Shown: positions 1 through 64,000 of the stretch, one piece after another
Position numbering within the stretch: position 1 is the first letter of the stretch
How the letters are laid out: the number at the start of each line of letters is the position of its first letter
DNA from: Rhodothermia bacterium
GTDB taxonomy: Bacteria > Bacteroidota > Rhodothermia > Rhodothermales > UBA2364
Assembly: GCA_017303715.1 (NCBI GenBank)
Contig: JAFLBZ010000007.1
Span: 1-64,000, forward strand
Length of the DNA: 64,000 nucleotides
Direction: 5' to 3'
The notes under the pieces: model-generated
What the model saw: only the letters and a program-made list of their open reading frames with translations
Told to the model about the DNA's origin: nothing
The model's database searches: none
Made by a program: the position numbers and the translations under genes

Positions 1-23
1 CTTAAATTAGTCGGAATCATAAT

Positions 24-84
24 CTGGCACTGGAAGGATGAAAGTTTGAACGTTCAAACCAAATTTAATCTTTCTATGTGCCAG
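24..84. repeat. Nested inverted repeat upstream of the first gene
   Basis: A perfect 16-base palindrome, GTTTGAACGTTCAAAC, occupies 44-59. It lies between the arms CTGGCAC (24-30) and GTGCCAG (78-84), so the whole segment could form a branched hairpin. A run of five T follows the right arm. It may be the terminator of a gene left of the window or a regulatory site for the gene starting at 149. The sequence does not decide between these. Confidence 0.4.
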
Positions 85-148
85 TTTTTGTTTAACTTAA
101 ACTAATTTATTCACTCGCAACCAGTTTAAACTAAAACCCAATAGTTCA

Positions 149-1300
149 ATGCAATTTTTACCTTTTGAGCAATGGATCACCAAACTTTCCCATCGGAAAC
201 GGAGAATCCATGCTCCTATTTTAACGTTCTTATTCTTGTGCAGTGGCGCTTTCCAAAGCACACTCGCCGATGCTACACCTACAACACTGCGCCGCGCATC
301 TTCGTTGGTATTTTCGGGAACGACAGTAGGTGCGCCCAGTTTGGTCATGCCTGATTTAGGTTCAACATCAGCAACTTGTACCACCAATAACTCGAACCCT
401 AATACGACTAAATACAGAGGAATTACCTTTACACCGGGTGTAACGGGTGCTTATACGATTACGGTTGATGAAGCCATTTCAACAATACCCATGACAGATG
501 ACACCCTCATTTACGTATATCAAACCACCTTTAATTCAACCGCCGTATGCACCAATTTTGTGGTCATGGGAAATGACCCACCGGGAACAAATACCGCCGT
601 AACTTTAACAAGTGGCACACAATACATCTTAATCGTTGCAGCTGCTTTTGAAACCGAAGATGCGTTTCAGGTTACGATTGCCAATGATGCTAATAATGCT
701 GCTGCTTTTACATCGAGTACCCCATTACCAGTGGAATTGACTTCGCTTTCAGCAAGTATTTCAGAAAATGGCGTTTCGCTCAATTGGGTTACAGCAAGTG
801 AATCGAGTAATGACGGTTGGGATGTGGAAGCACAAGTTTTAGGCAATAATAACGAAAAACAATGGCGAAAAATGGGATTTGTGCAAGGAGCAGGTACGAT
901 AACCACAAGCCGACGCTATCAGTTCGATTTGGGCAAATTGATTGCAGGGCAACACACGTTTCGGCTGAAACAATACGATTTTGATGGTACAATCGGATTT
1001 AGTGAACCGATTCAGGTTTTAGTCGAGTTCGATAAACCGTACTCACTTGTATCGGCATATCCGAACCCATTTAATCCAACAACCCAATTTGCGCTTTCGG
1101 TGCTACAAGACCAAAAAGTTACGATTCAGGTCTATAATGTATTAGGGCAAAAAGTTGCCACTTTGCACAATGGGCAACTAAAAAGTAATGTGCCACTCAA
1201 TGTCTCGTTTAATGGCGACGGATTGGCAAGTGGTCTGTATGTCGTTCAGATGGTGGGCGCAAATTTCAAGACACAAATGAATCTCCATTTGCTCAAATAA
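149..1300 (+). CDS. Exported protein with type IX secretion sorting domain
   Basis: This 383-residue protein starts at an ATG and has a basic N-terminus followed by a hydrophobic signal segment (about residues 22-42, ending near STLADA). Residues 50-195 are rich in Ser, Thr and small residues and look like a beta-sandwich exported domain. The C-terminal 80 residues are a typical T9SS type A sorting domain: YPNPFNPTTQF near residue 303, then VYNVLGQKV and a final SGLYVVQM strand. Established knowledge is that such domains direct export across the outer membrane and are then cleaved or anchored. The function of the passenger part is not recognisable. No catalytic motif was seen. The gene ends 26 bases before a strong hairpin terminator and seems to be transcribed alone. 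Confidence 0.8.
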   Translation: MQFLPFEQWITKLSHRKRRIHAPILTFLFLCSGAFQSTLADATPTTLRRASSLVFSGTTVGAPSLVMPDLGSTSATCTTNNSNPNTTKYRGITFTPGVTGAYTITVDEAISTIPMTDDTLIYVYQTTFNSTAVCTNFVVMGNDPPGTNTAVTLTSGTQYILIVAAAFETEDAFQVTIANDANNAAAFTSSTPLPVELTSLSASISENGVSLNWVTASESSNDGWDVEAQVLGNNNEKQWRKMGFVQGAGTITTSRRYQFDLGKLIAGQHTFRLKQYDFDGTIGFSEPIQVLVEFDKPYSLVSAYPNPFNPTTQFALSVLQDQKVTIQVYNVLGQKVATLHNGQLKSNVPLNVSFNGDGLASGLYVVQMVGANFKTQMNLHLLK

Positions 1301-1326
1301 TACCATATTTACAAGTTTTACTCCGC

Positions 1327-1369
1327 AAAAAGGGGTTAGCTCACTAGTTAGTTTGAGATACCCCTTTTT
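1327..1369 (+). terminator. Hairpin terminator after the T9SS cargo gene
   Basis: AAAAAGGGGT (1327-1336) pairs with ACCCCTTTTT (1360-1369) around a loop that contains a weaker inner pairing (CTCA/TTGAG). A nearly identical hairpin follows groEL at 9528-9575. The A-rich and T-rich flanks make it usable on both strands. Confidence 0.8.
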
Positions 1370-1409
1370 GTTTAAGTACCCCATTAAAAAATTAATGATT
1401 ATTTTTTGC

Positions 1410-1645
1410 TTAGTTTATGTATATGTATTTTAAAGATTTGCATGAATATCCAATCACAAAACAATTAACGACGCCGGCTATGGCATGAAATACAGATTGT
1501 CGGCCTTTGGTGGCAGTATCATTAACGGAACGAATAATGGCAAATTGCTGTTGAAGTGCTTTAAATTGTCCAGAAATTTTTGTTTTAACCTTTATCATCC
1601 GAATAGCCCTTTCAGAGCCATTTTCTCAAAAGGAACGTCTTTATG
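1410..1645 (-). pseudogene. Remnant of IS66-family transposase (C-terminal end)
   Basis: The minus strand reads NGSERAIRMIKVKTKISGQF and then FAIIRSV.DTATK, which is the conserved C-terminal block of IS66-family transposases (usually NNGSERAIR..KVK.KISG.F). Just upstream, VPFE is still readable on the minus strand (about 1626-1640), but one base is missing before NGSE, so the frame is broken and a stop follows. Only about 75 codons of a protein normally near 500 residues remain. No terminal inverted repeats or other IS66 genes are visible nearby. It is a dead insertion-sequence fragment, marking an old insertion in this gene-poor stretch. Confidence 0.75.
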
Positions 1646-1778
1646 GTACTAAGATCGCCTCTATCTTATAGTATAAGGTGTTGTTCAATAATGGCAGGGC
1701 AACGCTTAGAAAAGTCCGCCGACTACGCTTAGCCATTGGGTTTAGGCTTCACTCAACCAGTTATGCTTCGTCATATAT

Positions 1779-1854
1779 AGAGGCCACCCCTACGGGGCTT
1801 TGTTGTGTATTTGGAAACCGATTTCTACTAAGATACTACCCCGATGGGGCTTTT
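1779..1854 (+). repeat. Dispersed non-coding repeat, copy 1
   Basis: Contains two GC-rich palindromic modules, CACCCCTACGGGGCT and TACCCCGATGGGGCTTTT, separated by an A/T-rich linker ending ACCGATTTCTACTAAGA. The same arrangement recurs at 7133-7207 on this strand and at 61886-61957 on the other strand. No open reading frame is conserved among the copies. Confidence 0.7.
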
Positions 1855-2512
1855 CGGTTTATTCGTGATTGGAACAAACCCTTCTAAAACCTGCATTTAC
1901 GCAATTACGAGATTTCCTCCATTATTTTTGAATAGAAGGGTCGGGACTGGTTTAACTTTGACTACGCTCAGCTACCTTGCTTCTTTTGGCCGCACAAAAG
2001 AAGGCCATCTGCAGTCTTGGCTGCGCGTAGAAGGCAGGCTTGGACTTGATCAACCCTTATCCCACGTTAAAGCATTAAAATCCTTTTATGTTAAAGGCTG
2101 GCTCATCTGTATAAAATCCTAACATCACATAAACGCATCTCTTATAGATACATGGTTTAAAGTCTTATGGAATACAGACTTTTATGATACTATAGCTTGC
2201 GAAAAATTTAACTATAAAATTGTATATCTTTCATAATACGAGGTAAAATCTCAAAAAAAGCGACTCAAAAAATCAATCATTAGATGAAAATATTGTTTGG
2301 TTTTTAATTCAATAAGCTTGAGCTGCTTCAATCTACATTTTTAATAGCCTGAGGCATGGTGTCCCTAAATCCCCACGTTTTCCTTAATGTTCACTCCCAG
2401 TAGGTTTAAAGACGTCCCTAAATTATTTACTTTAACTTTACGCTTCCCCGCCGATTACCCCGGTTGGTCACAATTCGCTTAAGCGGTGTAATACGCTAAA
2501 CGCCAACCTTAC
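1855..2512. other. Gene-free stretch before the sigma factor
   Basis: No convincing gene was found here. Frames open across 1844-2122 lack protein-like composition and run through repeat sequence. The segment 2063-2105 is one member of a dispersed repeat whose core, 26 bases, reappears as an exact inverted copy at 9631-9656. From 2160 to 2400 the sequence is AT-rich. Nothing resembling a structured RNA gene was recognised. Confidence 0.5.
2063..2105 (+). repeat. Dispersed repeat, inverted partner of 9614-9656
   Basis: The bases 2063-2088 (beginning CACGTTAAAGC and ending ATCCTTTTA) are the exact reverse complement of 9631-9656. Similarity continues with mismatches to about 2105 (GGCTGGCTC against GGCTGGCAC). 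Both copies are in non-coding DNA. Confidence 0.65.
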
Positions 2513-3073
2513 ATGACACCAGAAACCCTTCAGACGTGGAGCCGAAGCATTCGTAATTCCGATCGAAAGGCATATCGTGCCTTGTTTGAGGCGTTTTACA
2601 CCCCTTTATACCGCTACACGGTTCTATTGATACGGGATACCGAAACCGCTTATGATGTAGTACAAGAGGTTTTTGCCAAACTTTGGGAAGTCCGTGCCAC
2701 TTTAGACGAAGGTAAATCCTTAAAAGCCTTGCTCTATCAGATGACACGCAATCGGGCACTGAACCATATCCGAGATCATAAAAAAAAAATGACCGATTGG
2801 GACTCGGTTCCGGAGCCTATTGGTGAGCATGAAATGAGTATTGTTGATCAAATTGATGCAAAGATGTTACATCAAAAATTGGAAGGCTGGATTTCGGAAT
2901 TACCCGAAAGGCGACGTGAGGTCTTTATACTGAGCCGTCACGATGGTCTGAGCCACGATGAAATTGCCACCATCTTAGATATTTCCCCAAGAACGGTAAA
3001 CAATCACTTGGGGTTTGCACTCACAGAACTTCGACAAAAAGTACTCGCCCTTACAGGAGGGAACACGGCATGA
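2513..3073 (+). CDS. ECF-family RNA polymerase sigma-70 factor
   Basis: The product has 186 residues, the usual size of a Bacteroidota ECF sigma factor (RpoE/FecI-like). Region 2 is visible at about residues 22-90, with the acidic core-binding segment TETAYDVVQEVFAKLWEVR. Region 4 lies at about 125-178, with PERRREVF and the helix-turn-helix HDEIATILDISPRTVNNHL, which reads the -35 element. The next gene, a FecR-type anti-sigma factor, overlaps it by four bases (ATGA), and a TonB-dependent receptor follows. In known systems of this kind substrate binding at the receptor is relayed through FecR to release the sigma factor, which then transcribes the receptor operon. The inducing substrate is not evident. 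Confidence 0.93.
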   Translation: MTPETLQTWSRSIRNSDRKAYRALFEAFYTPLYRYTVLLIRDTETAYDVVQEVFAKLWEVRATLDEGKSLKALLYQMTRNRALNHIRDHKKKMTDWDSVPEPIGEHEMSIVDQIDAKMLHQKLEGWISELPERRREVFILSRHDGLSHDEIATILDISPRTVNNHLGFALTELRQKVLALTGGNTA

Positions 3074-4017
3074 CACCACATGATACCAATTCACCAGATC
3101 GAATTATGTTAGACGACTGGATTCAAGCACATCCAGCCCCCATTGCAAAGGATTTACAGATGCTTTGGGATCTTTCGGAGACACACCCTCTGTCTTTATC
3201 TCATCCAGATCTATCAAAAATGGAAGCAAGTTGGGACTTATTGGAGGATAGAACAACGCACAATATCCACTCCATACTTCCACGATACAGGTATTGGGTC
3301 TTTGGTGTTGCGGCGGCAATTGCCCTACTCCTGGGCGTAACCCTTTTTTGGCAGATACCGTCTCCGATCGCAGAACCTACCCGCATCTTGGCACAAAATG
3401 CCGAACAAAAAACCATCCAACTACCTGATGGATCCGAAGTCTCTTTAAATAGCGGGACGGTTTTGGACATTGCGGGTGATTTTGATGAGACTACCCGTAC
3501 CTTACAACTGAATGGTGAAGGCTTTTTCTCGGTTAAAAAGTCGGATAAACCGTTTATTATCCAAACGTTCAACGCACAAATCAAGGTAATGGGCACAAAA
3601 TTCAACGTTCGTGCTCGTCCAGAAGACCTTGTTCCCACAACAACGGTATATCTCAAGGAAGGTAAAGTAGCCTTTTCATCCCTAAACGGTTCTAAAGAGG
3701 TTGTGCTTGCACCGGGCCAATCTTCTCGCATGGCCGCACAACAGTTAGAAACACCAAAGGCGGATCGTCAGGACGAGGCTTTGGCTTGGCAACAATACAG
3801 ATTTTCTTTCACAAACGAGCCAATTGGCCATATCATTGATGAATTAAGCCGAAGGTTTAACATTCCTATTCACGCCGACGTAGTGATCCAGCAAAAAAGA
3901 CACACCTTATTGCTTGGCCGGAGAACCGAAGTTGAATCGGTCTTAAACGACCTTTGTAATTCTGCGGGCTTACGCTTTCGCCCCACAAAAGATGGGTATG
4001 AACTGATTGCAAAATAG
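3070..4017 (+). CDS. FecR-family anti-sigma factor
   Basis: This 315-residue protein has an N-terminal cytoplasmic part, one transmembrane helix at about residues 77-96 (ending LLLGVTLFW), and a periplasmic FecR domain. The domain shows IQLPDGSEVSLNSGT, GEGFFSVKKSDKPFIIQT and VMGTKFNVRA, which are standard FecR signatures. The C-terminus (FTNEPIGHIIDELSRRF onward) matches the DUF4974-type STN-like end found in Bacteroidota FecR proteins. It would sit in the inner membrane, hold the ECF sigma factor encoded just upstream, and receive the signal from the receptor encoded 11 bases downstream. The start codon overlaps the sigma factor stop (ATGA), so translation is probably coupled. Confidence 0.92.
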   Translation: MTPHDTNSPDRIMLDDWIQAHPAPIAKDLQMLWDLSETHPLSLSHPDLSKMEASWDLLEDRTTHNIHSILPRYRYWVFGVAAAIALLLGVTLFWQIPSPIAEPTRILAQNAEQKTIQLPDGSEVSLNSGTVLDIAGDFDETTRTLQLNGEGFFSVKKSDKPFIIQTFNAQIKVMGTKFNVRARPEDLVPTTTVYLKEGKVAFSSLNGSKEVVLAPGQSSRMAAQQLETPKADRQDEALAWQQYRFSFTNEPIGHIIDELSRRFNIPIHADVVIQQKRHTLLLGRRTEVESVLNDLCNSAGLRFRPTKDGYELIAK

Positions 4018-4028
4018 TCTAATACACC

Positions 4029-6878
4029 ATGTTGAGACGGGTATTCATTGTATTCTTTTGCACGATTCCGGCATTTTTAGTGGCTCAAAATGCCCGTTAT
4101 ACGTTTATTGCGCAAGATGAACAGCTTTCTGAATCGTTACAACGCTTGGTTAATCTTACCAGAATCGAATTGGCTTACGACCCAGAATTGGTTGCTGCGA
4201 AACGGGTCTTTTGCTTAATCCGAGACGCCCAAGTAGAAAGTATTTTGACATGTGTCCTACGGGATACGGGGCTGGATTTTTATCGCTTATCCTCTGGAAC
4301 CTATGTCCTCGCTCGTAGCGCAAAAACGGAATTGGCTTATGGCGCTTTTTATGGACAAGTGGAGGACGAGACATCCGGAACACCCCTGCCTTTTGCTTCT
4401 GTTCTTTTGGCAGATGCAGGGATTGGCGTCCAAACGAACCGAGAAGGCTTTTTTTCCATCCTCAAACTTCCTCCGGGCGATTATGATGTTTTGGTCACCT
4501 ATATCGGTTATACTCCACACCGACAAAAAATTCAGGTAAAAACCGAGCATCAAACACCGCAACGTATCGTACTCTGTCCTGAACCAACCCCGCTCCTTCC
4601 CGTCATCATTGAGGGCCTTCATGCGCTTTCAACAGACCCTACACGTTCGCATTCGGACGATTTTTCGGAAACATTGGCCAGTATTCCCTTATCCTCGGCC
4701 AACACAACAGTAGAAACCACAGCCACGCTACAAGGTATCCGTAAAGATGCGTTCACCGCCGATATCCACCTTCAAGGTGGCGATACAGGAGACCACATCA
4801 CCCTCATTGACGGAACTCCGGTTTTTTTACCCTTACCTATCGCACAAGTTATTGGCTCTTTTAGTCCCTATGCCATTGGAAAGGTTAATGTGCAAAAAGC
4901 CGGTTTTGGCGTTTCGTCTGGCAGTGCCCTTGCTGGCATCATAGCATACGAGCAAATTCTTCCGCTTAACCAAAAACCAAGTTTAAAAGTACAAGCCTCC
5001 CCTTTAGCAGCACAAAGCCAATTTGTTACAGGAAAGTCCTTTGATTTCGGGGACTTGGGCTTCATGATAACCGCCAGAACATCCCTTTCTTCAATTATTC
5101 GACCAACCAAAATCACAAATTTGCTCCAAGATTGGTCTGCAAGCGATCCCTTGGTAGCCTCCTCAGCCCTAATCCTCAATGATCCAGAGACCTTCTTAAC
5201 ATCCTCTATAAAAGAAATTGACACCCTAAATATTCCCTCTGAAGCGCATACCATTATGCCACAACTCCAGTTTTCCGACCTACACGCAGCCTTTAGGATA
5301 CGATGGCGGGGTGCAAATACGATACGGGCCTCATTTTATCGTGGTGGCCAAGCCATTTCAGGATTACCACATAACGACATAAACACACTGTCAACGCAGA
5401 ATACCTCTGGTATAGTTTCTGCGAACCGGGCCTTAGCATCTGGCGAATCTTACCAATGGAGTACTTCCGCAATGCAAATTAAATATCAGGCCATTTTAAC
5501 CACAAAATCCTTGTTAACCCTACAAGGAAAACTAAGTAGATACGACCTTCTACATGCCTATAATGCACCTATATCCTCGTCCATCAATCTGGAAGACGTT
5601 CTTAAATTACCCACCAACCACAATTTTGAGGCTTACGTAGCATCCGTAATAGATGGCAACAACATCGCTGAACAGACCATAGAGACCACCTATGAATGGC
5701 TACCAGAAAACCGTTATCGAACGTCTTTCCAACTTGGTTTTACGAGTAATGAAAGCAACCTACGTTACCAAAACCTCCCCTTCCAGTACACCGGCAGTGC
5801 TTCACGATGGCACGGATTTATAGAGCAACACATCCAAATTCGCCCATGGCTTGTAGTAGAAGGCGGGCTTAGAGGGACTTTTTTCATGGAAAACGCAGCT
5901 TTTTTTCCTGAACCAAGATTGACGCTGCTCTGGCAGCCCTCCATCAAAAAAGCCAAAAGACTGATTTCTAAAATTGCAATTGGGCAATATCGGCAATACC
6001 TAAGCCAAATAGATTTAAGCACTTATAGCACAAATAGTTTTTTACCGAGCCTTAGGGTGTGGATTCCTACAGACGCCCCAGAAGCCACAGTTTATGCTAA
6101 ACAGTCTAATGAAGATTCACTTCCTTTGGGTGCGACTGGGCTACGTATTCCTGCAGCGCTCCACATTATAGGTGATTTTTTATTGGAATGGAAAGATCAC
6201 TGGACTTTTCGATCAGAGGCTTATTATAAACGGCTAAGCAATGTGGTTGCCCCAAATTGGCTTGTATTATCCAACCTTTTACACGACCGCCCTACGAATA
6301 ACCCCGACCATACTTTCTCTCTGCTCACTTGGGGAACGGGAAAAACATCGGGATGGGGGCTAATGGGTACATATTCCGAACCCAGATGGAATATTACGGC
6401 GCGATATGATTGGGCTAAAACCCGATACCAATTTAGTGAGCGTTTTGGCGGACGGGCACATCCCACCCCTTGGAGTACGCCTCACCGCTTGGATCTCCGT
6501 GCCTTTTGGCGACCATTCCCTTCTTTAAGTGCATTTTTTAGGTGGCAAGGAGAATTTGGACGCACTTGGGGCTATCGTCGGATTTACTACGACGATTTGT
6601 CTAATAGCAATCCACTCTTGGAAACCTATGGAATAGACCTTACAACGCCAGAGAAAGACAAACTTCCAGCATTTTCACAAGCCGATTTGGGCTTCGCATA
6701 TCTTTACCAAGCCAAGCCTTTTAAGATACAATTCCGGTTTGATGCCCTAAACATTACGAACCGAAAAAACACCTTGGATTGGCAACTCATTTACAATCCA
6801 AATACGCAACTTTACGAAAAAAAACCACGTTATTTAATTCCATTTTTGCCTTCCTTCTCAATTCAAATAACAGGATAA
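4029..6878 (+). CDS. TonB-dependent outer-membrane receptor with N-terminal STN domain
   Basis: The 949-residue product begins with a signal peptide (residues 1-19, ending FLVAQ). An STN signalling domain follows at about 27-97 (SESLQRLVNLTRIELAYDPE, later GTYVLA). Then comes a carboxypeptidase-like regulatory beta-sandwich (about 103-190, including PFASVLL and GYTPHRQKI), a plug domain and a long outer-membrane beta-barrel. STN is the part that contacts FecR, so this is the sensor end of the three-gene cassette starting at 2513. No SusD-like lipoprotein gene follows, which argues against a classical glycan-utilisation locus and leaves the ligand open; a siderophore, a small peptide or a sugar are all possible. 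The gene ends in a gene-free stretch. Confidence 0.92.
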   Translation: MLRRVFIVFFCTIPAFLVAQNARYTFIAQDEQLSESLQRLVNLTRIELAYDPELVAAKRVFCLIRDAQVESILTCVLRDTGLDFYRLSSGTYVLARSAKTELAYGAFYGQVEDETSGTPLPFASVLLADAGIGVQTNREGFFSILKLPPGDYDVLVTYIGYTPHRQKIQVKTEHQTPQRIVLCPEPTPLLPVIIEGLHALSTDPTRSHSDDFSETLASIPLSSANTTVETTATLQGIRKDAFTADIHLQGGDTGDHITLIDGTPVFLPLPIAQVIGSFSPYAIGKVNVQKAGFGVSSGSALAGIIAYEQILPLNQKPSLKVQASPLAAQSQFVTGKSFDFGDLGFMITARTSLSSIIRPTKITNLLQDWSASDPLVASSALILNDPETFLTSSIKEIDTLNIPSEAHTIMPQLQFSDLHAAFRIRWRGANTIRASFYRGGQAISGLPHNDINTLSTQNTSGIVSANRALASGESYQWSTSAMQIKYQAILTTKSLLTLQGKLSRYDLLHAYNAPISSSINLEDVLKLPTNHNFEAYVASVIDGNNIAEQTIETTYEWLPENRYRTSFQLGFTSNESNLRYQNLPFQYTGSASRWHGFIEQHIQIRPWLVVEGGLRGTFFMENAAFFPEPRLTLLWQPSIKKAKRLISKIAIGQYRQYLSQIDLSTYSTNSFLPSLRVWIPTDAPEATVYAKQSNEDSLPLGATGLRIPAALHIIGDFLLEWKDHWTFRSEAYYKRLSNVVAPNWLVLSNLLHDRPTNNPDHTFSLLTWGTGKTSGWGLMGTYSEPRWNITARYDWAKTRYQFSERFGGRAHPTPWSTPHRLDLRAFWRPFPSLSAFFRWQGEFGRTWGYRRIYYDDLSNSNPLLETYGIDLTTPEKDKLPAFSQADLGFAYLYQAKPFKIQFRFDALNITNRKNTLDWQLIYNPNTQLYEKKPRYLIPFLPSFSIQITG

Positions 6879-6966
6879 GCCCGCTATAAGGCATCTTGAG
6901 TTACAGATTTTCCTTAGGGTGAGTTACGAGTTCTAAATTGCTCTTATTAAACTAATTGTCTTCTTT

Positions 6967-7207
6967 GTCTGGGCGAAAGCCGCTTGTGGTGACTGTTGCG
7001 GAAAACACCAGAGGGCTTTAGCCCTGAAAGATGTCACGGCTAAAGCCGACCGTACAGTCACTTGCTCGAAACCCCAAGCTAAAGCATGGGATGGGATTAT
7101 AAGGCGTCTCGCAACATCACCCAAGAGCGCGGAGAGGCAACCCCTACGGGGCTGGGCTGTGTGTTTGATGACGAATTTCTACCAAGAGGTCACCCCGATG
7201 GGGCTTT
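6967..7207 (+). repeat. Dispersed non-coding repeat, copy 2 (composite)
   Basis: The gap between the receptor gene and groES holds a composite repeat. It opens with GCTTGTGGTGACTGTTGC (6969-6986), which has a diverged inverted partner near 61828-61855. Next comes AGGGCTTTAGCCCTGAA, also present near 17622. The segment ends with the two CCCC..GGGG modules at 7133-7207 that match 1779-1854 and 61886-61957. No coding potential was seen. Edges are approximate. Confidence 0.6.
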
Positions 7208-7448
7208 GCCATACGTTATGAAGTGAAACAAAACCTTGAAAACCCATAATTTACGCTATCACAAGATTTTCTACACCAACCTCAATTTTTAGTCCACCTT
7301 CAATCCGTAATACACATTAACTCATAATGGCGATTATCTGACAAACCCTTAGCGCGCACATTTTTCAACACACAACTTCACCATTCATTCCTTTAGACTT
7401 CAAAAAAACTTAAATGGCAAAGGGAACCTTTTTTGTTGTAAATTTGTC

Positions 7449-7475
7449 TTAGCACTCTAACTCATTGAGTGCTAA
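7449..7475 (+). promoter_or_regulatory. CIRCE operator (HrcA-binding site) of groESL
   Basis: A perfect CIRCE element: TTAGCACTC (7449-7457), nine spacer bases, GAGTGCTAA (7467-7475). It lies 57 bases before the groES ATG. Immediately upstream, TAAATTTG (7439-7446) fits the Bacteroidota -7 promoter motif, so the operator would overlap the transcription start. Established knowledge is that HrcA binds CIRCE and represses groESL until heat shock. No hrcA gene is in the window. Confidence 0.95.
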
Positions 7476-7531
7476 CAAATTCTTTGATTTTCATTTTAAT
7501 TAACCTTATTAACCTTCAAAGCGTTAACATT

Positions 7532-7822
7532 ATGGCAAGCATCAAACCGTTGAGCGACCGCGTAGTGGTCCGTCCGATGGAAGCGGAAACCAAAACCGCA
7601 AGTGGTCTTTTCATCCCCGACACCGCAAAAGAGAAACCCCAACGTGGGACCGTTGTTGCGGCTGGTCCGGGTCGTGTTGAAAATGGCAACCACATCGAAA
7701 TGGGTGTAAAAGAAGGCGATGTTGTTCTTTATGGCAAGTACGCCGGAACAGAAATCCGTGTGGATGATGAAGATCTTCTCATCATGCGCGAATCTGACAT
7801 TTTGGGTATTGTTGCAGGTTAA
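7532..7822 (+). CDS. groES: Co-chaperonin GroES
   Basis: The 96-residue protein starts [19 protein letters not shown], the normal GroES N-terminus. A longer frame opens at 7469, but it would begin inside the CIRCE element and add 21 untypical residues, so the ATG at 7532 is chosen. The mobile loop region contains [19 protein letters not shown]. It ends [20 protein letters not shown], as expected for the heptameric lid of the GroEL folding chamber. The gene is followed after 55 bases by groEL and the two should be cotranscribed under CIRCE/HrcA control. Confidence 0.97.
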
Positions 7823-7844
7823 TCATTTGCAAGACCCAACCTAA

Positions 7845-9509
<1,665 letters not shown>

Positions 9510-9527
9510 TCCGTTAGCATCTTATCG

Positions 9528-9575
9528 AAAAAAAGGGGTTGTCTCACGAATTAGTTTGAGTCAACCCCTTTTTTT
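9528..9575 (+). terminator. Terminator of the groESL operon
   Basis: AAAAAAAGGGGTTG pairs with CAACCCCTTTTTTT, with an inner pairing TCTCA/TTGAG. The sequence closely resembles the hairpin at 1327-1369, including the inner GTCTCAC and TTAGTTTGAG segments. Confidence 0.88.
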
Positions 9576-10050
9576 GCAAGGTGAATCACACTGATCTTAC
9601 AAATCACTGTTATTGTGCCAGCCTGCAACTTAAAAGGATTTTAATGCTTTAACGTGCATTATGTAAACATGTGCAAGCGTGCAAAAGCCAGTCGCGGCCT
9701 CAAGAGCGTCATGTAAGAACTCAATGGAAGGATTCTTCACGTTATGCGATCACTTAAAGCAAAGCCTTGTCGTTTTTAAGTTGCTCATATCTTCGCCTAG
9801 AGGCAGACTTAATGTGGTATTAAGTAGCGCGATGTGCTTTACGTGATCATTTTAGATGATTCATTTCCGCTTGCGTGAATGAAGTTCATGGCCAAATTCA
9901 TTCCTGATTGAATTTATGACTGAAGGGGTTTCAGCATAATCGAAATCCGTTTGCTATGTCAAAGTTCTGGGTACATCTTTCAAGGCTTCCCTTTCTCGCA
10001 CCAATCTACAAACCTCTCCAACGAATAGAAAAATTTTGTCGCAGAGTGCG
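9576..10050. other. Gene-free stretch between groEL and the Nudix gene
   Basis: No gene was found. The only structure recognised is the repeat at 9614-9656, an inverted copy of 2063-2105. The open frame at 9956-10243 runs antisense into the Nudix gene and is not supported. Confidence 0.5.
9614..9656 (-). repeat. Dispersed repeat, inverted partner of 2063-2105
   Basis: Positions 9631-9656 are the exact reverse complement of 2063-2088. The match continues imperfectly through GCCAGCC at 9618-9624. It sits shortly after the groEL terminator. Confidence 0.65.
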
Positions 10051-10608
10051 TTACAGCTTTATTCCGTTTTCCCTTAAAAAATTTGCGGCAAGAATGAGTC
10101 CAAAGGCGGTTTTGGCATCTTTAAGTTCGCCAGATTTTGCCATTTGGACTGCTTTAGGGAAGGGGAGGCGGAAAGGAGCGACAAACTCTCCTACAACGGC
10201 TTGGATGGTAGTAGGGAACAAATCCCTTGCTAGAAAAAAATAGATTTCTTCATTGGAATAACCAATTCCGGGAAAGCAAGAGCCAAGTTCGTGCCACAAA
10301 TTGGCCTCAAAGCCCGTTTCTTCCGCCAATTCGCGTTTCGCTGTATCCAAAAACGCCTCATCGGGGTGGTCTCGTTTTCCGGCGGGCAGTTCGATAAAGA
10401 CCCGTTGTGTTGGATAACGGAATTGGTGGATGAGTAGTGTGGTTCCATCCTCGAAAAACGGGACAATAGCCGCAGCACCCGGATGATCAATCCATTCGCG
10501 AATGCTCTCACTCCCATCAGCCAGGAGAACGGAGTCCCGATAGACATGTAATAACTTTCCTCGCGTCAAGACCTCGCGGTGGAGGAATGTTTCGGACAAG
10601 TGTTTCAT
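10051..10608 (-). CDS. Nudix hydrolase, ADP-ribose pyrophosphatase type
   Basis: The 185-residue protein starts at the ATG at 10608; a TTG one codon earlier is also open. It carries the Nudix box: ELPAGK precedes DEAFLDTAKRELAEETGF, giving E-x7-RE-x2-EE-x-G. The initial Gly lies one residue farther from the first Glu than in the consensus. The surrounding GAAAIVPFFEDGTTLLIHQF and ELGSCFPGIGYSNEEIYFFL are typical of the NudF/ADP-ribose pyrophosphatase branch, which hydrolyses nucleoside diphosphate sugars with Mg2+. The start overlaps the dnaE stop as TGATG, so the two are probably translationally coupled, although no functional link is known. Confidence 0.88.
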   Translation of the reverse strand: MKHLSETFLHREVLTRGKLLHVYRDSVLLADGSESIREWIDHPGAAAIVPFFEDGTTLLIHQFRYPTQRVFIELPAGKRDHPDEAFLDTAKRELAEETGFEANLWHELGSCFPGIGYSNEEIYFFLARDLFPTTIQAVVGEFVAPFRLPFPKAVQMAKSGELKDAKTAFGLILAANFLRENGIKL

Positions 10609-13600
10609 CAACTTTCTCCTTGTAAAACAACATTTTCCGGGCCGAAGATGCGTTCCATTGTTCGTAGGACATCTGGCGAGGGATCTATCACGTAAAGGCG
10701 GCTTTTTAGGCGGATTGCCCTGCCGGAGATGGGATTAAGCAGATCAAAATAGAGGCGCGTTCCCCCTTTGTTTCGGTCGCATACTTCTTTAAAGTGGTGC
10801 ATTTGTTCTACCGGAATGACCTCAGGGTTCAAACGTAGCAAGATGGATTTGATGAAGCGCTCTTGTGCTTGCCACATGGGTATCATGTCTTTGGCGATGA
10901 GCGAAACGCCCCGTTCTCGTTTTTCCAATTTTGCCATCACCATCACCAATTCGTCGGTTTGTAGATGAGGCCCAATACGTTCGAATTGGTTTGAAAAAAT
11001 GGTAATCTCGCCCGCCGCATCGAAGTCTTCTAACGTAATAAAAGCATAGGGTTTACCATTTTTGGCATAGCGCTTTTGCACCTCGGTGATGATGCCACAA
11101 AACCGGTATTCTTTATCGGGTTCTAATTTTTCCAAGTCCTTAAACGAGGCAGTCGAAAACGTCCGAACGATGGGGCCATATTCATCTAAGGGATGTCCAG
11201 AAACGTATAAACCGATGAGTTCGCGCTCATTTCTTAAGGTTTCTCCACGCGACCACGCTTCCAAGAAGGGAAGTTGTGGAGAAAGTTCCATGGCCGTCTC
11301 GGTGGTCTCTCCAAAAAGGGAGTTTTGGCCGGCGGCGCGGTTGAGCTGGGATTGGTGGGCAAATTTGATGGCATCGTCTAAGGCCGCGATAAATTGTTTG
11401 CGGTGGCCTTCAAAGGCATCCATTGCGCCAGAGGCCGCCAAGCCCTCTAAGGTTTTTTTGTTGACCTGCCGCAAATCAACCCGTTTGACCAAGTCGTAGA
11501 GCGTGGTGAAAGCGCCATTGGCGCTACGTTCAATACAAATGGCCTCGATTGCACCCGCTCCAACCCCTTTTATCGCTGCCATACCGAATCGGATGGCCTC
11601 ACCTTCTACAGTAAAGGTGGCTTGGCTGTGGTTGATGCTGGGAGGCAAGACCTTTAGGCCGAGATGGCGGGCTTCTTCGAGTACAACCGCTAACTTCTTG
11701 GTATCGCCCATTTCCGAAGTCATGGCAGCAGCCAAAAACGCATAAGGGTAATTTGCTTTTAAATAGGCGGTTTGGTAGGCCACCACGGAATAAGCGGCAC
11801 TGTGAGATTTGTTAAAACCATATCCTGCAAACTTTTCCATCATGTCAAAGACTTGATTTGCCGTGGTTTCATCTACATCATTCAACTTTGCACCGGCCAA
11901 AAAAGTCTTTCGTTGGGCGTCCATCTCTTCCTTTTTTTTCTTCCCCATCGCACGGCGGAGAATATCCGCACCACCAAGTGTGTAAGACCCCATAACTTGG
12001 GCCATTTGCATCACCTGTTCTTGGTAAATGGGAATTCCAAACGTGGGTTTTAGCACCTCTTCGAGCATCGGATGTGGGTATTCAACAGGTTCGCGGCCAT
12101 GTTTTCGGGCGATATAATTTGGGATGAGATCCATCGGGCCGGGGCGATAAAGCGCATTCATGGCAATAAGGTCATTGATGTCGGTGGGCTTCAGGAGCTT
12201 CATATACTCGCGCATGCCCGAACTTTCAAACTGGAAGATGGCTACTGTTTCGCCGCGTTGGAAAAGTTCAAATGTTTTTGGATCGTCTAATGGAATTTCG
12301 TCTAAGTCTATCTCGACGTCGTAATTTAATTTAATCAACTGGAGGGCATCATTGAGAATGGTAAGGGTTTTGAGGCCCAAAAAGTCCATTTTCAGCAAGC
12401 CAAAATCTTCTACATATTTCCCTTCGTATTGTGTGGTTACAATGTCCTCTTCGCCGGATTTCCCCTTTGCCAAAGCCACTGGTACAAACTCCCCAACATT
12501 TCCGGGCGCAATAATAACACCCGCCGCATGGATGCCTGTATGCCGTGCAGAACCTTCCAATACCGTTGAAAACTCCATTAATTTGCGGATATTTGCATCG
12601 CTAGATTGGAATAGCGAGGAAAACTCCGGTACTTTCTCACGGGCAGTAGTAAGGTTTTCTTTTGGCCCTTCGGGAACCAATTTGGCGATCCGATCCGCCT
12701 CGGAAAGCGGGATGTTCATCACCCGTGCAACGTCCCGAATCACCGAACGTGCGCCCATCGTCCCAAAGGTAATGATTTGACAAACGCTTTCGCGGCCATA
12801 TTTCTGAACCACATAATCAATCACCTTGCCGCGACCTCGGTCATCGAAATCAATATCAATATCGGGCATAGAAACCCTTTCTGGGTTTAGAAAGCGCTCA
12901 AAAAGCAGGTTATACGCCAGCGGATCAATATTGGTAATACCAAGACAAAAGGCAATCGCAGAGCCAGCAGCGGAACCGCGTCCGGGGCCTACACTAACAC
13001 CCAATGTCCGAGCAGCGGTCGTAAAGTCTTGAACAATCAAGAAGTAACCCGCAAAGCCCATTTGTTTGATGATCGAAAGTTCAAACGTAAGCCGATCTCG
13101 GATTTCATCTGTTAGATTGGGGTAACGAACTTTGGCACGTTCGAAAACCAAATCGTGCAGATACCGATCCATATCGCCCGCATATTCAGGCGGCATGGGG
13201 TAATTGGGCATAAGGAGTTTGCCCATAGGTATGGTTAGGTCGCACTTATCGGCAATTTCGCGGGTTTGGTCTAAGGAAGCATCCCGAATTTTTGCGTTGA
13301 GATCGGGAAAGGCGGCTTGCATTTCTTGCGAATTCTTGAAAAAAAACTGGTCGTTTTCAAAACGCATCCGTTTGGGATCATTCAGGTCTTTTCCGGTTTG
13401 CAAACAGAGCAAGACGTCTTGCGCTTCCGAGTCTCCTTGTTTCACATAGTGGACATCATTGGTGACGATGGTTTTCACATTATAGGCTTTTGCCCAACGG
13501 AGCAGCACCTCGTTACACTGTTTTTGTTCTGGGATGCCATGATCTTGTAGTTCTATGTAGTAGTCCTCACCGAATATTTCGAGGTAAGACTCAAAAATGG

Positions 13601-14060
13601 GACGGGCTGCTTCTTCTCCCTTGCTGATAATGGCTCTCAGGACTTCTCCTTGTAAGCAACAGGTGGTTGCGATTAGCCCTGCGCTGTATTTTTTAAGTGT
13701 CTCTCGGTCAATCCGCGGTTTATAATAATAGCCCTCAACATAAGAAAGTGACGACAATTTAATAAGATTTTTATATCCTTCTTCGGATTTTGCCAAGAGT
13801 ACTTGATGGTATCTTGTTCGGTCTGTCCGGTCTTTCATGCCAGACGGGGCAATGTAGAACTCACACCCGATTATGGGCTTTATGCCTTGTTGCTTTGCGG
13901 TTTTGTAAAATTCCGGAACACCAAATAAGTTGCCATGATCGGTAATGGCGACGGCAGGCATTTCCAACGATTTCGCTTTGCCGATCAGGTTCTTGATTCG
14001 TGCAGCACCGTCTAACAAGGAGTATTGCGTATGACAGTGTAAATGACAAAATTCTGGCAT
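10608..14060 (-). CDS. dnaE: DNA polymerase III alpha subunit
   Basis: This is the replicative polymerase, 1150 residues from the ATG at 14060. An upstream in-frame start at 14186 would add 42 residues unlike the family, so MPEFCHLHCHTQYSLLDG is taken as the N-terminus. That segment is the PHP domain start (HLHCHTQYS). The polymerase active site PDIDIDFDDRGR is at about residues 397-409, and SVGPGRGSAAGS precedes it. The C-terminal third carries a helix-hairpin-helix region (IKGVGAGAIEAI) and an OB-fold (CGIITEVQKRYAKNGKPYAF). It is of the DnaE1 type and full length. The Nudix gene follows it with overlapping codons. The region upstream (14061-14312) separates it from the divergent histone-like gene. 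Confidence 0.97.
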   Translation of the reverse strand: MPEFCHLHCHTQYSLLDGAARIKNLIGKAKSLEMPAVAITDHGNLFGVPEFYKTAKQQGIKPIIGCEFYIAPSGMKDRTDRTRYHQVLLAKSEEGYKNLIKLSSLSYVEGYYYKPRIDRETLKKYSAGLIATTCCLQGEVLRAIISKGEEAARPIFESYLEIFGEDYYIELQDHGIPEQKQCNEVLLRWAKAYNVKTIVTNDVHYVKQGDSEAQDVLLCLQTGKDLNDPKRMRFENDQFFFKNSQEMQAAFPDLNAKIRDASLDQTREIADKCDLTIPMGKLLMPNYPMPPEYAGDMDRYLHDLVFERAKVRYPNLTDEIRDRLTFELSIIKQMGFAGYFLIVQDFTTAARTLGVSVGPGRGSAAGSAIAFCLGITNIDPLAYNLLFERFLNPERVSMPDIDIDFDDRGRGKVIDYVVQKYGRESVCQIITFGTMGARSVIRDVARVMNIPLSEADRIAKLVPEGPKENLTTAREKVPEFSSLFQSSDANIRKLMEFSTVLEGSARHTGIHAAGVIIAPGNVGEFVPVALAKGKSGEEDIVTTQYEGKYVEDFGLLKMDFLGLKTLTILNDALQLIKLNYDVEIDLDEIPLDDPKTFELFQRGETVAIFQFESSGMREYMKLLKPTDINDLIAMNALYRPGPMDLIPNYIARKHGREPVEYPHPMLEEVLKPTFGIPIYQEQVMQMAQVMGSYTLGGADILRRAMGKKKKEEMDAQRKTFLAGAKLNDVDETTANQVFDMMEKFAGYGFNKSHSAAYSVVAYQTAYLKANYPYAFLAAAMTSEMGDTKKLAVVLEEARHLGLKVLPPSINHSQATFTVEGEAIRFGMAAIKGVGAGAIEAICIERSANGAFTTLYDLVKRVDLRQVNKKTLEGLAASGAMDAFEGHRKQFIAALDDAIKFAHQSQLNRAAGQNSLFGETTETAMELSPQLPFLEAWSRGETLRNERELIGLYVSGHPLDEYGPIVRTFSTASFKDLEKLEPDKEYRFCGIITEVQKRYAKNGKPYAFITLEDFDAAGEITIFSNQFERIGPHLQTDELVMVMAKLEKRERGVSLIAKDMIPMWQAQERFIKSILLRLNPEVIPVEQMHHFKEVCDRNKGGTRLYFDLLNPISGRAIRLKSRLYVIDPSPDVLRTMERIFGPENVVLQGES

Positions 14061-14312
14061 ATCAGGGATTGAATGAGAATGGTCAGGAGGATGGAAAGTT
14101 CGTGATTCTACATGGAATGTGCAAATGAAATGACCAATCATTTCGCAATAGGGCAGCCTTTCTTTTCTATAAAAGGTTATAAACAAATGTAAAAAAATGC
14201 AAAAATCAATTTACACTTGACACATCGTATTGCTTGCATTTAACTTGCGGCAAAACTTCCCACCATAATTCCGCTGTTGTCCCACAAATAAAACAAGACT
14301 GAGGTAATCCTA

Positions 14313-14492
14313 ATGAACAAATTTCAGGAATTAAAAGGTATGGTAGATGCCTTAGAAAAAGACTTTAATGCGTTTTACGAGAAAGGCAATAAAGCTGCTG
14401 GAACCCGTATCCGCAAAGCGATGCAAGACCTGAAAGAAAAAGCACAAGAAATCCGTGCCGAAATTCAAAACATGAAGAACTCTGGTGAATAA
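14313..14492 (+). CDS. Histone H1-like protein (Hc1 family)
   Basis: A small gene of 59 codons. The product begins MNKFQELKGMVDALEKDF and continues FYEKGNKAAGTRIRKAMQDL and KEKAQEIRAEIQNMKN. This matches the short Bacteroidota Hc1/histone H1-like proteins, which are helical, highly charged and thought to bind DNA or RNA. The GNKAAGTR(I/V)RK segment is the family hallmark. It reads divergently from dnaE and is followed after 34 bases by a clear terminator, so it is monocistronic. The role in nucleoid organisation is inferred from the family only. Confidence 0.85.
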   Translation: MNKFQELKGMVDALEKDFNAFYEKGNKAAGTRIRKAMQDLKEKAQEIRAEIQNMKNSGE

Positions 14493-14526
14493 GTGATTGG
14501 TGACTTCATTCGTGCCTTAAATTCAT

Positions 14527-14559
14527 TGGTCGGAAGGTCTTTCTTCTGGCCATTTTTTT
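14527..14559 (+). terminator. Terminator of the histone-like gene
   Basis: TGGTCGGAAG (14527-14536) pairs with CTTCTGGCCA (14543-14552), with two G-T pairs, followed by seven T. Confidence 0.85.
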
Positions 14560-14672
14560 ACCCTTAATGGCACCATCTTATTCTTGCTAAGCAGATAAAA
14601 GATAAGCACTTAGCAAGATCACAAAATTGTCACTCTTCTATCAACAAACAAATTTACACACAAAGTGAATCC

Positions 14673-15545
14673 ATGAAAAAACCACTACACACCCTTTGCT
14701 TATTTCTAATTGCCGCTACGTCCCTTTATGCGCAAGACGCCCCAAAAACACCCCCAACCAATACATGGAAAAAGGACATGGGGGCTGCGCTTTCCATCAC
14801 ACAGTCCGGTTATAACAACTGGCAGGCAGGCGGGGTTAATACCTTGGCCGCCACCGCCTCTTTAGCTGGAAAATTCGACCATCTCAAGGGGAAAGTCATG
14901 CGCTCACATACTTTTAACCTTACGTATGGTCAGTTTAAACAAGGAGAATTGGAACTCCGAAAGGCAACGGACATCATTGCTTATTTGTTTAAAGTGGACT
15001 GGGAGACGGGTAAGAAGTTTAAGCCAACAGCTATCTTAGACTTCAAAACGCAATTTGCGCCAACGTACAAATATGATGATGTGAAAGGAACGAAGACCTT
15101 GGTTTCCGATTTATTTGCTCCCGCAGACCTTGTGGAGTCTATCGGTTATTCCTACGATCCAAGCCCTGCTTTTTCACAGACGGTGGGGATTGGTTTAAAA
15201 CAACGAATTGTACGTGACCAAATGCTTAGAACCGCATGGGGATTAAAGGCCGAAGAGAATCTAAGGTCTGAAGCTGGATTGAATTTCCTAACGAAGTTCA
15301 ATAAAAATCTCGCGACAAATGTGAATTACAAAAGCCAACTGAGCCTTTTCATGAGTTTCCGTCAGCCTTCAAAACCCGAAGCAGAGTGGGCGCCACTTAC
15401 CCGTTGGGACAACCTCATTGCGATGAAGGTCAATAAATTGATTAATGTAAACTTTGAAGCGAACCTTGTTCATGATACGAATGTGAACAAAAAGGTCCAG
15501 TTTCGGGAAGTTCTTGCGATTGGGTTCTCGTACAAATTCTATTGA
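14673..15545 (+). CDS. DUF3078 family outer-membrane-type protein
   Basis: The 290-residue protein has a signal peptide (residues 1-20, ending SLYAQ). It continues with WKKDMGAALSITQSGYNNWQAGG, the signature opening of DUF3078 proteins of Bacteroidota. Alternating hydrophobic and polar strands and the final VLAIGFSYKFY, ending in aromatics, suggest a small outer-membrane beta-barrel. The family has no established biochemical function. It is transcribed alone: a terminator precedes it at 14527-14559 and another follows at 15590-15615. Confidence 0.82.
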   Translation: MKKPLHTLCLFLIAATSLYAQDAPKTPPTNTWKKDMGAALSITQSGYNNWQAGGVNTLAATASLAGKFDHLKGKVMRSHTFNLTYGQFKQGELELRKATDIIAYLFKVDWETGKKFKPTAILDFKTQFAPTYKYDDVKGTKTLVSDLFAPADLVESIGYSYDPSPAFSQTVGIGLKQRIVRDQMLRTAWGLKAEENLRSEAGLNFLTKFNKNLATNVNYKSQLSLFMSFRQPSKPEAEWAPLTRWDNLIAMKVNKLINVNFEANLVHDTNVNKKVQFREVLAIGFSYKFY

Positions 15546-15589
15546 TCTTAGAAATTATTTGGGGTTCAATCCCAAGGAGAGCATCAAAA

Positions 15590-15615
15590 AAAGCCTCGTT
15601 TTTATGCGAGGCTTT
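15590..15615. terminator. Bidirectional terminator between convergent genes
   Basis: AAAGCCTCG (15590-15598) and CGAGGCTTT (15607-15615) form a perfect nine-pair stem with an eight-base loop, flanked by A-rich sequence on the left and T-rich on the right. It sits between two convergent genes and can serve both. Confidence 0.9.
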
Positions 15616-15620
15616 CTGCT

Positions 15621-16352
15621 TTAGAAACGGGTATCTAAATAAATGGGAAGCATTGCGCGCCAAGTAGGCCAATCGTGCCGCATATCCGTACCCCAAATTT
15701 CCAATTCATGCTTGATTTGCTTGCTGTGCAAGATGTCTGAAAGACGTTTAGAAGCCGCCGGATGTTCATAATCTCCGGAACCTGTTACCAGATGAATGTG
15801 GTTGCTATTGCGGATTTGGGACAAAATACCCTCGTCTGCTAAATTGGGCAAATAATGGGCTGGGGAGTTAAAATAAACATCGTCGTCAAAATAGCCAGAG
15901 GTATAGCTTGTAAGATCGTAGTCGCCACTCATCGCAATTACGCCATTGATGAGATCGGGACGTTTGAAGAACAAATTGGCAGAATGTAATGCCCCAAAAG
16001 AAGCTCCACAGGTGATAATGGGCGTTTCGGCACTGGTTCGATGACGTATGTACGGGATTACTTCGTTAAAAACATAGTCATTGAACTGCTGATGCCGTAT
16101 AGATTTATGCCGAGGGTGCATGTTCCGATTTAACCAACTCTCGGAGTTGATGCTATTAATGGAATACACCTTCACTTTTCCGCTATTAATTTGCGATTCT
16201 AAAGCTCGGATGAGCAAAAAGCGCTCATACTCCAAATAATCGGCTGCGGCTGTTGGCAAGAGTAAAAGGGCAAAGCCCATGTAGCCGTATTCGGCGATTT
16301 CCATGTGCTTGTGCAAGGCTGGGCTATGCCAGCCATCTAAAAAACGGTTCAT
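15621..16352 (-). CDS. Putative esterase, alpha/beta hydrolase (esterase D-like)
   Basis: From the ATG at 16352 the product has 243 residues; the frame remains open to 16418, so a 265-residue form cannot be excluded. Opening with WHSPALHKHMEIAEYGYMGF, it fits the putative-esterase family. The nucleophile elbow is CGASFGALHS (Gly-x-Ser-x-Gly), and HDWPTW near the C-terminus carries the probable catalytic His. Related proteins hydrolyse small acyl esters or act as siderophore esterases, but the substrate here is unknown. No signal peptide is evident, so it should be cytoplasmic. It is convergent with the DUF3078 gene and divergent from deoC. Confidence 0.78.
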   Translation of the reverse strand: MNRFLDGWHSPALHKHMEIAEYGYMGFALLLLPTAAADYLEYERFLLIRALESQINSGKVKVYSINSINSESWLNRNMHPRHKSIRHQQFNDYVFNEVIPYIRHRTSAETPIITCGASFGALHSANLFFKRPDLINGVIAMSGDYDLTSYTSGYFDDDVYFNSPAHYLPNLADEGILSQIRNSNHIHLVTGSGDYEHPAASKRLSDILHSKQIKHELEIWGTDMRHDWPTWRAMLPIYLDTRF

Positions 16353-16473
16353 AAAGGTCGTGGGGTTTATTGCTTGATACGTTTTCTGTAAAGTACGAAA
16401 TCGCTTCCGTAGATTCATCCTTACTCATTGCATTTGGCGTCAATTTCCCTTATCATCTAAAAAAAACAGAAAA

Positions 16474-17364
16474 ATGTACCACGTTCCCCGAATCCCATCC
16501 GTAGATCAAATTGCTGTTGAAGCCCGCGCTGCCTCTTTTAAAAAGCGAAGCATCAAAAACGAGGCAAAAGAAGCCGCTTTGCGTTTGGCCATTTCGATGT
16601 GCGACCTCACAACGCTGGAGGGGATGGATACCCCCGGAAAAGTGCAGATGATGTGTCGCAAAGCCATTCAACCGTTGGTTGGAACCGATTTGCCCCACAC
16701 GGCGGCGGTCTGTGTTTATCCAACAATGGTTCCCATTGCCAAAAAGGCGGTTGGTGATAGCGGCGTTCTGGTAGCTGCTGTAGCAACGGCCTTCCCAAGT
16801 GGTCAATCTTTCTTGAACATTCGGACACAAGAGGTGCGCCAAACAGTGGCCGCTGGCGCGGATGAAATTGATATGGTCATTTCCCGCGGCTCGCTTTTGG
16901 CCGGAGATTATACCTATGTATTCGATGAAATTGCGGCATTTAAAGAAGCATGTGGCACAGCCCACCTAAAAGTCATCCTCGAAACAGGAGAATTACAAAC
17001 TTTAGACCTTGTGCGGAAAGCCTCGCAAATTGCGATTGATGCAGGAGCAGACTTCATCAAGACTTCTACCGGAAAAGTACAGCCTGCCGCAACCATGCCC
17101 GTAACGCTCGTAATGCTGGAAACCATCCGCGATCACTTCCTGAAAACCGGAAAAATGGTTGGGATGAAGCCTGCGGGTGGGATCAGAACCGCCAAAGAGG
17201 CTTGGCACTATTTGGTCATGGTGAAGGAAACCCTTGGTGATGCGTGGCTAAGCCCAAATTGGTTCCGGTTTGGTGCTTCTTCCTTAGTGAATGACTTGCT
17301 TATGCAATACCAAAAACTTAAATCCGGCTCATACCAATCTATGGACTATTTTAGCTTAGACTAA
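16474..17364 (+). CDS. deoC: Deoxyribose-phosphate aldolase
   Basis: The 296-residue protein is in the DeoC/LacD TIM-barrel family. The Schiff-base lysine is visible in DFIKTSTGK (about residue 195), and the second active-site lysine in GMKPAGGIRT. Other family segments are AVCVYPTMVPIAKKAV, EIDMVISRGSLLAGDY and KVILETGEL. It cleaves 2-deoxyribose 5-phosphate to glyceraldehyde 3-phosphate and acetaldehyde in deoxynucleoside salvage. The length is that of the longer DeoC class. No other deo genes are adjacent. Confidence 0.95.
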   Translation: MYHVPRIPSVDQIAVEARAASFKKRSIKNEAKEAALRLAISMCDLTTLEGMDTPGKVQMMCRKAIQPLVGTDLPHTAAVCVYPTMVPIAKKAVGDSGVLVAAVATAFPSGQSFLNIRTQEVRQTVAAGADEIDMVISRGSLLAGDYTYVFDEIAAFKEACGTAHLKVILETGELQTLDLVRKASQIAIDAGADFIKTSTGKVQPAATMPVTLVMLETIRDHFLKTGKMVGMKPAGGIRTAKEAWHYLVMVKETLGDAWLSPNWFRFGASSLVNDLLMQYQKLKSGSYQSMDYFSLD

Positions 17365-17724
17365 TTGAGTTTTTAGCATTGGCTTCGGTAGTTTTAGTGG
17401 TTAGTTTTAAGTGGTTTGGTGGTTATTTTTCAAACACTCTTGCATTGGTTAAGCACAACCAACCAGCGCTACCTTCATCGTAGGTAAATGCCCCCAAAGG
17501 GACTAAATCCAGATCGTCAGGAAGTATCCTGCTCGTCAGAGCAGTGACTTCAAGCAACCAAAAGAACGATGAACGCCGTATTAACGCCGAACTTGAGGGA
17601 GGATAAGAGGTACGTAAAACAAGGGCTTTAGCCCTGAATGGTGGCAAAACATACATGCTGTGCATTGGAAACGGACTTTCTTCAAATAAAACACTGCTGG
17701 GGCTTAGCACCCCCATCACGTACG
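17365..17724. other. Gene-free stretch with repeat fragments
   Basis: No gene is supported. The segment carries the palindromic AGGGCTTTAGCCCTGAA (near 17622-17640), also found in the composite repeat near 7013, and GGGGCTTAGCACCCCCAT near 17699. These look like decayed members of the dispersed repeat family. No clear terminator for deoC was found. Confidence 0.45.
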
Positions 17725-20106
17725 TTACTCCAAAACCAAAAACAACGCCCCATAACCGGATACTTCTATCGAGAGTACGTTTTGTGCAATGGCGTGTTTG
17801 GATCCCGTGACGGCATTGGTGGCTTGGTTAAAGGAAAGCGCATTTGGCAGCGGGATAGACAAGGTCTGCGTTTCGCTATTTTTATTCAGTACCACCAAAA
17901 CACGTTGGTTAAAATCTGACCTCAAAAAGGCGAACGTGTTTTTATCGGCCTGAAGCGTCATAAAATCGCCGTATCGGAGTGCGGGAAGTTTCCGCCTTAG
18001 ACCCATAATACCTTCGGTGTCCTTGAGTAGTTGCACTTCATTGGGGTTGAGGTTTGGCTCAAAGCGCATCATCCGGCGGTTATCAGGATCACTTGAGCCA
18101 GCCATCCCGATCTCATCGCCATAATACAAGGTCGGGATACCCGGAATAGCCATCATATAAGCCATATACAAGGCCAATTTGCGGTAACTTTCGGGATGAT
18201 CGGCTTGTGGTTGGTCAAACCACGCCCTTCTTCCGGCATCATCGGCATCCAATTTCATATCACCATCAGCATAAGACATATAGCGGACTTGATCGTGGCT
18301 ATCCATCAGGTTGCCCATCAAATGATTAGGGCCGTAAGTGGCTTGGGTGGCATCCAACTCCGAGGCCAGCAGCCCAAAATCTGCATCAGGCGTAAGGAAA
18401 ATGGCACGTGCACGGTAATATAGATTGAAGTTAAACTGCGCATCCAATTGCCCACGATTTACATAGGATTTAATGAGGTCGTAACTTCCGAACGTTTCGC
18501 CAATTTGAAACAAACGTTTGCCGGACACGATTTCATACGCCCTGATTTTCTGCGTGAGGGCACGCCAGAACGCATTTGGGACGTGTTTTACGGCGTCTTG
18601 ACGGAACCCATCCACACCCGTTTCTCGGATCCAGAACAGGGCATTTTCCGCAACAGCATCTATGGCTTCTGGACTGTCTATGAAGTTAAAGGTGGGCAAG
18701 AAGGTATCGAACCAAGTTGTGAGGCGATGTTCGTCCCACAGTTCAATATTTTTCCGTCCATCTGGGAGGTAAAGACTTCCAAACCAAGAAGGATTTTGCT
18801 TGACCCAAGGGTGGTTTTGGTGGACGTGGTGGGCCACAAAGTCTAAAATAACCTTCATTCCCTTGGCATGTGCCTTTTGAACAACCGTCCGAAGGAGGTT
18901 AAGCGTTCCAAAGCGGTCTTCCACTTTCTCCAAATTCACGGGCCAATACCCATGATAAGCCGTGAATTTTGAACCACTTACGGTAGATTTTCCCCAAGAA
19001 CCTTCGGCATTGTCTATCACTGGAGATAACCAAAGTACATTTACCCCAAGTTTTTCAAAGTAGCCAGACTCCAACTTACTTAGCACACCCTTTAAATCCC
19101 CTCCCAAATAATTGACCTCCGGGCGCAGAGAGTCCCCAATAACAGGCCGATTGTTGCTGGGATCGCCATCTTTAAAACGATCTATCATCAAGGAATACAT
19201 ACTGGCGTCTTGCCAAATAAAGGGGGAATCGTTGTTCCTCGGCCTGCCATAATGCAAAAAAACCTCTTTAATGGGCGTTGTAAGACCATTTTGTGTTACA
19301 GCTATGCGGAGAAGTTGGTTTGTAGCAATGTCATCGGTTGGAAGGTTGATGGTAATCGTCCGATTTTCGATGGTGATCTGGGAAACTGGGATTTGACGAT
19401 TATCCAAAAGAGCTACAACATGTTGTTTTTGAAGAGCTTCCATTTCGCCTTCACGCTCAAAAATAAAGCTCAACTTTGTACCCGTAGCCATTTTTTGCCA
19501 CTTCCCAACATGCAAATAGGTTTTGGTGGCATGTCTAAGCGGTACGCGGAGAATCGAATTAAACCCACCAAATCCATTGGGTGCTTTTTCAGGATTTGTG
19601 GGATCCAGTACCTCTTCTCCATCCACATAAAATTTATACTCATAACTTCCAGCGTCTAAAGGAACGGTTATCCCATAAACACCATCACCGTCGGGATCGG
19701 TCAAGGGCAAGGATTCGCGATTCCAGCCATTAAAAGATCCAAAAAGGGTAATTTTTTGGGGTAGGGAGGTTGGCGTAAATCGGAAGACATTTGTAGGCTT
19801 GATGTTCACAAGGACGGGTAAATCGTATCGGTAGCTACCCTCTTTGATGGAAATGATTCGGAACCCTTCAGCTTCTTCAGTAGCGGAAAAAGTGACTTGT
19901 TGCCGAGCATCTATGCTTACACGAATCCCTTTTGGCGGAGAGAACGCGGGTTTGTAGCGGGGTAAATAATAGAGATCGGAAATTGGAACAGTAACGGATT
20001 CACCCACCGTCAAGTTTAGAACATCAAATGGATCACGAATTTGAGCAAATACAAAAGAATTGCCGATTAGTAAAACCAGCAGGGTACAGATGGATTTTAG
20101 TCGCAT
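17725..20106 (-). CDS. Exported alpha-amylase family glycosidase (GH13)
   Basis: The 793-residue protein has a signal peptide (residues 1-21, ending SFVFA). Residues about 110-190 are a CBM48-type immunoglobulin-like domain (KITLFGSFNGWNRE, GSYEYKFYVDGE). The (beta/alpha)8 catalytic domain carries the GH13 motifs: DFVAHHVHQNH, then GFRQDAVKHV with the nucleophile Asp (about 501), IGETFG with the acid Glu (about 534) and MDSHDQ with the third Asp (about 603). It resembles periplasmic or surface neopullulanase/cyclomaltodextrinase-type enzymes that cleave alpha-1,4-glucans. The C-terminus is an all-beta domain C. No T9SS sorting domain was seen, so it is probably periplasmic. A PorD-like gene lies 31 bases upstream on the same strand. 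Confidence 0.92.
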   Translation of the reverse strand: MRLKSICTLLVLLIGNSFVFAQIRDPFDVLNLTVGESVTVPISDLYYLPRYKPAFSPPKGIRVSIDARQQVTFSATEEAEGFRIISIKEGSYRYDLPVLVNIKPTNVFRFTPTSLPQKITLFGSFNGWNRESLPLTDPDGDGVYGITVPLDAGSYEYKFYVDGEEVLDPTNPEKAPNGFGGFNSILRVPLRHATKTYLHVGKWQKMATGTKLSFIFEREGEMEALQKQHVVALLDNRQIPVSQITIENRTITINLPTDDIATNQLLRIAVTQNGLTTPIKEVFLHYGRPRNNDSPFIWQDASMYSLMIDRFKDGDPSNNRPVIGDSLRPEVNYLGGDLKGVLSKLESGYFEKLGVNVLWLSPVIDNAEGSWGKSTVSGSKFTAYHGYWPVNLEKVEDRFGTLNLLRTVVQKAHAKGMKVILDFVAHHVHQNHPWVKQNPSWFGSLYLPDGRKNIELWDEHRLTTWFDTFLPTFNFIDSPEAIDAVAENALFWIRETGVDGFRQDAVKHVPNAFWRALTQKIRAYEIVSGKRLFQIGETFGSYDLIKSYVNRGQLDAQFNFNLYYRARAIFLTPDADFGLLASELDATQATYGPNHLMGNLMDSHDQVRYMSYADGDMKLDADDAGRRAWFDQPQADHPESYRKLALYMAYMMAIPGIPTLYYGDEIGMAGSSDPDNRRMMRFEPNLNPNEVQLLKDTEGIMGLRRKLPALRYGDFMTLQADKNTFAFLRSDFNQRVLVVLNKNSETQTLSIPLPNALSFNQATNAVTGSKHAIAQNVLSIEVSGYGALFLVLE

Positions 20107-20137
20107 GGTTCAAATGAATTGGGTGGTTCGCATTGCG

Positions 20138-21052
20138 CTAATTGGACATCAAACGGTCGTAGGTATTGGCTCTGCCGGAGTCCACTTTTATTAAAATACT
20201 GTACGCACGGCTCGAAAAAGGGGAATTTTCAAAGATGGAGACCAATTCTTGAGACTTCATGGTGAAAAACATTTCAAAGGTATGTTTGCGCGTACTCTCT
20301 TGGCTAAGCTGCTCCAATTGCGTTAAGGTTTCCAAAACACGTTGCCGCGAAGAACTGGGGTTTTGGATAAAGTGGTCTAAACCATTAAAATGATAATCAT
20401 AGGAGGCTTGTCGAAGTGGCCTCATTCGTGGATCAAGAATTTCTTGAATCAAGACCCCGCGCGACCGCTCCGTTCCGCCATATTGCCAACCAGCCCCACC
20501 TTGTGTTTGTGCAAGTTCCACAATTCGGCGTGCTTTCTCAAAATATGGCGTACCACCCAATTCCGAGAAGGCATCAAAATCGTATCCCAAGATCAAAAAC
20601 GCATAATAATCCAAGACCGAAGCAAGCGGATCAAAGCGGTTCGGATCAAAAACAATGGCTTGGTTGGGCACATAGGAAAATGCCCAAGCATTGTCCACAA
20701 TCTTAAGGGAAGTGGTCTCGGTAGCGGATTGGTAAATGGGCCTACTTGCGGTCACATCTAAGGTAACCTCAAATTTATCAATACCTTGCGCCTTTGTAAA
20801 TGTAAGTCCAAATGAACAGGAAATTCTTTCGTCTTTTTCAAACCGCTCCTCCGTCCATACACGATCGTTCAGATATTGCTCTAATGTAGTTTGCATGTCT
20901 CGCAGGAAGTTAAAATCGTTCCCTTGTAGCAAGTTATAGTTCACAGAAACACTGCAACGCATCTCTTGTGCTGCTACCCGGTGAGAGGTCAGCAACAAGA
21001 GCATCATAAAAATAAGGCGTGGACTGTTTCGCAAGCGGAAATTTTGGTACAT
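20138..21052 (-). CDS. DUF4835 / PorD-like type IX secretion protein
   Basis: From the ATG at 21052 the product has 304 residues, with a signal peptide (MMLLLLTSHRVAAQ). A longer frame to 21115 adds 21 residues before the signal and is unlikely. Following segments VSVNYNLLQGND, LEQYLNDRVWT, SCSFGLTFTKAQGIDKFEV and ASRPIYQSATE match DUF4835, annotated as PorD in T9SS-bearing Bacteroidota; the FDPLASVLDYYAFLILGYDFD segment is shared too. The exact role in T9SS is not settled. The gene stands upstream of the amylase gene on the same strand and divergent from a PorV/PorQ-like gene, which is consistent with an envelope-assembly locus. Confidence 0.8.
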   Translation of the reverse strand: MYQNFRLRNSPRLIFMMLLLLTSHRVAAQEMRCSVSVNYNLLQGNDFNFLRDMQTTLEQYLNDRVWTEERFEKDERISCSFGLTFTKAQGIDKFEVTLDVTASRPIYQSATETTSLKIVDNAWAFSYVPNQAIVFDPNRFDPLASVLDYYAFLILGYDFDAFSELGGTPYFEKARRIVELAQTQGGAGWQYGGTERSRGVLIQEILDPRMRPLRQASYDYHFNGLDHFIQNPSSSRQRVLETLTQLEQLSQESTRKHTFEMFFTMKSQELVSIFENSPFSSRAYSILIKVDSGRANTYDRLMSN

Positions 21053-21149
21053 TGTGTCGGGCTTTATGTGGTCGTAATGTTCATGTATTTGTGTAGATTG
21101 TAGCCCAAACTTCATAAGTTAATGCAGAAACTTAAAGGAATTTACGGAT

Positions 21150-21986
21150 ATGAAAGACAAATCTTTGTGTAAAACGTTATTCAAAACGCCTCTTGTCTGG
21201 TTGTTGTTCCTCATCCCGCATGTTTTACATACCCAACCACTCTACGGCTCTGTTCGGAGCTTGGGCATTGGCGGGGCTGGTGTCGCTTTGGTAGGAGAAA
21301 CCTCCGGAAGGCTCAATCCAGCGGGACTAGGGGAAGCCCGTGAGAAGCAAGTAACGTTCGCTGCCGCACAAGGCTACGGCTTGTCGGAACTTCGTCAAGG
21401 CCAGATTTCGGCCAATATGCCCCTTAAAACAATGGCCATCGGTATGCACGTAACCACCTTTGGCTATGAGGCTTACCGCGAAACTGCTTTCCAACTTAAT
21501 GCCGCAAAAGGATTTGGCTTTGGGTCGAAGCGGAAATTCTATCTGGGTGCATCTGTTCAGTACCAAACCTTAAACATTCCCAATTATGGTAACGGAGGGG
21601 CTTTGGCGGTTTCGCTCGGCGGACTTACCGCGCTGACCGACCGCACGACCTTGGGATTTCGGATGTCAAACATCAACAAAGGGGCATATGCCAATGGCGA
21701 GGAACTGCCCCGGAACTTGGCCATTGGATTGGCCTATAAACCGCTCCCTGATGTTCGATTTTTATTGGATGCCGAGAAAGACGTTCGGTTTCCCGTTTCC
21801 ATTCGAGGTGGATTTGAGTTTAGTCCCGTTAAGTCCATAACTCTACGCTCCGGTTTTTCGACCGCGCCAGTGCGCTATTCTGCAGGCGTTGGCTTCAAAG
21901 CCGGACGATTAGGCGCAGATGCCGCTTTTGAACGCCATGAAACTTTAGGATGGACGCCCGGCGTTGGTCTTTCGGTTGGTCTATGA
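21150..21986 (+). CDS. PorV/PorQ-like outer-membrane beta-barrel protein
   Basis: The 278-residue protein has an N-terminal signal segment (ending about HVLHTQ) and continues GSVRSLGIGGAGVALVGET, then RLNPAGLGE. This opening is typical of PorV/PorQ and related FadL-like barrels (UPF0164). Strands alternate to the C-terminus, ending GWTPGVGLSVGL. PorV and PorQ take part in handling T9SS substrates; which role this paralogue has is not clear from sequence. It begins a three-gene plus-strand run with 29- and 20-base gaps to the next two genes. Confidence 0.75.
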   Translation: MKDKSLCKTLFKTPLVWLLFLIPHVLHTQPLYGSVRSLGIGGAGVALVGETSGRLNPAGLGEAREKQVTFAAAQGYGLSELRQGQISANMPLKTMAIGMHVTTFGYEAYRETAFQLNAAKGFGFGSKRKFYLGASVQYQTLNIPNYGNGGALAVSLGGLTALTDRTTLGFRMSNINKGAYANGEELPRNLAIGLAYKPLPDVRFLLDAEKDVRFPVSIRGGFEFSPVKSITLRSGFSTAPVRYSAGVGFKAGRLGADAAFERHETLGWTPGVGLSVGL

Positions 21987-22015
21987 TTTGTGAAGCCCTT
22001 AAATGATAGCTTATC

Positions 22016-24154
22016 ATGTTGTTTTTTAATAAATTACACCAAATTCGTTTTTGGCAAATAGTGATTCTGCTTGGCTTTATCCTTGTAGGAAACCCCTCCA
22101 AAGTTTTTGCGCAAGACCGAGACTCTACCGAGGTGGAGCCAGACCTTGAGTCGGTATTAGAGGATGCAAATGACAGCGAAGGTATCCAAGAAGGTCTGCT
22201 CGAAATCTTAACAGAACTAAAAGAAAACCCTTTAGAAATCAATTCTGCTACAGCCGCCGAGTTTGCACAGATTCCGTATTTAGGTGCGGTCTTGGCGCAA
22301 GCGATTGTGGCCTATCGTGATCTAAACGGGCCATATAATGCCATTCCTGAACTCCAAAATGTTCAAGGCATGACCTTCGAAATCTTCTTAAACATCCGGC
22401 CCTACATTACTATTGGTGAAAAGCTTGAGACTGGACGTAAAACACCACCTAAATACCCACTCGTCCCTTCTTTCAAAACCGTTACTCAAGGAATGCGATA
22501 CGATCTTATTCAGCGTTCCAGCAGACGTTTAGACCTTGGGCCGGGCTACGACCCCGAAAAAGAAGGAACCCGTTATCTCGGAAGCCCGTATCGAATGGTG
22601 ACCCGTTTCAAAGCCTCTTATCGCAGAAATGTGAGCATCGCTCTCACCGCCGATAAAGATCCGGGAGAGTCCTTCGCGTGGAAACCCGATCAGAAAACGT
22701 ATGGATACGATTACATCGCCGGACACGTCGCCATTCGGAATATGGGGCGCATTCGCTCTCTTGTCATTGGCGATTTTGTGACGGCGTTTGGACAAGGCGT
22801 GGCACAATGGCGTGGTTCAGGCTTTGGGAAAGGGACAGAGACTACGCGCTCTATTATCCGGCGAGGAGGCGGCATATTGGCCTATAGCTCTACAGATGAA
22901 AATCGCTTTTTCAGAGGAATTGGTGCCACCATCGCGCTCACACCAAACATTAATTTGTCTGCATTTGGTTCTATTCGTAACCGAGATGCTTCTGCTACAC
23001 CCGATTCACTTTCGGAAGAGGAGCAAGCCGTGTTCTCTATTTATGAAAGCGGCTACCATAGAACAGAAACCGAATTGGCGAAAAAAGGATCGCTCAACGA
23101 AAAAACTGTTGGTGGCGCTTTAGAGTGGAAACACAAAAAAGGAATGATTGGTGGAACCGGTTATTATGTTCAATTTGGACAACCGTTTTCCCAAAATGAT
23201 GATGCCTATAAATATTTCTCTTTTACAGGAAAAGAATCATCTCAATTTAGCCTTTATTTCAATCAAACTTTAGGAAAATTGTATGGTTTTGGCGAAATAA
23301 GTCGGGATGGAAATGGGACTTTGGGGGGATTAGGTGGCATTTTTTTCAGGATGAATCCGGGGGTCGAAACCTTGGTGCTTGTTCGTCACTTTTCCCCTCA
23401 ATTTAATAGTATTTATGGCTATGCTTTTGGCGAAAGAGCCGGTGAAACCAATAACGAAAAAGGGATTTATACCGGCCTAAAAATAAAACTTAACCGAAAT
23501 TGGACAGCCTCTGCATATTTTGATCAATTTGAATTTCCGTGGTTGCGCTTTGGGGTTTATCGTCCAACAAAGGGCTATGAAGCCTTGGTAAAACTGGATT
23601 ACGTCCCGCGCAGGTGGCTTAAAACCTATTTACAATTCAAGACAGAGACCAAAGAAGAGGCCACCAAAATTCCGAGTGGGAGAAACCAATTATTGCCCGG
23701 TATTGCGCCTCAAAATCGGCAAACGGCACGCCTTAACCTTGAATATGACTTTAGCAAAACTTTGCGAACAAGGAGCCGTTTAGACGTTTCACATTATAAA
23801 TTTGATCAAGAACCCTCAGCTTTTGGTTTTTTGATGTATCAAGACGCACGCTGGGTGGTCACACCCAAGGTACAGGTGGATGCCCGCCTTGCCATGTTCC
23901 AGACAGACAACTATGATGCCCGCGTGTATTCCTTTGAAAACGATGCCTTGTATGTACTTTCTAATCCCTCATTTTCAGGACTTGGGCAGCGTGCCTATAT
24001 TCTTTTAAAAATTACCCCTTTTGAGGGAATTGACCTTTGGTTCAAATATGGCAGTACCCGCTACGAACACCGCAACACCGTAAGTTCTGGATTAGATGAA
24101 GTTGCCGGAAACCGTTTGCGAGATGTGAATGCACAAATTCGCTGGCGTTTCTAA
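22016..24154 (+). CDS. Helix-hairpin-helix outer-membrane beta-barrel protein
   Basis: The 712-residue product has a signal peptide (ending PSKVFAQ), an acidic linker, and tandem helix-hairpin-helix motifs at about residues 76-130 (INSATAAEFAQIPYLG, then LQNVQGMTFEIF). The remaining 580 residues are beta-rich with many aromatic strand ends, closing DVNAQIRWRF, which ends in Phe as outer-membrane barrels do. Large proteins of this layout occur in Bacteroidota and lack a known function. The HhH part resembles ComEA, but here it would be periplasmic and fused to a barrel, so a role in DNA uptake is only a possibility. It follows the PorV/Q-like gene by 29 bases. Confidence 0.75.
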   Translation: MLFFNKLHQIRFWQIVILLGFILVGNPSKVFAQDRDSTEVEPDLESVLEDANDSEGIQEGLLEILTELKENPLEINSATAAEFAQIPYLGAVLAQAIVAYRDLNGPYNAIPELQNVQGMTFEIFLNIRPYITIGEKLETGRKTPPKYPLVPSFKTVTQGMRYDLIQRSSRRLDLGPGYDPEKEGTRYLGSPYRMVTRFKASYRRNVSIALTADKDPGESFAWKPDQKTYGYDYIAGHVAIRNMGRIRSLVIGDFVTAFGQGVAQWRGSGFGKGTETTRSIIRRGGGILAYSSTDENRFFRGIGATIALTPNINLSAFGSIRNRDASATPDSLSEEEQAVFSIYESGYHRTETELAKKGSLNEKTVGGALEWKHKKGMIGGTGYYVQFGQPFSQNDDAYKYFSFTGKESSQFSLYFNQTLGKLYGFGEISRDGNGTLGGLGGIFFRMNPGVETLVLVRHFSPQFNSIYGYAFGERAGETNNEKGIYTGLKIKLNRNWTASAYFDQFEFPWLRFGVYRPTKGYEALVKLDYVPRRWLKTYLQFKTETKEEATKIPSGRNQLLPGIAPQNRQTARLNLEYDFSKTLRTRSRLDVSHYKFDQEPSAFGFLMYQDARWVVTPKVQVDARLAMFQTDNYDARVYSFENDALYVLSNPSFSGLGQRAYILLKITPFEGIDLWFKYGSTRYEHRNTVSSGLDEVAGNRLRDVNAQIRWRF

Positions 24155-24174
24155 AGTGATTTGTTGCAATCGTT

Positions 24175-26049
24175 ATGTTCCGTTATATTCCCGTATTTTT
24201 GATTGCTACAACAGGTGCAATGGCGTGGTTTGTAGGCGCACAGACTACGCTTCCTTATTTTATTTATACTTCGTGGATGGCTACCCTCTTAATGGGACTG
24301 GCTTGGTGGAAAGGTGAACTTTGGAATACAAAAACCGTCCTTATTTTTGGCATAATTTTTAGGATTGTTTTAGTCCCTGTTTTGCCAAGTTTATCGGATG
24401 ATGGCTTTCGATTTATATGGGATGGCTGGCTACAATGGCAAGGAATAAATCCATTTATGTACCAGCCCAACCATTCCGAATTAGCCATTTTCCACTCCCT
24501 CGATCTGTACAAAAACTTAAATTCAGCAACGTATTTTACGGTTTATCCCCCTGTTTCACAAATCATTTTTGCTTTGGGTGGGCTCTTTTATCCGTTTGGA
24601 TGGATGGTGGCGTATGTGGTGATTAAACTTCTTTTTGTCGGAATAGAATGTTTGGGGGTTTTCCTCCTCTCTCGGATGGTGCAGCCCAAAGCCCTTTTGC
24701 TTTATGCTTGGAATCCCTTGGTCTTGGTTGAAGTTGCTGGACAACCACATAACGAAGCCCTCTTGGTGACTTGGTTGATTGGAACGATTTGGGCATTACA
24801 AAATGATCGTCCTAAAACCGCTTTGGTCTTGATCACATTGGCCATGTGGACCAAGTTGTATCCGGCATTGCTCATCCCATTTGTGCTTAACCGAACAGGC
24901 TGGCGTTATGTCTGGGTTCCTATTTCGGTTGGATTCTTGCTTTTGCTCCCGTACTACCATCCAGACTTCTTCACAAACATTCGTGCCTCGATCAATTTAT
25001 ACACACAGCAATTTGAGTTTGGAGCTGGACTTTATTATATGCTCAAAGAATGGGGACGTTTACTCATGGGGCACGAAGAAAGCAAGGCATTGGGACCTTT
25101 TCTTCAGATGATTTTTCTCTCAACGGTTCTTTGGTTTTGGGTTCAGGATGTTGCGCGTAGAAAATCGCTCTCTGCTCTGACTTACCTGACCATTGGCATG
25201 TTTTTACTCACCGCAACCACCGTCCATCCGTGGTATTTCTTGGGACTGTTTGCGATGATTCCCTTTTTATCCGATATAAAATTTGAAGACAAGCACGCAT
25301 CCCCTATTCCAATGCTGTACAAAGGTGCAAGCCCACCGTGGCACTGGATTTGGCTGGGAAGCATGATGACAGGAAATTACTTTTTTTACCTCACCCAAAA
25401 CCAATGGCCGTGGGTCTTTTGGGGCTGGGTGGGCTGGCTCGTTTTGTTGTGTCTCCTTTCCATCTATGGCTGGATGAAGCAAATCCACGTTGTTCGGGCA
25501 GAGAACAAATACGAAAAGATCAAGCACCTTTTTCCAAACACAACGCAACCACTAAAGGTTTTAGACCTGGGTAGTGGCGAAGGATTTTTAGGTGCTTGGA
25601 TTCAACAAAAAATACAAGCAGAAGTAACACTTACCGATGTGCTCAACTTAAACCGGACACAACTTCCGTTTTTTCAATATGATGGCCAAAATCTTCCGTT
25701 TGAAGACAAGTGTTTTGAGGTGACGGTACTGTCTTTTGTACTCCACCATTGCGAAGACCAAGCCCAAGTGTTTAACGAGGTGGTGCGGGTTACACAAAAG
25801 CAGATTATAATTCTGGAATCGGTTTATCATACGGCGTATGACCTAAAGCAACTGACCTTCTTAGACAAACTCGCCAATCGGATCCGTTCAGGCGGCCTCA
25901 TGACACAACAGGAAGAATTTCTGAACTTCCGAACGGTACAAGGATGGTATTCTTTTTTTAAAGATTATCCCGTTCGCATCAAAGAAGTGCAGCAAAATGG
26001 GCTTTTCTTGCATCAACAAGCTGTCTTTTCGTTGGAAGTGCGTAATTAG
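24175..26049 (+). CDS. Fusion of GT-C glycosyltransferase and SAM methyltransferase
   Basis: The 624-residue protein has two parts. Residues 1-440 are polytopic, with about a dozen hydrophobic helices, and contain SDDGFRFIWDG (Asp75-Asp76) and GINPFMYQP, typical of polyprenol-phosphate-dependent mannosyltransferases of the GT-C fold. Residues about 455-624 form a class I methyltransferase: motif I VLDLGSGEGFLG near residue 461, then LPFEDKCFEVTVLSFVLHHC and a loop ending FNEVVRVT. The two parts are in one continuous frame, with no sign of a sequencing break. The transferase would act on the outer face of the inner membrane and the methyltransferase in the cytoplasm. The acceptor is unknown. 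It is the last gene of the run starting at 21150. Confidence 0.8.
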   Translation: MFRYIPVFLIATTGAMAWFVGAQTTLPYFIYTSWMATLLMGLAWWKGELWNTKTVLIFGIIFRIVLVPVLPSLSDDGFRFIWDGWLQWQGINPFMYQPNHSELAIFHSLDLYKNLNSATYFTVYPPVSQIIFALGGLFYPFGWMVAYVVIKLLFVGIECLGVFLLSRMVQPKALLLYAWNPLVLVEVAGQPHNEALLVTWLIGTIWALQNDRPKTALVLITLAMWTKLYPALLIPFVLNRTGWRYVWVPISVGFLLLLPYYHPDFFTNIRASINLYTQQFEFGAGLYYMLKEWGRLLMGHEESKALGPFLQMIFLSTVLWFWVQDVARRKSLSALTYLTIGMFLLTATTVHPWYFLGLFAMIPFLSDIKFEDKHASPIPMLYKGASPPWHWIWLGSMMTGNYFFYLTQNQWPWVFWGWVGWLVLLCLLSIYGWMKQIHVVRAENKYEKIKHLFPNTTQPLKVLDLGSGEGFLGAWIQQKIQAEVTLTDVLNLNRTQLPFFQYDGQNLPFEDKCFEVTVLSFVLHHCEDQAQVFNEVVRVTQKQIIILESVYHTAYDLKQLTFLDKLANRIRSGGLMTQQEEFLNFRTVQGWYSFFKDYPVRIKEVQQNGLFLHQQAVFSLEVRN

Positions 26050-26060
26050 GACACACAAAA

Positions 26061-26081
26061 AAAGCGCCTTTGGGGCGCTTT
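26061..26081 (+). terminator. Terminator between the fusion gene and tRNA-Glu
   Basis: AAAGCGCC (26061-26068) pairs with GGCGCTTT (26074-26081) around a five-base loop, preceded by a run of A. The A-run makes it work as a terminator for the minus-strand tRNAs as well. Confidence 0.85.
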
Positions 26082-26155
26082 GGTATCCAGTACGGGAATC
26101 GAACCCGTGTTGCCGCCGTGAAAGGGCGGAGTCCTAACCGCTAGACGAACTGGAC
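26081..26155 (-). tRNA. tRNA-Glu (anticodon TTC)
   Basis: The minus strand folds as a cloverleaf. The acceptor 5' strand GTCCAGT pairs with ACTGGAT; the T arm is ACGGG-TTCGATT-CCCGT. The anticodon stem encloses CTTTCAC, giving anticodon TTC. The 3' CCA is encoded. It is followed on the minus strand directly by the hairpin at 26061-26081. Confidence 0.95.
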
Positions 26156-26165
26156 ATCTCAAAAA

Positions 26166-26243
26166 TGGGGAGGATGATGGGTTTCGAACCCACGACCTCA
26201 AGAGCCACAATCTTGCGCTCTAACCTACTGAGCTACACCCTCC
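26166..26243 (-). tRNA. tRNA-His (anticodon GTG)
   Basis: The minus strand gives a cloverleaf with D arm GCTC..GAGC and anticodon stem CAAGA/TCTTG around TTGTGGC, so the anticodon is GTG. The acceptor starts with an extra G that faces C73, the identity feature of tRNA-His. CCA is encoded. It lies 10 bases upstream of tRNA-Glu and is probably cotranscribed. Confidence 0.95.
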
Positions 26244-26343
26244 ATTTTTTAGAGAAAAGAATTTAGCAATTCCAATGGCACTTATCAAGAGGTGAACAAG
26301 GATTTTAACATCCTTTCATGGTTTTTTTGGTAAAAGTGTAATA

Positions 26344-28647
26344 CTACCGAATAATTGCGACCTTTCCAACTGCACGCTCACCATTTATTTGGTTAAGGGC
26401 CACCACAAAATAAACGCCGGACGGAACCAAATTCCCCGCATCGTCACGTCCGTTCCACAACACCCGTCCGCCGTATCCATTAAATCGTGTGATTAAAGTG
26501 CCTGCGGCGTTTAAAATACGGATTTCATTTTCATTGGTTAGGTTTTGGATATAGATATTGGGCAAAACGCCGCCTTCCGCCTTCGCAACAACGGGCGAAA
26601 CCCGCAAGATAGAGAGTTCTGGTAGTGGTCTCGAAGCATCACTTTGGAAACTGATCAACCCTAAATCCGTGGCAAAATAAATTCTTCCGGTACTATCATC
26701 AATGGCCAAAGCCGAGACGTTATTGGTAAAAAGTGGGGAATTGTCTTTGGTATATTGGTACAGGACTTCGTAGGTTTCTGCATTCATCACCCAGACGCCT
26801 TCGGTTGTTGCAATCCAAAGACGGTTTGCAGCATCCACCGCCATATCGTTCACAAAAGCTTCTCGGAGGACATAAGCGCCATCCCTTGCCGGCCAGTTCG
26901 GATCGGAGTCGGTGGCTAAATTGCCAAATACAAATACTGTCAGCCCTCTACTTGTTCCGATCCAAATACCGCCTTTCCGGTCTTCACAGATGGCACGGAC
27001 TTGTGCCGAGGGCAAGCCCTTTCCGTCGGAGCGTTTCCCAGTCCAATACCGAATTTTATCATCTGCGGTGTTATTTGGGGTGTTTTTGGTGTCCATAACC
27101 ATCACGCCGCCTTCGTAAAACAATAAAATCCATTTTTTACCGAAGGAATCCACAAAAACCCGTGTAAAATCGCCCTCAATTTGTTGTCCATTTTGATCAA
27201 AAAACGAATTCAACCCCGTCCATTGTCCACCTACCGATCGAACGTGCAGTCTGGGTACAGACAAAAAATTGGACATCCATAGCGTACCGTCCTGCTCGGA
27301 GTCCATCCCACCAATTCGGATATCCCCCGGAAAGTTAGGAATTGCCCTTAGTGAACTATTGGTATCGTTATACAAGGTTGTTTGCCCATTCTCCTGAATT
27401 TGCAACAATCCAACCCCAATCCGAGAAGAAGCTGTCCAGATATTGCCCTTGGTATCCACATGCACACGGTCAAACGAAGTTTTGTTTTTCAAGTCGGTAA
27501 CGACGGCATTCGGGTAATTTTCCCATGTTGCATTGGATTTCAGTTGGTAAAGCGTCCCTTTTAGATCGGCAAAAGCAGCGGCATATAGATTCCCGTTTCC
27601 ATCACTTTCTAAATCTGCAAAAAGTTGCCAATAAGGCCCGTTAGGAACGATGGTGCGAGTAGGCTTTTCTTCGGAACTGCCGGAGTTTGGGAAATTGGTA
27701 AACTGTGCCAGACCACTTGTACGATCGCCACTCCAGAGGGAGCCGTCCTTGCTTGGTATGCCTACAGTTAGGTCTAAATAACCCGAATAGCGAATAAGAA
27801 CACGCTGGCCGTCTGGACGTAAAACCACATGCCAAAAGGGTGTGGTGACAACCAAGTGATCGTTTGCAGACACCATTCTACGAACCTCGCCCGCAATAAA
27901 TCCTTGCTTTTCCCATCCAGATTGGCCAAGAGCATAGCCGTCTGTCTTGGTGCCAATAAAAAAGTTTTGTCCTAAGTGCCCCAATGTATTTACATTTTGG
28001 ATTCGCTGATCCAACGTCCATTGAGCGGGTTCTCGTAAGTTCGTACCGCTTAACGGTGCATAGGCCACACCTCGCTCTAAAGCCACCCAAATTCCTTTTT
28101 GACCACTTGGGAGGGTATGTACCAGCATATCATTGACCCGTAAACCAGCAGTTAAATTGCCAAATTGGGTATAAGAATCTCGGATTTCACTTTTATTGGC
28201 ATCAAAGACCACCAATCCAAAGGCTGTGGCGATCAGGACGGAATCCCCCTGCATTTTGATCCGTCCAATGGAGCGGTTGGAAAATTGGGTTGCGCGTGCA
28301 ATATCTCGAAAGGTACGAACACTTTTATTGGTTAAGTCGTAGCGATCCAAAGCCCCGTCTTCATACCCAATCCAAAGTACATTTTGGCGGTTGTCAAAGG
28401 CAAGGGCGTTGGGATTCAAGGTGTGTAATCCTTCTACAGTCGTCACCCGATTGATTTCTCCGGTTGCGATGGTATAGCCGAAAATACCGCCTTGTGTTGC
28501 TGTCCAAATAACCGAGCCGGTATCGGCCACATCGTTGACTTGACGCATCGAGGTGTGTGCCTGCCAACTTCCGATTTGAGAAAAGGCAAATTGTACCATT
28601 AAACTCGGTATTACCCAGCCGAATTTGAGAAAATTAAAGGTGCGCAT
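26344..28647 (-). CDS. PorZ-like beta-propeller protein with T9SS sorting domain
   Basis: The 767-residue protein has a signal peptide (ending VQFAFSQ) and opens IGSWQAHTSMRQVNDVADTG, as PorZ proteins do. Repeated blade segments such as VIWTATQGGIFGY, LWIGYEDGALDRY, IWIGTSRGLTVF and LWIATTEGVWVM indicate two seven-bladed propellers of the two-component-regulator type. The C-terminal 80 residues (NENEIRILNAAGTLITRF, then SGVYFVVALN) form a FlgD/T9SS-type sorting domain. Length and layout match PorZ, a surface component of T9SS that delivers anionic lipopolysaccharide to the sortase complex. A ligand-sensing propeller protein of different function is the alternative. Confidence 0.75.
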   Translation of the reverse strand: MRTFNFLKFGWVIPSLMVQFAFSQIGSWQAHTSMRQVNDVADTGSVIWTATQGGIFGYTIATGEINRVTTVEGLHTLNPNALAFDNRQNVLWIGYEDGALDRYDLTNKSVRTFRDIARATQFSNRSIGRIKMQGDSVLIATAFGLVVFDANKSEIRDSYTQFGNLTAGLRVNDMLVHTLPSGQKGIWVALERGVAYAPLSGTNLREPAQWTLDQRIQNVNTLGHLGQNFFIGTKTDGYALGQSGWEKQGFIAGEVRRMVSANDHLVVTTPFWHVVLRPDGQRVLIRYSGYLDLTVGIPSKDGSLWSGDRTSGLAQFTNFPNSGSSEEKPTRTIVPNGPYWQLFADLESDGNGNLYAAAFADLKGTLYQLKSNATWENYPNAVVTDLKNKTSFDRVHVDTKGNIWTASSRIGVGLLQIQENGQTTLYNDTNSSLRAIPNFPGDIRIGGMDSEQDGTLWMSNFLSVPRLHVRSVGGQWTGLNSFFDQNGQQIEGDFTRVFVDSFGKKWILLFYEGGVMVMDTKNTPNNTADDKIRYWTGKRSDGKGLPSAQVRAICEDRKGGIWIGTSRGLTVFVFGNLATDSDPNWPARDGAYVLREAFVNDMAVDAANRLWIATTEGVWVMNAETYEVLYQYTKDNSPLFTNNVSALAIDDSTGRIYFATDLGLISFQSDASRPLPELSILRVSPVVAKAEGGVLPNIYIQNLTNENEIRILNAAGTLITRFNGYGGRVLWNGRDDAGNLVPSGVYFVVALNQINGERAVGKVAIIR

Positions 28648-28742
28648 AACGTTATTGGTCCTTGGTTATCTCCCCGATAAACAGGGATTTGTAATAAAAA
28701 AATCAGGGTGTAACCAATTACAATCAATAAGAACGATTAGGT

Positions 28743-29225
28743 TTATATGGATGTGGAAGCAAAAGTTTCGATGGTCTTCAACAAATTCACCATTTCGATA
28801 GCAGAAACTGCGGCTTCGGCTCCTTTGTTCCCAGCTTTGGTTCCGGCCCGTTCGATCGCTTGTTCTATGGATTCGGTGGTAATCACACCAAATAAAATCG
28901 GGATTCCAGTTTGCAAGGAGACGTTTCCGATTTGCGCGGATTGTCCGGCCACAAGGTCGTAGTGTGAAGTGGCGCCACGAATAACCGCACCAAGACAAAT
29001 AATGGCATCAAATTGCTTGGTTTCGGCCATTTTTTGTGCAACCAAGGGAATTTCGTATGCGCCCGGACAATGGGAAATGGTTATGTTTTTTGGGTTTACA
29101 CCATGACGCTCTAAAACATCTACAGCCCCTTCAAGAAGTTTATCCGTAATAAAATGGTTAAAGCGAGAAACCACCAATCCAAATCGGTGATCGGTAGCAA
29201 TTAAATTTCCGACAAGTTTGTTCAT
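28743..29225 (-). CDS. ribH: 6,7-dimethyl-8-ribityllumazine synthase
   Basis: The 160-residue protein is full length for lumazine synthase. Diagnostic segments are [37 protein letters not shown] and [16 protein letters not shown] (with the catalytic His), then [20 protein letters not shown]. It condenses the ribityl-pyrimidinedione with dihydroxybutanone phosphate to give the riboflavin precursor. It lies 95 bases upstream of the PorZ-like gene on the same strand. No FMN riboswitch was recognised in the 223-base gap upstream, and no other rib genes are in the window. Confidence 0.96.
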
Positions 29226-29448
29226 ACCTTTATGAAAATCATGGATGGATCAGTAAACCAAAAAATACCAGCATACGCCGCCAAATCAAACCCAATTCAT
29301 GACGAAGTTGGACAAATGCCAAGGCCCTTTGGGAAAAACCATGTCTATGTGGATGCTTGGTGGATTTATACCAAGTTTACAACCCGTAGGCTGGATAGGC
29401 CGTATTTTATTTCTTTTGTTATAAAGAACGCTTTAAACCAGATTTCTT

Positions 29449-30525
29449 TTGGAAACGCCCCAAATCGCACCAGCCCACGTTCCGTCTATTGTCTCGGAAG
29501 AAGTGCGCGCCTATAAAGTTAATGCAAAAAACCTATTCCTCCCACTTTTTTTTAGCGCCATAGCCTTTGGGATTGTCACTTGGCTCACCTATGTCCCTGG
29601 CATGTGGAGCAACTTGTTACAGGTATTTAAACCTTGGCTTTTGGTGGCCGCACTCGTAACGGTTTCTACACGGGTTTTGCTTGGCGCAATACGCATCAAC
29701 TTGGTTTCGCACGGACGGATTCCTTTTATACCTGCGATACGCACCCAGTTGGTTTGGGATTTTTACGCAAATATAACCCCATCTGTAATCGGCGGGACGC
29801 CTTTTGCAGCCCTTTATATGAACAAAGATCAACGGGTTCCTTTAGGCGAAGCATCGGGTATCATGATGTTTCTCATGCTTTTAGACCAAATTTGGTTTGC
29901 CGTTTCTATCCTCATCATGCTTGTGGCTTCTTTGTATGTAGAGATCATTCCGGCTTCGATTGGGAGCATTGGCGAGGGAGCGATTTCGCTTTATTTTTTG
30001 GTGATTATGGGCTGGGCAGCCATTTTTGCTTATGCAACTTTGGTTCGGCCTCAAATTTTAGAATGGACTATTGGCAAATTGTTTTCGTTACCGTTTCTGA
30101 GGCGTTTTAAAGGACGGGCAGATCGAGAGATGGAGAGTTTGCAGGCACGAGCCGCGATTATTCGCAAAGAAAAGCCTATCTTTTTTGTAAAGGGCGTACT
30201 TCTAACGGCTTCATTATGGGTCTGCCGGTACTTTTTGCTTTTGTTTGTAGTAATGAGCATTACCGATGTGTATAACCCTGTTCAGATCATTTTTCGTGCA
30301 ATGGCGATCTTACTTAGCTACATTATCATGCCTACGCCGGGTGGTGCTGGAGGAATCGAGGCCGCTTATACCGTTTTTATGACACCCTTATTAGGTGCGG
30401 CCTTTGTAGCGCCCACACTGTTTGCTTGGCGCTTTATCGGTTTCTATATATTTATTATCATTGGTGTTTTTCTTACGACCAAAACCATGGGCGAAAGTTC
30501 CTTACGCAAAAACCAAGACGAGTAG
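29449..30525 (+). CDS. Flippase-like membrane protein (UPF0104 / LPG synthase TM family)
   Basis: The 358-residue polytopic protein begins at a TTG; no in-frame ATG occurs before the first helix, so the start is uncertain. Several hydrophobic helices begin at LFLPLFFSAIAFGIV. The family motif ITPSVIGGTPFAALYM and the late IIMPTPGGAGGIEAAY are characteristic of the lysylphosphatidylglycerol-synthase transmembrane family. Members without the cytoplasmic synthase domain, as here, are thought to move lipids or glycolipids across the membrane. A DUF72 gene begins 22 bases after the stop, and the two are probably cotranscribed. Confidence 0.82.
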   Translation: METPQIAPAHVPSIVSEEVRAYKVNAKNLFLPLFFSAIAFGIVTWLTYVPGMWSNLLQVFKPWLLVAALVTVSTRVLLGAIRINLVSHGRIPFIPAIRTQLVWDFYANITPSVIGGTPFAALYMNKDQRVPLGEASGIMMFLMLLDQIWFAVSILIMLVASLYVEIIPASIGSIGEGAISLYFLVIMGWAAIFAYATLVRPQILEWTIGKLFSLPFLRRFKGRADREMESLQARAAIIRKEKPIFFVKGVLLTASLWVCRYFLLLFVVMSITDVYNPVQIIFRAMAILLSYIIMPTPGGAGGIEAAYTVFMTPLLGAAFVAPTLFAWRFIGFYIFIIIGVFLTTKTMGESSLRKNQDE

Positions 30526-30547
30526 ATCGGGCAAAAAAGCAGCAAAC

Positions 30548-31600
30548 ATGTATCGAAATCTCCTTGAAAGACGAAATGAAGTTTCCCGCTTTAAATTAAC
30601 GGACATACATCCACAACTCAAATTCGGTACCGCAAGCGATCGCTATGCCGCTTGGATTGGGCAGGTATATTCGGAGGTGTGGCGAGACCAGATCGAAACC
30701 CGTTCCAAGAAGTTGGGGACGGGTACTTTTACAGAGCGTACCCTTCCCGTAGCATCCGTTACCGAGTATTTCCAACATTTTTCGACCTTAGAAACGGATT
30801 TTACGTTTTACCGCACCCTTTTGGAACCCAATGGCACGCCAACATCGGTTTTCTACAATTTGCGTCAATACGCTGAACAAGCACCGCCAGAAGCAAAATT
30901 CTTGGTAAAAGCACCCCAACAATTTTTTGCACGTGTCTTAAGACGTTCTCGCAAAGGCGAGCCGGTCTTCTATGAGAAAAACCCCAATTTTTTAGATGCT
31001 GTACTGTATAACAAACTTTTCTTAACGCCTTTGTGCGAAATCTTGGGCAATCGCTTGGTGGGTGTCCTACTCCAACAAGAATACCAGCGCAAGACCGAAT
31101 CGCCTTTGCCTGCCGAGTTTGTCGCGGAATTGGATGCTTTTTTTCGGGAAATTAACTTAGACGTACAACACCATATCGAAATCCGTTCGGAGCATTTGCT
31201 TCTTCCGGCCTATTTTGACCTGCTACATCGTCATGGAATAGGATTTGTTTTTAGTCATTGGACGTATTTACCCCCCATCCGGACGCAATGGGATCGCTGT
31301 GGGCATTTCTTTTCGGCAAAAGATGATCAGGTGATCTTAAGATTGCTTACCCCGCTTCAAATGAATTATGCGGAAGCGTTTCGATTGGCTTATCCCTTTG
31401 AAAAAGCCGTTCCAGAACTTTCCGAAACAGTTGGCGCAGCCATGATGGTCAATGAAGCAACAGCTTTGGCCTATCAAGCCATCTCAAACCGAAAGGTTTT
31501 GCACGTTGTCGCCAATAACCGAGCTTGGGGGAACTCACCTTCCTTGAACCAAGCCATTGCGAACCGATTTTTAGACTTTGCCGAGAAGAAAAGTGCTTAG
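30548..31600 (+). CDS. DUF72 domain protein
   Basis: From the ATG at 30548 (MYRNLLERRNEVSRF) the product has 350 residues. The frame stays open to 30422 inside the previous gene, but that extension overlaps coding sequence. KFGTASDRYAAWIGQVYSEV, PVASVTEYFQHFSTLETDFTFYR and LVKAPQQFFARVLR fit DUF72, a TIM-barrel-like family (YecE) of unknown function. FEIRSEH-like segment VQHHIEIRSEHLLLP and FSHWTYLPPI follow the family order. It is cytoplasmic by sequence. It converges on the gene at 31609 with only eight bases between them and no visible terminator. Confidence 0.75.
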   Translation: MYRNLLERRNEVSRFKLTDIHPQLKFGTASDRYAAWIGQVYSEVWRDQIETRSKKLGTGTFTERTLPVASVTEYFQHFSTLETDFTFYRTLLEPNGTPTSVFYNLRQYAEQAPPEAKFLVKAPQQFFARVLRRSRKGEPVFYEKNPNFLDAVLYNKLFLTPLCEILGNRLVGVLLQQEYQRKTESPLPAEFVAELDAFFREINLDVQHHIEIRSEHLLLPAYFDLLHRHGIGFVFSHWTYLPPIRTQWDRCGHFFSAKDDQVILRLLTPLQMNYAEAFRLAYPFEKAVPELSETVGAAMMVNEATALAYQAISNRKVLHVVANNRAWGNSPSLNQAIANRFLDFAEKKSA

Positions 31601-31608
31601 TGTTGACC

Positions 31609-32262
31609 TTAATCTCGACCTTTAAAGGTGATCGTAAACATGTAAAATTCCGACCTAAGTAGTTGAGGCGTTACGGAAGTCCCATCTGCTGTTTCTGGTT
31701 GCGGCTTATAGAGGCGGATGAATGGGATATTCAGCCTGCTGTGTACGGATATAATTAAAGACTTTATTCTTATGCCAGCGGCTCCACCAGCTACAAATCC
31801 TTGATAAAAATAGGGCCGTTCGTATGTTTTGTCAAATGCAGGGGCACTTGTCCGAACGGTTTCACCCTTTATTGAAAGTGGTATGGCGAGAAACATGCCT
31901 CCCTCAAGTCCAACAAAAATAATGTGTCCTAATGAAACATGTCCTACATAATGTGCTTCGACATTCGTCATAGCGAGGGATTTATACCCATCATGATATT
32001 GGGTCTTAACGGATTGGTGGGTGAGGAGTAACATCTTAGCACCTTGGCCATGTCCATGAAGACGAAAACTCGTTTTTGCAATACCAGCTTGAAAAGCACG
32101 GGCATCGGTATAATTTCCTTCATTTTCGTTGTCAAATTGAACTGTTTTGCCGGAAGCACCAATAAAGGAGAGGCCCTCAGCATCCTCTTCTAAGTACCAT
32201 TGTGCTTTTAAGGGTACTGTTATAAAACAGAAAAGGATCGAAAGGTGGAATAGGGTTTTCAT
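31609..32262 (-). CDS. Hypothetical exported beta-barrel-like protein
   Basis: The 217-residue protein has a signal peptide (ITVPLKAQ at about residue 21). The mature part shows alternating strands (HYVGHVSLGHIIFVGLEGGMFLAI, read as two strands; VAGGAAGIRIKSLIISVH) and ends FYMFTITFKGRD. It looks like a small outer-membrane barrel or beta-sandwich. No family was recognised. It is probably monocistronic; the next gene upstream on this strand is 520 bases away. Confidence 0.6.
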   Translation of the reverse strand: MKTLFHLSILFCFITVPLKAQWYLEEDAEGLSFIGASGKTVQFDNENEGNYTDARAFQAGIAKTSFRLHGHGQGAKMLLLTHQSVKTQYHDGYKSLAMTNVEAHYVGHVSLGHIIFVGLEGGMFLAIPLSIKGETVRTSAPAFDKTYERPYFYQGFVAGGAAGIRIKSLIISVHSRLNIPFIRLYKPQPETADGTSVTPQLLRSEFYMFTITFKGRD

Positions 32263-32782
32263 GATAATGGCAGATTAGCGGTAGAAACGGATGCCTTTGG
32301 AGACGGGTTACACAGAACACCATATCCTTGTTGGCCGATTTGGTTGATGGCATAATAAGAATATGCAAACAATTTTACAACTTCTTTAAAAATTTACTCT
32401 CATCTCTTACCCTAAGCAAAAGTTGGTTATATCAATGCCGGCGGTAAGATGTTTTGGGGTTTTTCTGGCTATTTTATGATCTCCGAGAAAATCATGTACT
32501 ACGATGCTTCAATCTGTCAAGATCGAACGCTTGTCTGGATAAATGTTATTGGATAAATGAAACCAAAGCCTGCTGACGAATTTTCTAAGACTCAACCTAC
32601 CATACGAGAGTATTGGAGACCATCGCGTGATTGCTTAACTGGAAATAAAGACAATTCAAGGGAGACGATTGCTTTAGTAATAACTACTTTAGGTCTGTAA
32701 TCCTCCCAAACCAAAAGAGTGCCTCCTGCATAAAACAGAAGACACTCTTTATTAATAATTTCTTTATCGTCAGAAGCTGGCC
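32263..32782. other. Gene-free stretch upstream of a beta-barrel gene
   Basis: No open frame of protein-like composition was found. It contains the terminator of hppA at 32714-32750. Nothing else was recognised. Confidence 0.5.
32714..32750 (-). terminator. Terminator of the membrane pyrophosphatase gene
   Basis: AAAGAGTG (32714-32721) pairs with CACTCTTT (32743-32750) and the stem continues with mismatches through CTCCTG/CAGAAG. On the minus strand it ends with a T-run (A-run at 32711-32716 on the plus strand). It lies 32 bases beyond the hppA stop. Confidence 0.75.
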
Positions 32783-35032
32783 TTATGGCTGAACATAGGC
32801 GACCGTTTTGGGGGTTGTCTTCACCTCTGCCTTTGCTTTGGTAACGGTTTCTACCTTTTTTTCAGGTGCTTTAACCGCCGTTGCACCATGTCCACCCGTA
32901 CCAATGAACGGTGCGATGATCAATGCAACGATAGAAGACAATTTGATCAAGATGTTCATCGAAGGGCCAGAGGTGTCCTTAAACGGATCACCTACAGTAT
33001 CGCCAGTAACGGCTGCTTTGTGTGGTTCCGATTTTTTATAGTACATTTGACCGTCAATTTCTACTCCTTTCTCGAAGGATTTTTTTGCGTTGTCCCAAGC
33101 ACCACCGGCATTAGATTGGAAAATAGCCCACAACACACCCGAGACGGTTACACCAGCCATATAACCGCCCAAGGGTTCAGGCCCCATCAGAAAACCAACG
33201 ATGAGCGGCGTAACGATGGCAATCATTCCCGGAATCATCATTTCACGAAGTGCAGCTTGTGTAGAAATTTCCACACAACGGCCATATTCAGGCTCACCCG
33301 TACCTTCCATAATGCCTGGGATTTCACGGAATTGACGACGCACTTCTTTTACCATCTCCATGGCGGCTTTCCCTACGGAGTTCATCGCAAAAGCAGAAAA
33401 GACCACCGGAATCATCCCGCCCACAAAAAGCGCAGCCAAAACATCCGCTTTAAAGATGTTGATACCATCAATGCCCGTAACATTTACATATGCCGCAAAG
33501 AGGGCCAAAGCGGTAAGCGCCGCAGAAGCAATCGCAAATCCTTTTCCGATGGCGGCAGTGGTATTGCCCACCGAGTCGAGAATATCTGTACGACCACGCA
33601 CCTCTTCTGGCAATTCGCTCATTTCGGCAATCCCACCCGCATTATCCGCAATCGGACCGAACGCATCAATCGCAAGTTGCATGGCCGTGGTGGCCATCAT
33701 AGCAGATGCGGCAATCGCAACCCCATAAAAACCTGCGAGGGCGTAAGCGGCCCAAATAGCGCCGGCAAACAAAATGATGGGATAGGCGGTGGAGATCATC
33801 CCCGTGGCAAGTCCGGCAATAATATTGGTTGCAGAGCCTGTACCAGAACGGTGAACAATGTCCATTACGGGTTTTTTGCCCAATCCTGTGTAATATTCCG
33901 TGATGAACGAGATCAATGCCCCTACGACAAGACCAACAACCACCGCAAAAAAGACATTCATGTTTGTCACGGTCATTAAGCCTTGGCCAAAGAAATCCAT
34001 TTGCATTTCAGCAGGAAGCATCCACATGATCAAACCGTAACAAGCAACAGCCGTTAGACCAAGCGACACCCAGTTCCCACGGTTTAAGGCCGCTTGTACG
34101 GTATCGGTCGTTGCGTCGTCATCTTTTACATTCACCAACCACATCCCTATGATGGAGAACAAAATCCCCACGCCGGCAATGAGCATCGGCAGGAGAATCG
34201 GCGCAATCCCTCCAAAACTATCTTTAAGAATACCAGAGTCCCGGATCACGTAGTTCCCCAGTACCATTGACCCTAATACCGTAGCCACATACGAGCCGAA
34301 CAAGTCGGCACCCATTCCGGCAACATCACCCACGTTATCACCTACGTTATCGGCGATGGTTGCTGGGTTACGAGGATCATCTTCGGGAATCCCAGCCTCC
34401 ACTTTTCCCACCAAGTCTGCTCCAACATCTGCGGCTTTTGTATAAATCCCTCCCCCAACACGGGCAAAAAGTGCAATAGATTCGGCACCCAAGGAGAAGC
34501 CCGTAAGTACTTCAAGAACGCGGGTCATTTCTTCCACCGAACCCATTTGGCCGCCCATGAAGACATTGTAGAACACGATGAAAAGGGTACTAAGGCCCAA
34601 AACGGCCAAACCAGCAACCCCCAATCCCATCACCGATCCACCGGTGAACGAGACTTTCAGTGCCTTGGAAAGCGATGTCCGTGCAGCTTGCGTCGTCCGC
34701 ACATTGGCGCGGGTTGCAATTCTCATTCCCACATTTCCGGCAGCGGCAGAAAAAACAGCCCCAATAACAAAGGCCACAATAATGAGCGGGGATGAAGTTT
34801 CGGGCATTTGTAAGGCCAATATGCCCAATAAAATACTTGCGACGACAACAAAAACCCCTAAGATTCGGTACTCGGCATGAAGAAAGGCCATAGCACCTTC
34901 AGAAATATGATCGGCGATCACTTTCATTTTAGGCTCGCCTGCATCTTGTTTGCCGACCCAGCCCCATTGGATGGCCATGTAAATGAGGCCAATGACCCCT
35001 AAAAGAGGTGGGACATACAAAAGAAATTCCAT
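32783..35032 (-). CDS. hppA: Membrane-bound ion-pumping pyrophosphatase
   Basis: The ATG at 35032 gives 749 residues; a TTG two codons earlier is also possible. The protein has about 16 hydrophobic helices. Substrate-binding motifs are present: [29 protein letters not shown] and DNAGGIAEM. The segment [17 protein letters not shown] has Ala where K+-independent enzymes have Lys, so this should be a K+-dependent type. It couples hydrolysis of pyrophosphate to Na+ or H+ export; sequence alone did not let me choose the ion. The C-terminus has a Lys/Thr-rich tail ([14 protein letters not shown]) not needed for catalysis. It is monocistronic, with a terminator downstream. Confidence 0.96.
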
Positions 35033-35254
35033 AATCAAATGGTGTTTGCGGTTAGATAATTAAGGTGAACAATACACTTTTGGCTCCACCCACTTTGCAA
35101 ATGGAGTTACAAAAGGTTTAGACAAAGCAGGAAAAAGACTTATAATCTTACATTGTGAATTTGGAAAATAAACGCTTTTTATTCCATACACAGCAAGTAG
35201 ATCGCTAAGATTCCACAAATTTGTACGTAAATGTCTTACACGAGGCCGTACTTT

Positions 35255-37057
35255 TCAAAGTTTGAGAGAAGACGACCATGGAGCCAGCCCTTGTTTTACC
35301 TGATAGAGGTGTACTTCGTACCATGCCTTTTTGGTGTTAAACTTCCGCACAAAATCCCATTCTTGCGGATCCAGCCGGAGTGGATAAGCAGATAGAAGGT
35401 ATTTACCTCCCATTTTTTCAAATGCTTTGACGTCGAGCAACAAAGGAATTGGCTCCTCGACGGTATTTTTTAGCACGAAAAAGGGATTTTTTAACGATGC
35501 TGTTTTAGCGGGCAAGATATAGCACCTACTCCCCCAATCATCATAATAATGCCGCCATTTTTCGGAATGTGTCAATTCATTAGCGATAATGGTTCTGAAG
35601 TTTTTTTTGTACCCCGCTTCATAATTGTTTTGATAACTGTCTAAGGTGTGAAATCCATTGTACTGCGCAATGGCGGGATGTAAACCAACAGAAACCACTT
35701 TATACGTGGACGTCTGGCCGCCGCTCCACCTTTTTATGCCTGCCCAATCTTCTGTAGCAAAATAACCATCCCAAGAAGGGACAGCCGGGTTTTTGTGCTG
35801 TGGGTTGATCCAAGACACCACATTTTCCCGAAACATGGTATTTGTATCAAAAACCCATCCAAGTTGAAGCACTAAAAAGCCTTGTACAAGGCGGTAATAA
35901 CTTGGCTTCCACCGCATCCAAATGTGTACCAAGAGGACAAGCCCCATAAGCCACAAGATTTGCCCCCCAAAAGCTATTCGGCTTGCATTAAAACTTTTAA
36001 AAAAACCTAACGTTTCTTTTATAGGGATCAAGCCCTCCCAAAACCAAAAGGCACCCCAAAACGAAAGAGCAAATTGGACAAGAAGTGCCCCCCTTATAAT
36101 GCTGCACACTCCTCGTTCTTTTCTAAACACCCAGTAGGTGGCCAATAGCCCGATCAAGGTTATAAGGTGTGAACTTGGCGCATGATATTGCCCAAAGAGC
36201 ATATGGAATGCTGCTTCTCTAAAGACGCCCCATAACGGATAATGTTGATAAGCAAGTTCCCATGTGGTTCGATGAGAAACAAACGTTTTATCAAACATAT
36301 TCGCCAACAAATGAGAACTTTGGAGCAAGAAAACAAGCAAGACGGCTATACACGTAAAGACCAACCATCCCCGATTTGCCCGTTTTTTAAAGAACATCCA
36401 AGTCGTAAAAACGACCAGCCCACCCCAAACAAATACCCCAAACAACACAAAATGCGCTCCAGCCGCATATAAAATCCAACCAAAGAAAAAAGTCCATTTT
36501 TGACGTTTGGTAGGAGCCTCACGATTTAAAAGCGGTAGCGTAGCCCAAGTCAAATACGGTAACCCTGCCGTCGTCCAGCCAAAAAGCACATAATGAGGCA
36601 GAAAAGCAAATCCAAGAGCAATTAAAACCCAGTGTAGTTTTTGCCCTTCCAGGAAAACCTTAGCAAGACAATAAGTGCCCCATGCGGCCATACCATGAAC
36701 TAAAAGTAGCGCCACAAAAAAAGCTATTCGATCCGAAAAAACAATAAAAAGCGCATTGATGAGATTAAAACCAGATAGATCTATAGCATTGCGCGGCAGA
36801 CCATTCATCATCATGGGCAACTTAGCCTCGGAATCCCACCGAAACCATAGGCCGTTTTCGGTCAATAATTTACGCAGGGAAACATCCCCGTCTAAGGTAT
36901 CGTGCAACACAACCCGAATTTCTGGGCCATGCCCAACTTGTAAAATCCAAAAAAGAAAAAAGCCTGCCCACAACCAAAAAACAGGGTTTTGCCAGAACGT
37001 TGATCTGCGTAGAAACAAGAAATCTATTTTTCTTTTCATCAAGAAATCAATTTTCAT
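35255..37057 (-). CDS. Large polytopic membrane protein (DUF6044-like)
   Basis: From the ATG at 37057 the product has 600 residues; starts at 37129 (GTG) and 37039 (ATG) are alternatives. After a charged N-terminus it has about ten hydrophobic helices (beginning PVFWLWAGFFLFWILQVG). A periplasmic loop LHDTLDGDVSLRKLLTENG follows the first helix, and a soluble C-terminal part of about 180 residues closes the protein. The layout, with an early acidic D-x-x-D loop, resembles GT-C-type or YfhO/DUF6044 membrane proteins thought to act in surface polysaccharide or lipid glycosylation. That assignment is tentative. It is divergent from the pentapeptide-repeat gene. Confidence 0.6.
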   Translation of the reverse strand: MKIDFLMKRKIDFLFLRRSTFWQNPVFWLWAGFFLFWILQVGHGPEIRVVLHDTLDGDVSLRKLLTENGLWFRWDSEAKLPMMMNGLPRNAIDLSGFNLINALFIVFSDRIAFFVALLLVHGMAAWGTYCLAKVFLEGQKLHWVLIALGFAFLPHYVLFGWTTAGLPYLTWATLPLLNREAPTKRQKWTFFFGWILYAAGAHFVLFGVFVWGGLVVFTTWMFFKKRANRGWLVFTCIAVLLVFLLQSSHLLANMFDKTFVSHRTTWELAYQHYPLWGVFREAAFHMLFGQYHAPSSHLITLIGLLATYWVFRKERGVCSIIRGALLVQFALSFWGAFWFWEGLIPIKETLGFFKSFNASRIAFGGQILWLMGLVLLVHIWMRWKPSYYRLVQGFLVLQLGWVFDTNTMFRENVVSWINPQHKNPAVPSWDGYFATEDWAGIKRWSGGQTSTYKVVSVGLHPAIAQYNGFHTLDSYQNNYEAGYKKNFRTIIANELTHSEKWRHYYDDWGSRCYILPAKTASLKNPFFVLKNTVEEPIPLLLDVKAFEKMGGKYLLSAYPLRLDPQEWDFVRKFNTKKAWYEVHLYQVKQGLAPWSSSLKL

Positions 37058-37306
37058 TTCATAATGAGTTATATGAAGCCAGAGACGGATTAAGTACAAA
37101 AGTACACAACTAACCTTTTTGCTGAACACCTAAAAATAAGCGGTGAGCAGGCCCTTGTACTGCCCAAAAACACAATTTCATGATTCATTTTGCGCAATCC
37201 AATTCTTTTGTGTATTTTGTTCTATCCGCTACCAACTGATTTTGCTACGTTCCTCCACGTCCAAGTTCGATAGAATGAACGCCAATGGACGATTTCTTCC
37301 GTCGCC

Positions 37307-40300
37307 ATGTCTGTTCAGAAAAAAATCTCGAACGTCCAACTGCGTATCGCCACTTGGCAACACACACAATGGTTGGCCTCGTCCTCTATCAAGCGATTGG
37401 GGAAAAAATTAGATTTAAGATCAACAGACCTTCACAAGCGGGATCTGTCTGGTCAAAATTTGTCCCAATCCTCGTTCAAAGAGGCCGATCTTTCCGCCTC
37501 AAAATTAGACGGGGCAACTTTAGATGAAGTCCAGTTCTCAGACGCTAACCTTCAAGAAGCCTCGCTTACGGGTATTTCGGCGAAACGTGCGTTTTTTGAG
37601 AAAGCCAACTTGGTAGAAGCCAAATTGATCAATGCCGATGTTCAATTCTCAAATTTTGACTTTGCCCAACTTGATCGCTGCAATTTCGGTTCGGCAAATT
37701 TGCGCGGAAGCTCTTTCAAAAATGCCAGCCTTTGCCAAGTAGATCTACATGCATGTTTGATAGACCAGGCCAACTTGTCTAATGCTGATCTACGCGAGGC
37801 CAATTTATCGGGAATGGACCTCACGTCCGTAAACCTGATGGGGGCAAACTTAGAAAAAACAAACCTTACTGGCGCAAATCTAAGAGGTGCAAATCTTAAA
37901 AACACCAACCTTCATGGTGCTATCTTGACAGGCGTTAACCTACAGGGCGCCAATTTAGAGGGCGTCATTTTAGACGAAATCTCTTTGGTTAATGCAAACC
38001 TGATCGGAATAAATCTCAAGGGCGCACGCATCCAAAAGTCGGACTTTCGGGCCGCAAAACTCCACGACGCCAATCTATCGGGAGCGCTCATAAGCGGGAC
38101 AGACCTCTCCTACGCCGAGTTTGAACGGGTAAACATGGCCGAATCGCTCTTGGAACATGTAACGTGTTATCGTACCCGATTTCGTGATGCCGTTTTCACC
38201 CAAGCACGGCTCAACCATTCCAATTTCCATAGTGCCGACCTCACGTATTGCAACATGGGTGGTGTCCGGTTCGCCTTTACCAACCTAAACGAAGCCAATT
38301 TGGAGGGCGCAAACCTACAGTCTTGTCACCTTTGGGGTGTTAGCTTAGAACAAGCCAATTTGGCACAGGCCGTGCTAACCAAATCGCTGATCGAACGTAC
38401 CAACCTCACTAAAGCAAAATTGGTAGGGGTTATTTTGAAAGGTGTTTCCATGCCAAATGTGGTCTTTGATCATGTCGTTCTGGATGGGATGAACTTAGAA
38501 AAAGCCGATCTACGCCAAGCAAGTTTACTTGGGACGAGTTTGCGCGGTGCTAATTTGGAAGGCGCTAATTTTCAGAATGCCTCCTTGCACAGTGCAAACC
38601 TATCGCATTCAAATCTGCGAAATGCAAATCTAAAGGGTGCTAATTTGTGGCGTATCAACCTCGAAGAAGCCCTATTAGACAACGCTGATCTGCGCGGCTG
38701 CAAATTGGATGAAGCCAACCTAAAACATGCCACCATGGTTGCCGCTGACCTTACTGGGGCCTCGCTCCTGAGAACAAATTTAGAGTTTGCAGACTTAAGC
38801 TCGGCTCTCCTGAACCAAGCGAACTTAGATGAGTCGTCCCTAAAAAAAGCAGTATTAGAAGCAGCAGAGATGGTAAATGCGTCTTGCGATAAGGCTGATT
38901 TTTCGGAACTCCAACTGAATAAAACCAAAAAACTTTTTGCAAACTTCCGTCAAGCAAACCTTGAACAAGCCAATCTTGCTGGCTTAAATCTCCAAGGCTT
39001 TGATTTTAGAGGGGCAAATCTCTCCCAAGCAAATTTACAAGACTGCAACCTCCAAAAGGCAAATTTTGAACATGCAAATCTTTCCGGTGCACTTCTTCGG
39101 AATGTTAATTTATTACAAACTCGTTTATCGGGAGCAAATTTACAACGGATTGACCTCCAACATACGCACTTGTCCAACCTTGTGCTAAACAACACCAATT
39201 TAGAAAAAGCAAATTTCAGTTTCGCCTCCCTTAACCAATGTAGTTTTCAAGAAGCTTCCCTGAGAGAGGCCATCTTTGAACATGCCAACTTCCTTCAATG
39301 TAATTTGGAGCGCGCAAGATTTGAACACACCGTCCTCAATAATGCTTCTTTCAAAGCCTGCAACTTAGCACAAAGCAATTTTCGGAATGCGCAAATGGAG
39401 CGCGGCCATATTGACCAATGCGGTGCAAGTAGTGCAATTTTTGACATGGCTTTAATGACCAATATAACGATTTCAACATCAAACCTTAATGAAGCTAACT
39501 TTGCACACGCTACCCTTTCTCAGGCCAAGTTCCACAACCTGTTCCTCAAATCAACCGTTTTTGAACGGGCTGACCTGAAAGATGCCACATTTAGCCATAT
39601 AGAACTGCTACAAACCAACTTTAAAGAAGCACGATTGGAGCGCGTGGCCTTCAAAAATGTCCGGTTTAAACAAGTCATTTTTGATAAAGCACACCTCGAT
39701 GAGGCGGATTGTAGCACCCTAAGTTTTGAATCGGTCTCCTTCCAAGAAGCAATCTTACGAGACACTAAATTCCCCCTTACCCACTTTGTGGACTGCCAGT
39801 TCAGGGGTGCATCATGTGTTAAAACCAAGTTTGCCGGTGCAACTTTTTTTGATTGCAAGTTGCCACAAACGCTCATGTCGCAAACCAATTTCAACAATGC
39901 TCGCTTTTGGTTCCCGGATTTTACAGGAAGTGTCTTCTCTGGTGCAAACTTGACCGATACCACCTTCAAGAAAGCCCAACTTGCCCATTGCCGCTTTGAA
40001 AAAGTCAAGATGGAACGGATGAACTTCCGAGATCAAATCTTAGAGAAAATCGCTTTTGAAGAATGCGACCTAAGCAATTCATTCTTCCAAGGAACCAACA
40101 TTAAAGATGTCACTTTTGAAAAAACTTTGTTAAATGGTACAAATTTTGAGGGTGCTATCTTTACTCGGGTGCGACTCCACCTTGCCAAGTTGCGCGGAAC
40201 TGTATTAAGAGAAGCACAACTGACCCAAATTGAAGCACCCTACTCCGATTTTCAAGGTAGCGATCTTCAAGGTGCTGTATTTGAAAACACGAATTTGCAG

Positions 40301-41026
40301 CAAGCAAACCTCCAGCTTATTAATGGACAAATGTTGATTTTTAAACATTGTGAACTACGAGGCACCAACTTTAGTGGTAGTAAGTTAGCCTTTGCACAAT
40401 TTAATCATCTACATTTAACAGACTGTAATTTTCAGAGGACAGACCTGTGGAAAGCTGAACTATCGGAGTGTCAAATTCAAAGTTGTTTCTTCCAAGAAGC
40501 GAATATGGCCGAGGCGAACTTATCGGGATCGGAGATAAACGAGTCTCATTTTGCTTTTACTTTGTTAAACGGGGTTAAAGCCTTACGAGCAAAGATACAG
40601 CAAAGTAATTTCAAGGGTGCATCTATGGAACAAGCTGTTTTTTCACAAACTGAAATCCAAAATACCATGTTTGATCAAGCCTTTATGGGGCAAGTGAACT
40701 TTGAGAAGGCACGTTTGTTTAGAAGCAGTTTTGAACGGGCAGATTTGAAAGGCTCATTACTCAATGGAACCCAAGTTTCGCGTTGCGACTTTAGGCATTC
40801 AAAACTTACAGAAGCCAACCTAAGCCATGCAAAGTGGGAACATGTCAAGTTAGATGGCGCGAATATGATTATGACACAGGTTCAAACGGCTGTTTTTGAA
40901 GATACAGACCTTAAGGCTGCTCGCTTACACTTTACCCAATTACCTGAAAACGTAACCACACCGCCGAATGCAACAACGCCCCCTATGGTCGTCCTAAGCA
41001 AAATAGAATCCGGTGGAAAACGATAA
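37307..41026 (+). CDS. Giant pentapeptide-repeat protein
   Basis: The 1239-residue protein has no signal peptide or membrane helix. After about 45 non-repeat residues (MSVQKKISNVQLRIATWQ...), A(D/N)LXX pentapeptides run almost unbroken to about residue 1220: ANLSGMDLTSVNLMGANLEK is typical. About 235 repeats would give roughly 59 coils of a right-handed quadrilateral beta-helix, near 28 nm long. Central residues are mostly Leu in the first 40% and increasingly Phe after about residue 550. One irregular break lies near residues 530-545 (LNKTKKLFANF). The tail is disordered-looking (TTPPNATTPP). A permuted actin-like gene follows after 54 bases. Known small pentapeptide proteins mimic DNA (Qnr, MfpA) or serve as scaffolds. 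Function here is unknown. Confidence 0.9.
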   Translation: MSVQKKISNVQLRIATWQHTQWLASSSIKRLGKKLDLRSTDLHKRDLSGQNLSQSSFKEADLSASKLDGATLDEVQFSDANLQEASLTGISAKRAFFEKANLVEAKLINADVQFSNFDFAQLDRCNFGSANLRGSSFKNASLCQVDLHACLIDQANLSNADLREANLSGMDLTSVNLMGANLEKTNLTGANLRGANLKNTNLHGAILTGVNLQGANLEGVILDEISLVNANLIGINLKGARIQKSDFRAAKLHDANLSGALISGTDLSYAEFERVNMAESLLEHVTCYRTRFRDAVFTQARLNHSNFHSADLTYCNMGGVRFAFTNLNEANLEGANLQSCHLWGVSLEQANLAQAVLTKSLIERTNLTKAKLVGVILKGVSMPNVVFDHVVLDGMNLEKADLRQASLLGTSLRGANLEGANFQNASLHSANLSHSNLRNANLKGANLWRINLEEALLDNADLRGCKLDEANLKHATMVAADLTGASLLRTNLEFADLSSALLNQANLDESSLKKAVLEAAEMVNASCDKADFSELQLNKTKKLFANFRQANLEQANLAGLNLQGFDFRGANLSQANLQDCNLQKANFEHANLSGALLRNVNLLQTRLSGANLQRIDLQHTHLSNLVLNNTNLEKANFSFASLNQCSFQEASLREAIFEHANFLQCNLERARFEHTVLNNASFKACNLAQSNFRNAQMERGHIDQCGASSAIFDMALMTNITISTSNLNEANFAHATLSQAKFHNLFLKSTVFERADLKDATFSHIELLQTNFKEARLERVAFKNVRFKQVIFDKAHLDEADCSTLSFESVSFQEAILRDTKFPLTHFVDCQFRGASCVKTKFAGATFFDCKLPQTLMSQTNFNNARFWFPDFTGSVFSGANLTDTTFKKAQLAHCRFEKVKMERMNFRDQILEKIAFEECDLSNSFFQGTNIKDVTFEKTLLNGTNFEGAIFTRVRLHLAKLRGTVLREAQLTQIEAPYSDFQGSDLQGAVFENTNLQQANLQLINGQMLIFKHCELRGTNFSGSKLAFAQFNHLHLTDCNFQRTDLWKAELSECQIQSCFFQEANMAEANLSGSEINESHFAFTLLNGVKALRAKIQQSNFKGASMEQAVFSQTEIQNTMFDQAFMGQVNFEKARLFRSSFERADLKGSLLNGTQVSRCDFRHSKLTEANLSHAKWEHVKLDGANMIMTQVQTAVFEDTDLKAARLHFTQLPENVTTPPNATTPPMVVLSKIESGGKR

Positions 41027-41080
41027 AATATACCACCTTCATTCCCTTAACTCCCTCCACAAAACCCTTTTGAATACCCC

Positions 41081-42106
41081 ATGTTGATTACATACCCTTT
41101 TCCCAGCGTTTACGAGACCCATAATGGCGACTTGGTTAATGTAGCTTCCGATTTGTTACAAGGCATGAAAATCTATTCGGATCAAACAGGCTATATTATT
41201 GGTCAGCTCGCCCTTTCAGAAGGGATCAATCCGCATAAAGCCATTAACAGTTCGCCACATGAGTTGGATTACAGGCTCTTGGTGCAGTCTGGCTTGCTCC
41301 TCGCCTCCAGCCTTAGCGATGAGCCTATCGTCCTGACGTCCGGCTTCCCCTTCTCTACGTACAACATGAACCGCCAAGCAGCCATAGATTATATCACGGG
41401 AACTCACAGGATTGAGTACGCCCCTTCTACCTTTGGCGGTTCTACGCGCCAATTCCGCTCGGTTGCCGTTGCCAAAACAGAAATCATTCCAGAAATTTTT
41501 GGATGCGTAAAAGCCACCAGAAACGCAGAGGAGTTTAGGGAAAAGCCATTTTTTATGGTCAGTTTGGGCTATGGGACTTTTGAAGCCTGTTTGAGCAACA
41601 AGTCTGGAATCGTCCAAAGAACCATGATCTCGGCCCAAGGGATTCGTTATGCGGTGGACGACTGCATGAAGGAACTGTCTAAGAGCTATTATTTGGGCTT
41701 ACGTACCGAACATCAATTTGATGTAGCCTTCCAGTCTGGTTCCACCATGCTTAATCGGAAACGGATTGATATTACGGAAATCCGTAAAATTGCGTTGAAG
41801 CGATACTTCCGGAACGTCATCGCTTCGGCCATCCGCAACTTGTGGACTGATGAGGACTTTGGCAAAACAGACACTTTGGTGATTGCTGGAGGTGGCGCAC
41901 TTTACACAGACCTAATGGATTGCTTTGACGAGGAATATGGCGATACGCTAAATATCCGTGTGCTTGATGACCCGCTTACCGCTGCAAGTCGGGGATACTG
42001 CATTCATTCCGTTGAGGTCACTGGAGATCAGAATAGTGTAGCGGTTGGTTTGGACATTGGAAACGCAAATACGGTTGTCACCATTTATTCCGATTTTGCC
42101 CCTTAA
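41081..42106 (+). CDS. Circularly permuted actin-like (ParM/Ta0583-type) protein
   Basis: The 341-residue protein aligns by eye with Ta0583/ParM-type actins, but from the second strand pair onward: YPFPSVYE (residues 5-12), TGYIIGQLAL (36-45), EPIVLTSGFPFSTY (81-94), the phosphate-2 loop MVSLGYGTFEACL (159-171) and the adenosine motif VIAGGGALYTDLM (267-279). The phosphate-1 motif that normally starts such proteins is at the end: VGLDIGNANTVVTIYSD (322-338). The order is therefore circularly permuted, and no DxG motif precedes the start. The usual phosphate-1 Lys is Val332 and the usual phosphate-2 Asp is Ser161, so ATP hydrolysis may be altered or lost. It lies 54 bases after the giant pentapeptide gene and before a terminator, suggesting a two-gene operon. 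A cytoskeletal or scaffold role is inference. Confidence 0.85.
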   Translation: MLITYPFPSVYETHNGDLVNVASDLLQGMKIYSDQTGYIIGQLALSEGINPHKAINSSPHELDYRLLVQSGLLLASSLSDEPIVLTSGFPFSTYNMNRQAAIDYITGTHRIEYAPSTFGGSTRQFRSVAVAKTEIIPEIFGCVKATRNAEEFREKPFFMVSLGYGTFEACLSNKSGIVQRTMISAQGIRYAVDDCMKELSKSYYLGLRTEHQFDVAFQSGSTMLNRKRIDITEIRKIALKRYFRNVIASAIRNLWTDEDFGKTDTLVIAGGGALYTDLMDCFDEEYGDTLNIRVLDDPLTAASRGYCIHSVEVTGDQNSVAVGLDIGNANTVVTIYSDFAP

Positions 42107-42150
42107 GGAATGGCTTAGGTTCACACCATAAATAAAGCAAATCCTACAAT

Positions 42151-42179
42151 AAGCGGCGTTTTTTTTACGTCGCTTTTTT
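42151..42179 (+). terminator. Terminator of the pentapeptide/actin-like operon
   Basis: AAGCGGCG (42151-42158) pairs with CGTCGCTT (42168-42175), with one G-T pair, around a T-rich loop and followed by T residues. It closes the two-gene unit 37307-42106. Confidence 0.8.
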
Positions 42180-42257
42180 GTTATGTTAAAAATTCGCCCT
42201 ATTTTTCCGCACCTCCACTTGAGGACACAGCATAAGTTCACGATAAACCTTTCACGT

Positions 42258-45200
42258 ATGACGAAAAAAACATGGTTCTTGAGTATTATTGGAGCCACCA
42301 TCGCTTTATTGGTCATCTACTTTTGGCCCTCAAAAAATCAATTCTTAGTTGCAGCAGAACGTAAAGGTCCCGGCGAATTTGCGGCTTGGCATCAACTCAT
42401 CCGCACCAAAGACGGGGAAAAAAGCCCTTCATATCCGGCAAATTACAGAATAAACGAACTGAACAAGGCGCTGAACAATCCCTATTTATTAGGTAAGCGT
42501 AGCACCGTATTGAATTGGCAAGAGCGAGGGCCATTCAATATTTCGGGGCGTACTCGTGCCATTGTTGTAGATGTTTCGGACGCAACCGGAGACACTTGGT
42601 TTGCGGGTACAGCTGGTGGTGGCATTTGGAAAACCACCAATGCGGGAAGGTCGTGGCAAGACAAAACCCCCTTGCTCCCAAACTTGGCGACGATCTCAAT
42701 GGTACAATCGCCCACAAATCCAGACCTCCTCTATGCCGGAACAGGCGAAGGATTTAACAATATTGACGCAATCCGAGGAGACGGTATTTTTGTCTCGAAA
42801 GATCACGGCGAAACATGGAAGCAGTTGGCCGCCACAGCTTCCAACAACGATTTCAAGTTTGTAAACCGGTTGGTTATAGACCCCAAAAACCCAGACATTC
42901 TTTTGGCGGCAACGAATACAGGCGTTTTTAAAACAACCGATGGGGGCGAATCTTGGAAAAATGTGATGGGCGGCTGGGTACAACAAATTGTTGCTAACCC
43001 CCTAAATTTTAAAACGTTATACGCGGCAAGAAACGGAAACGGCGTGTATAAATCGGTGAATAGAGGCGAGACCTGGACAAAAACCGAATTTGGCATTACG
43101 GACGGTTTTGGAAGATCGGAGTTAGCCGTAGCCGCACAAGACACCAATTTGGTTTATGCGGCCGTCGTTGTTTCGGTAACGGTGGACAATACGAAAAAAT
43201 CAGATTCACGCCTTATGGTGAGCCGAGACGGCGCTCAAACATGGTCTGCAACCACTTACCAACGGGTTTCCGGCAACCTAAAAGCCAATTGGATGAGCGA
43301 CCAAGGGTGGTACGATAATACGATTGCCGTCAATCCATTAAACAAAAATGAAGTCTTTGTAGGCGGGATAGACATTGTCCGCCTTACATTGAATCCCTCC
43401 GACAATTCCTTTTTAACAACCCACCTCACGAGTGGATATGGCGGGGCGGGGTGTCAGAACTACTTTGGCTCGCCTTGTATTGCCCCCACTGCTACCGCCG
43501 ATGTGCACGTGGATCAACATCTACTGGTTCCCTTTTTGGAGACCAGCAATTCCTTTAGGCTCCTTGCCGCAAACGATGGTGGAATCGCATACTCAAGTGA
43601 TATGGGGAATAATTGGGTTCAATTTGACGGTATCCAGTCCACTCAATTCTATGGCGCATCAAAAAAACCCTTGGTTCAGGCGTATTTCGGTGGTATGCAA
43701 GACAATGGCACTTGGTTTACGGGAGATAACGCTTCCCCCCAAACGGCTTGGCGCAGTGCCATGGGTGGCGATGGTTTTGAGGTTATTTGGCACCAAACAG
43801 ACCCAACAAAAATGATGGGTGCTTCGCAATTTAATGGCGTAAGTCGTTCTGAAAACAGTGGAACTTCCTTTCAAGCCTTATCGAATCTGACAGATCGTGG
43901 AACAGGTAAAGGCCCTTTTATCACACTTTTGGCAAATAGCCCCATGAATGCCGATCGGGTGTTTGCCGTGGGTTCATCTGGGGTATGGCGAACCAATGAC
44001 TTCGGAACCAATTGGGAAGTAAAAAAGCCCGGAGACGGTTGGAACTGGAGCGGCGCAGATGTTCGGGTCTCTATGGCCAATCCCAACATCATTTGGACAG
44101 GCAATGGCCTCACCGGAGGACGATTCTTGTTTGTCTCGAACGACGGTGGAGACACCTACGCGCCAGTTTCGACCTATAACGCTACCCTTGGCAATGTGAC
44201 AACCCTTGCCACACATCCAACACAAGATTCTACGGCGTTCGCACTTTATTCTATTTCAAATGCACCTAAGATCCTAAGAACCAAAGATTTAGGAAAAACA
44301 TGGGAGGACATTTCCGGTTTTGGCTCAGGTACACTAAGCAGTACAGGATTTCCGAATGTTGCCGTCTATTCTTTATTGGTCTTGCCCCATGCACCGCAGA
44401 CGATTTGGGTTGGTACTGAAATCGGGCTGTTCGAGTCGGTTGATGAGGGCAAAACATGGCACTATGCCAATAACGGACTTCCAGCGGTTGCTATCTGGAC
44501 GATGGAGGTGATTGATGACGAAGTGGTTCTGGGGACACATGGCCGGGGTGTCTGGACAGTAAAGATTCCCGAACTCCTTACCCACTCCTTCCAGCCGCCG
44601 GTGGTCAAAGAATTTGGCCAAATTACCGGAGAACCTCCAGTGGCAACGTTCGTTTTGAGAACGGTATATGACTCCACATGGGTGTTTGTAAACCAAACCA
44701 AACTTAAAACCATTCCAAAAAACAACGCTGGGGATATCCTTTCGCCCGACCTTAACAGCCTTACCGCAAAATCCCTGAACCTTACCATTCGTGTTTTTAG
44801 AGGGAACAAGAGCATTAATGTGACACGAGGCTTAAACAATCTTAGCCCGTTTGGCCCACTGCTAACAGGTATTGCGACGGACTTTGACACCTCCGAAGCC
44901 AATGGACTGTTCTTTACCCCGGGATCGGCGGATGGCGATGCCGTCTTCGGAATCTCTACGGCTCCAGGATTTACAGGGCGTGCTATCCATACCCAACACC
45001 CTGTATCCATTGCTCCGGGAAGTACATTTATTTTCCAATTGACCAGTAAAATAACCGTTGCCGCCGTTAGTAGCGACGCTTTTATGGAGTACGACGAAAT
45101 TGCGATCCTTAAACCGGGCGCAACGGGGTCTAAATTCCCAGATTTTGAATTTGGTGGGTATGTTGTTCCAGAAGGCAGTAAAGATGGGAAAAACTGGACT

Positions 45201-45719
45201 CCACTGGCCGCTGGAGTCAATAGCAGTGCCTATACCGAATGGCGAACCGCTTATACAAACAAAACCAACGGAAATCCGTCTTTGGTGAAACGCAAGAAAA
45301 TTGACCTACTAAAAACCTTTAAATCTGGTGATAAGATCAATATTCGGTTCCACCTCATTAACCCTTCTGGCACTTTAGATGGATGGGGATGGATGGCCGA
45401 TAATCTTGAAATCCAAAAACGCAAACTGGTTCCGAACGAGCAAGAAACGCAACCGCTTCAATTTACACTCGCCCAGAATTACCCCAATCCGTTTAATCCA
45501 TCCACCAATATTCGGTTTACCCTAAACCGGACGGGATGGGTAAACCTGCAAGTATTTGACCTAAACGGGCGCTTGGTTCGCACCCTGATCAATGCACAAA
45601 CCGAGGCCGGAAGCCATTCCATACGTTTTGATGCACAAAACCTTCCAAGTGGAACCTATGTGTATCGGATAAAAACAGCACAAGGCATACAAAGCCGTAA
45701 AATGACCTTCTTAAAATAA
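42258..45719 (+). CDS. Exported BNR/VPS10-like beta-propeller protein with T9SS sorting domain
   Basis: The ATG at 42258 (MTKKTWFLSIIGATIALLV) gives 1153 residues and a good signal peptide; an upstream in-frame start at 42183 overlaps the preceding terminator. The first 750 residues contain repeated BNR/Asp-box blades: GGGIWKTTNAGRSW, GIFVSKDHGETW, GVFKTTDGGESW and GVYKSVNRGETW. They resemble sortilin/glycosyl-hydrolase propellers. A beta-sandwich region follows. The C-terminus is a T9SS type A sorting domain with YPNPFNPSTNIRF, LNGRLVRTL and SGTYVYRI. It would be exported to the cell surface or medium. No glycosidase catalytic pair was recognised, so a binding role is as likely as an enzymatic one. 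Confidence 0.85.
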   Translation: MTKKTWFLSIIGATIALLVIYFWPSKNQFLVAAERKGPGEFAAWHQLIRTKDGEKSPSYPANYRINELNKALNNPYLLGKRSTVLNWQERGPFNISGRTRAIVVDVSDATGDTWFAGTAGGGIWKTTNAGRSWQDKTPLLPNLATISMVQSPTNPDLLYAGTGEGFNNIDAIRGDGIFVSKDHGETWKQLAATASNNDFKFVNRLVIDPKNPDILLAATNTGVFKTTDGGESWKNVMGGWVQQIVANPLNFKTLYAARNGNGVYKSVNRGETWTKTEFGITDGFGRSELAVAAQDTNLVYAAVVVSVTVDNTKKSDSRLMVSRDGAQTWSATTYQRVSGNLKANWMSDQGWYDNTIAVNPLNKNEVFVGGIDIVRLTLNPSDNSFLTTHLTSGYGGAGCQNYFGSPCIAPTATADVHVDQHLLVPFLETSNSFRLLAANDGGIAYSSDMGNNWVQFDGIQSTQFYGASKKPLVQAYFGGMQDNGTWFTGDNASPQTAWRSAMGGDGFEVIWHQTDPTKMMGASQFNGVSRSENSGTSFQALSNLTDRGTGKGPFITLLANSPMNADRVFAVGSSGVWRTNDFGTNWEVKKPGDGWNWSGADVRVSMANPNIIWTGNGLTGGRFLFVSNDGGDTYAPVSTYNATLGNVTTLATHPTQDSTAFALYSISNAPKILRTKDLGKTWEDISGFGSGTLSSTGFPNVAVYSLLVLPHAPQTIWVGTEIGLFESVDEGKTWHYANNGLPAVAIWTMEVIDDEVVLGTHGRGVWTVKIPELLTHSFQPPVVKEFGQITGEPPVATFVLRTVYDSTWVFVNQTKLKTIPKNNAGDILSPDLNSLTAKSLNLTIRVFRGNKSINVTRGLNNLSPFGPLLTGIATDFDTSEANGLFFTPGSADGDAVFGISTAPGFTGRAIHTQHPVSIAPGSTFIFQLTSKITVAAVSSDAFMEYDEIAILKPGATGSKFPDFEFGGYVVPEGSKDGKNWTPLAAGVNSSAYTEWRTAYTNKTNGNPSLVKRKKIDLLKTFKSGDKINIRFHLINPSGTLDGWGWMADNLEIQKRKLVPNEQETQPLQFTLAQNYPNPFNPSTNIRFTLNRTGWVNLQVFDLNGRLVRTLINAQTEAGSHSIRFDAQNLPSGTYVYRIKTAQGIQSRKMTFLK

Positions 45720-45803
45720 AGTGTATTATGGATTCATGAAACAGCGGGCAATCTGATAAAGGTGTAACTGGCGGAGCGCCGCCGACTATATACATTAAAA
45801 CAA

Positions 45804-46664
45804 TCAGTTTTGCTTTGATCGTTTCCGGAGTTCGTCAGATGTCATTCCGGTTCCATCGTGTTTCCAGCCTGGCGGTCCAAACACATAGCCCAATTTGGCC
45901 CGCCAGGTAGGGGCATTCCAAACATCCTTCACCATATCTTGCCACTCATGCAAGGCAATCCGCACCGGATTATAAGAATAAATATTTTTGGTAAGCCCAT
46001 ACGTTGGTTGTTCCTTCTCCGGCACGAAGGTTCCAAATATCCGATCCCAAATGATCAACATCCCTGCATGGTTTCGGTCTAAATATTGCGCATCGGAGGC
46101 GTGGTGTACCCGATGATGGGAAGGCGTATTGAAGAAGTACTCCAACGGACCTAATTTTGTAATGATTTCCGTATGAATCCAGAATTGATAAATCAGGCTA
46201 ATGGCACTCATTGTCAGTACCATCAAAGGATGGAATCCTAAAAGTGGGAGCCAGAGATAAAACCAGCCACTAAAAAACGAACCTGTCCATGTTTGCCGCA
46301 AAGCCGTCCCCAAATTGTATTTTTGTGACGAATGATGCACCACATGCGACGCCCACAGTATCCGACTCTCGTGACTGAGGCGATGTAGCCAATAATACGT
46401 GAAGTCGTCACCAAAGAAAAGCAAAACCCAGACCCACCAAGCCCCCCCTAAGTCGAACAAGCGAAATTCGTACACCAAATAATAAAGCCCCAGAAAAAAA
46501 CCTTTGGTCAATAGGCCAATCAGCACATTTCCAATGCCCATCGTAAGACTGGCGGCGGTGTCCTTAGGTTCATACAAATGAAGTTGCTCTTTGGCCGAAA
46601 TGATGGCCTCAAGGATAATCAGTATAATAAACGCAGGAATCGCGTAGTGAATCAAACTTGGCAT
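45804..46664 (-). CDS. Sterol desaturase / fatty acid hydroxylase family protein
   Basis: The 286-residue membrane protein has four or so hydrophobic segments and the three His boxes of the di-iron family: HRLSHE, HVVHHSSQ and HRVHHASD. The intervening FFGDDFTYYWLHRLSHES and FNTPSHHRVHHASD are typical. Family members hydroxylate or desaturate sterols, hopanoids, carotenoids or fatty acids using O2; the substrate cannot be read from the sequence. It converges on the T9SS propeller gene and is divergent from the DsbA-like gene. Confidence 0.88.
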   Translation of the reverse strand: MPSLIHYAIPAFIILIILEAIISAKEQLHLYEPKDTAASLTMGIGNVLIGLLTKGFFLGLYYLVYEFRLFDLGGAWWVWVLLFFGDDFTYYWLHRLSHESRILWASHVVHHSSQKYNLGTALRQTWTGSFFSGWFYLWLPLLGFHPLMVLTMSAISLIYQFWIHTEIITKLGPLEYFFNTPSHHRVHHASDAQYLDRNHAGMLIIWDRIFGTFVPEKEQPTYGLTKNIYSYNPVRIALHEWQDMVKDVWNAPTWRAKLGYVFGPPGWKHDGTGMTSDELRKRSKQN

Positions 46665-46782
46665 TGCGTTGTTTTTCAGGTTAGGGGAACCAAATGGGAT
46701 GTAAACGAACTATAAAGACTTGTTGTCGTTCATCCAGATGAACCCATAAATTTACAACCCCTTTTAGTTGTTCCAAAGCCCA

Positions 46783-47457
46783 ATGAAGCAAAAACTTTTT
46801 ACCCTCCTCTTTTTGTGCGGTCTGCCTATTTTTTTGGCGGCACAAAACAATACAGATCCTTTTGAAAAAGACCGTGCTTTGATTTTGAAGGCAGACCAAG
46901 CCCGTATCTATGGCAATGATACCACCAAAGTCTATATCAACGAATTTGCGGACTTTGCCTGCCCCGATTGCAAGTGGTTTTTTGAAACCCGCCTCGACTC
47001 CCTCAAGAACCAATTTATTAAAAATGGCAAGGCCAACTTTATTTATCGGGCCTATGTCATTCCTCGGCTCATGCGCGGCTATCATGGCGCAGAGGCCGCA
47101 TTTTGTGCAGGAGGCGTTTCGGGAAAAGTTGGCTTCGAGGGTATGATGCGGAAATTATTTAACCAGCAAGCAGATTGGCGGAGGCTACAAAATCCACTTC
47201 CAAAGTTCGAGGAGTATGCCCGCTCCCTTAAAATCCCTCTTTTACCCTTTAAAGATTGCTTGGCCCGCGATGTCATGGTTCCTTTAATCATCACGGATAT
47301 CCGACTAGCAAACGCCGTGGACATCCCCGGAACACCTACGTTGGTCTTGACAACCTATGGCGACTTTAGCGGGGATGCCATGTTGGATCCGGATGTTCCT
47401 TTTACCAAATTAGAAGAAACCATCCGAAGGGTCGAGGGCAAGATTCCTAAGAAATAA
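46783..47457 (+). CDS. DsbA-like thioredoxin-fold protein
   Basis: From the ATG at 46783 the product has 224 residues with a signal peptide (KLFTLLFLCGLPIFLAAQ). A TTG five codons upstream is the only earlier start. The redox motif CPDC (about residues 60-63) sits in FADFACPDCKWFFETRLD, as in DsbA/DsbG-type proteins. The segment VDIPGTPTLVLTTYGDF contains the conserved cis-Pro loop (GTP). It would act in the periplasm as a thiol oxidase or isomerase. A strong terminator follows directly and marks the left edge of the defence island. Confidence 0.85.
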   Translation: MKQKLFTLLFLCGLPIFLAAQNNTDPFEKDRALILKADQARIYGNDTTKVYINEFADFACPDCKWFFETRLDSLKNQFIKNGKANFIYRAYVIPRLMRGYHGAEAAFCAGGVSGKVGFEGMMRKLFNQQADWRRLQNPLPKFEEYARSLKIPLLPFKDCLARDVMVPLIITDIRLANAVDIPGTPTLVLTTYGDFSGDAMLDPDVPFTKLEETIRRVEGKIPKK

Positions 47458-47462
47458 TCATG

Positions 47463-47497
47463 AAAAGGTCGGAGGCTGTTTTTCCGGCCTTTTTTTT
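47463..47497 (+). terminator. Terminator at the left edge of the defence island
   Basis: AAAAGGTCGGA pairs with TCCGGCCTTTT and is followed by T residues. Its first 29 bases (47463-47491) differ at only four positions from the hairpin at 59110-59138 on the far side of the island. Confidence 0.85.
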
Positions 47498-47667
47498 ATT
47501 TCCCAATGATAAATGTGTGGTTAATAACGGCAGGATTCAGTAGTGCTAAGGTACGTTATGCGTTTTTTTGAAGGAAGGCTTCGCTTCACTTCCCAAGAGA
47601 AAAGCCATGTTGTATATTGAAATTACTCCGGCCATCATCCCAAAATATGCTATCAACCCAAATAAAG

Positions 47668-49575
47668 ATGCAAGGACATTCCTTAGACCTCACACAAGAC
47701 CTTCTTGCCCAGCTAAAAGCGATTGTGCCACAGGCTTTTACCGAAGATAAATTGGACGTGGCACAGCTTAAAACGCTCCTTGGAGAAACCGCCTTTGCCG
47801 ATGGTGAACGCTATGGGCTTTCTTGGGCAGGTAAAACCGAAGCCTACAAAGTTTTACAACGTCCGACAACGGCAACCTTGATTCCTAACCCCGAAGATTC
47901 GGAGGAGTGGGAAAATGCGCCACACGTTTTGATTGAAGGCGAAAACTTGGAGGTGCTGAAGGTGTTGCAAAAGTCGTATTACGGCAAGGTGAAAATGATC
48001 TACATTGATCCGCCGTACAACACAGGCAACGATTCTTTTATTTACCCCGATAAATTTTCCGAAACCAAAGAAGAATATTTGCGCCGAATAGGAGATAAGG
48101 ACGAAGAAGGGCGCATGATGAAACAAGGTTTCTTTCGTAAAAACAGCAAAGAAAATGGACAGTTTCATAGCAACTGGCTGAATATGATGCTACCGCGCCT
48201 TTTTTTGGCAAGAAACCTGCTCAAAGAAGACGGTGTGATCTTTGTCTCGATTGATGACAACGAGCAAGCCAACCTCAAACTTTTGATGGATGAGATTTTT
48301 GGCGAGGAAAATTTTGTGGGTCAATGGAACTGGTTTAAATCTGCAACACCACCTAATTTATCTAAAAAAATTAAGAAAAAAATAGAATACATCTTATGTT
48401 ATCATAAAGGAGGAAATAATGACAGATTTAAAGGTATTAGAAAAAAAAGTAACAGTGATGACCCAATAAGTAAACCACAGAATACCCTTAAGCAATTAGT
48501 ATTTCAACCTAATCAATTAAGTATTTCTTTAGAAAACCAAACACTCAAAAAAGGAGTTTATGGTACAGATAAATATCCAAATAAGTTATTGAATGATCTA
48601 ATTATTGAAAACCAGAAAAATAAAAATACAGTAGTCTTTGAAAACCGATTTACATGGACACAAAGTAAATTAGAAGAAGAAATAAGTAATGGAACTTCAA
48701 TCAATTTGTCTAAGAATTTGGTTCTTTCATACAAAAAATCAGATTATGAACCAGAAGTTCCTCCAAATCTAATTGATAAAGAATCTGGTGTGGATACAAC
48801 AGAAAACGCCGGCAAGCTATTAATAAATCTTTTTGATGGAATTGAGCTATTTGATTACCCGAAGCCTGTTTCACTATTAAAATACCTTACTAACTTTTGT
48901 TGTACTTCTACAGACATCATTCTTGACTTCTTTGCAGGATCAGGTACGCTTGCCCAAGCGGTTTTAGAGCTAAACGAAGAAGATGGAGGCAAGCGCCAGT
49001 ATATTTGTGTGCAGTTACCCGAAGCCACCGACGAGAAAAGCGAAGCCTACAAAGCAGGCTACAAAAGCATTGCCGAAATTACCCAAGCCCGCATCAAAAA
49101 AGTAATAGCGCAAATCAAAGCCAAACGAAACGGCGCACTCGAATTTGCCAAATTTCCCTTGCTTGGTTTCCGTAAATACACCCTTGCATCGTCCAATTTC
49201 AAGATATGGCGAGGCGATATTTTGGAAACCGAAGAAGATTTATTGCGCCAAATGGACATGTTTACCACGCCACAGCGCCCCGAATCGCAAACGGAAAATA
49301 TCCTTTGGGAGTTACTCATTAAAAATGGTATTCCACTCACCGAAGCCATCCAAACGATTGTATTGGAAGATGGCATCAGCAAAATCTATCATACCCCAAA
49401 CAAACGCTTTGCCTTTGTTTTAGATCATTTCACGCAAGCCGTACAAGACGAAGTTTTACAATTAGCCCCGAAAACCGTTATTTGTTTGGATAGCCTTTTC
49501 AAAGGAAGAGACACCGATAAAACCAATGCGCAATTAAAATTTGAAGACAATGGCATTACCTTCAAAACGGTGTGA
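47668..49575 (+). CDS. mod: Type III restriction-modification system, methyltransferase subunit Mod
   Basis: From the ATG at 47668 the product has 635 residues; in-frame starts at 47617 (TTG) and 47647 (ATG) are less likely. The adenine-methyltransferase motif IV, IYIDPPYNTG, lies near residue 113 and motif I, DFFAGSGTLAQAV, near 420, the order of beta-class Mod proteins. The stretch between, about residues 225-415, is the target-recognition domain; its DNA (about 48340-48920) is clearly more AT-rich than the gene's ends. Mod methylates adenine at an asymmetric site and gives specificity to the Res partner encoded at 50244. The stop overlaps the start of the next gene as TGATG. Confidence 0.93.
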   Translation: MQGHSLDLTQDLLAQLKAIVPQAFTEDKLDVAQLKTLLGETAFADGERYGLSWAGKTEAYKVLQRPTTATLIPNPEDSEEWENAPHVLIEGENLEVLKVLQKSYYGKVKMIYIDPPYNTGNDSFIYPDKFSETKEEYLRRIGDKDEEGRMMKQGFFRKNSKENGQFHSNWLNMMLPRLFLARNLLKEDGVIFVSIDDNEQANLKLLMDEIFGEENFVGQWNWFKSATPPNLSKKIKKKIEYILCYHKGGNNDRFKGIRKKSNSDDPISKPQNTLKQLVFQPNQLSISLENQTLKKGVYGTDKYPNKLLNDLIIENQKNKNTVVFENRFTWTQSKLEEEISNGTSINLSKNLVLSYKKSDYEPEVPPNLIDKESGVDTTENAGKLLINLFDGIELFDYPKPVSLLKYLTNFCCTSTDIILDFFAGSGTLAQAVLELNEEDGGKRQYICVQLPEATDEKSEAYKAGYKSIAEITQARIKKVIAQIKAKRNGALEFAKFPLLGFRKYTLASSNFKIWRGDILETEEDLLRQMDMFTTPQRPESQTENILWELLIKNGIPLTEAIQTIVLEDGISKIYHTPNKRFAFVLDHFTQAVQDEVLQLAPKTVICLDSLFKGRDTDKTNAQLKFEDNGITFKTV

Positions 49576-50186
49576 TGGATAGATTTAAAGGAAAATATCG
49601 TATCCCATCCGCACGATTGCCTGATTATGATTATGGGCAAGAAGGGGCGTATTTCATTACCGTTTGTACGCATAATCAGGCGCATTATTTTGGCGAGGTG
49701 AGAAATGGTAAAATGGTGTTAAATGGGATTGGGGCGATGGTGCAAGGGTTTTGGTATGATATTCCGCACCATTTCGATCATGTTTCATTGGGCGAATTTG
49801 TGGTAATGCCCAATCATGTACACGGCATTTTGATTTTGGATAAAATGGTTGACGTTGTGGATAACGACGTACCCGTTGATCCCGTAGAGACGTTGCATTG
49901 CAACGTCTCTACGGGATCAACGGGATCCAATTTTTTTCAATCCATTTCCCCCAAACCGGGATCCGTCCCAACCATTATCCGTTCGTTCAAATCGGTCTGC
50001 ACCAAATACATAAACCAGCATCAACCCGAATTACATTTTGCATGGCAAACCCGCTACCACGACCATATTATCCGTGATGAAACCGCCTTTCAACGGATTA
50101 GCCATTACATTTGGAATAACCCCAAAAAATGGACAGAAGACCGTTTTTATCTGCCAGACGAAACCGAAAAAACGCCCAACCCATAA
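49575..50186 (+). CDS. REP-associated tyrosine transposase (RAYT, Y1 family)
   Basis: The 203-residue protein opens with a basic segment and GAYFITVCTHNQAHYFG, typical of RAYTs. The metal-binding HVHG (residues 81-84) follows FVVMPN. The candidate nucleophile is Tyr161 in YHDHIIRDE, and ISHYIWNNPKKW is the usual ending. Residues 100-117 are encoded by a perfect 53-base palindrome, apparently a REP-type element inserted in frame between HVHG and the second half. RAYTs cut and join single-stranded REP hairpins. The start overlaps the mod stop (TGATG), so the gene separates mod from res. Confidence 0.88.
   Translation: MDRFKGKYRIPSARLPDYDYGQEGAYFITVCTHNQAHYFGEVRNGKMVLNGIGAMVQGFWYDIPHHFDHVSLGEFVVMPNHVHGILILDKMVDVVDNDVPVDPVETLHCNVSTGSTGSNFFQSISPKPGSVPTIIRSFKSVCTKYINQHQPELHFAWQTRYHDHIIRDETAFQRISHYIWNNPKKWTEDRFYLPDETEKTPNP
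49872..49924. repeat. Perfect 53-base palindrome inside the RAYT gene
   Basis: Two 26-base arms, 49872-49897 and 49899-49924, are exact reverse complements around a single T. The core reads GTAGAGACGTTGCA on each side. I recognise this core as resembling a widespread bacterial REP-like hairpin, but I cannot verify that here. It is translated in frame as PVDPVETLHCNVSTGSTG. Confidence 0.95.
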
Positions 50187-50243
50187 AACGAACGTTATAA
50201 AACAAAAACTGCAGCAGTTTGTCGCAGAATTTAATTTCGATCT

Positions 50244-52961
50244 ATGAAAATCCAATTTGATAAAAACCAAACGTACCAAATAGAAGCCGTCCAATCCGTT
50301 ATCGAACTATTGGAAGGGCAACCGTTGCAAACATCAGATTTTGAATTTAACCTTTCCGATGGACAGGAAGGAAGTTTGCTTTTGAATGAAACCGGCATTG
50401 GAAATCAGTTGGTACTTTCCGATGAACAACTGCTGTCCAATATCCAAAAAGTACAAGCCCAAAATGAAATAGCGCCTTCAACGGCTTTGTCGTGCATGAA
50501 TTACCAAGAAGGAGGCGAAACTTTTGATACCACGTTTGGCAATTTTGCGGTCGAAATGGAAACAGGCACAGGAAAAACGTATGTGTATCTTCGCACCATT
50601 TACGAACTCAATAAAGTCTATGGATTCAAGAAATTTGTAATTGTTGTGCCATCGGTTGCTATCCGAGAAGGTGTAATCAAAAATCTACAAATCACCTTCG
50701 AGCATTTTCAGGAACTGTATGAAAACGTACCCGCAGGTTTCGAGGTGTACGATTCCAAGAAGTTAGCCAACCTTGCCAACTTTGCACGGAGCAACGCCAT
50801 TCAAATTTTGGTCATCAACATTGATAGCTTTACCAAAGACAACAACATTATCAATACCGTCCGAGAGCGAGGGATAAAGCCCATCGAGCATATTCAAGGA
50901 ACACAACCCATTGTGATTATTGACGAACCGCAGAATATGGAAACCGAGATTCGTAAGAAAGCCATTGCCAACCTTAAACCCCTTTTTGCGCTTCGATATT
51001 CTGCCACCCACACCAACGCTTATAATCTTGTTTACAAACTCGATCCCGTCAAAGCCTACGATTTAGGTTTGGTCAAACAAATCGAAGTGGATTCTGTGGT
51101 GGCTGAAAATGATAACGGAGGCGCTTTTGTGCGATTAGATAGCTTCAAACAAGCGAAAAAATCCGTTTCGGCGGTGCTAACGATGCTGAAAAGCGACAAA
51201 TCAGGCGTTTCTAAAAAGTCCATAACCGTAAAATTAGGTGATAACTTGTATCTGTTATCAGGAGACGTAGAAGCCTACCGAGAAGGTTATATCATCAATG
51301 CAATTGATTCAGAGGAAGGAAAGATTGAGTTTTCAGGTGGGACAACGCTTTATAAAGGCGAACCGCAGGGCGGATTAAACGAGGAAATTCAAAAAGAAAT
51401 GATTCGCGCCACCATCGAAAACCATTTGAGGAAAGAAGCAGAATTGAATCCATTGGGCATCAAAGTTTTGTCTGTTTTCTTCCTTGATAAAGTTGCTCAT
51501 TATCGGGCGTATGATACCAACGGAGCGCCACAGGCAGGAAAATTTGCTTTGTGGTTTGAAGAACTACTTGCAAAAGCCTTACAGAATCCGAAATACAAGA
51601 ATTTGTATGCAAGTCCTCTTTCAGAAATGCACGATGGCTATTTTTCCCAAGATAAAGGTAAATTCAAAGATTCGTCTGGCACCACCAAAGCCGATGATGA
51701 AGCCTTCAAACTCATTATGAAAGACAAAGAACGGCTTTTGGACATGAATACGCCACTTCGATTTATTTTTAGCCATTCCGCACTTCGAGAAGGTTGGGAC
51801 AATCCGAATGTATTTCAGATTTGCACCTTGAATGAATCAAGATCGGAAATCAAAAAGCGCCAAGAAATAGGGCGCGGATTGCGCCTTTGTGTAAACCAAG
51901 AAGGCATACGAAATACAGAACGGAGCATCAACCGTTTAACCGTCATTGCCAACGAAAGCTACGAAGCCTTTGCAGGATCGCTACAAAAAGAAATCGAGCA
52001 AGATTGTGGCGTTCAGTTTGTAGGACGGATCAAAAATGCACGACAACGGCAAAAAATAGCACTCAAAAAACATTGGCAATTGGATCAAAACTTTTTGGAT
52101 TTATGGAATCGAATCAAACACAAAACCGAGTACAAAGTAGATTACAGCACCGCCGACTTGATAAAACAAGCAGGTGAAGCCGTAAGAACCATGCCAACGA
52201 TTCCCAAGCCAAGCATTGCGCGTACCCGTGTAGAAGTGAAATTCGAGCGAGATGCAACCAATCAAGTATCAGAAATTGGCGGTGAATACAAAACATCAAA
52301 AAGCGTAACGGTTGAAGCACGTTTTGATATTCCCGATTTCTTGGGCTATATCCAATCCAAAACCGAACTTACACGCGATACCATTGCCCAAATTATCCAG
52401 TATTCAGGAAGACTGAAGGAGATTTTCCATAATCCACAAGTCTTTATGGATAGCGTAGTTCGTGAGATCAAAACCGAGTTTGACCGCTTGAAAGTGAATG
52501 GCATTAAGTACGAAAAAATTGCAGGGAAAAGCTATGAAATGACATTGTTTGAGAGCCAAGAAATCGAATCGTACATGGATAGCCTCATTGCCGTTAAAAA
52601 TCAAGACAAAACCTTGTATAGTCATATTTTGATTGATTCTTTTTCGACACCCGAAACCGATTTTGCAAAGGCTTGTGAAAGCCGAGAAGACATCTTATTT
52701 TACATAAAATTGCCTTCATGGTTTGTGGTGAGAACGCCCATCGGAAACTATAACCCTGATTGGGCTTTGATTAAACAAGAGGAAGGCGAAGAAAAGCGGA
52801 TTTACTTTGTGGCTGAAACCAAGAGCCAAAAAGCCATTCAAGACCGTAACTTGCTCCGAGAAACCGAGCGCATGAAAATACATTGTGGCGAAAAGCATTT
52901 CGCCGAGTTTGACAATGTAACCTTTAAAGCGGTTGGCAGTTCGAAAGAGTTGGTTGTGTGA
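50244..52961 (+). CDS. res: Type III restriction-modification system, helicase-nuclease subunit Res
   Basis: The 905-residue protein has an SF2 helicase core. Walker A is METGTGKTY near residue 107 and the DEAD-type box is IVIIDEPQNME near residue 226. Motif VI region is QEIGRGLRLCVN. The C-terminus carries a PD-(D/E)XK nuclease: NPDWALIK near 838 and FVAETKSQ near 855. With Mod it forms the type III restriction enzyme that cleaves after ATP-driven communication between two head-to-head sites. Length and order are normal. The usual direct mod-res junction is interrupted by the RAYT gene, leaving 57 non-coding bases before this start. Confidence 0.93.
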   Translation: MKIQFDKNQTYQIEAVQSVIELLEGQPLQTSDFEFNLSDGQEGSLLLNETGIGNQLVLSDEQLLSNIQKVQAQNEIAPSTALSCMNYQEGGETFDTTFGNFAVEMETGTGKTYVYLRTIYELNKVYGFKKFVIVVPSVAIREGVIKNLQITFEHFQELYENVPAGFEVYDSKKLANLANFARSNAIQILVINIDSFTKDNNIINTVRERGIKPIEHIQGTQPIVIIDEPQNMETEIRKKAIANLKPLFALRYSATHTNAYNLVYKLDPVKAYDLGLVKQIEVDSVVAENDNGGAFVRLDSFKQAKKSVSAVLTMLKSDKSGVSKKSITVKLGDNLYLLSGDVEAYREGYIINAIDSEEGKIEFSGGTTLYKGEPQGGLNEEIQKEMIRATIENHLRKEAELNPLGIKVLSVFFLDKVAHYRAYDTNGAPQAGKFALWFEELLAKALQNPKYKNLYASPLSEMHDGYFSQDKGKFKDSSGTTKADDEAFKLIMKDKERLLDMNTPLRFIFSHSALREGWDNPNVFQICTLNESRSEIKKRQEIGRGLRLCVNQEGIRNTERSINRLTVIANESYEAFAGSLQKEIEQDCGVQFVGRIKNARQRQKIALKKHWQLDQNFLDLWNRIKHKTEYKVDYSTADLIKQAGEAVRTMPTIPKPSIARTRVEVKFERDATNQVSEIGGEYKTSKSVTVEARFDIPDFLGYIQSKTELTRDTIAQIIQYSGRLKEIFHNPQVFMDSVVREIKTEFDRLKVNGIKYEKIAGKSYEMTLFESQEIESYMDSLIAVKNQDKTLYSHILIDSFSTPETDFAKACESREDILFYIKLPSWFVVRTPIGNYNPDWALIKQEEGEEKRIYFVAETKSQKAIQDRNLLRETERMKIHCGEKHFAEFDNVTFKAVGSSKELVV

Positions 52962-53017
52962 TGAATTTAGTTAGATTTCAGGCAATTTAGAGGATGGGAT
53001 TAGTTTTGAATAGTGGC

Positions 53018-54070
53018 TTATTCTCTTTCATCTAACACATTTTGCAATTCGTCCGCCGAGATACGCGCATATTGCATGGAATAAATGGCGTTTCGGTGTC
53101 CGAGTTGGCGTTGCACCGCAGAGATGTTTCCTGTTTTTTCCATGATATGCTTGCCCATCGCATGACGCGCTGAGTGAGGCGTTTTATCCGCATCTACATT
53201 TGCCATATTCCGCACGTCTTCCCATATCAAATTGATGGAGCGAACCGAAAGCGTATCTTTGCCATTCACCGCAGACGAAGCAGGTAAAAACAATGCCGTT
53301 TCTTGGTTTTGGGCATCGTGTAACCGCTCATTGTCCAAATAATCTTGAATGGCAGAAAGTCCTTGCTTGGAAATGTGGTAATAATGAAAGACTTGCCCTT
53401 TTTCTTGTACGCCAATCCGAGAGCGCTTAAAATCCACATCAACCAACTGAATTTTAGAGATAGCGCCACGCCTCATGCCTGTTTCAATCAGCGTGTAAAT
53501 AATGGCACGATTTCGATACGGACGATAAGACTTTCGGGTTTTGCGATTTGCGCCATCTTGATTTCGGTTTCGATCTTTGGACTTTCCCCCGATGAACGGC
53601 AAGCGATCCGCAGTATCCAAGAGGTTTCTTCTTTCTTGTGTCGTCAACGCTCTTTCAATTTCGAGGTATGAACCAATCGAAAGCGTTTTAATCTTTTCCA
53701 TCGGATCACCGAGTACAAAAGGTTTATGTTGATGAATCCACTTCGAGAATGTTTTGAGATGAGCAATTACACGGTTTAGCGTTTTATCATTCCACATACG
53801 AGCGCCATCTTCCTTGAACACCTTTTGCATAGAGGCAACAAATGCACCGCTATTTCGAGGTGTCCAAGAAGCCACGCCATCGCTTGCGGTTTCTTGGATG
53901 ATAAAGGAAATGAAGCGTTCAATATCTCTTCTTTGCACCTTTTGCGAATCAACATTGGTGGTAACTTGTAGTTGGAAATAGGCATCGAGCCAAGCGGTTA
54001 AAGAATCGTTTTGAAGTGCTAAATTCTTTCGGGAATCGAAATGTTGGGTGTGAAGAATGATTTCAGACAT
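53018..54070 (-). CDS. Tyrosine recombinase / integrase
   Basis: The 350-residue protein has a SAM-like N-terminal core-binding domain and a catalytic domain. Active-site residues are visible: Arg in IETGMRRGAISKI (about 196), HSARHAMG (His-x-x-Arg, about 296-299), the His of LGHRN and the nucleophile Tyr in SMQYARIS (about 331). It resembles phage or integron-type integrases of Bacteroidota. It converges on res with 56 bases between and is separated by about 90 bases from the CBASS effector gene on the same strand. It may have mobilised this island. No flanking att site was proven. Confidence 0.9.
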   Translation of the reverse strand: MSEIILHTQHFDSRKNLALQNDSLTAWLDAYFQLQVTTNVDSQKVQRRDIERFISFIIQETASDGVASWTPRNSGAFVASMQKVFKEDGARMWNDKTLNRVIAHLKTFSKWIHQHKPFVLGDPMEKIKTLSIGSYLEIERALTTQERRNLLDTADRLPFIGGKSKDRNRNQDGANRKTRKSYRPYRNRAIIYTLIETGMRRGAISKIQLVDVDFKRSRIGVQEKGQVFHYYHISKQGLSAIQDYLDNERLHDAQNQETALFLPASSAVNGKDTLSVRSINLIWEDVRNMANVDADKTPHSARHAMGKHIMEKTGNISAVQRQLGHRNAIYSMQYARISADELQNVLDERE

Positions 54071-54159
54071 GATATTGAGGGGTTAATACAAAAATAGTTT
54101 CCCGAAAGATACCTTTCAGGAAACTATTTGTCAAGAAGAAAGAAAACACTTAGATTATT

Positions 54160-55308
54160 TCAAAGTGTTACACCTTCAAAAAATACTTTATTTGATTCAG
54201 ACCAATCATACACAATGATTTCTTTATCTGCTTTCGGCAAAATGATTCGACCACATTCAACAGCAACGGCAACAGGAACAGCAGGAAAGAGATGTATTTT
54301 ACAATCATCAGCACAGCTACTTCTTATCTCTGACAGAACCATATGAAAGACTTCTTTAAATTTTTCTAATCTAAGTTTACTTTTGAGAAATGTTCTATTC
54401 GGGCTTGGAATGGTGATAGTGTAAGTTGGGATAGAACCTATCTTTTGTGCTATTTCACTTTGATGAATTGTATTACTCAAAGACAAATTCAAAGCAACAG
54501 ATTTAGTATTTCTATCAAGAATTGGTTTATGTACATCATATTGAAAATCAGATTCATCTTCCATATTTTGCCATAACCAATTTTCAACTATACGATGTCG
54601 ATTGAAAACTTCAACTGTAATAATGTCTCCTATCTGTTTCCCTAAATACATCAATAGAGGTATAGGTGCTAATCCAAAAATAGAAAGATGTGTATAGGAG
54701 TTTCCCTTATTTCCTCTTTTAATAAGATTATATACATCACTTTGAATTTGTTCTGTGTTTTTTGCCCAGTAAGTCGCATTGTCATCTCTTAAAACACAAG
54801 CATTAATATCAATTATTGTAGGTTCATCGCTATCAGGATAATGTCCATTTTGATTGATGGCTTCATGTACTTGGTTTATGTCTATAACGCCAGCCCTCTC
54901 TAATATGTTAAACCCTACAACTAATACATGAGTTTTGTGGTCATTTTTAATACTTGCTATCCGCCTTACTCTTTCTTCATGCTCCCTTTTGTACTTCAAA
55001 AGAAGGTCTTCGGGATAATCTTTTACTTTATCGTTATCATCAATAATTTTGGCATGTACACCACAGGTCAGCATCAAGTTATTAATATCTTTTGCTAACA
55101 AAGGAGACTTGACTATATCACCTCTTGGTCCATCAGGACTAAAAGCCACTATATGAGATATTTTAGCTAAATTAGATTCCTTTCTAGTTAAATTATCTCG
55201 ATATAAAATTTCATTACATGAATCAAATTGACACATACCCGCAGCTTTTGCCCATAACTTTCGTTGGGTAGGCTCAGGAATAGGTGGGCGCGGTTGTTTT
55301 TTGCTCAT
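54160..55308 (-). CDS. cap5: CBASS effector Cap5 (HNH nuclease fused to SAVED domain)
   Basis: The 382-residue protein has an N-terminal HNH nuclease at about residues 15-95: CQFDSCNEILYRD, ISHIVAFSPDGPRGD and NNLMLTCGVHAKIID. Residues about 110-382 form a SAVED sensor, with HVLVVGFNILERAG, LSIFGLAPIPLLMYLGKQ and the late FPAVPVAVAVECGRI. Cap5 proteins bind a cyclic nucleotide through SAVED, oligomerise and degrade double-stranded DNA. It is the last gene of the four-gene minus-strand CBASS operon and begins three bases after the Cap3 stop. The coding DNA is AT-rich relative to the chromosome flanks. Confidence 0.92.
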   Translation of the reverse strand: MSKKQPRPPIPEPTQRKLWAKAAGMCQFDSCNEILYRDNLTRKESNLAKISHIVAFSPDGPRGDIVKSPLLAKDINNLMLTCGVHAKIIDDNDKVKDYPEDLLLKYKREHEERVRRIASIKNDHKTHVLVVGFNILERAGVIDINQVHEAINQNGHYPDSDEPTIIDINACVLRDDNATYWAKNTEQIQSDVYNLIKRGNKGNSYTHLSIFGLAPIPLLMYLGKQIGDIITVEVFNRHRIVENWLWQNMEDESDFQYDVHKPILDRNTKSVALNLSLSNTIHQSEIAQKIGSIPTYTITIPSPNRTFLKSKLRLEKFKEVFHMVLSEIRSSCADDCKIHLFPAVPVAVAVECGRIILPKADKEIIVYDWSESNKVFFEGVTL

Positions 55309-55311
55309 AGA

Positions 55312-55812
55312 TTACTTGTTATTTATGTTAATGCCTCTTTCAAACAGTTCTATTGGTTTTGATTTTAGTCCTTTTTTTAATTCCCATATTTTAATTGTAT
55401 CAATTCCAACAATGATGAAAAAAAGTGACTTTCCAAAAAAATCAATTTCTTTAACCAATTTATTCCAGTTCTTTACATCTATATTTGATGGAAATGGATA
55501 TTTCTCTGGATGTGTATGCCATTCGCCTAAATAAGTAGAAGTATGTTTACTATTCTTCCAATGATTATCCAGTATTTCTTGATGTAGATTTTTATTTCTA
55601 AAAAACTTAAACCGAGTTTGTTTATCAAAACAAGTTGGTTGTGTAACTGTATCAATCACTATGTCATCTGTTTCAATTATATGTCGCCCAATGAGTATTC
55701 CACCTGATTCAGATTTATGTTCATCATCTTGAACATAGCATAACATCAATGTTAATGCTTCGGGGCTTATTTTAAGAAATCCGTTATCACTTTTCTGAAA
55801 AGTCATGCTCAT
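55312..55812 (-). CDS. cap3: CBASS JAB/JAMM isopeptidase Cap3
   Basis: The ATG at 55812 gives 166 residues (an ATG at 55806 is equally placed; the frame is open to 55848). ESGGILIGRH carries the conserved Glu, and GEWHTHPEKYPFPSNID is the zinc-binding HxHPx7SxxD motif. Cap3 removes the CD-NTase from its conjugates and so opposes Cap2. The start lies inside the end of cap2 (overlap about 26 bases), indicating translational coupling. Confidence 0.93.
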   Translation of the reverse strand: MSMTFQKSDNGFLKISPEALTLMLCYVQDDEHKSESGGILIGRHIIETDDIVIDTVTQPTCFDKQTRFKFFRNKNLHQEILDNHWKNSKHTSTYLGEWHTHPEKYPFPSNIDVKNWNKLVKEIDFFGKSLFFIIVGIDTIKIWELKKGLKSKPIELFERGININNK

Positions 55813-57517
55813 TTTTTTTGTTACAAAGACGACATATCGTGTTAGCAAATTCTCTACCGTTAAGTAAAATGTTATTTGGGCTTGTTTTTAAAAATCGAGT
55901 AGAGTGTTTGAATCCATTTTTTTCAAAATCCTCTGAAACACCTTTTATCGAAATACATATATTTTCTTTATACCCACCATTTAGTACTTTATATGCTGTT
56001 TCTACTGCCAAAAGAGCTGTTTTTTGAGCTTCTAACGATCCATAAGGAATAAATAAATCTGCACAACCTGACAATGATTTAGAAACAGACTGTCCTTCTT
56101 CACAAAAGGAAAGCTGATCTGTAAAACGTTGTTTTGAATCATAGAATAAACATTCTAAACATCCTTCCGATTCTGGCATATTAGTTAATACAGCATGGCA
56201 ACCTACGTCTAAAACTTCAAGCCATGAGTATATACATGGTGTTTGGATTCCTTCCGTGTATATGTAACTATTCAACCAAAGAGAAGTGTTAAGATGATCT
56301 ATTGCACAGAGAATAATATCAAAATCATGCAAATTTACTTTACCATCTCTGATAAGGTCTTCTATGGATTGATTGTGCGCTTCTAATTGAAGATATGGGA
56401 AGTAATGGTCAAGAAATGTTTTGGTAGCAAAGGCTTTATAGGAGTTAATAAACGCTTTCCCTGTTAAATGCCTATATGTATTTGATGATGTAATATAATC
56501 CTTATCCACTAAAGTAATTTTGGAAATGCCAAGTTTTACTAACTCATTTGCAATACTACTACCCACAGAACCACACCCTATAAGCATTATTTTAGCGTCA
56601 CCTAATAGTTTTACCCCTCCGCGTGGTTTTAAGTATTGCTTATCCAGTCTTTGAGCATATAATGGAGTTATTTTATCAACAAATGCTTTCTCATCAAGAG
56701 GATGTACTTGATCTTTTGTTTTACATCGAATACCCCAAAAGGCGTATCCTCCATCAGGTCGTTTGAAAGAGAAAGCTAAATACTCCGACTTTTTAACTTT
56801 CTGTTTGGTTAATTTTTTTAATGCTTTTTTTTCTATCTCTTCTAAATTGCTCCAAATATAAGTTCTAATATCATCCCAATTCCAAGCCTCTATATGCTTT
56901 AAAAAGATTGCTATATCATTATTCCATTTAAGAGGGATGTATAAGCCATTTAAAATGGTTACAAGGTCTGTAACCTTGTTTTCATATTGAGAATCCATGT
57001 CATGACTTATAATACTTACAACATTTTGTTTCTCCTTCCCTCCTTTTTGAGATTCTTTTACAATCACTCTTGAAACTTTATCAGAGGCTTCTACAAAGCA
57101 GTTAAACTTCTCAATATTTGGCTGATTGTTCCAGTAAGATTCAAACTCATTAGCATATGTTTGAGCATAATCTCCCCTATCATTTTTTTCTAAAACATCA
57201 ACCATCAGATTGAATGTCTGCAATAAAATCTCTAACGGGTTGTGATAATCTACCCAAAGGGCATTATCCATATAACAAATTCTATTATCTCCTTCTATAT
57301 GCAATTTCCAATTTTCAGGAGGGTTATGTATGGTGTATTTTGGATGTGTATGTGGAAAAAGCGGAGGCAATGTTAATAGTATCTCTATATCAACATTTTT
57401 AAAATCTAATTTAAATACCCATTCATTGTTACCTTTTGAATCAATTTTTGTAATAGGACATTTAGTTTCTAGACATTGTAATTCACGCACAAGTGCGTCT
57501 AATGAAATATCATTCAT
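55787..57517 (-). CDS. cap2: CBASS E2-E1 fusion Cap2
   Basis: The 576-residue protein is a natural fusion. Residues 1-110 are an E2-like fold with the candidate catalytic Cys81 in GDNRICYMD. Residues about 300-560 are a ThiF/E1 adenylating domain: the nucleotide loop is IGCGSVGSSIANEL (about 313-326), followed by TLVDKD. Cys485 in SLSGCADLF is the likely E1 cysteine. CRLCNKKNEH at the end may bind zinc. Cap2 primes the CD-NTase by joining its C-terminus to a target, raising cyclic-nucleotide synthesis. It starts six bases after the CD-NTase stop. Confidence 0.94.
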   Translation of the reverse strand: MNDISLDALVRELQCLETKCPITKIDSKGNNEWVFKLDFKNVDIEILLTLPPLFPHTHPKYTIHNPPENWKLHIEGDNRICYMDNALWVDYHNPLEILLQTFNLMVDVLEKNDRGDYAQTYANEFESYWNNQPNIEKFNCFVEASDKVSRVIVKESQKGGKEKQNVVSIISHDMDSQYENKVTDLVTILNGLYIPLKWNNDIAIFLKHIEAWNWDDIRTYIWSNLEEIEKKALKKLTKQKVKKSEYLAFSFKRPDGGYAFWGIRCKTKDQVHPLDEKAFVDKITPLYAQRLDKQYLKPRGGVKLLGDAKIMLIGCGSVGSSIANELVKLGISKITLVDKDYITSSNTYRHLTGKAFINSYKAFATKTFLDHYFPYLQLEAHNQSIEDLIRDGKVNLHDFDIILCAIDHLNTSLWLNSYIYTEGIQTPCIYSWLEVLDVGCHAVLTNMPESEGCLECLFYDSKQRFTDQLSFCEEGQSVSKSLSGCADLFIPYGSLEAQKTALLAVETAYKVLNGGYKENICISIKGVSEDFEKNGFKHSTRFLKTSPNNILLNGREFANTICRLCNKKNEHDFSEK

Positions 57518-57523
57518 ATTTAC

Positions 57524-58567
57524 CTATGCTGATTGTGTAGGCTGAATAATAACTGGATTATTTCTTCGAGCTGCTTCTGCTTTGGTTGGCACAGGAAAGT
57601 CAGCATCATCTTTAAGTGCTTTCTTGATGATGTTACATGCTTCATGTGGGTCTATTTCATTTTTCGCATTTTGTAAAGCTTTCTTTAAACTTTCTATCTT
57701 GTCATACAGGGTTTCCATTTGTTTTAAAGACATCTTTGAAAAAATATTATCAAATGGGGCTGTTGGCTTGTTCAAAACAATAGAGTACTTATATTCTTGT
57801 TCTTCATAATTATATGTTTTGCTAAATGCTAAAAAAATAGATTCCAATAAATTTATAAGAGCAGAGAGATCGTCGTATTTTTTAATCAAACTAACTCTAT
57901 CCTTTTTATATACAGGATTAAACCATTTATAGGCACATAAAGTTAGAGCAATACCCGTAGGCTTACCATTTACAGAAGTAAACACATTTTCTTTCCATCT
58001 TTTCAAAAAGCGAATTACTCGACGAAACTGGTCTTTATCATCGGATTCATATTGACAGTTTTCAATAATATCAATTAAACCATATGGGTCAGCATTTTCC
58101 CAAAATGCGTTCTCGCTATCTGTACCTCTTGCAAGAGACACTTTTCCATCTTTCTCAATATAAATTGCTAAATCAACATGATAAACAGGTTCATCATCAA
58201 TTTGATATTGAACTCGAACGCAAGGTTTTAAGTTTTTGACATGATTAGTATGATTATGTAATGATTTTCTGATCCACTCTTTTACATCAAATGCTTTGTA
58301 ATCATCAACTGAAAGATCAAATACAATCCCTACATCAATATCATAATCTCCATTCTTAGGAACAACACCAGTACCTAATTTGTAGCTACCTTGATTAAAA
58401 GTGGTATATGTAGGAATGGTTTCCCCTTCAGTAAATTGATTCTTAAAATTGCTTTTTAATTTTGATAAAACTTTATCTTTTTTATCTCTCAAAGTAGCAC
58501 TTTCCTCGAAACGTCCAAGACGTATTTCCTTATCAAAATCGATGAGTTGTTTTTGAATATCAGCCAT
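57524..58567 (-). CDS. CBASS cGAS/DncV-like nucleotidyltransferase (CD-NTase)
   Basis: The 347-residue protein has the nucleotidyltransferase GS motif QGSYKLGT (Gly60-Ser61), the metal-binding DYDIDVG (Asp76, Asp78) and the third Asp132 in HVDLAIY. The C-terminal half is helical. It ends NNPVIIQPTQSA, an extended, flexible tail with a terminal Ala, the form of tail used by Cap2 in type II CBASS. It makes a cyclic oligonucleotide on phage infection, which activates Cap5; the product nucleotide is unknown. It is the first gene of the operon. A perfect inverted repeat lies 65 bases upstream. Confidence 0.93.
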   Translation of the reverse strand: MADIQKQLIDFDKEIRLGRFEESATLRDKKDKVLSKLKSNFKNQFTEGETIPTYTTFNQGSYKLGTGVVPKNGDYDIDVGIVFDLSVDDYKAFDVKEWIRKSLHNHTNHVKNLKPCVRVQYQIDDEPVYHVDLAIYIEKDGKVSLARGTDSENAFWENADPYGLIDIIENCQYESDDKDQFRRVIRFLKRWKENVFTSVNGKPTGIALTLCAYKWFNPVYKKDRVSLIKKYDDLSALINLLESIFLAFSKTYNYEEQEYKYSIVLNKPTAPFDNIFSKMSLKQMETLYDKIESLKKALQNAKNEIDPHEACNIIKKALKDDADFPVPTKAEAARRNNPVIIQPTQSA

Positions 58568-58631
58568 AACTTAACTCCTATTAATTAGATTTGCACTTAA
58601 ACGATAGTATTTTAACCGAAGATACCCCCCT

Positions 58632-58655
58632 CTTATGACAACGTTATGTCATAAG
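58632..58655. promoter_or_regulatory. Perfect inverted repeat, probable operator
   Basis: CTTATGACA (58632-58640), six bases, then TGTCATAAG (58647-58655). The site is between the CBASS operon (starting 58567, minus) and a divergent small gene (starting 58767, plus). Its symmetry and size fit a dimeric repressor site. No run of T follows it on either strand at once, so a terminator is less likely. No repressor gene is in the island. Confidence 0.7.
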
Positions 58656-58766
58656 TCTATTGGAAAAAAAAAGTAATTTTTAAATAGTAATCTTTTATGG
58701 CATCATGTTCCTTGTCCTTATCTGCAATTTGCACATTTACAAAACAGAACGACAAGGAGGAAATTC

Positions 58767-59000
58767 ATGCCATTCAAACGAAAACCACAAGAAAACGACA
58801 AGTTTCACGGTTACTATTTTTCGGGTCAAGCTGTAATTACCCGAAATGCTCAAACATCGAATACACAAGCAGAAATCATGTTGATTGTAAGAGATTTACA
58901 AGCCTTTGTAGCTTCAAGACCACAAGGTATAGATTACTTGCAAGTTTACGAACATGAAGACAGTCGGAAAATATGGATTATTGATAACATTTCCAAATAA
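58767..59000 (+). CDS. Small uncharacterised protein divergent from CBASS
   Basis: The 77-residue protein (MPFKRKPQENDKFHGYYFSG...) is preceded by AAGGAGG (58753-58759), seven bases before the ATG. Such a strong Shine-Dalgarno sequence is unusual for this lineage, where other genes in the window lack one. The start at 58697 in another frame was rejected. Composition suggests a small alpha/beta fold with YLQVYEHEDSRKIWIIDNIS at the end; no helix-turn-helix or membrane helix is visible. I do not recognise a family. Its position across the probable operator from CBASS suggests a role in the island, but this is inference. Confidence 0.65.
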   Translation: MPFKRKPQENDKFHGYYFSGQAVITRNAQTSNTQAEIMLIVRDLQAFVASRPQGIDYLQVYEHEDSRKIWIIDNISK

Positions 59001-59109
59001 ATGAAAGAAAGTGGCGATTATAATGAGCAAACTTTAAAAGAATCTGACTTTTGAGGCTTGTTTCTTCTGCGAATCATTTAAGAGGCATTGAAAGGTTCTC
59101 ATTCCCCAA

Positions 59110-59138
59110 AAAAGGCCGGAGATTGTCTTTCCGGCCTT
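59110..59138. terminator. Hairpin at the right edge of the defence island
   Basis: AAGGCCGGA (59112-59120) pairs with TCCGGCCTT (59130-59138). It can terminate the minus-strand gene at 59178 and the plus-strand small gene. It matches 47463-47491 at 25 of 29 positions. Confidence 0.85.
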
Positions 59139-59177
59139 ATACCTTTGCAAAACAAATGTGGTTTTGAGAACACGAAA

Positions 59178-60818
59178 TTAGTTATTTCCGAGTTTTTTGT
59201 TATTAAACGAAACCACATCAATGATTTCCTGCAACTCGTTATCAAAACTGATTTCTACGCTATCCCCCGGAACCGAAATGGGCAACTCGTTTGACAGTTG
59301 AGAAGAGCCTACAAAAATTTTATTCAGGTCTTTAACCGTAAAATAGTAAAAGCTATTCCCGTTTTTGATGTCGCTACTGATCCGCGTGATTACCGACTTG
59401 GTCATAGAGCGGCTGCTGGCTGCTTCCGGACTAATTTTGTTCCCAGCCATGTTATATGCGCTTTTGAAGGCCATCAGCGACTCCCTCATCGAGTTTCCTG
59501 TCCCGACGATGGTATAATCCCCAATCGCCACCATCGCATACATCTTCACCAAGCCGCCATTGTCTTTCAGCGTCATTACATAGGTTGGGATGCCATTGAT
59601 GTTATATGGAATGGGTTGTGAGGCGGAATAGCCCTTTTCTTGTACTTTCCCCACTGCCGAGTTTTGGGCTGCATATTCGGTTGCACCACTCTGGCGATAC
59701 CAATGCGCTTTTTTGGTGCGGGTATCCACCAATACAAATCCGGTTGTTGCCTCATCGCTCCCTACGGAGGTCAGGCCCGTGTACCAATAGGACTTATTGT
59801 CTTCGCCATAAACCAAGAGTGGCTTTTCTGAGACCTGCAGTTTGTTCTGATTGGAGAAGTTCCAATATCCATTCACATATTCGCCCCAATCGTTTAGTTG
59901 TTGACTAACAAAATCAGCGGGCTGGATGCGATCTACCCATTTAGGTGTATTTGCAATGTCATACTCCGCGATCTGCCCGGTTTTGGCATCCACCACCAGA
60001 ACACCAACAGCATCTTCTCCGGCAAATCCAATCCGTTTAGCGAATTTTGTAACCACCCAATAAGGACGACCATTGTCATCAATCTCAAAGGAGTAATCCG
60101 TCAAACCATGTGTAATGTGCCCACTGAAATAGAGGTAGCGCTCCAAGTCATCAAATAAATAAGCATTCTCTTGAATTTTTATTCGCACATCCTCACTGCC
60201 CATCTTCTGAACCAACTTCACATCGCGCTCATTTGTCGCCGAGACCATCACATATCCGGGCGTACCTTCACGGTTGTTGAGCCATTTAAAAAATCCCGAA
60301 TGGACCAAAGGCGCAACCCAATACAATTCGTCACGCACTTTTTGGATGTTAAATGTGCCCAATTCCACTTGGCTCCCCAATGCAGGTTGTGCGCCCAGTA
60401 CTTTATCTCCCAAAAGTGAGGCCAGAGACTGGTCAACAACCCGGATTTTATCGAGTGAAATTTGGGCCATATGTTGAGACAAATTATCCCCGACCTTTAC
60501 CTCACCAATGAGGTTACGGTAACTGCCATTGTGGAAGATGGCCGAAGTGGTCAGAAAAGGAACCACAACAATGTAAGCAATTAAAGCCAACATGATCCAT
60601 AAAGGCGCTTTGCTCATTTTAATACTTTTGTCGAAATGCACATTTTCCCCTTCCACCTTAATTTTAGCTAATGGGAATTTTAGAACCATCCATAGAAACG
60701 TAAGGAATAACAACAAAATTGGCAGGCCGAAATAACCGTAGTTAAAAACGGGCATGTTAAAAAAGATGAGGACTAAGCCAATGACGACGATCCACAATAA
60801 CGGTCTAAAATTTTTCAT
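59178..60818 (-). CDS. Uncharacterised membrane protein with large soluble domain
   Basis: The 546-residue protein has three N-terminal hydrophobic helices: LLWIVVIGLVLIFF (about 7-20), YFGLPILLLFLTFLWMVL (about 29-46) and APLWIMLALIAYIVVVPFL (about 71-89). The remaining 450 residues are soluble and beta-rich, with repeated modules such as VMVSATNERDVKLVQKMG, PYWVVTKFAKRIGF, GVLVVDAKTGQIAEYDI and GFVLVDTRTKKAHWYRQSG. The recurrence of VLVD..TG suggests two copies of one fold. I know of no function. It is monocistronic, with the next plus-strand gene divergent. Confidence 0.65.
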   Translation of the reverse strand: MKNFRPLLWIVVIGLVLIFFNMPVFNYGYFGLPILLLFLTFLWMVLKFPLAKIKVEGENVHFDKSIKMSKAPLWIMLALIAYIVVVPFLTTSAIFHNGSYRNLIGEVKVGDNLSQHMAQISLDKIRVVDQSLASLLGDKVLGAQPALGSQVELGTFNIQKVRDELYWVAPLVHSGFFKWLNNREGTPGYVMVSATNERDVKLVQKMGSEDVRIKIQENAYLFDDLERYLYFSGHITHGLTDYSFEIDDNGRPYWVVTKFAKRIGFAGEDAVGVLVVDAKTGQIAEYDIANTPKWVDRIQPADFVSQQLNDWGEYVNGYWNFSNQNKLQVSEKPLLVYGEDNKSYWYTGLTSVGSDEATTGFVLVDTRTKKAHWYRQSGATEYAAQNSAVGKVQEKGYSASQPIPYNINGIPTYVMTLKDNGGLVKMYAMVAIGDYTIVGTGNSMRESLMAFKSAYNMAGNKISPEAASSRSMTKSVITRISSDIKNGNSFYYFTVKDLNKIFVGSSQLSNELPISVPGDSVEISFDNELQEIIDVVSFNNKKLGNN

Positions 60819-60977
60819 GGTTGTATATTAATGGGTGAGCAGAAAAGACAAATATACCGGAAAGTTGAAAGCAAGTTGCACACATTTTTCGATTTTGCCC
60901 TTGCACAGCACCTCTCTACACACTATCTTTAAATTCGCCTTACCCTAATGCTCTGAACCATTGCCTCCCTTATACCC

Positions 60978-61475
60978 ATGACAAGTATTCGCGTCCGTCC
61001 AAAGATTAAAGCCATATCTCCCCTACAACCGGATGTACTCCAACAACGGATCTATGAAAAGTTAGACCAGAATCCCAAAATTGAAGGATTGCGTTACCAA
61101 GATCATATCCTGTTACGCATTCCCAAAGGGCCAGAATATCATTTTTGGTCTCCGCAGTTAGACCTTAACTTCGACCCACATGAGCAAGGGACGATTATAC
61201 ATGGTTTATATGGCCCAAGCCAAGACGTCTGGCAGGTTTTTGCGGTGGGATATGGGATTATTGGATTTTCGCTCTTCTTCCTGACGGGTTATGTGATTAC
61301 AGCTTTTTTGCTCAAGATTTTTCCGGCCATGCTTTGGGTGTATCCAGCTTTGATCCTTGCAGCAGTGCTCTTGTACTTATTTAGCCAATATGGGCAAAAA
61401 CTTGGCGCAGAACAAACTTTTCTCCTTCATCATTTTGTTGAAGATGCACTGGGCGAAAAAGTGGACATTCAATAA
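60978..61475 (+). CDS. Small uncharacterised membrane protein
   Basis: The 165-residue protein has a basic N-terminus (MTSIRVRPKIKAIS), a soluble segment with HFWSPQLDLNFDPHEQG, and two to three hydrophobic helices at about residues 88-140 (IGFSLFFLTGYVITAFLLKI and WVYPALILAAVLLYLF). The soluble part resembles many small Bacteroidota membrane proteins of unknown role. No family was recognised. A 600-base gene-free stretch follows. Confidence 0.6.
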   Translation: MTSIRVRPKIKAISPLQPDVLQQRIYEKLDQNPKIEGLRYQDHILLRIPKGPEYHFWSPQLDLNFDPHEQGTIIHGLYGPSQDVWQVFAVGYGIIGFSLFFLTGYVITAFLLKIFPAMLWVYPALILAAVLLYLFSQYGQKLGAEQTFLLHHFVEDALGEKVDIQ

Positions 61476-62083
61476 AAAGGTGAGTGATGGGTTGATCAAG
61501 CCGTCGTCATGACGGAGGGATAACGCTTGTATGGATAACTTTCCGATGTGATTCACCGAAGACGTGCAGACTTAGGGTTGTCTAAAAACCATTTCAAACC
61601 AACGGCATACTCACGGGATTCTCCGTTCAGGGATAGCGCATTTTTTGGTTTGTACACCTCTTTCTCCGCCCTGAAGGACAGTGCTAATTTTGCTATTGTT
61701 TGACACCTTCGCCCTAACTGACGTCGTTGCGGCTTCGCTAATCATTGCTTTTACTTGCTTTACGTCTTTAATCAGACGAGCAGCGTTGCCACCGGCTTCC
61801 CGACTTGGCACAACCCCATGCTTAAGTGTGGGGTTTTCTGCAACAGCCACCATAAGCGACTTTAACCCAGAAGCGATGGGGAATTAGCCCCAGTGGGGCG
61901 GCATCTCAATAGAGAACCGATTTCGGACAAAAGTACAGCCCTTCGGGGTGACCTCTTCTAATGATGGGTAATGGCTGGCTGAGCGTAGTCGAGGTGATGC
62001 CTGCCAGTGGTCTGAAGAAAAACCTATTGCCCTATAAAAAAGCGCCGAGTTATGATCAACCTTGTCGCTTCATATTAAGTTTC
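61476..62083. other. Gene-free stretch rich in dispersed repeats
   Basis: No gene is supported. It holds, on the minus strand, a diverged copy of the composite repeat at 6967-7207: a segment near 61828-61855 matches GCTTGTGGTGACTGTTGC of that copy, preceded by a palindrome ACCCCATGCTTAAGTGTGGGG near 61812 (one base beyond 20 omitted), and the CCCC..GGGG modules at 61886-61957. GGCTGAGCGTAGTCGAGG at 61977-61994 shares GACTACGCTCAGC, inverted, with 1959-1971. Confidence 0.5.
61886..61957 (-). repeat. Dispersed non-coding repeat, copy 3
   Basis: On the minus strand this reads AGAGGTCACCCCGAAGGGCT, then a linker ending ATCGGTTCTCTATTGAGAT, then CCGCCCCACTGGGGCT. It corresponds in order to 1779-1854 and 7133-7207 with about a quarter of positions changed. 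Confidence 0.6.
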
Positions 62084-62500
62084 TCATTGCCCTTGTCTCA
62101 CGGGAATCGGAACCTCTGAGGATTTTGGCAACACCTCACCTTTGACGGTAACAATTACCTCTTGTCCATCCGTGCTTACAATCTTGATGGCTTTTGAGAA
62201 TTTCCCTAAACGCTGGGTATCATAACGCAATTTTATGATGCCGATATTGCCGGGAGAAATTGCGGCCTCTCCATACATTGGAACAAGACACCCACATGTG
62301 CTGGTTACCTTTTGTAACACTAAGGGTGCATTCCCAACATTTTTAAACTCAATGGATCGGTATGGATTAGCGCCTTGCAAAATAGATCCATAGTCTAACA
62401 CATTGCTTATCAAGACTAAGTTTGAACTTGGCTCATTTTGGGCTTGGAGTGCTGTTGTATTGCCGAATAATGCAATCACCATAAACAGAAATTTCCTCAT
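62084..62500 (-). CDS. DUF1573 domain protein
   Basis: The 138-residue protein has a signal peptide (ITALFG-like MVIALFGNTTALQAQ) and one DUF1573 domain: VLDYGSILQGANPYRSIEF, then NVGNAPLVLQKVTSTCGCL with the conserved CGC, and a final IVSTDGQEVIVTVKGEVL. The domain is an ASH/immunoglobulin-like fold common in exported Bacteroidota proteins; the Cys pair may form a disulphide. Its function is unknown. It appears to be monocistronic. Confidence 0.88.
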   Translation of the reverse strand: MRKFLFMVIALFGNTTALQAQNEPSSNLVLISNVLDYGSILQGANPYRSIEFKNVGNAPLVLQKVTSTCGCLVPMYGEAAISPGNIGIIKLRYDTQRLGKFSKAIKIVSTDGQEVIVTVKGEVLPKSSEVPIPVRQGQ

Positions 62501-62804
62501 AATGGTCTGGGGTTAATGTTTATTAAGGATTTTAAATTATTGTTATTAAAGGAGTTATCTCCATATTATTGGTCTATTTTCCCATCGGAAATCCATTGCT
62601 AAGTACCATCCCATCTGGGTTTGTTTACACCTCTACGAGGAAGAACCACGACAAATGATCTATTCAAGGCATGTAATCTATAATGGCGGCATGATTGAAT
62701 AATCTGGTATTTGGTATGCAGTGCCTATAATATAGCATACGATGTAAAAAACAAAGGCCGGACTACAGATAAATCGGCCTTTATTATACCTTCTGGTAAC
62801 GCCA
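62501..62804. other. Gene-free stretch with pntB terminator
   Basis: No gene was found. The segment is AT-rich upstream of the DUF1573 gene, where its promoter should lie, and contains the terminator at 62753-62782. Confidence 0.5.
62753..62782 (-). terminator. Terminator of pntB
   Basis: AAAGGCCG (62753-62760) pairs with CGGCCTTT (62775-62782). It lies 22 bases beyond the pntB stop. Its AAAGGCCGGA arm resembles the hairpins at 47463 and 59110. Confidence 0.82.
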
Positions 62805-64000
62805 TTAGACAGCTTTCACTTCGGTAATAAGCGCACTTAGCATAGCTTTTGCATCGCCAAAAAGCATGGCATTTTTCGGAGAGAAGAAGAGTTCGTTTTC
62901 GATTCCTGCATATCCCGCCTTCATGGAGCGCTTCATGACAATGGTATTTTTGGCTTTATCCACATCTAAAATAGGCATCCCATAAATTGGGCTACTTGGG
63001 TCGTTTTTCGCAGCTGGATTCACCACATCGTTTGCCCCAACGATCAGCACCACATCCGTTTGTTCAAATTCGGGATTGATGTCGTCCATATCCACCAATA
63101 AATCATAGGAAACATTTGCTTCGGCCAAAAGCACGTTCATGTGTCCAGGCATCCGTCCAGCAACTGGATGAATGGCAAACTTCACTTCCACACCTTTTTC
63201 CTGAAGGAGATCGGACAGTTCGCGTACTTGGTGCTGCGCCTGCGAGACCGCCAAGCCATAGCCCGGAACCACGATTACCTTTTGGGCATAGCTCATCAGA
63301 ATGGCTGCATCATCTGCGGTAGTTTGCTTTACGGTTGCCTGCGAGAAGTCACGGCTACCCGTTGCAGCACTATCCCCTCCAAACCCCCCGAGCAGAACAT
63401 TCAGCCAAGAGCGGTTCATGGCATCACACATGACTTTGGTCAGGATGATCCCAGAGGCCCCCACCAGCGCACCCGCCACAATGAGCGCATCGTTCTTGAT
63501 CAAAAAGCCCGAAGCCGCACCCGCCAAACCAGAATAGGAGTTAAAAAGTGCGATTACAACAGGCATATCCGCACCACCAATCGGGATTACCAATAAAATT
63601 CCTAAGATGAACGCAAAAACATTGGCCATTATAGCTCCATACAAAACAGGTGTTTGATCAACCGTAAAGGTAGCCATGTTTTGGTACATAAACACCAACG
63701 AGCCAATCACTCCCAGAAACATAATCAACGTCAGAACACGAATCCCCGGAAACAGAATCGGATTTCCAGTCAGCTTTGTGCTTAACTTGCCCCATGCAAT
63801 AATACTGCCAGAGAAGGTCACCGTGCCGATTAGAATTGTTAGCACAACAATAAATGTATCCAAATCTGGAATTTGCTGTCCAAGAGCGGCGTAGCGTTCC
63901 ACCTCGGCAACGGCAACCAAGGAAGAGGCAACCCCACCAAAGGCATTGAGCATAGCCACCATTTCCGGCATTCCGGTCATTTTTACCGTTTTGGCAATAT
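62805..64000 (-). CDS. pntB: NAD(P) transhydrogenase subunit beta, 5' end outside the window
   Basis: The frame stays open to the window edge: codons before the internal Met at 63980 read IAKTVK, continuing into MTGMPEMVAMLNAFGG, which is the PntB order. About 397 of roughly 460 residues are present. The membrane part shows many helices (VVLTILIGTVTFSGSIIAWG). The NADP-binding domain III begins near VIVVPGYGLAVSQAQHQV and continues AIHPVAGRMPGHMNVLLAEA and VLIVGANDVVNPAA, all standard. The enzyme couples hydride transfer from NADH to NADP+ to proton entry. The pntA gene should lie to the right of the window. Confidence 0.95.
   Translation of the reverse strand, partial: IAKTVKMTGMPEMVAMLNAFGGVASSLVAVAEVERYAALGQQIPDLDTFIVVLTILIGTVTFSGSIIAWGKLSTKLTGNPILFPGIRVLTLIMFLGVIGSLVFMYQNMATFTVDQTPVLYGAIMANVFAFILGILLVIPIGGADMPVVIALFNSYSGLAGAASGFLIKNDALIVAGALVGASGIILTKVMCDAMNRSWLNVLLGGFGGDSAATGSRDFSQATVKQTTADDAAILMSYAQKVIVVPGYGLAVSQAQHQVRELSDLLQEKGVEVKFAIHPVAGRMPGHMNVLLAEANVSYDLLVDMDDINPEFEQTDVVLIVGANDVVNPAAKNDPSSPIYGMPILDVDKAKNTIVMKRSMKAGYAGIENELFFSPKNAMLFGDAKAMLSALITEVKAV

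Follow-up and report, generated by a model that had tools for sequence, protein, structure and literature searches.

The locus and the order of its motifs

The window analysed here, a stretch of 64,000 nucleotides from a Rhodothermia bacterium contig, contains an open reading frame for a 341 aa actin-like protein of the ParM/Ta0583 type, lying directly behind the gene of a giant pentapeptide-repeat protein. The features on which the analysis rests are as follows:

37307..41026, + strand: pentapeptide-repeat protein of 1239 aa, 54 bp upstream of the actin-like gene; repeats match most of its length
41081..42106, + strand: actin-like protein of 341 aa, predicted to be circularly permuted (ORF, Pfam, homologues, structure model)
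41084..41104, + strand: N-terminal strand, residues 2–8, corresponding to actin strand 3, with FPS from F7 (DSSP on the model, profile alignment)
41327..41347, + strand: strand 83–89, corresponding to actin strand 4 (model; best parallel coupling partner of strand 320–326)
41492..41494, + strand: E138, in the column of the invariant Gln of Ta0583 relatives; E in 237/237
41552..41584, + strand: phosphate-2 loop, residues 158–168, including S161 (alignment with canonical relatives)
41888..41896, + strand: adenosine motif G270–G272 (alignment counts)
42023..42037, + strand: linker, residues 315–319, between the former C-terminal helix and the former N-terminal hairpin (DSSP on the model)
42038..42088, + strand: putative relocated phosphate-1 hairpin, strands 320–326 and 330–336, motif 322–333 (model, homologues, profile rotation, couplings)
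42151..42175, + strand: terminator-like hairpin and T run 3' of the ORF (plausible by position only)

Re-reading of the ORF confirmed the coordinates and length given in a preliminary description of this DNA, together with the start YPFPSV (residues 5–10) and the phosphate-1 motif VGLDIGNANTVV at residues 322–333. The recognisable segments follow one another in the order strand 3, strand 4, Glu138, phosphate 2 (158–168), adenosine (G270–272) and phosphate 1, with the phosphate-1 hairpin (residues 320–336) placed after the last helix and not at the start of the protein. In actins, the normal place of strand 3 is directly after the first hairpin, and in a profile–profile alignment residues 3 onward of the present protein pair with canonical residues 21 onward. 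The match to ALP_N (Pfam PF17989; residues 7–141, 34.1 bits against a cut-off of 26.3) spans profile positions 21–148 of 148, so that the first 20 positions find no N-terminal counterpart: this agrees with the earlier proposal that the protein begins with what ordinarily follows the first hairpin. MreB-like_C (PF21522) matches residues 163–274 of the window protein at 24.1 bits, below its cut-off of 27.8, and is present in the precomputed annotation of many homologues. NCBIfam returned weak, sub-cut-off matches only: the best, to pelota (17.5 bits against 177.65), was taken as chance, and an identity as MreB was rejected at 15.2 bits against a cut-off of 293. Searching solved structures with the single sequence found no actin. 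As for the terminator-like element, two such sites occur in the 1.5 kb scanned, against 2.0 expected by chance.

Conservation of the permuted order

We assembled 241 proteins (the query, the best 120 of 375 and the best 120 of 197 matches from two protein-database searches) and found that 240 of them carry a GxDxG-type motif within their final quarter; in none of the 241 did such a motif start within the first 80 residues. The sole exception, P0087, is a fragment that ends within the motif. Since 240 of 241 homologues share the order, with phosphate 1 last as first described, the C-terminal motif is not a chance occurrence and the gene is not broken: a truncated or rejoined gene, which homologues with an N-terminal phosphate-1 hairpin would have betrayed, is ruled out. 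In the alignment of 237 sequences (four of the 241 omitted by length), G323, D325, G327 and N328 are each present in 237/237, and the spacing from GY to GxDxG is 17–18 residues between the 5th and 95th percentiles (n = 239; range 4–36).

Across 394 genomes of the phylum, the family profile found 25 matches, spread over 23 genomes and over 11 of 170 genera. Of these matches, 24 reach profile position 336–339, beyond the hairpin, and the remaining one is a fragment at a contig end. The ALP_N profile, which is less sensitive than the family profile, gave 12 matches in 11 of the same genomes, all beginning at profile position 15–21. Scanning a single genome for each species gave at least 42 loci (a lower bound, because one pattern was used), with organism labels from Bacteroidota, Balneolota and Ignavibacteriota. 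Three homologues (P0010, P0015 and P0016) carry N-terminal extensions of more than 100 residues rich in Lys, Pro, Ala and Ser ahead of the FPS strand, which is to say at the new N-terminus that the permutation would make. Two further homologues (G166:C101:14418-15434 and G075:C125:74758-75771) contain one in-frame stop each, through sequencing error or decay.

Predicted fold, profile rotation and couplings

Two AlphaFold2 models, computed from input alignments without a common row, reached pLDDT values of 91.9 and 85.5. Both contain a C-terminal hairpin, formed by strands 320–326/330–336 in the first model (pLDDT of the 10-residue blocks 93/80) and by strands 325–330/334–340 in the second (96/90). 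Outside the hairpin, each model superposes on solved actins over a stretch that begins immediately past their first hairpin and ends with their last helix. The profile of the 237 permuted proteins was compared with that of 92 canonical relatives fetched with Ta0583. In native order the score was 77.7 (3–310 against 21–320), and this rose to 93.1 when columns 317–338 were moved to the front, with the alignment extending over 4–332 against 2–320. Shuffling these columns sixty times gave scores that averaged 76.1 and never exceeded 87.4. For 29 other segments, each placed as a copy at the front, the scores averaged 77.1 and peaked at 86.0, the peak coming from the segment around the phosphate-2 loop. 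One match of the family profile to DnaK pairs positions 319–336 with DnaK 3–20 and positions 130–214 with DnaK 161–252: the order is reversed and each stretch is weak by itself.

Mean-field couplings, at an effective depth of only 99 sequences, placed the pair 85–324 at rank 14 of 56,280. For strand 320–326 the best of 608 partner windows was 83–89, in parallel orientation, and strands 1 and 4 are neighbours in the actin sheet. The expected coupling of strand 330–336 with strand 2–8 was not found at this depth, the best window being 150–156. The predicted completion of subdomain IA by the C-terminal hairpin, on which the preliminary description had made its reading depend, agrees with the hairpin in both models and with the first strand pairing; the second strand pairing was not recovered. 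The predicted models and the rotated profile describe what defines a circular permutant, the same fold cut at the turn between strands 2 and 3 with the old ends joined. At the level of sequence and prediction we regard the permutation as established, with very little doubt, and the position predicted for the hairpin is the one that it normally takes in the actin sheet.

The nucleotide site

The adenosine glycines are nearly invariant in the family (G270 and G272 in 237/237, G271 in 236/237), as is E138 (237/237), which aligns with a Gln position that we take to be catalytic in actins. The phosphate-2 Asp, present in 92/92 canonical relatives, is Ser in 236 of the 237 family members and Asn in the other; in the same relatives the phosphate-1 Asp is found in 91/92, with the hairpin first. 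Loss of the phosphate-2 Asp should slow hydrolysis in actins. Because this residue is Ser in the present family, slow ATP hydrolysis is proposed by analogy, and we consider it plausible, with about even chances. A report on ParM D170E was not found in open-licence PMC papers, among the matches listed.

A bactofilin gene next door

When ORFs around 50 loci were clustered, the most widespread neighbour besides the actin itself was a downstream bactofilin (33 loci), named through Pfam in 6/6 proteins tested. Of the 46 loci in which the actin ORF was kept, 30 have it as the next ORF downstream on the side of the actin, and no other downstream cluster occurs in more than 3. A profile search placed a bactofilin on the same strand within 2 kb downstream in 40 of 57 loci, which include near copies (e.g. 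L013 = L002). The counts are not independent events, because 17 of the 40 paired loci belong to Chitinophagaceae. The 17 loci with no bactofilin partner include the window and its genus; draft genomes may miss bactofilin genes, and the downstream room is below 2 kb in at least 14 of the 57. Two of the unpaired loci (L078 and L081) have only about 900 bases downstream, and L018, whose actin is identical to that of L078, has its bactofilin at 1.2 kb, so unpaired loci may be overcounted.

Cyclobacteriaceae, Chitinophagaceae and Balneolota all include paired loci, as does the window's own order, and Ignavibacteriota contributes one. On a quick tree built from 42 actin rows, with 4 of the 57 loci left off and 11 Chitinophagaceae rows removed, the pairing requires 6 changes, 4 of which are forced by well-supported branches. 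This fits an old actin–bactofilin pairing with repeated losses, the root being unsure. At least two bactofilins occur in 21 of the 22 genomes with pairing, and one or none in the 11 genomes without it; the second stretches L070 and L071 were not taken as proteins of their own in the per-genome count. Two genomes (G014 and G024; loci L005, L006, L009 and L010) carry two permuted actin genes each, every one followed by its own Trp-tailed bactofilin. Taken together, it is likely that actin and bactofilin form a working pair.

The tryptophan tail of the paired bactofilins

The paired bactofilins end in a common manner: 37 of the 40 have a Trp at one of the final three positions (RFW, SWF, GGWI, IEW and KLW are examples) and 3 have no Trp there. 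Among 55 bactofilins from 33 genomes, the Trp tail is present in 21/23 paired proteins vs 0/32 others, a table in which the bactofilin of L018 (L089) stands with the others, although it is counted as paired in the 40 of 57; moving it gives 21/24 vs 0/31. Two of the 32 others have a Trp deeper within the last 40 residues. The split is clean within single genomes, and a p-value for it would be unsafe because of relatedness. Comparison of 20 paired with 13 unpaired actins for a Trp-binding site produced weak leads that are confounded by ancestry, such as D114 (20/20 paired, 6/13 unpaired), and no site is proposed.

According to a 2025 study, most bactofilin tails are short and poorly conserved, and the C-terminal tail of M. 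xanthus BacP binds its client PadC (PMC12448750). Against the poor conservation of most known tails described there, a conserved Trp end beside an actin gene makes a good candidate docking peptide. The preliminary description had suggested that the permutation would alter the capping of filaments or the way in which the protein is attached to a partner; for the second idea the neighbouring Trp-tailed bactofilin is a candidate, and docking through the tail is plausible, at about even odds.

The pentapeptide-repeat protein of the window's genus

In the window and in three fetched relatives from its genus, the gene adjoining the actin encodes a pentapeptide-repeat protein and the bactofilin gene is missing there; among the 50 clustered loci this neighbour is confined to the genus. 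Each of the three fetched genomes holds one bactofilin, on another contig. Pentapeptide-repeat proteins and bactofilins are both beta-helices, which makes a swap of scaffolds conceivable. The window's genome also contains a separate MreB.

Comparison with known actins

Ta0583 from Thermoplasma (PDB 2fsj) has phosphate 1 at its N-terminus, unlike the permuted family with its C-terminal motif, and its relatives have the phosphate-2 Asp and the Gln (92/92 each) where the family has Ser and Glu138. MreB and MamK likewise show the canonical order, in contrast to the permuted family. ParM has ParR as its partner, vs the bactofilin gene that lies beside the permuted actin. The ParM of pCBH and the chromosomal Dh-cParM1 (PDB 6ixw, 8x1i) are again canonical in order. 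CorM/FcmB from cyanobacteria, which we assume to be kin to each other, and BeeR from Verrucomicrobiota align only from chain residue 59 onward, so that an N-terminal hairpin would have space ahead of the aligned part. In term searches, neither permutation nor bactofilin is mentioned in the main text of the FcmB paper (PMC12645912) or in the reports on chromosomal ParM, and a preprint on the search for permutations does not mention actin (PMC12667903). Among the matches listed from open-licence PMC papers, none describes a circularly permuted actin. Some homologues bear the names ParM or StbA in the sequence sources, and of three members tested, two match family 691 of PHROGs, a partition-protein family.

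A proposed mode of working and its rivals

We propose that these proteins form a conserved family of circularly permuted actins, likely acting as slowly hydrolysing cytoskeletal partners of a dedicated bactofilin. ATP would be bound through the usual three loops and hydrolysed slowly through the exchange of the phosphate-2 Asp for Ser, and the permuted actin would assemble with copies of itself, with both its new N- and C-termini expected to come out where strand 2 turns into strand 3. The bactofilin scaffold may hold the actin by its C-terminal Trp tail; the model for such docking on an actin is the binding of the FtsZ tail to FtsA. The window's copy has lost the bactofilin gene and lies behind the giant pentapeptide-repeat protein, which may or may not be its partner. 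More tentatively, and with the odds rather against it, one may picture a two-polymer cytoskeleton in Bacteroidota and allied phyla in which the ends are freed at the exposed turn, the Ser yields long-lived filaments, the tail docks the actin to the membrane and the pentapeptide-repeat protein takes over as scaffold in the window's genus.

Other readings of the same data have to be weighed against this one. The hairpin could be donated in trans, where it would complete the nucleotide site of a neighbouring subunit, and strand exchange, not assembly from permuted monomers, would then hold the polymers together: the couplings and the profile rotation are blind to the difference between within-chain and between-chain contacts and thus leave room for it, but the linker is of nearly constant length and the single-chain models give residues 311–340, hairpin and linker included, fair to high confidence, with block values of 82, 93, 80 and 97, 96, 90 (not decisive, as single-chain prediction cannot show exchange), and we consider such donation improbable. 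Somewhat better placed, if still unlikely, is a regulatory or chaperone-like ATPase nearer to Hsp70 that would bind and release the Trp tail in a nucleotide-dependent manner and form no polymer.

A chromosomal DNA-segregation actin, working as ParM does with a ParR-like adapter and with the bactofilin as an incidental neighbour, would account for the ParM/StbA names and the PHROGs matches; it is made rather improbable by the recurrence of the bactofilin as immediate downstream gene, where nothing else exceeds three loci (most clusters being unannotated), and by the spread of this arrangement across distant lineages. That the arrangement is an artefact, be it a truncated or rearranged gene, an assembly error or a chance C-terminal DxG, has nothing in its favour and is as good as excluded by its presence in nearly all of the homologues and in genomes of many species.

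For the preferred reading, that of a permuted actin paired with a bactofilin, the consequences reach beyond the locus. A permutant conserved across three phyla (NCBI names) would show that a cut in the first sheet can be withstood by the actin nucleotide site, and it would offer a natural experiment on the limits that chain ends set to filament contacts. The actin and bactofilin cytoskeletons would be joined by a single gene pair and a single conserved tail, in a family for which domain matches, as in the ParM/StbA names of some members, have been implying a role in segregation.

Other neighbouring genes

The second ORF cluster, comprising sensor kinases and response regulators (two representatives checked with Pfam), occurs in 24 of the 50 loci in varying places and strands and directly precedes the actin in 2; the family is large and promiscuous and was not considered further as a partner. 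The clusters of the Chitinophaga group, among them a peptidase, a terpene synthase and a flavin oxidoreductase, can be put down to close relatedness. Three unpaired loci have a LysR regulator nearby (cluster 16, one protein checked). In the window, the gene directly downstream of the actin (42183-45719) encodes a 1178-aa protein with sortilin/BNR repeats and a secretion-system C-terminal sorting domain, and at 47617-52961 a DNA methylase (N6_N4_Mtase) followed by a protein with ResIII/endonuclease domains resembles a type III restriction-modification system.
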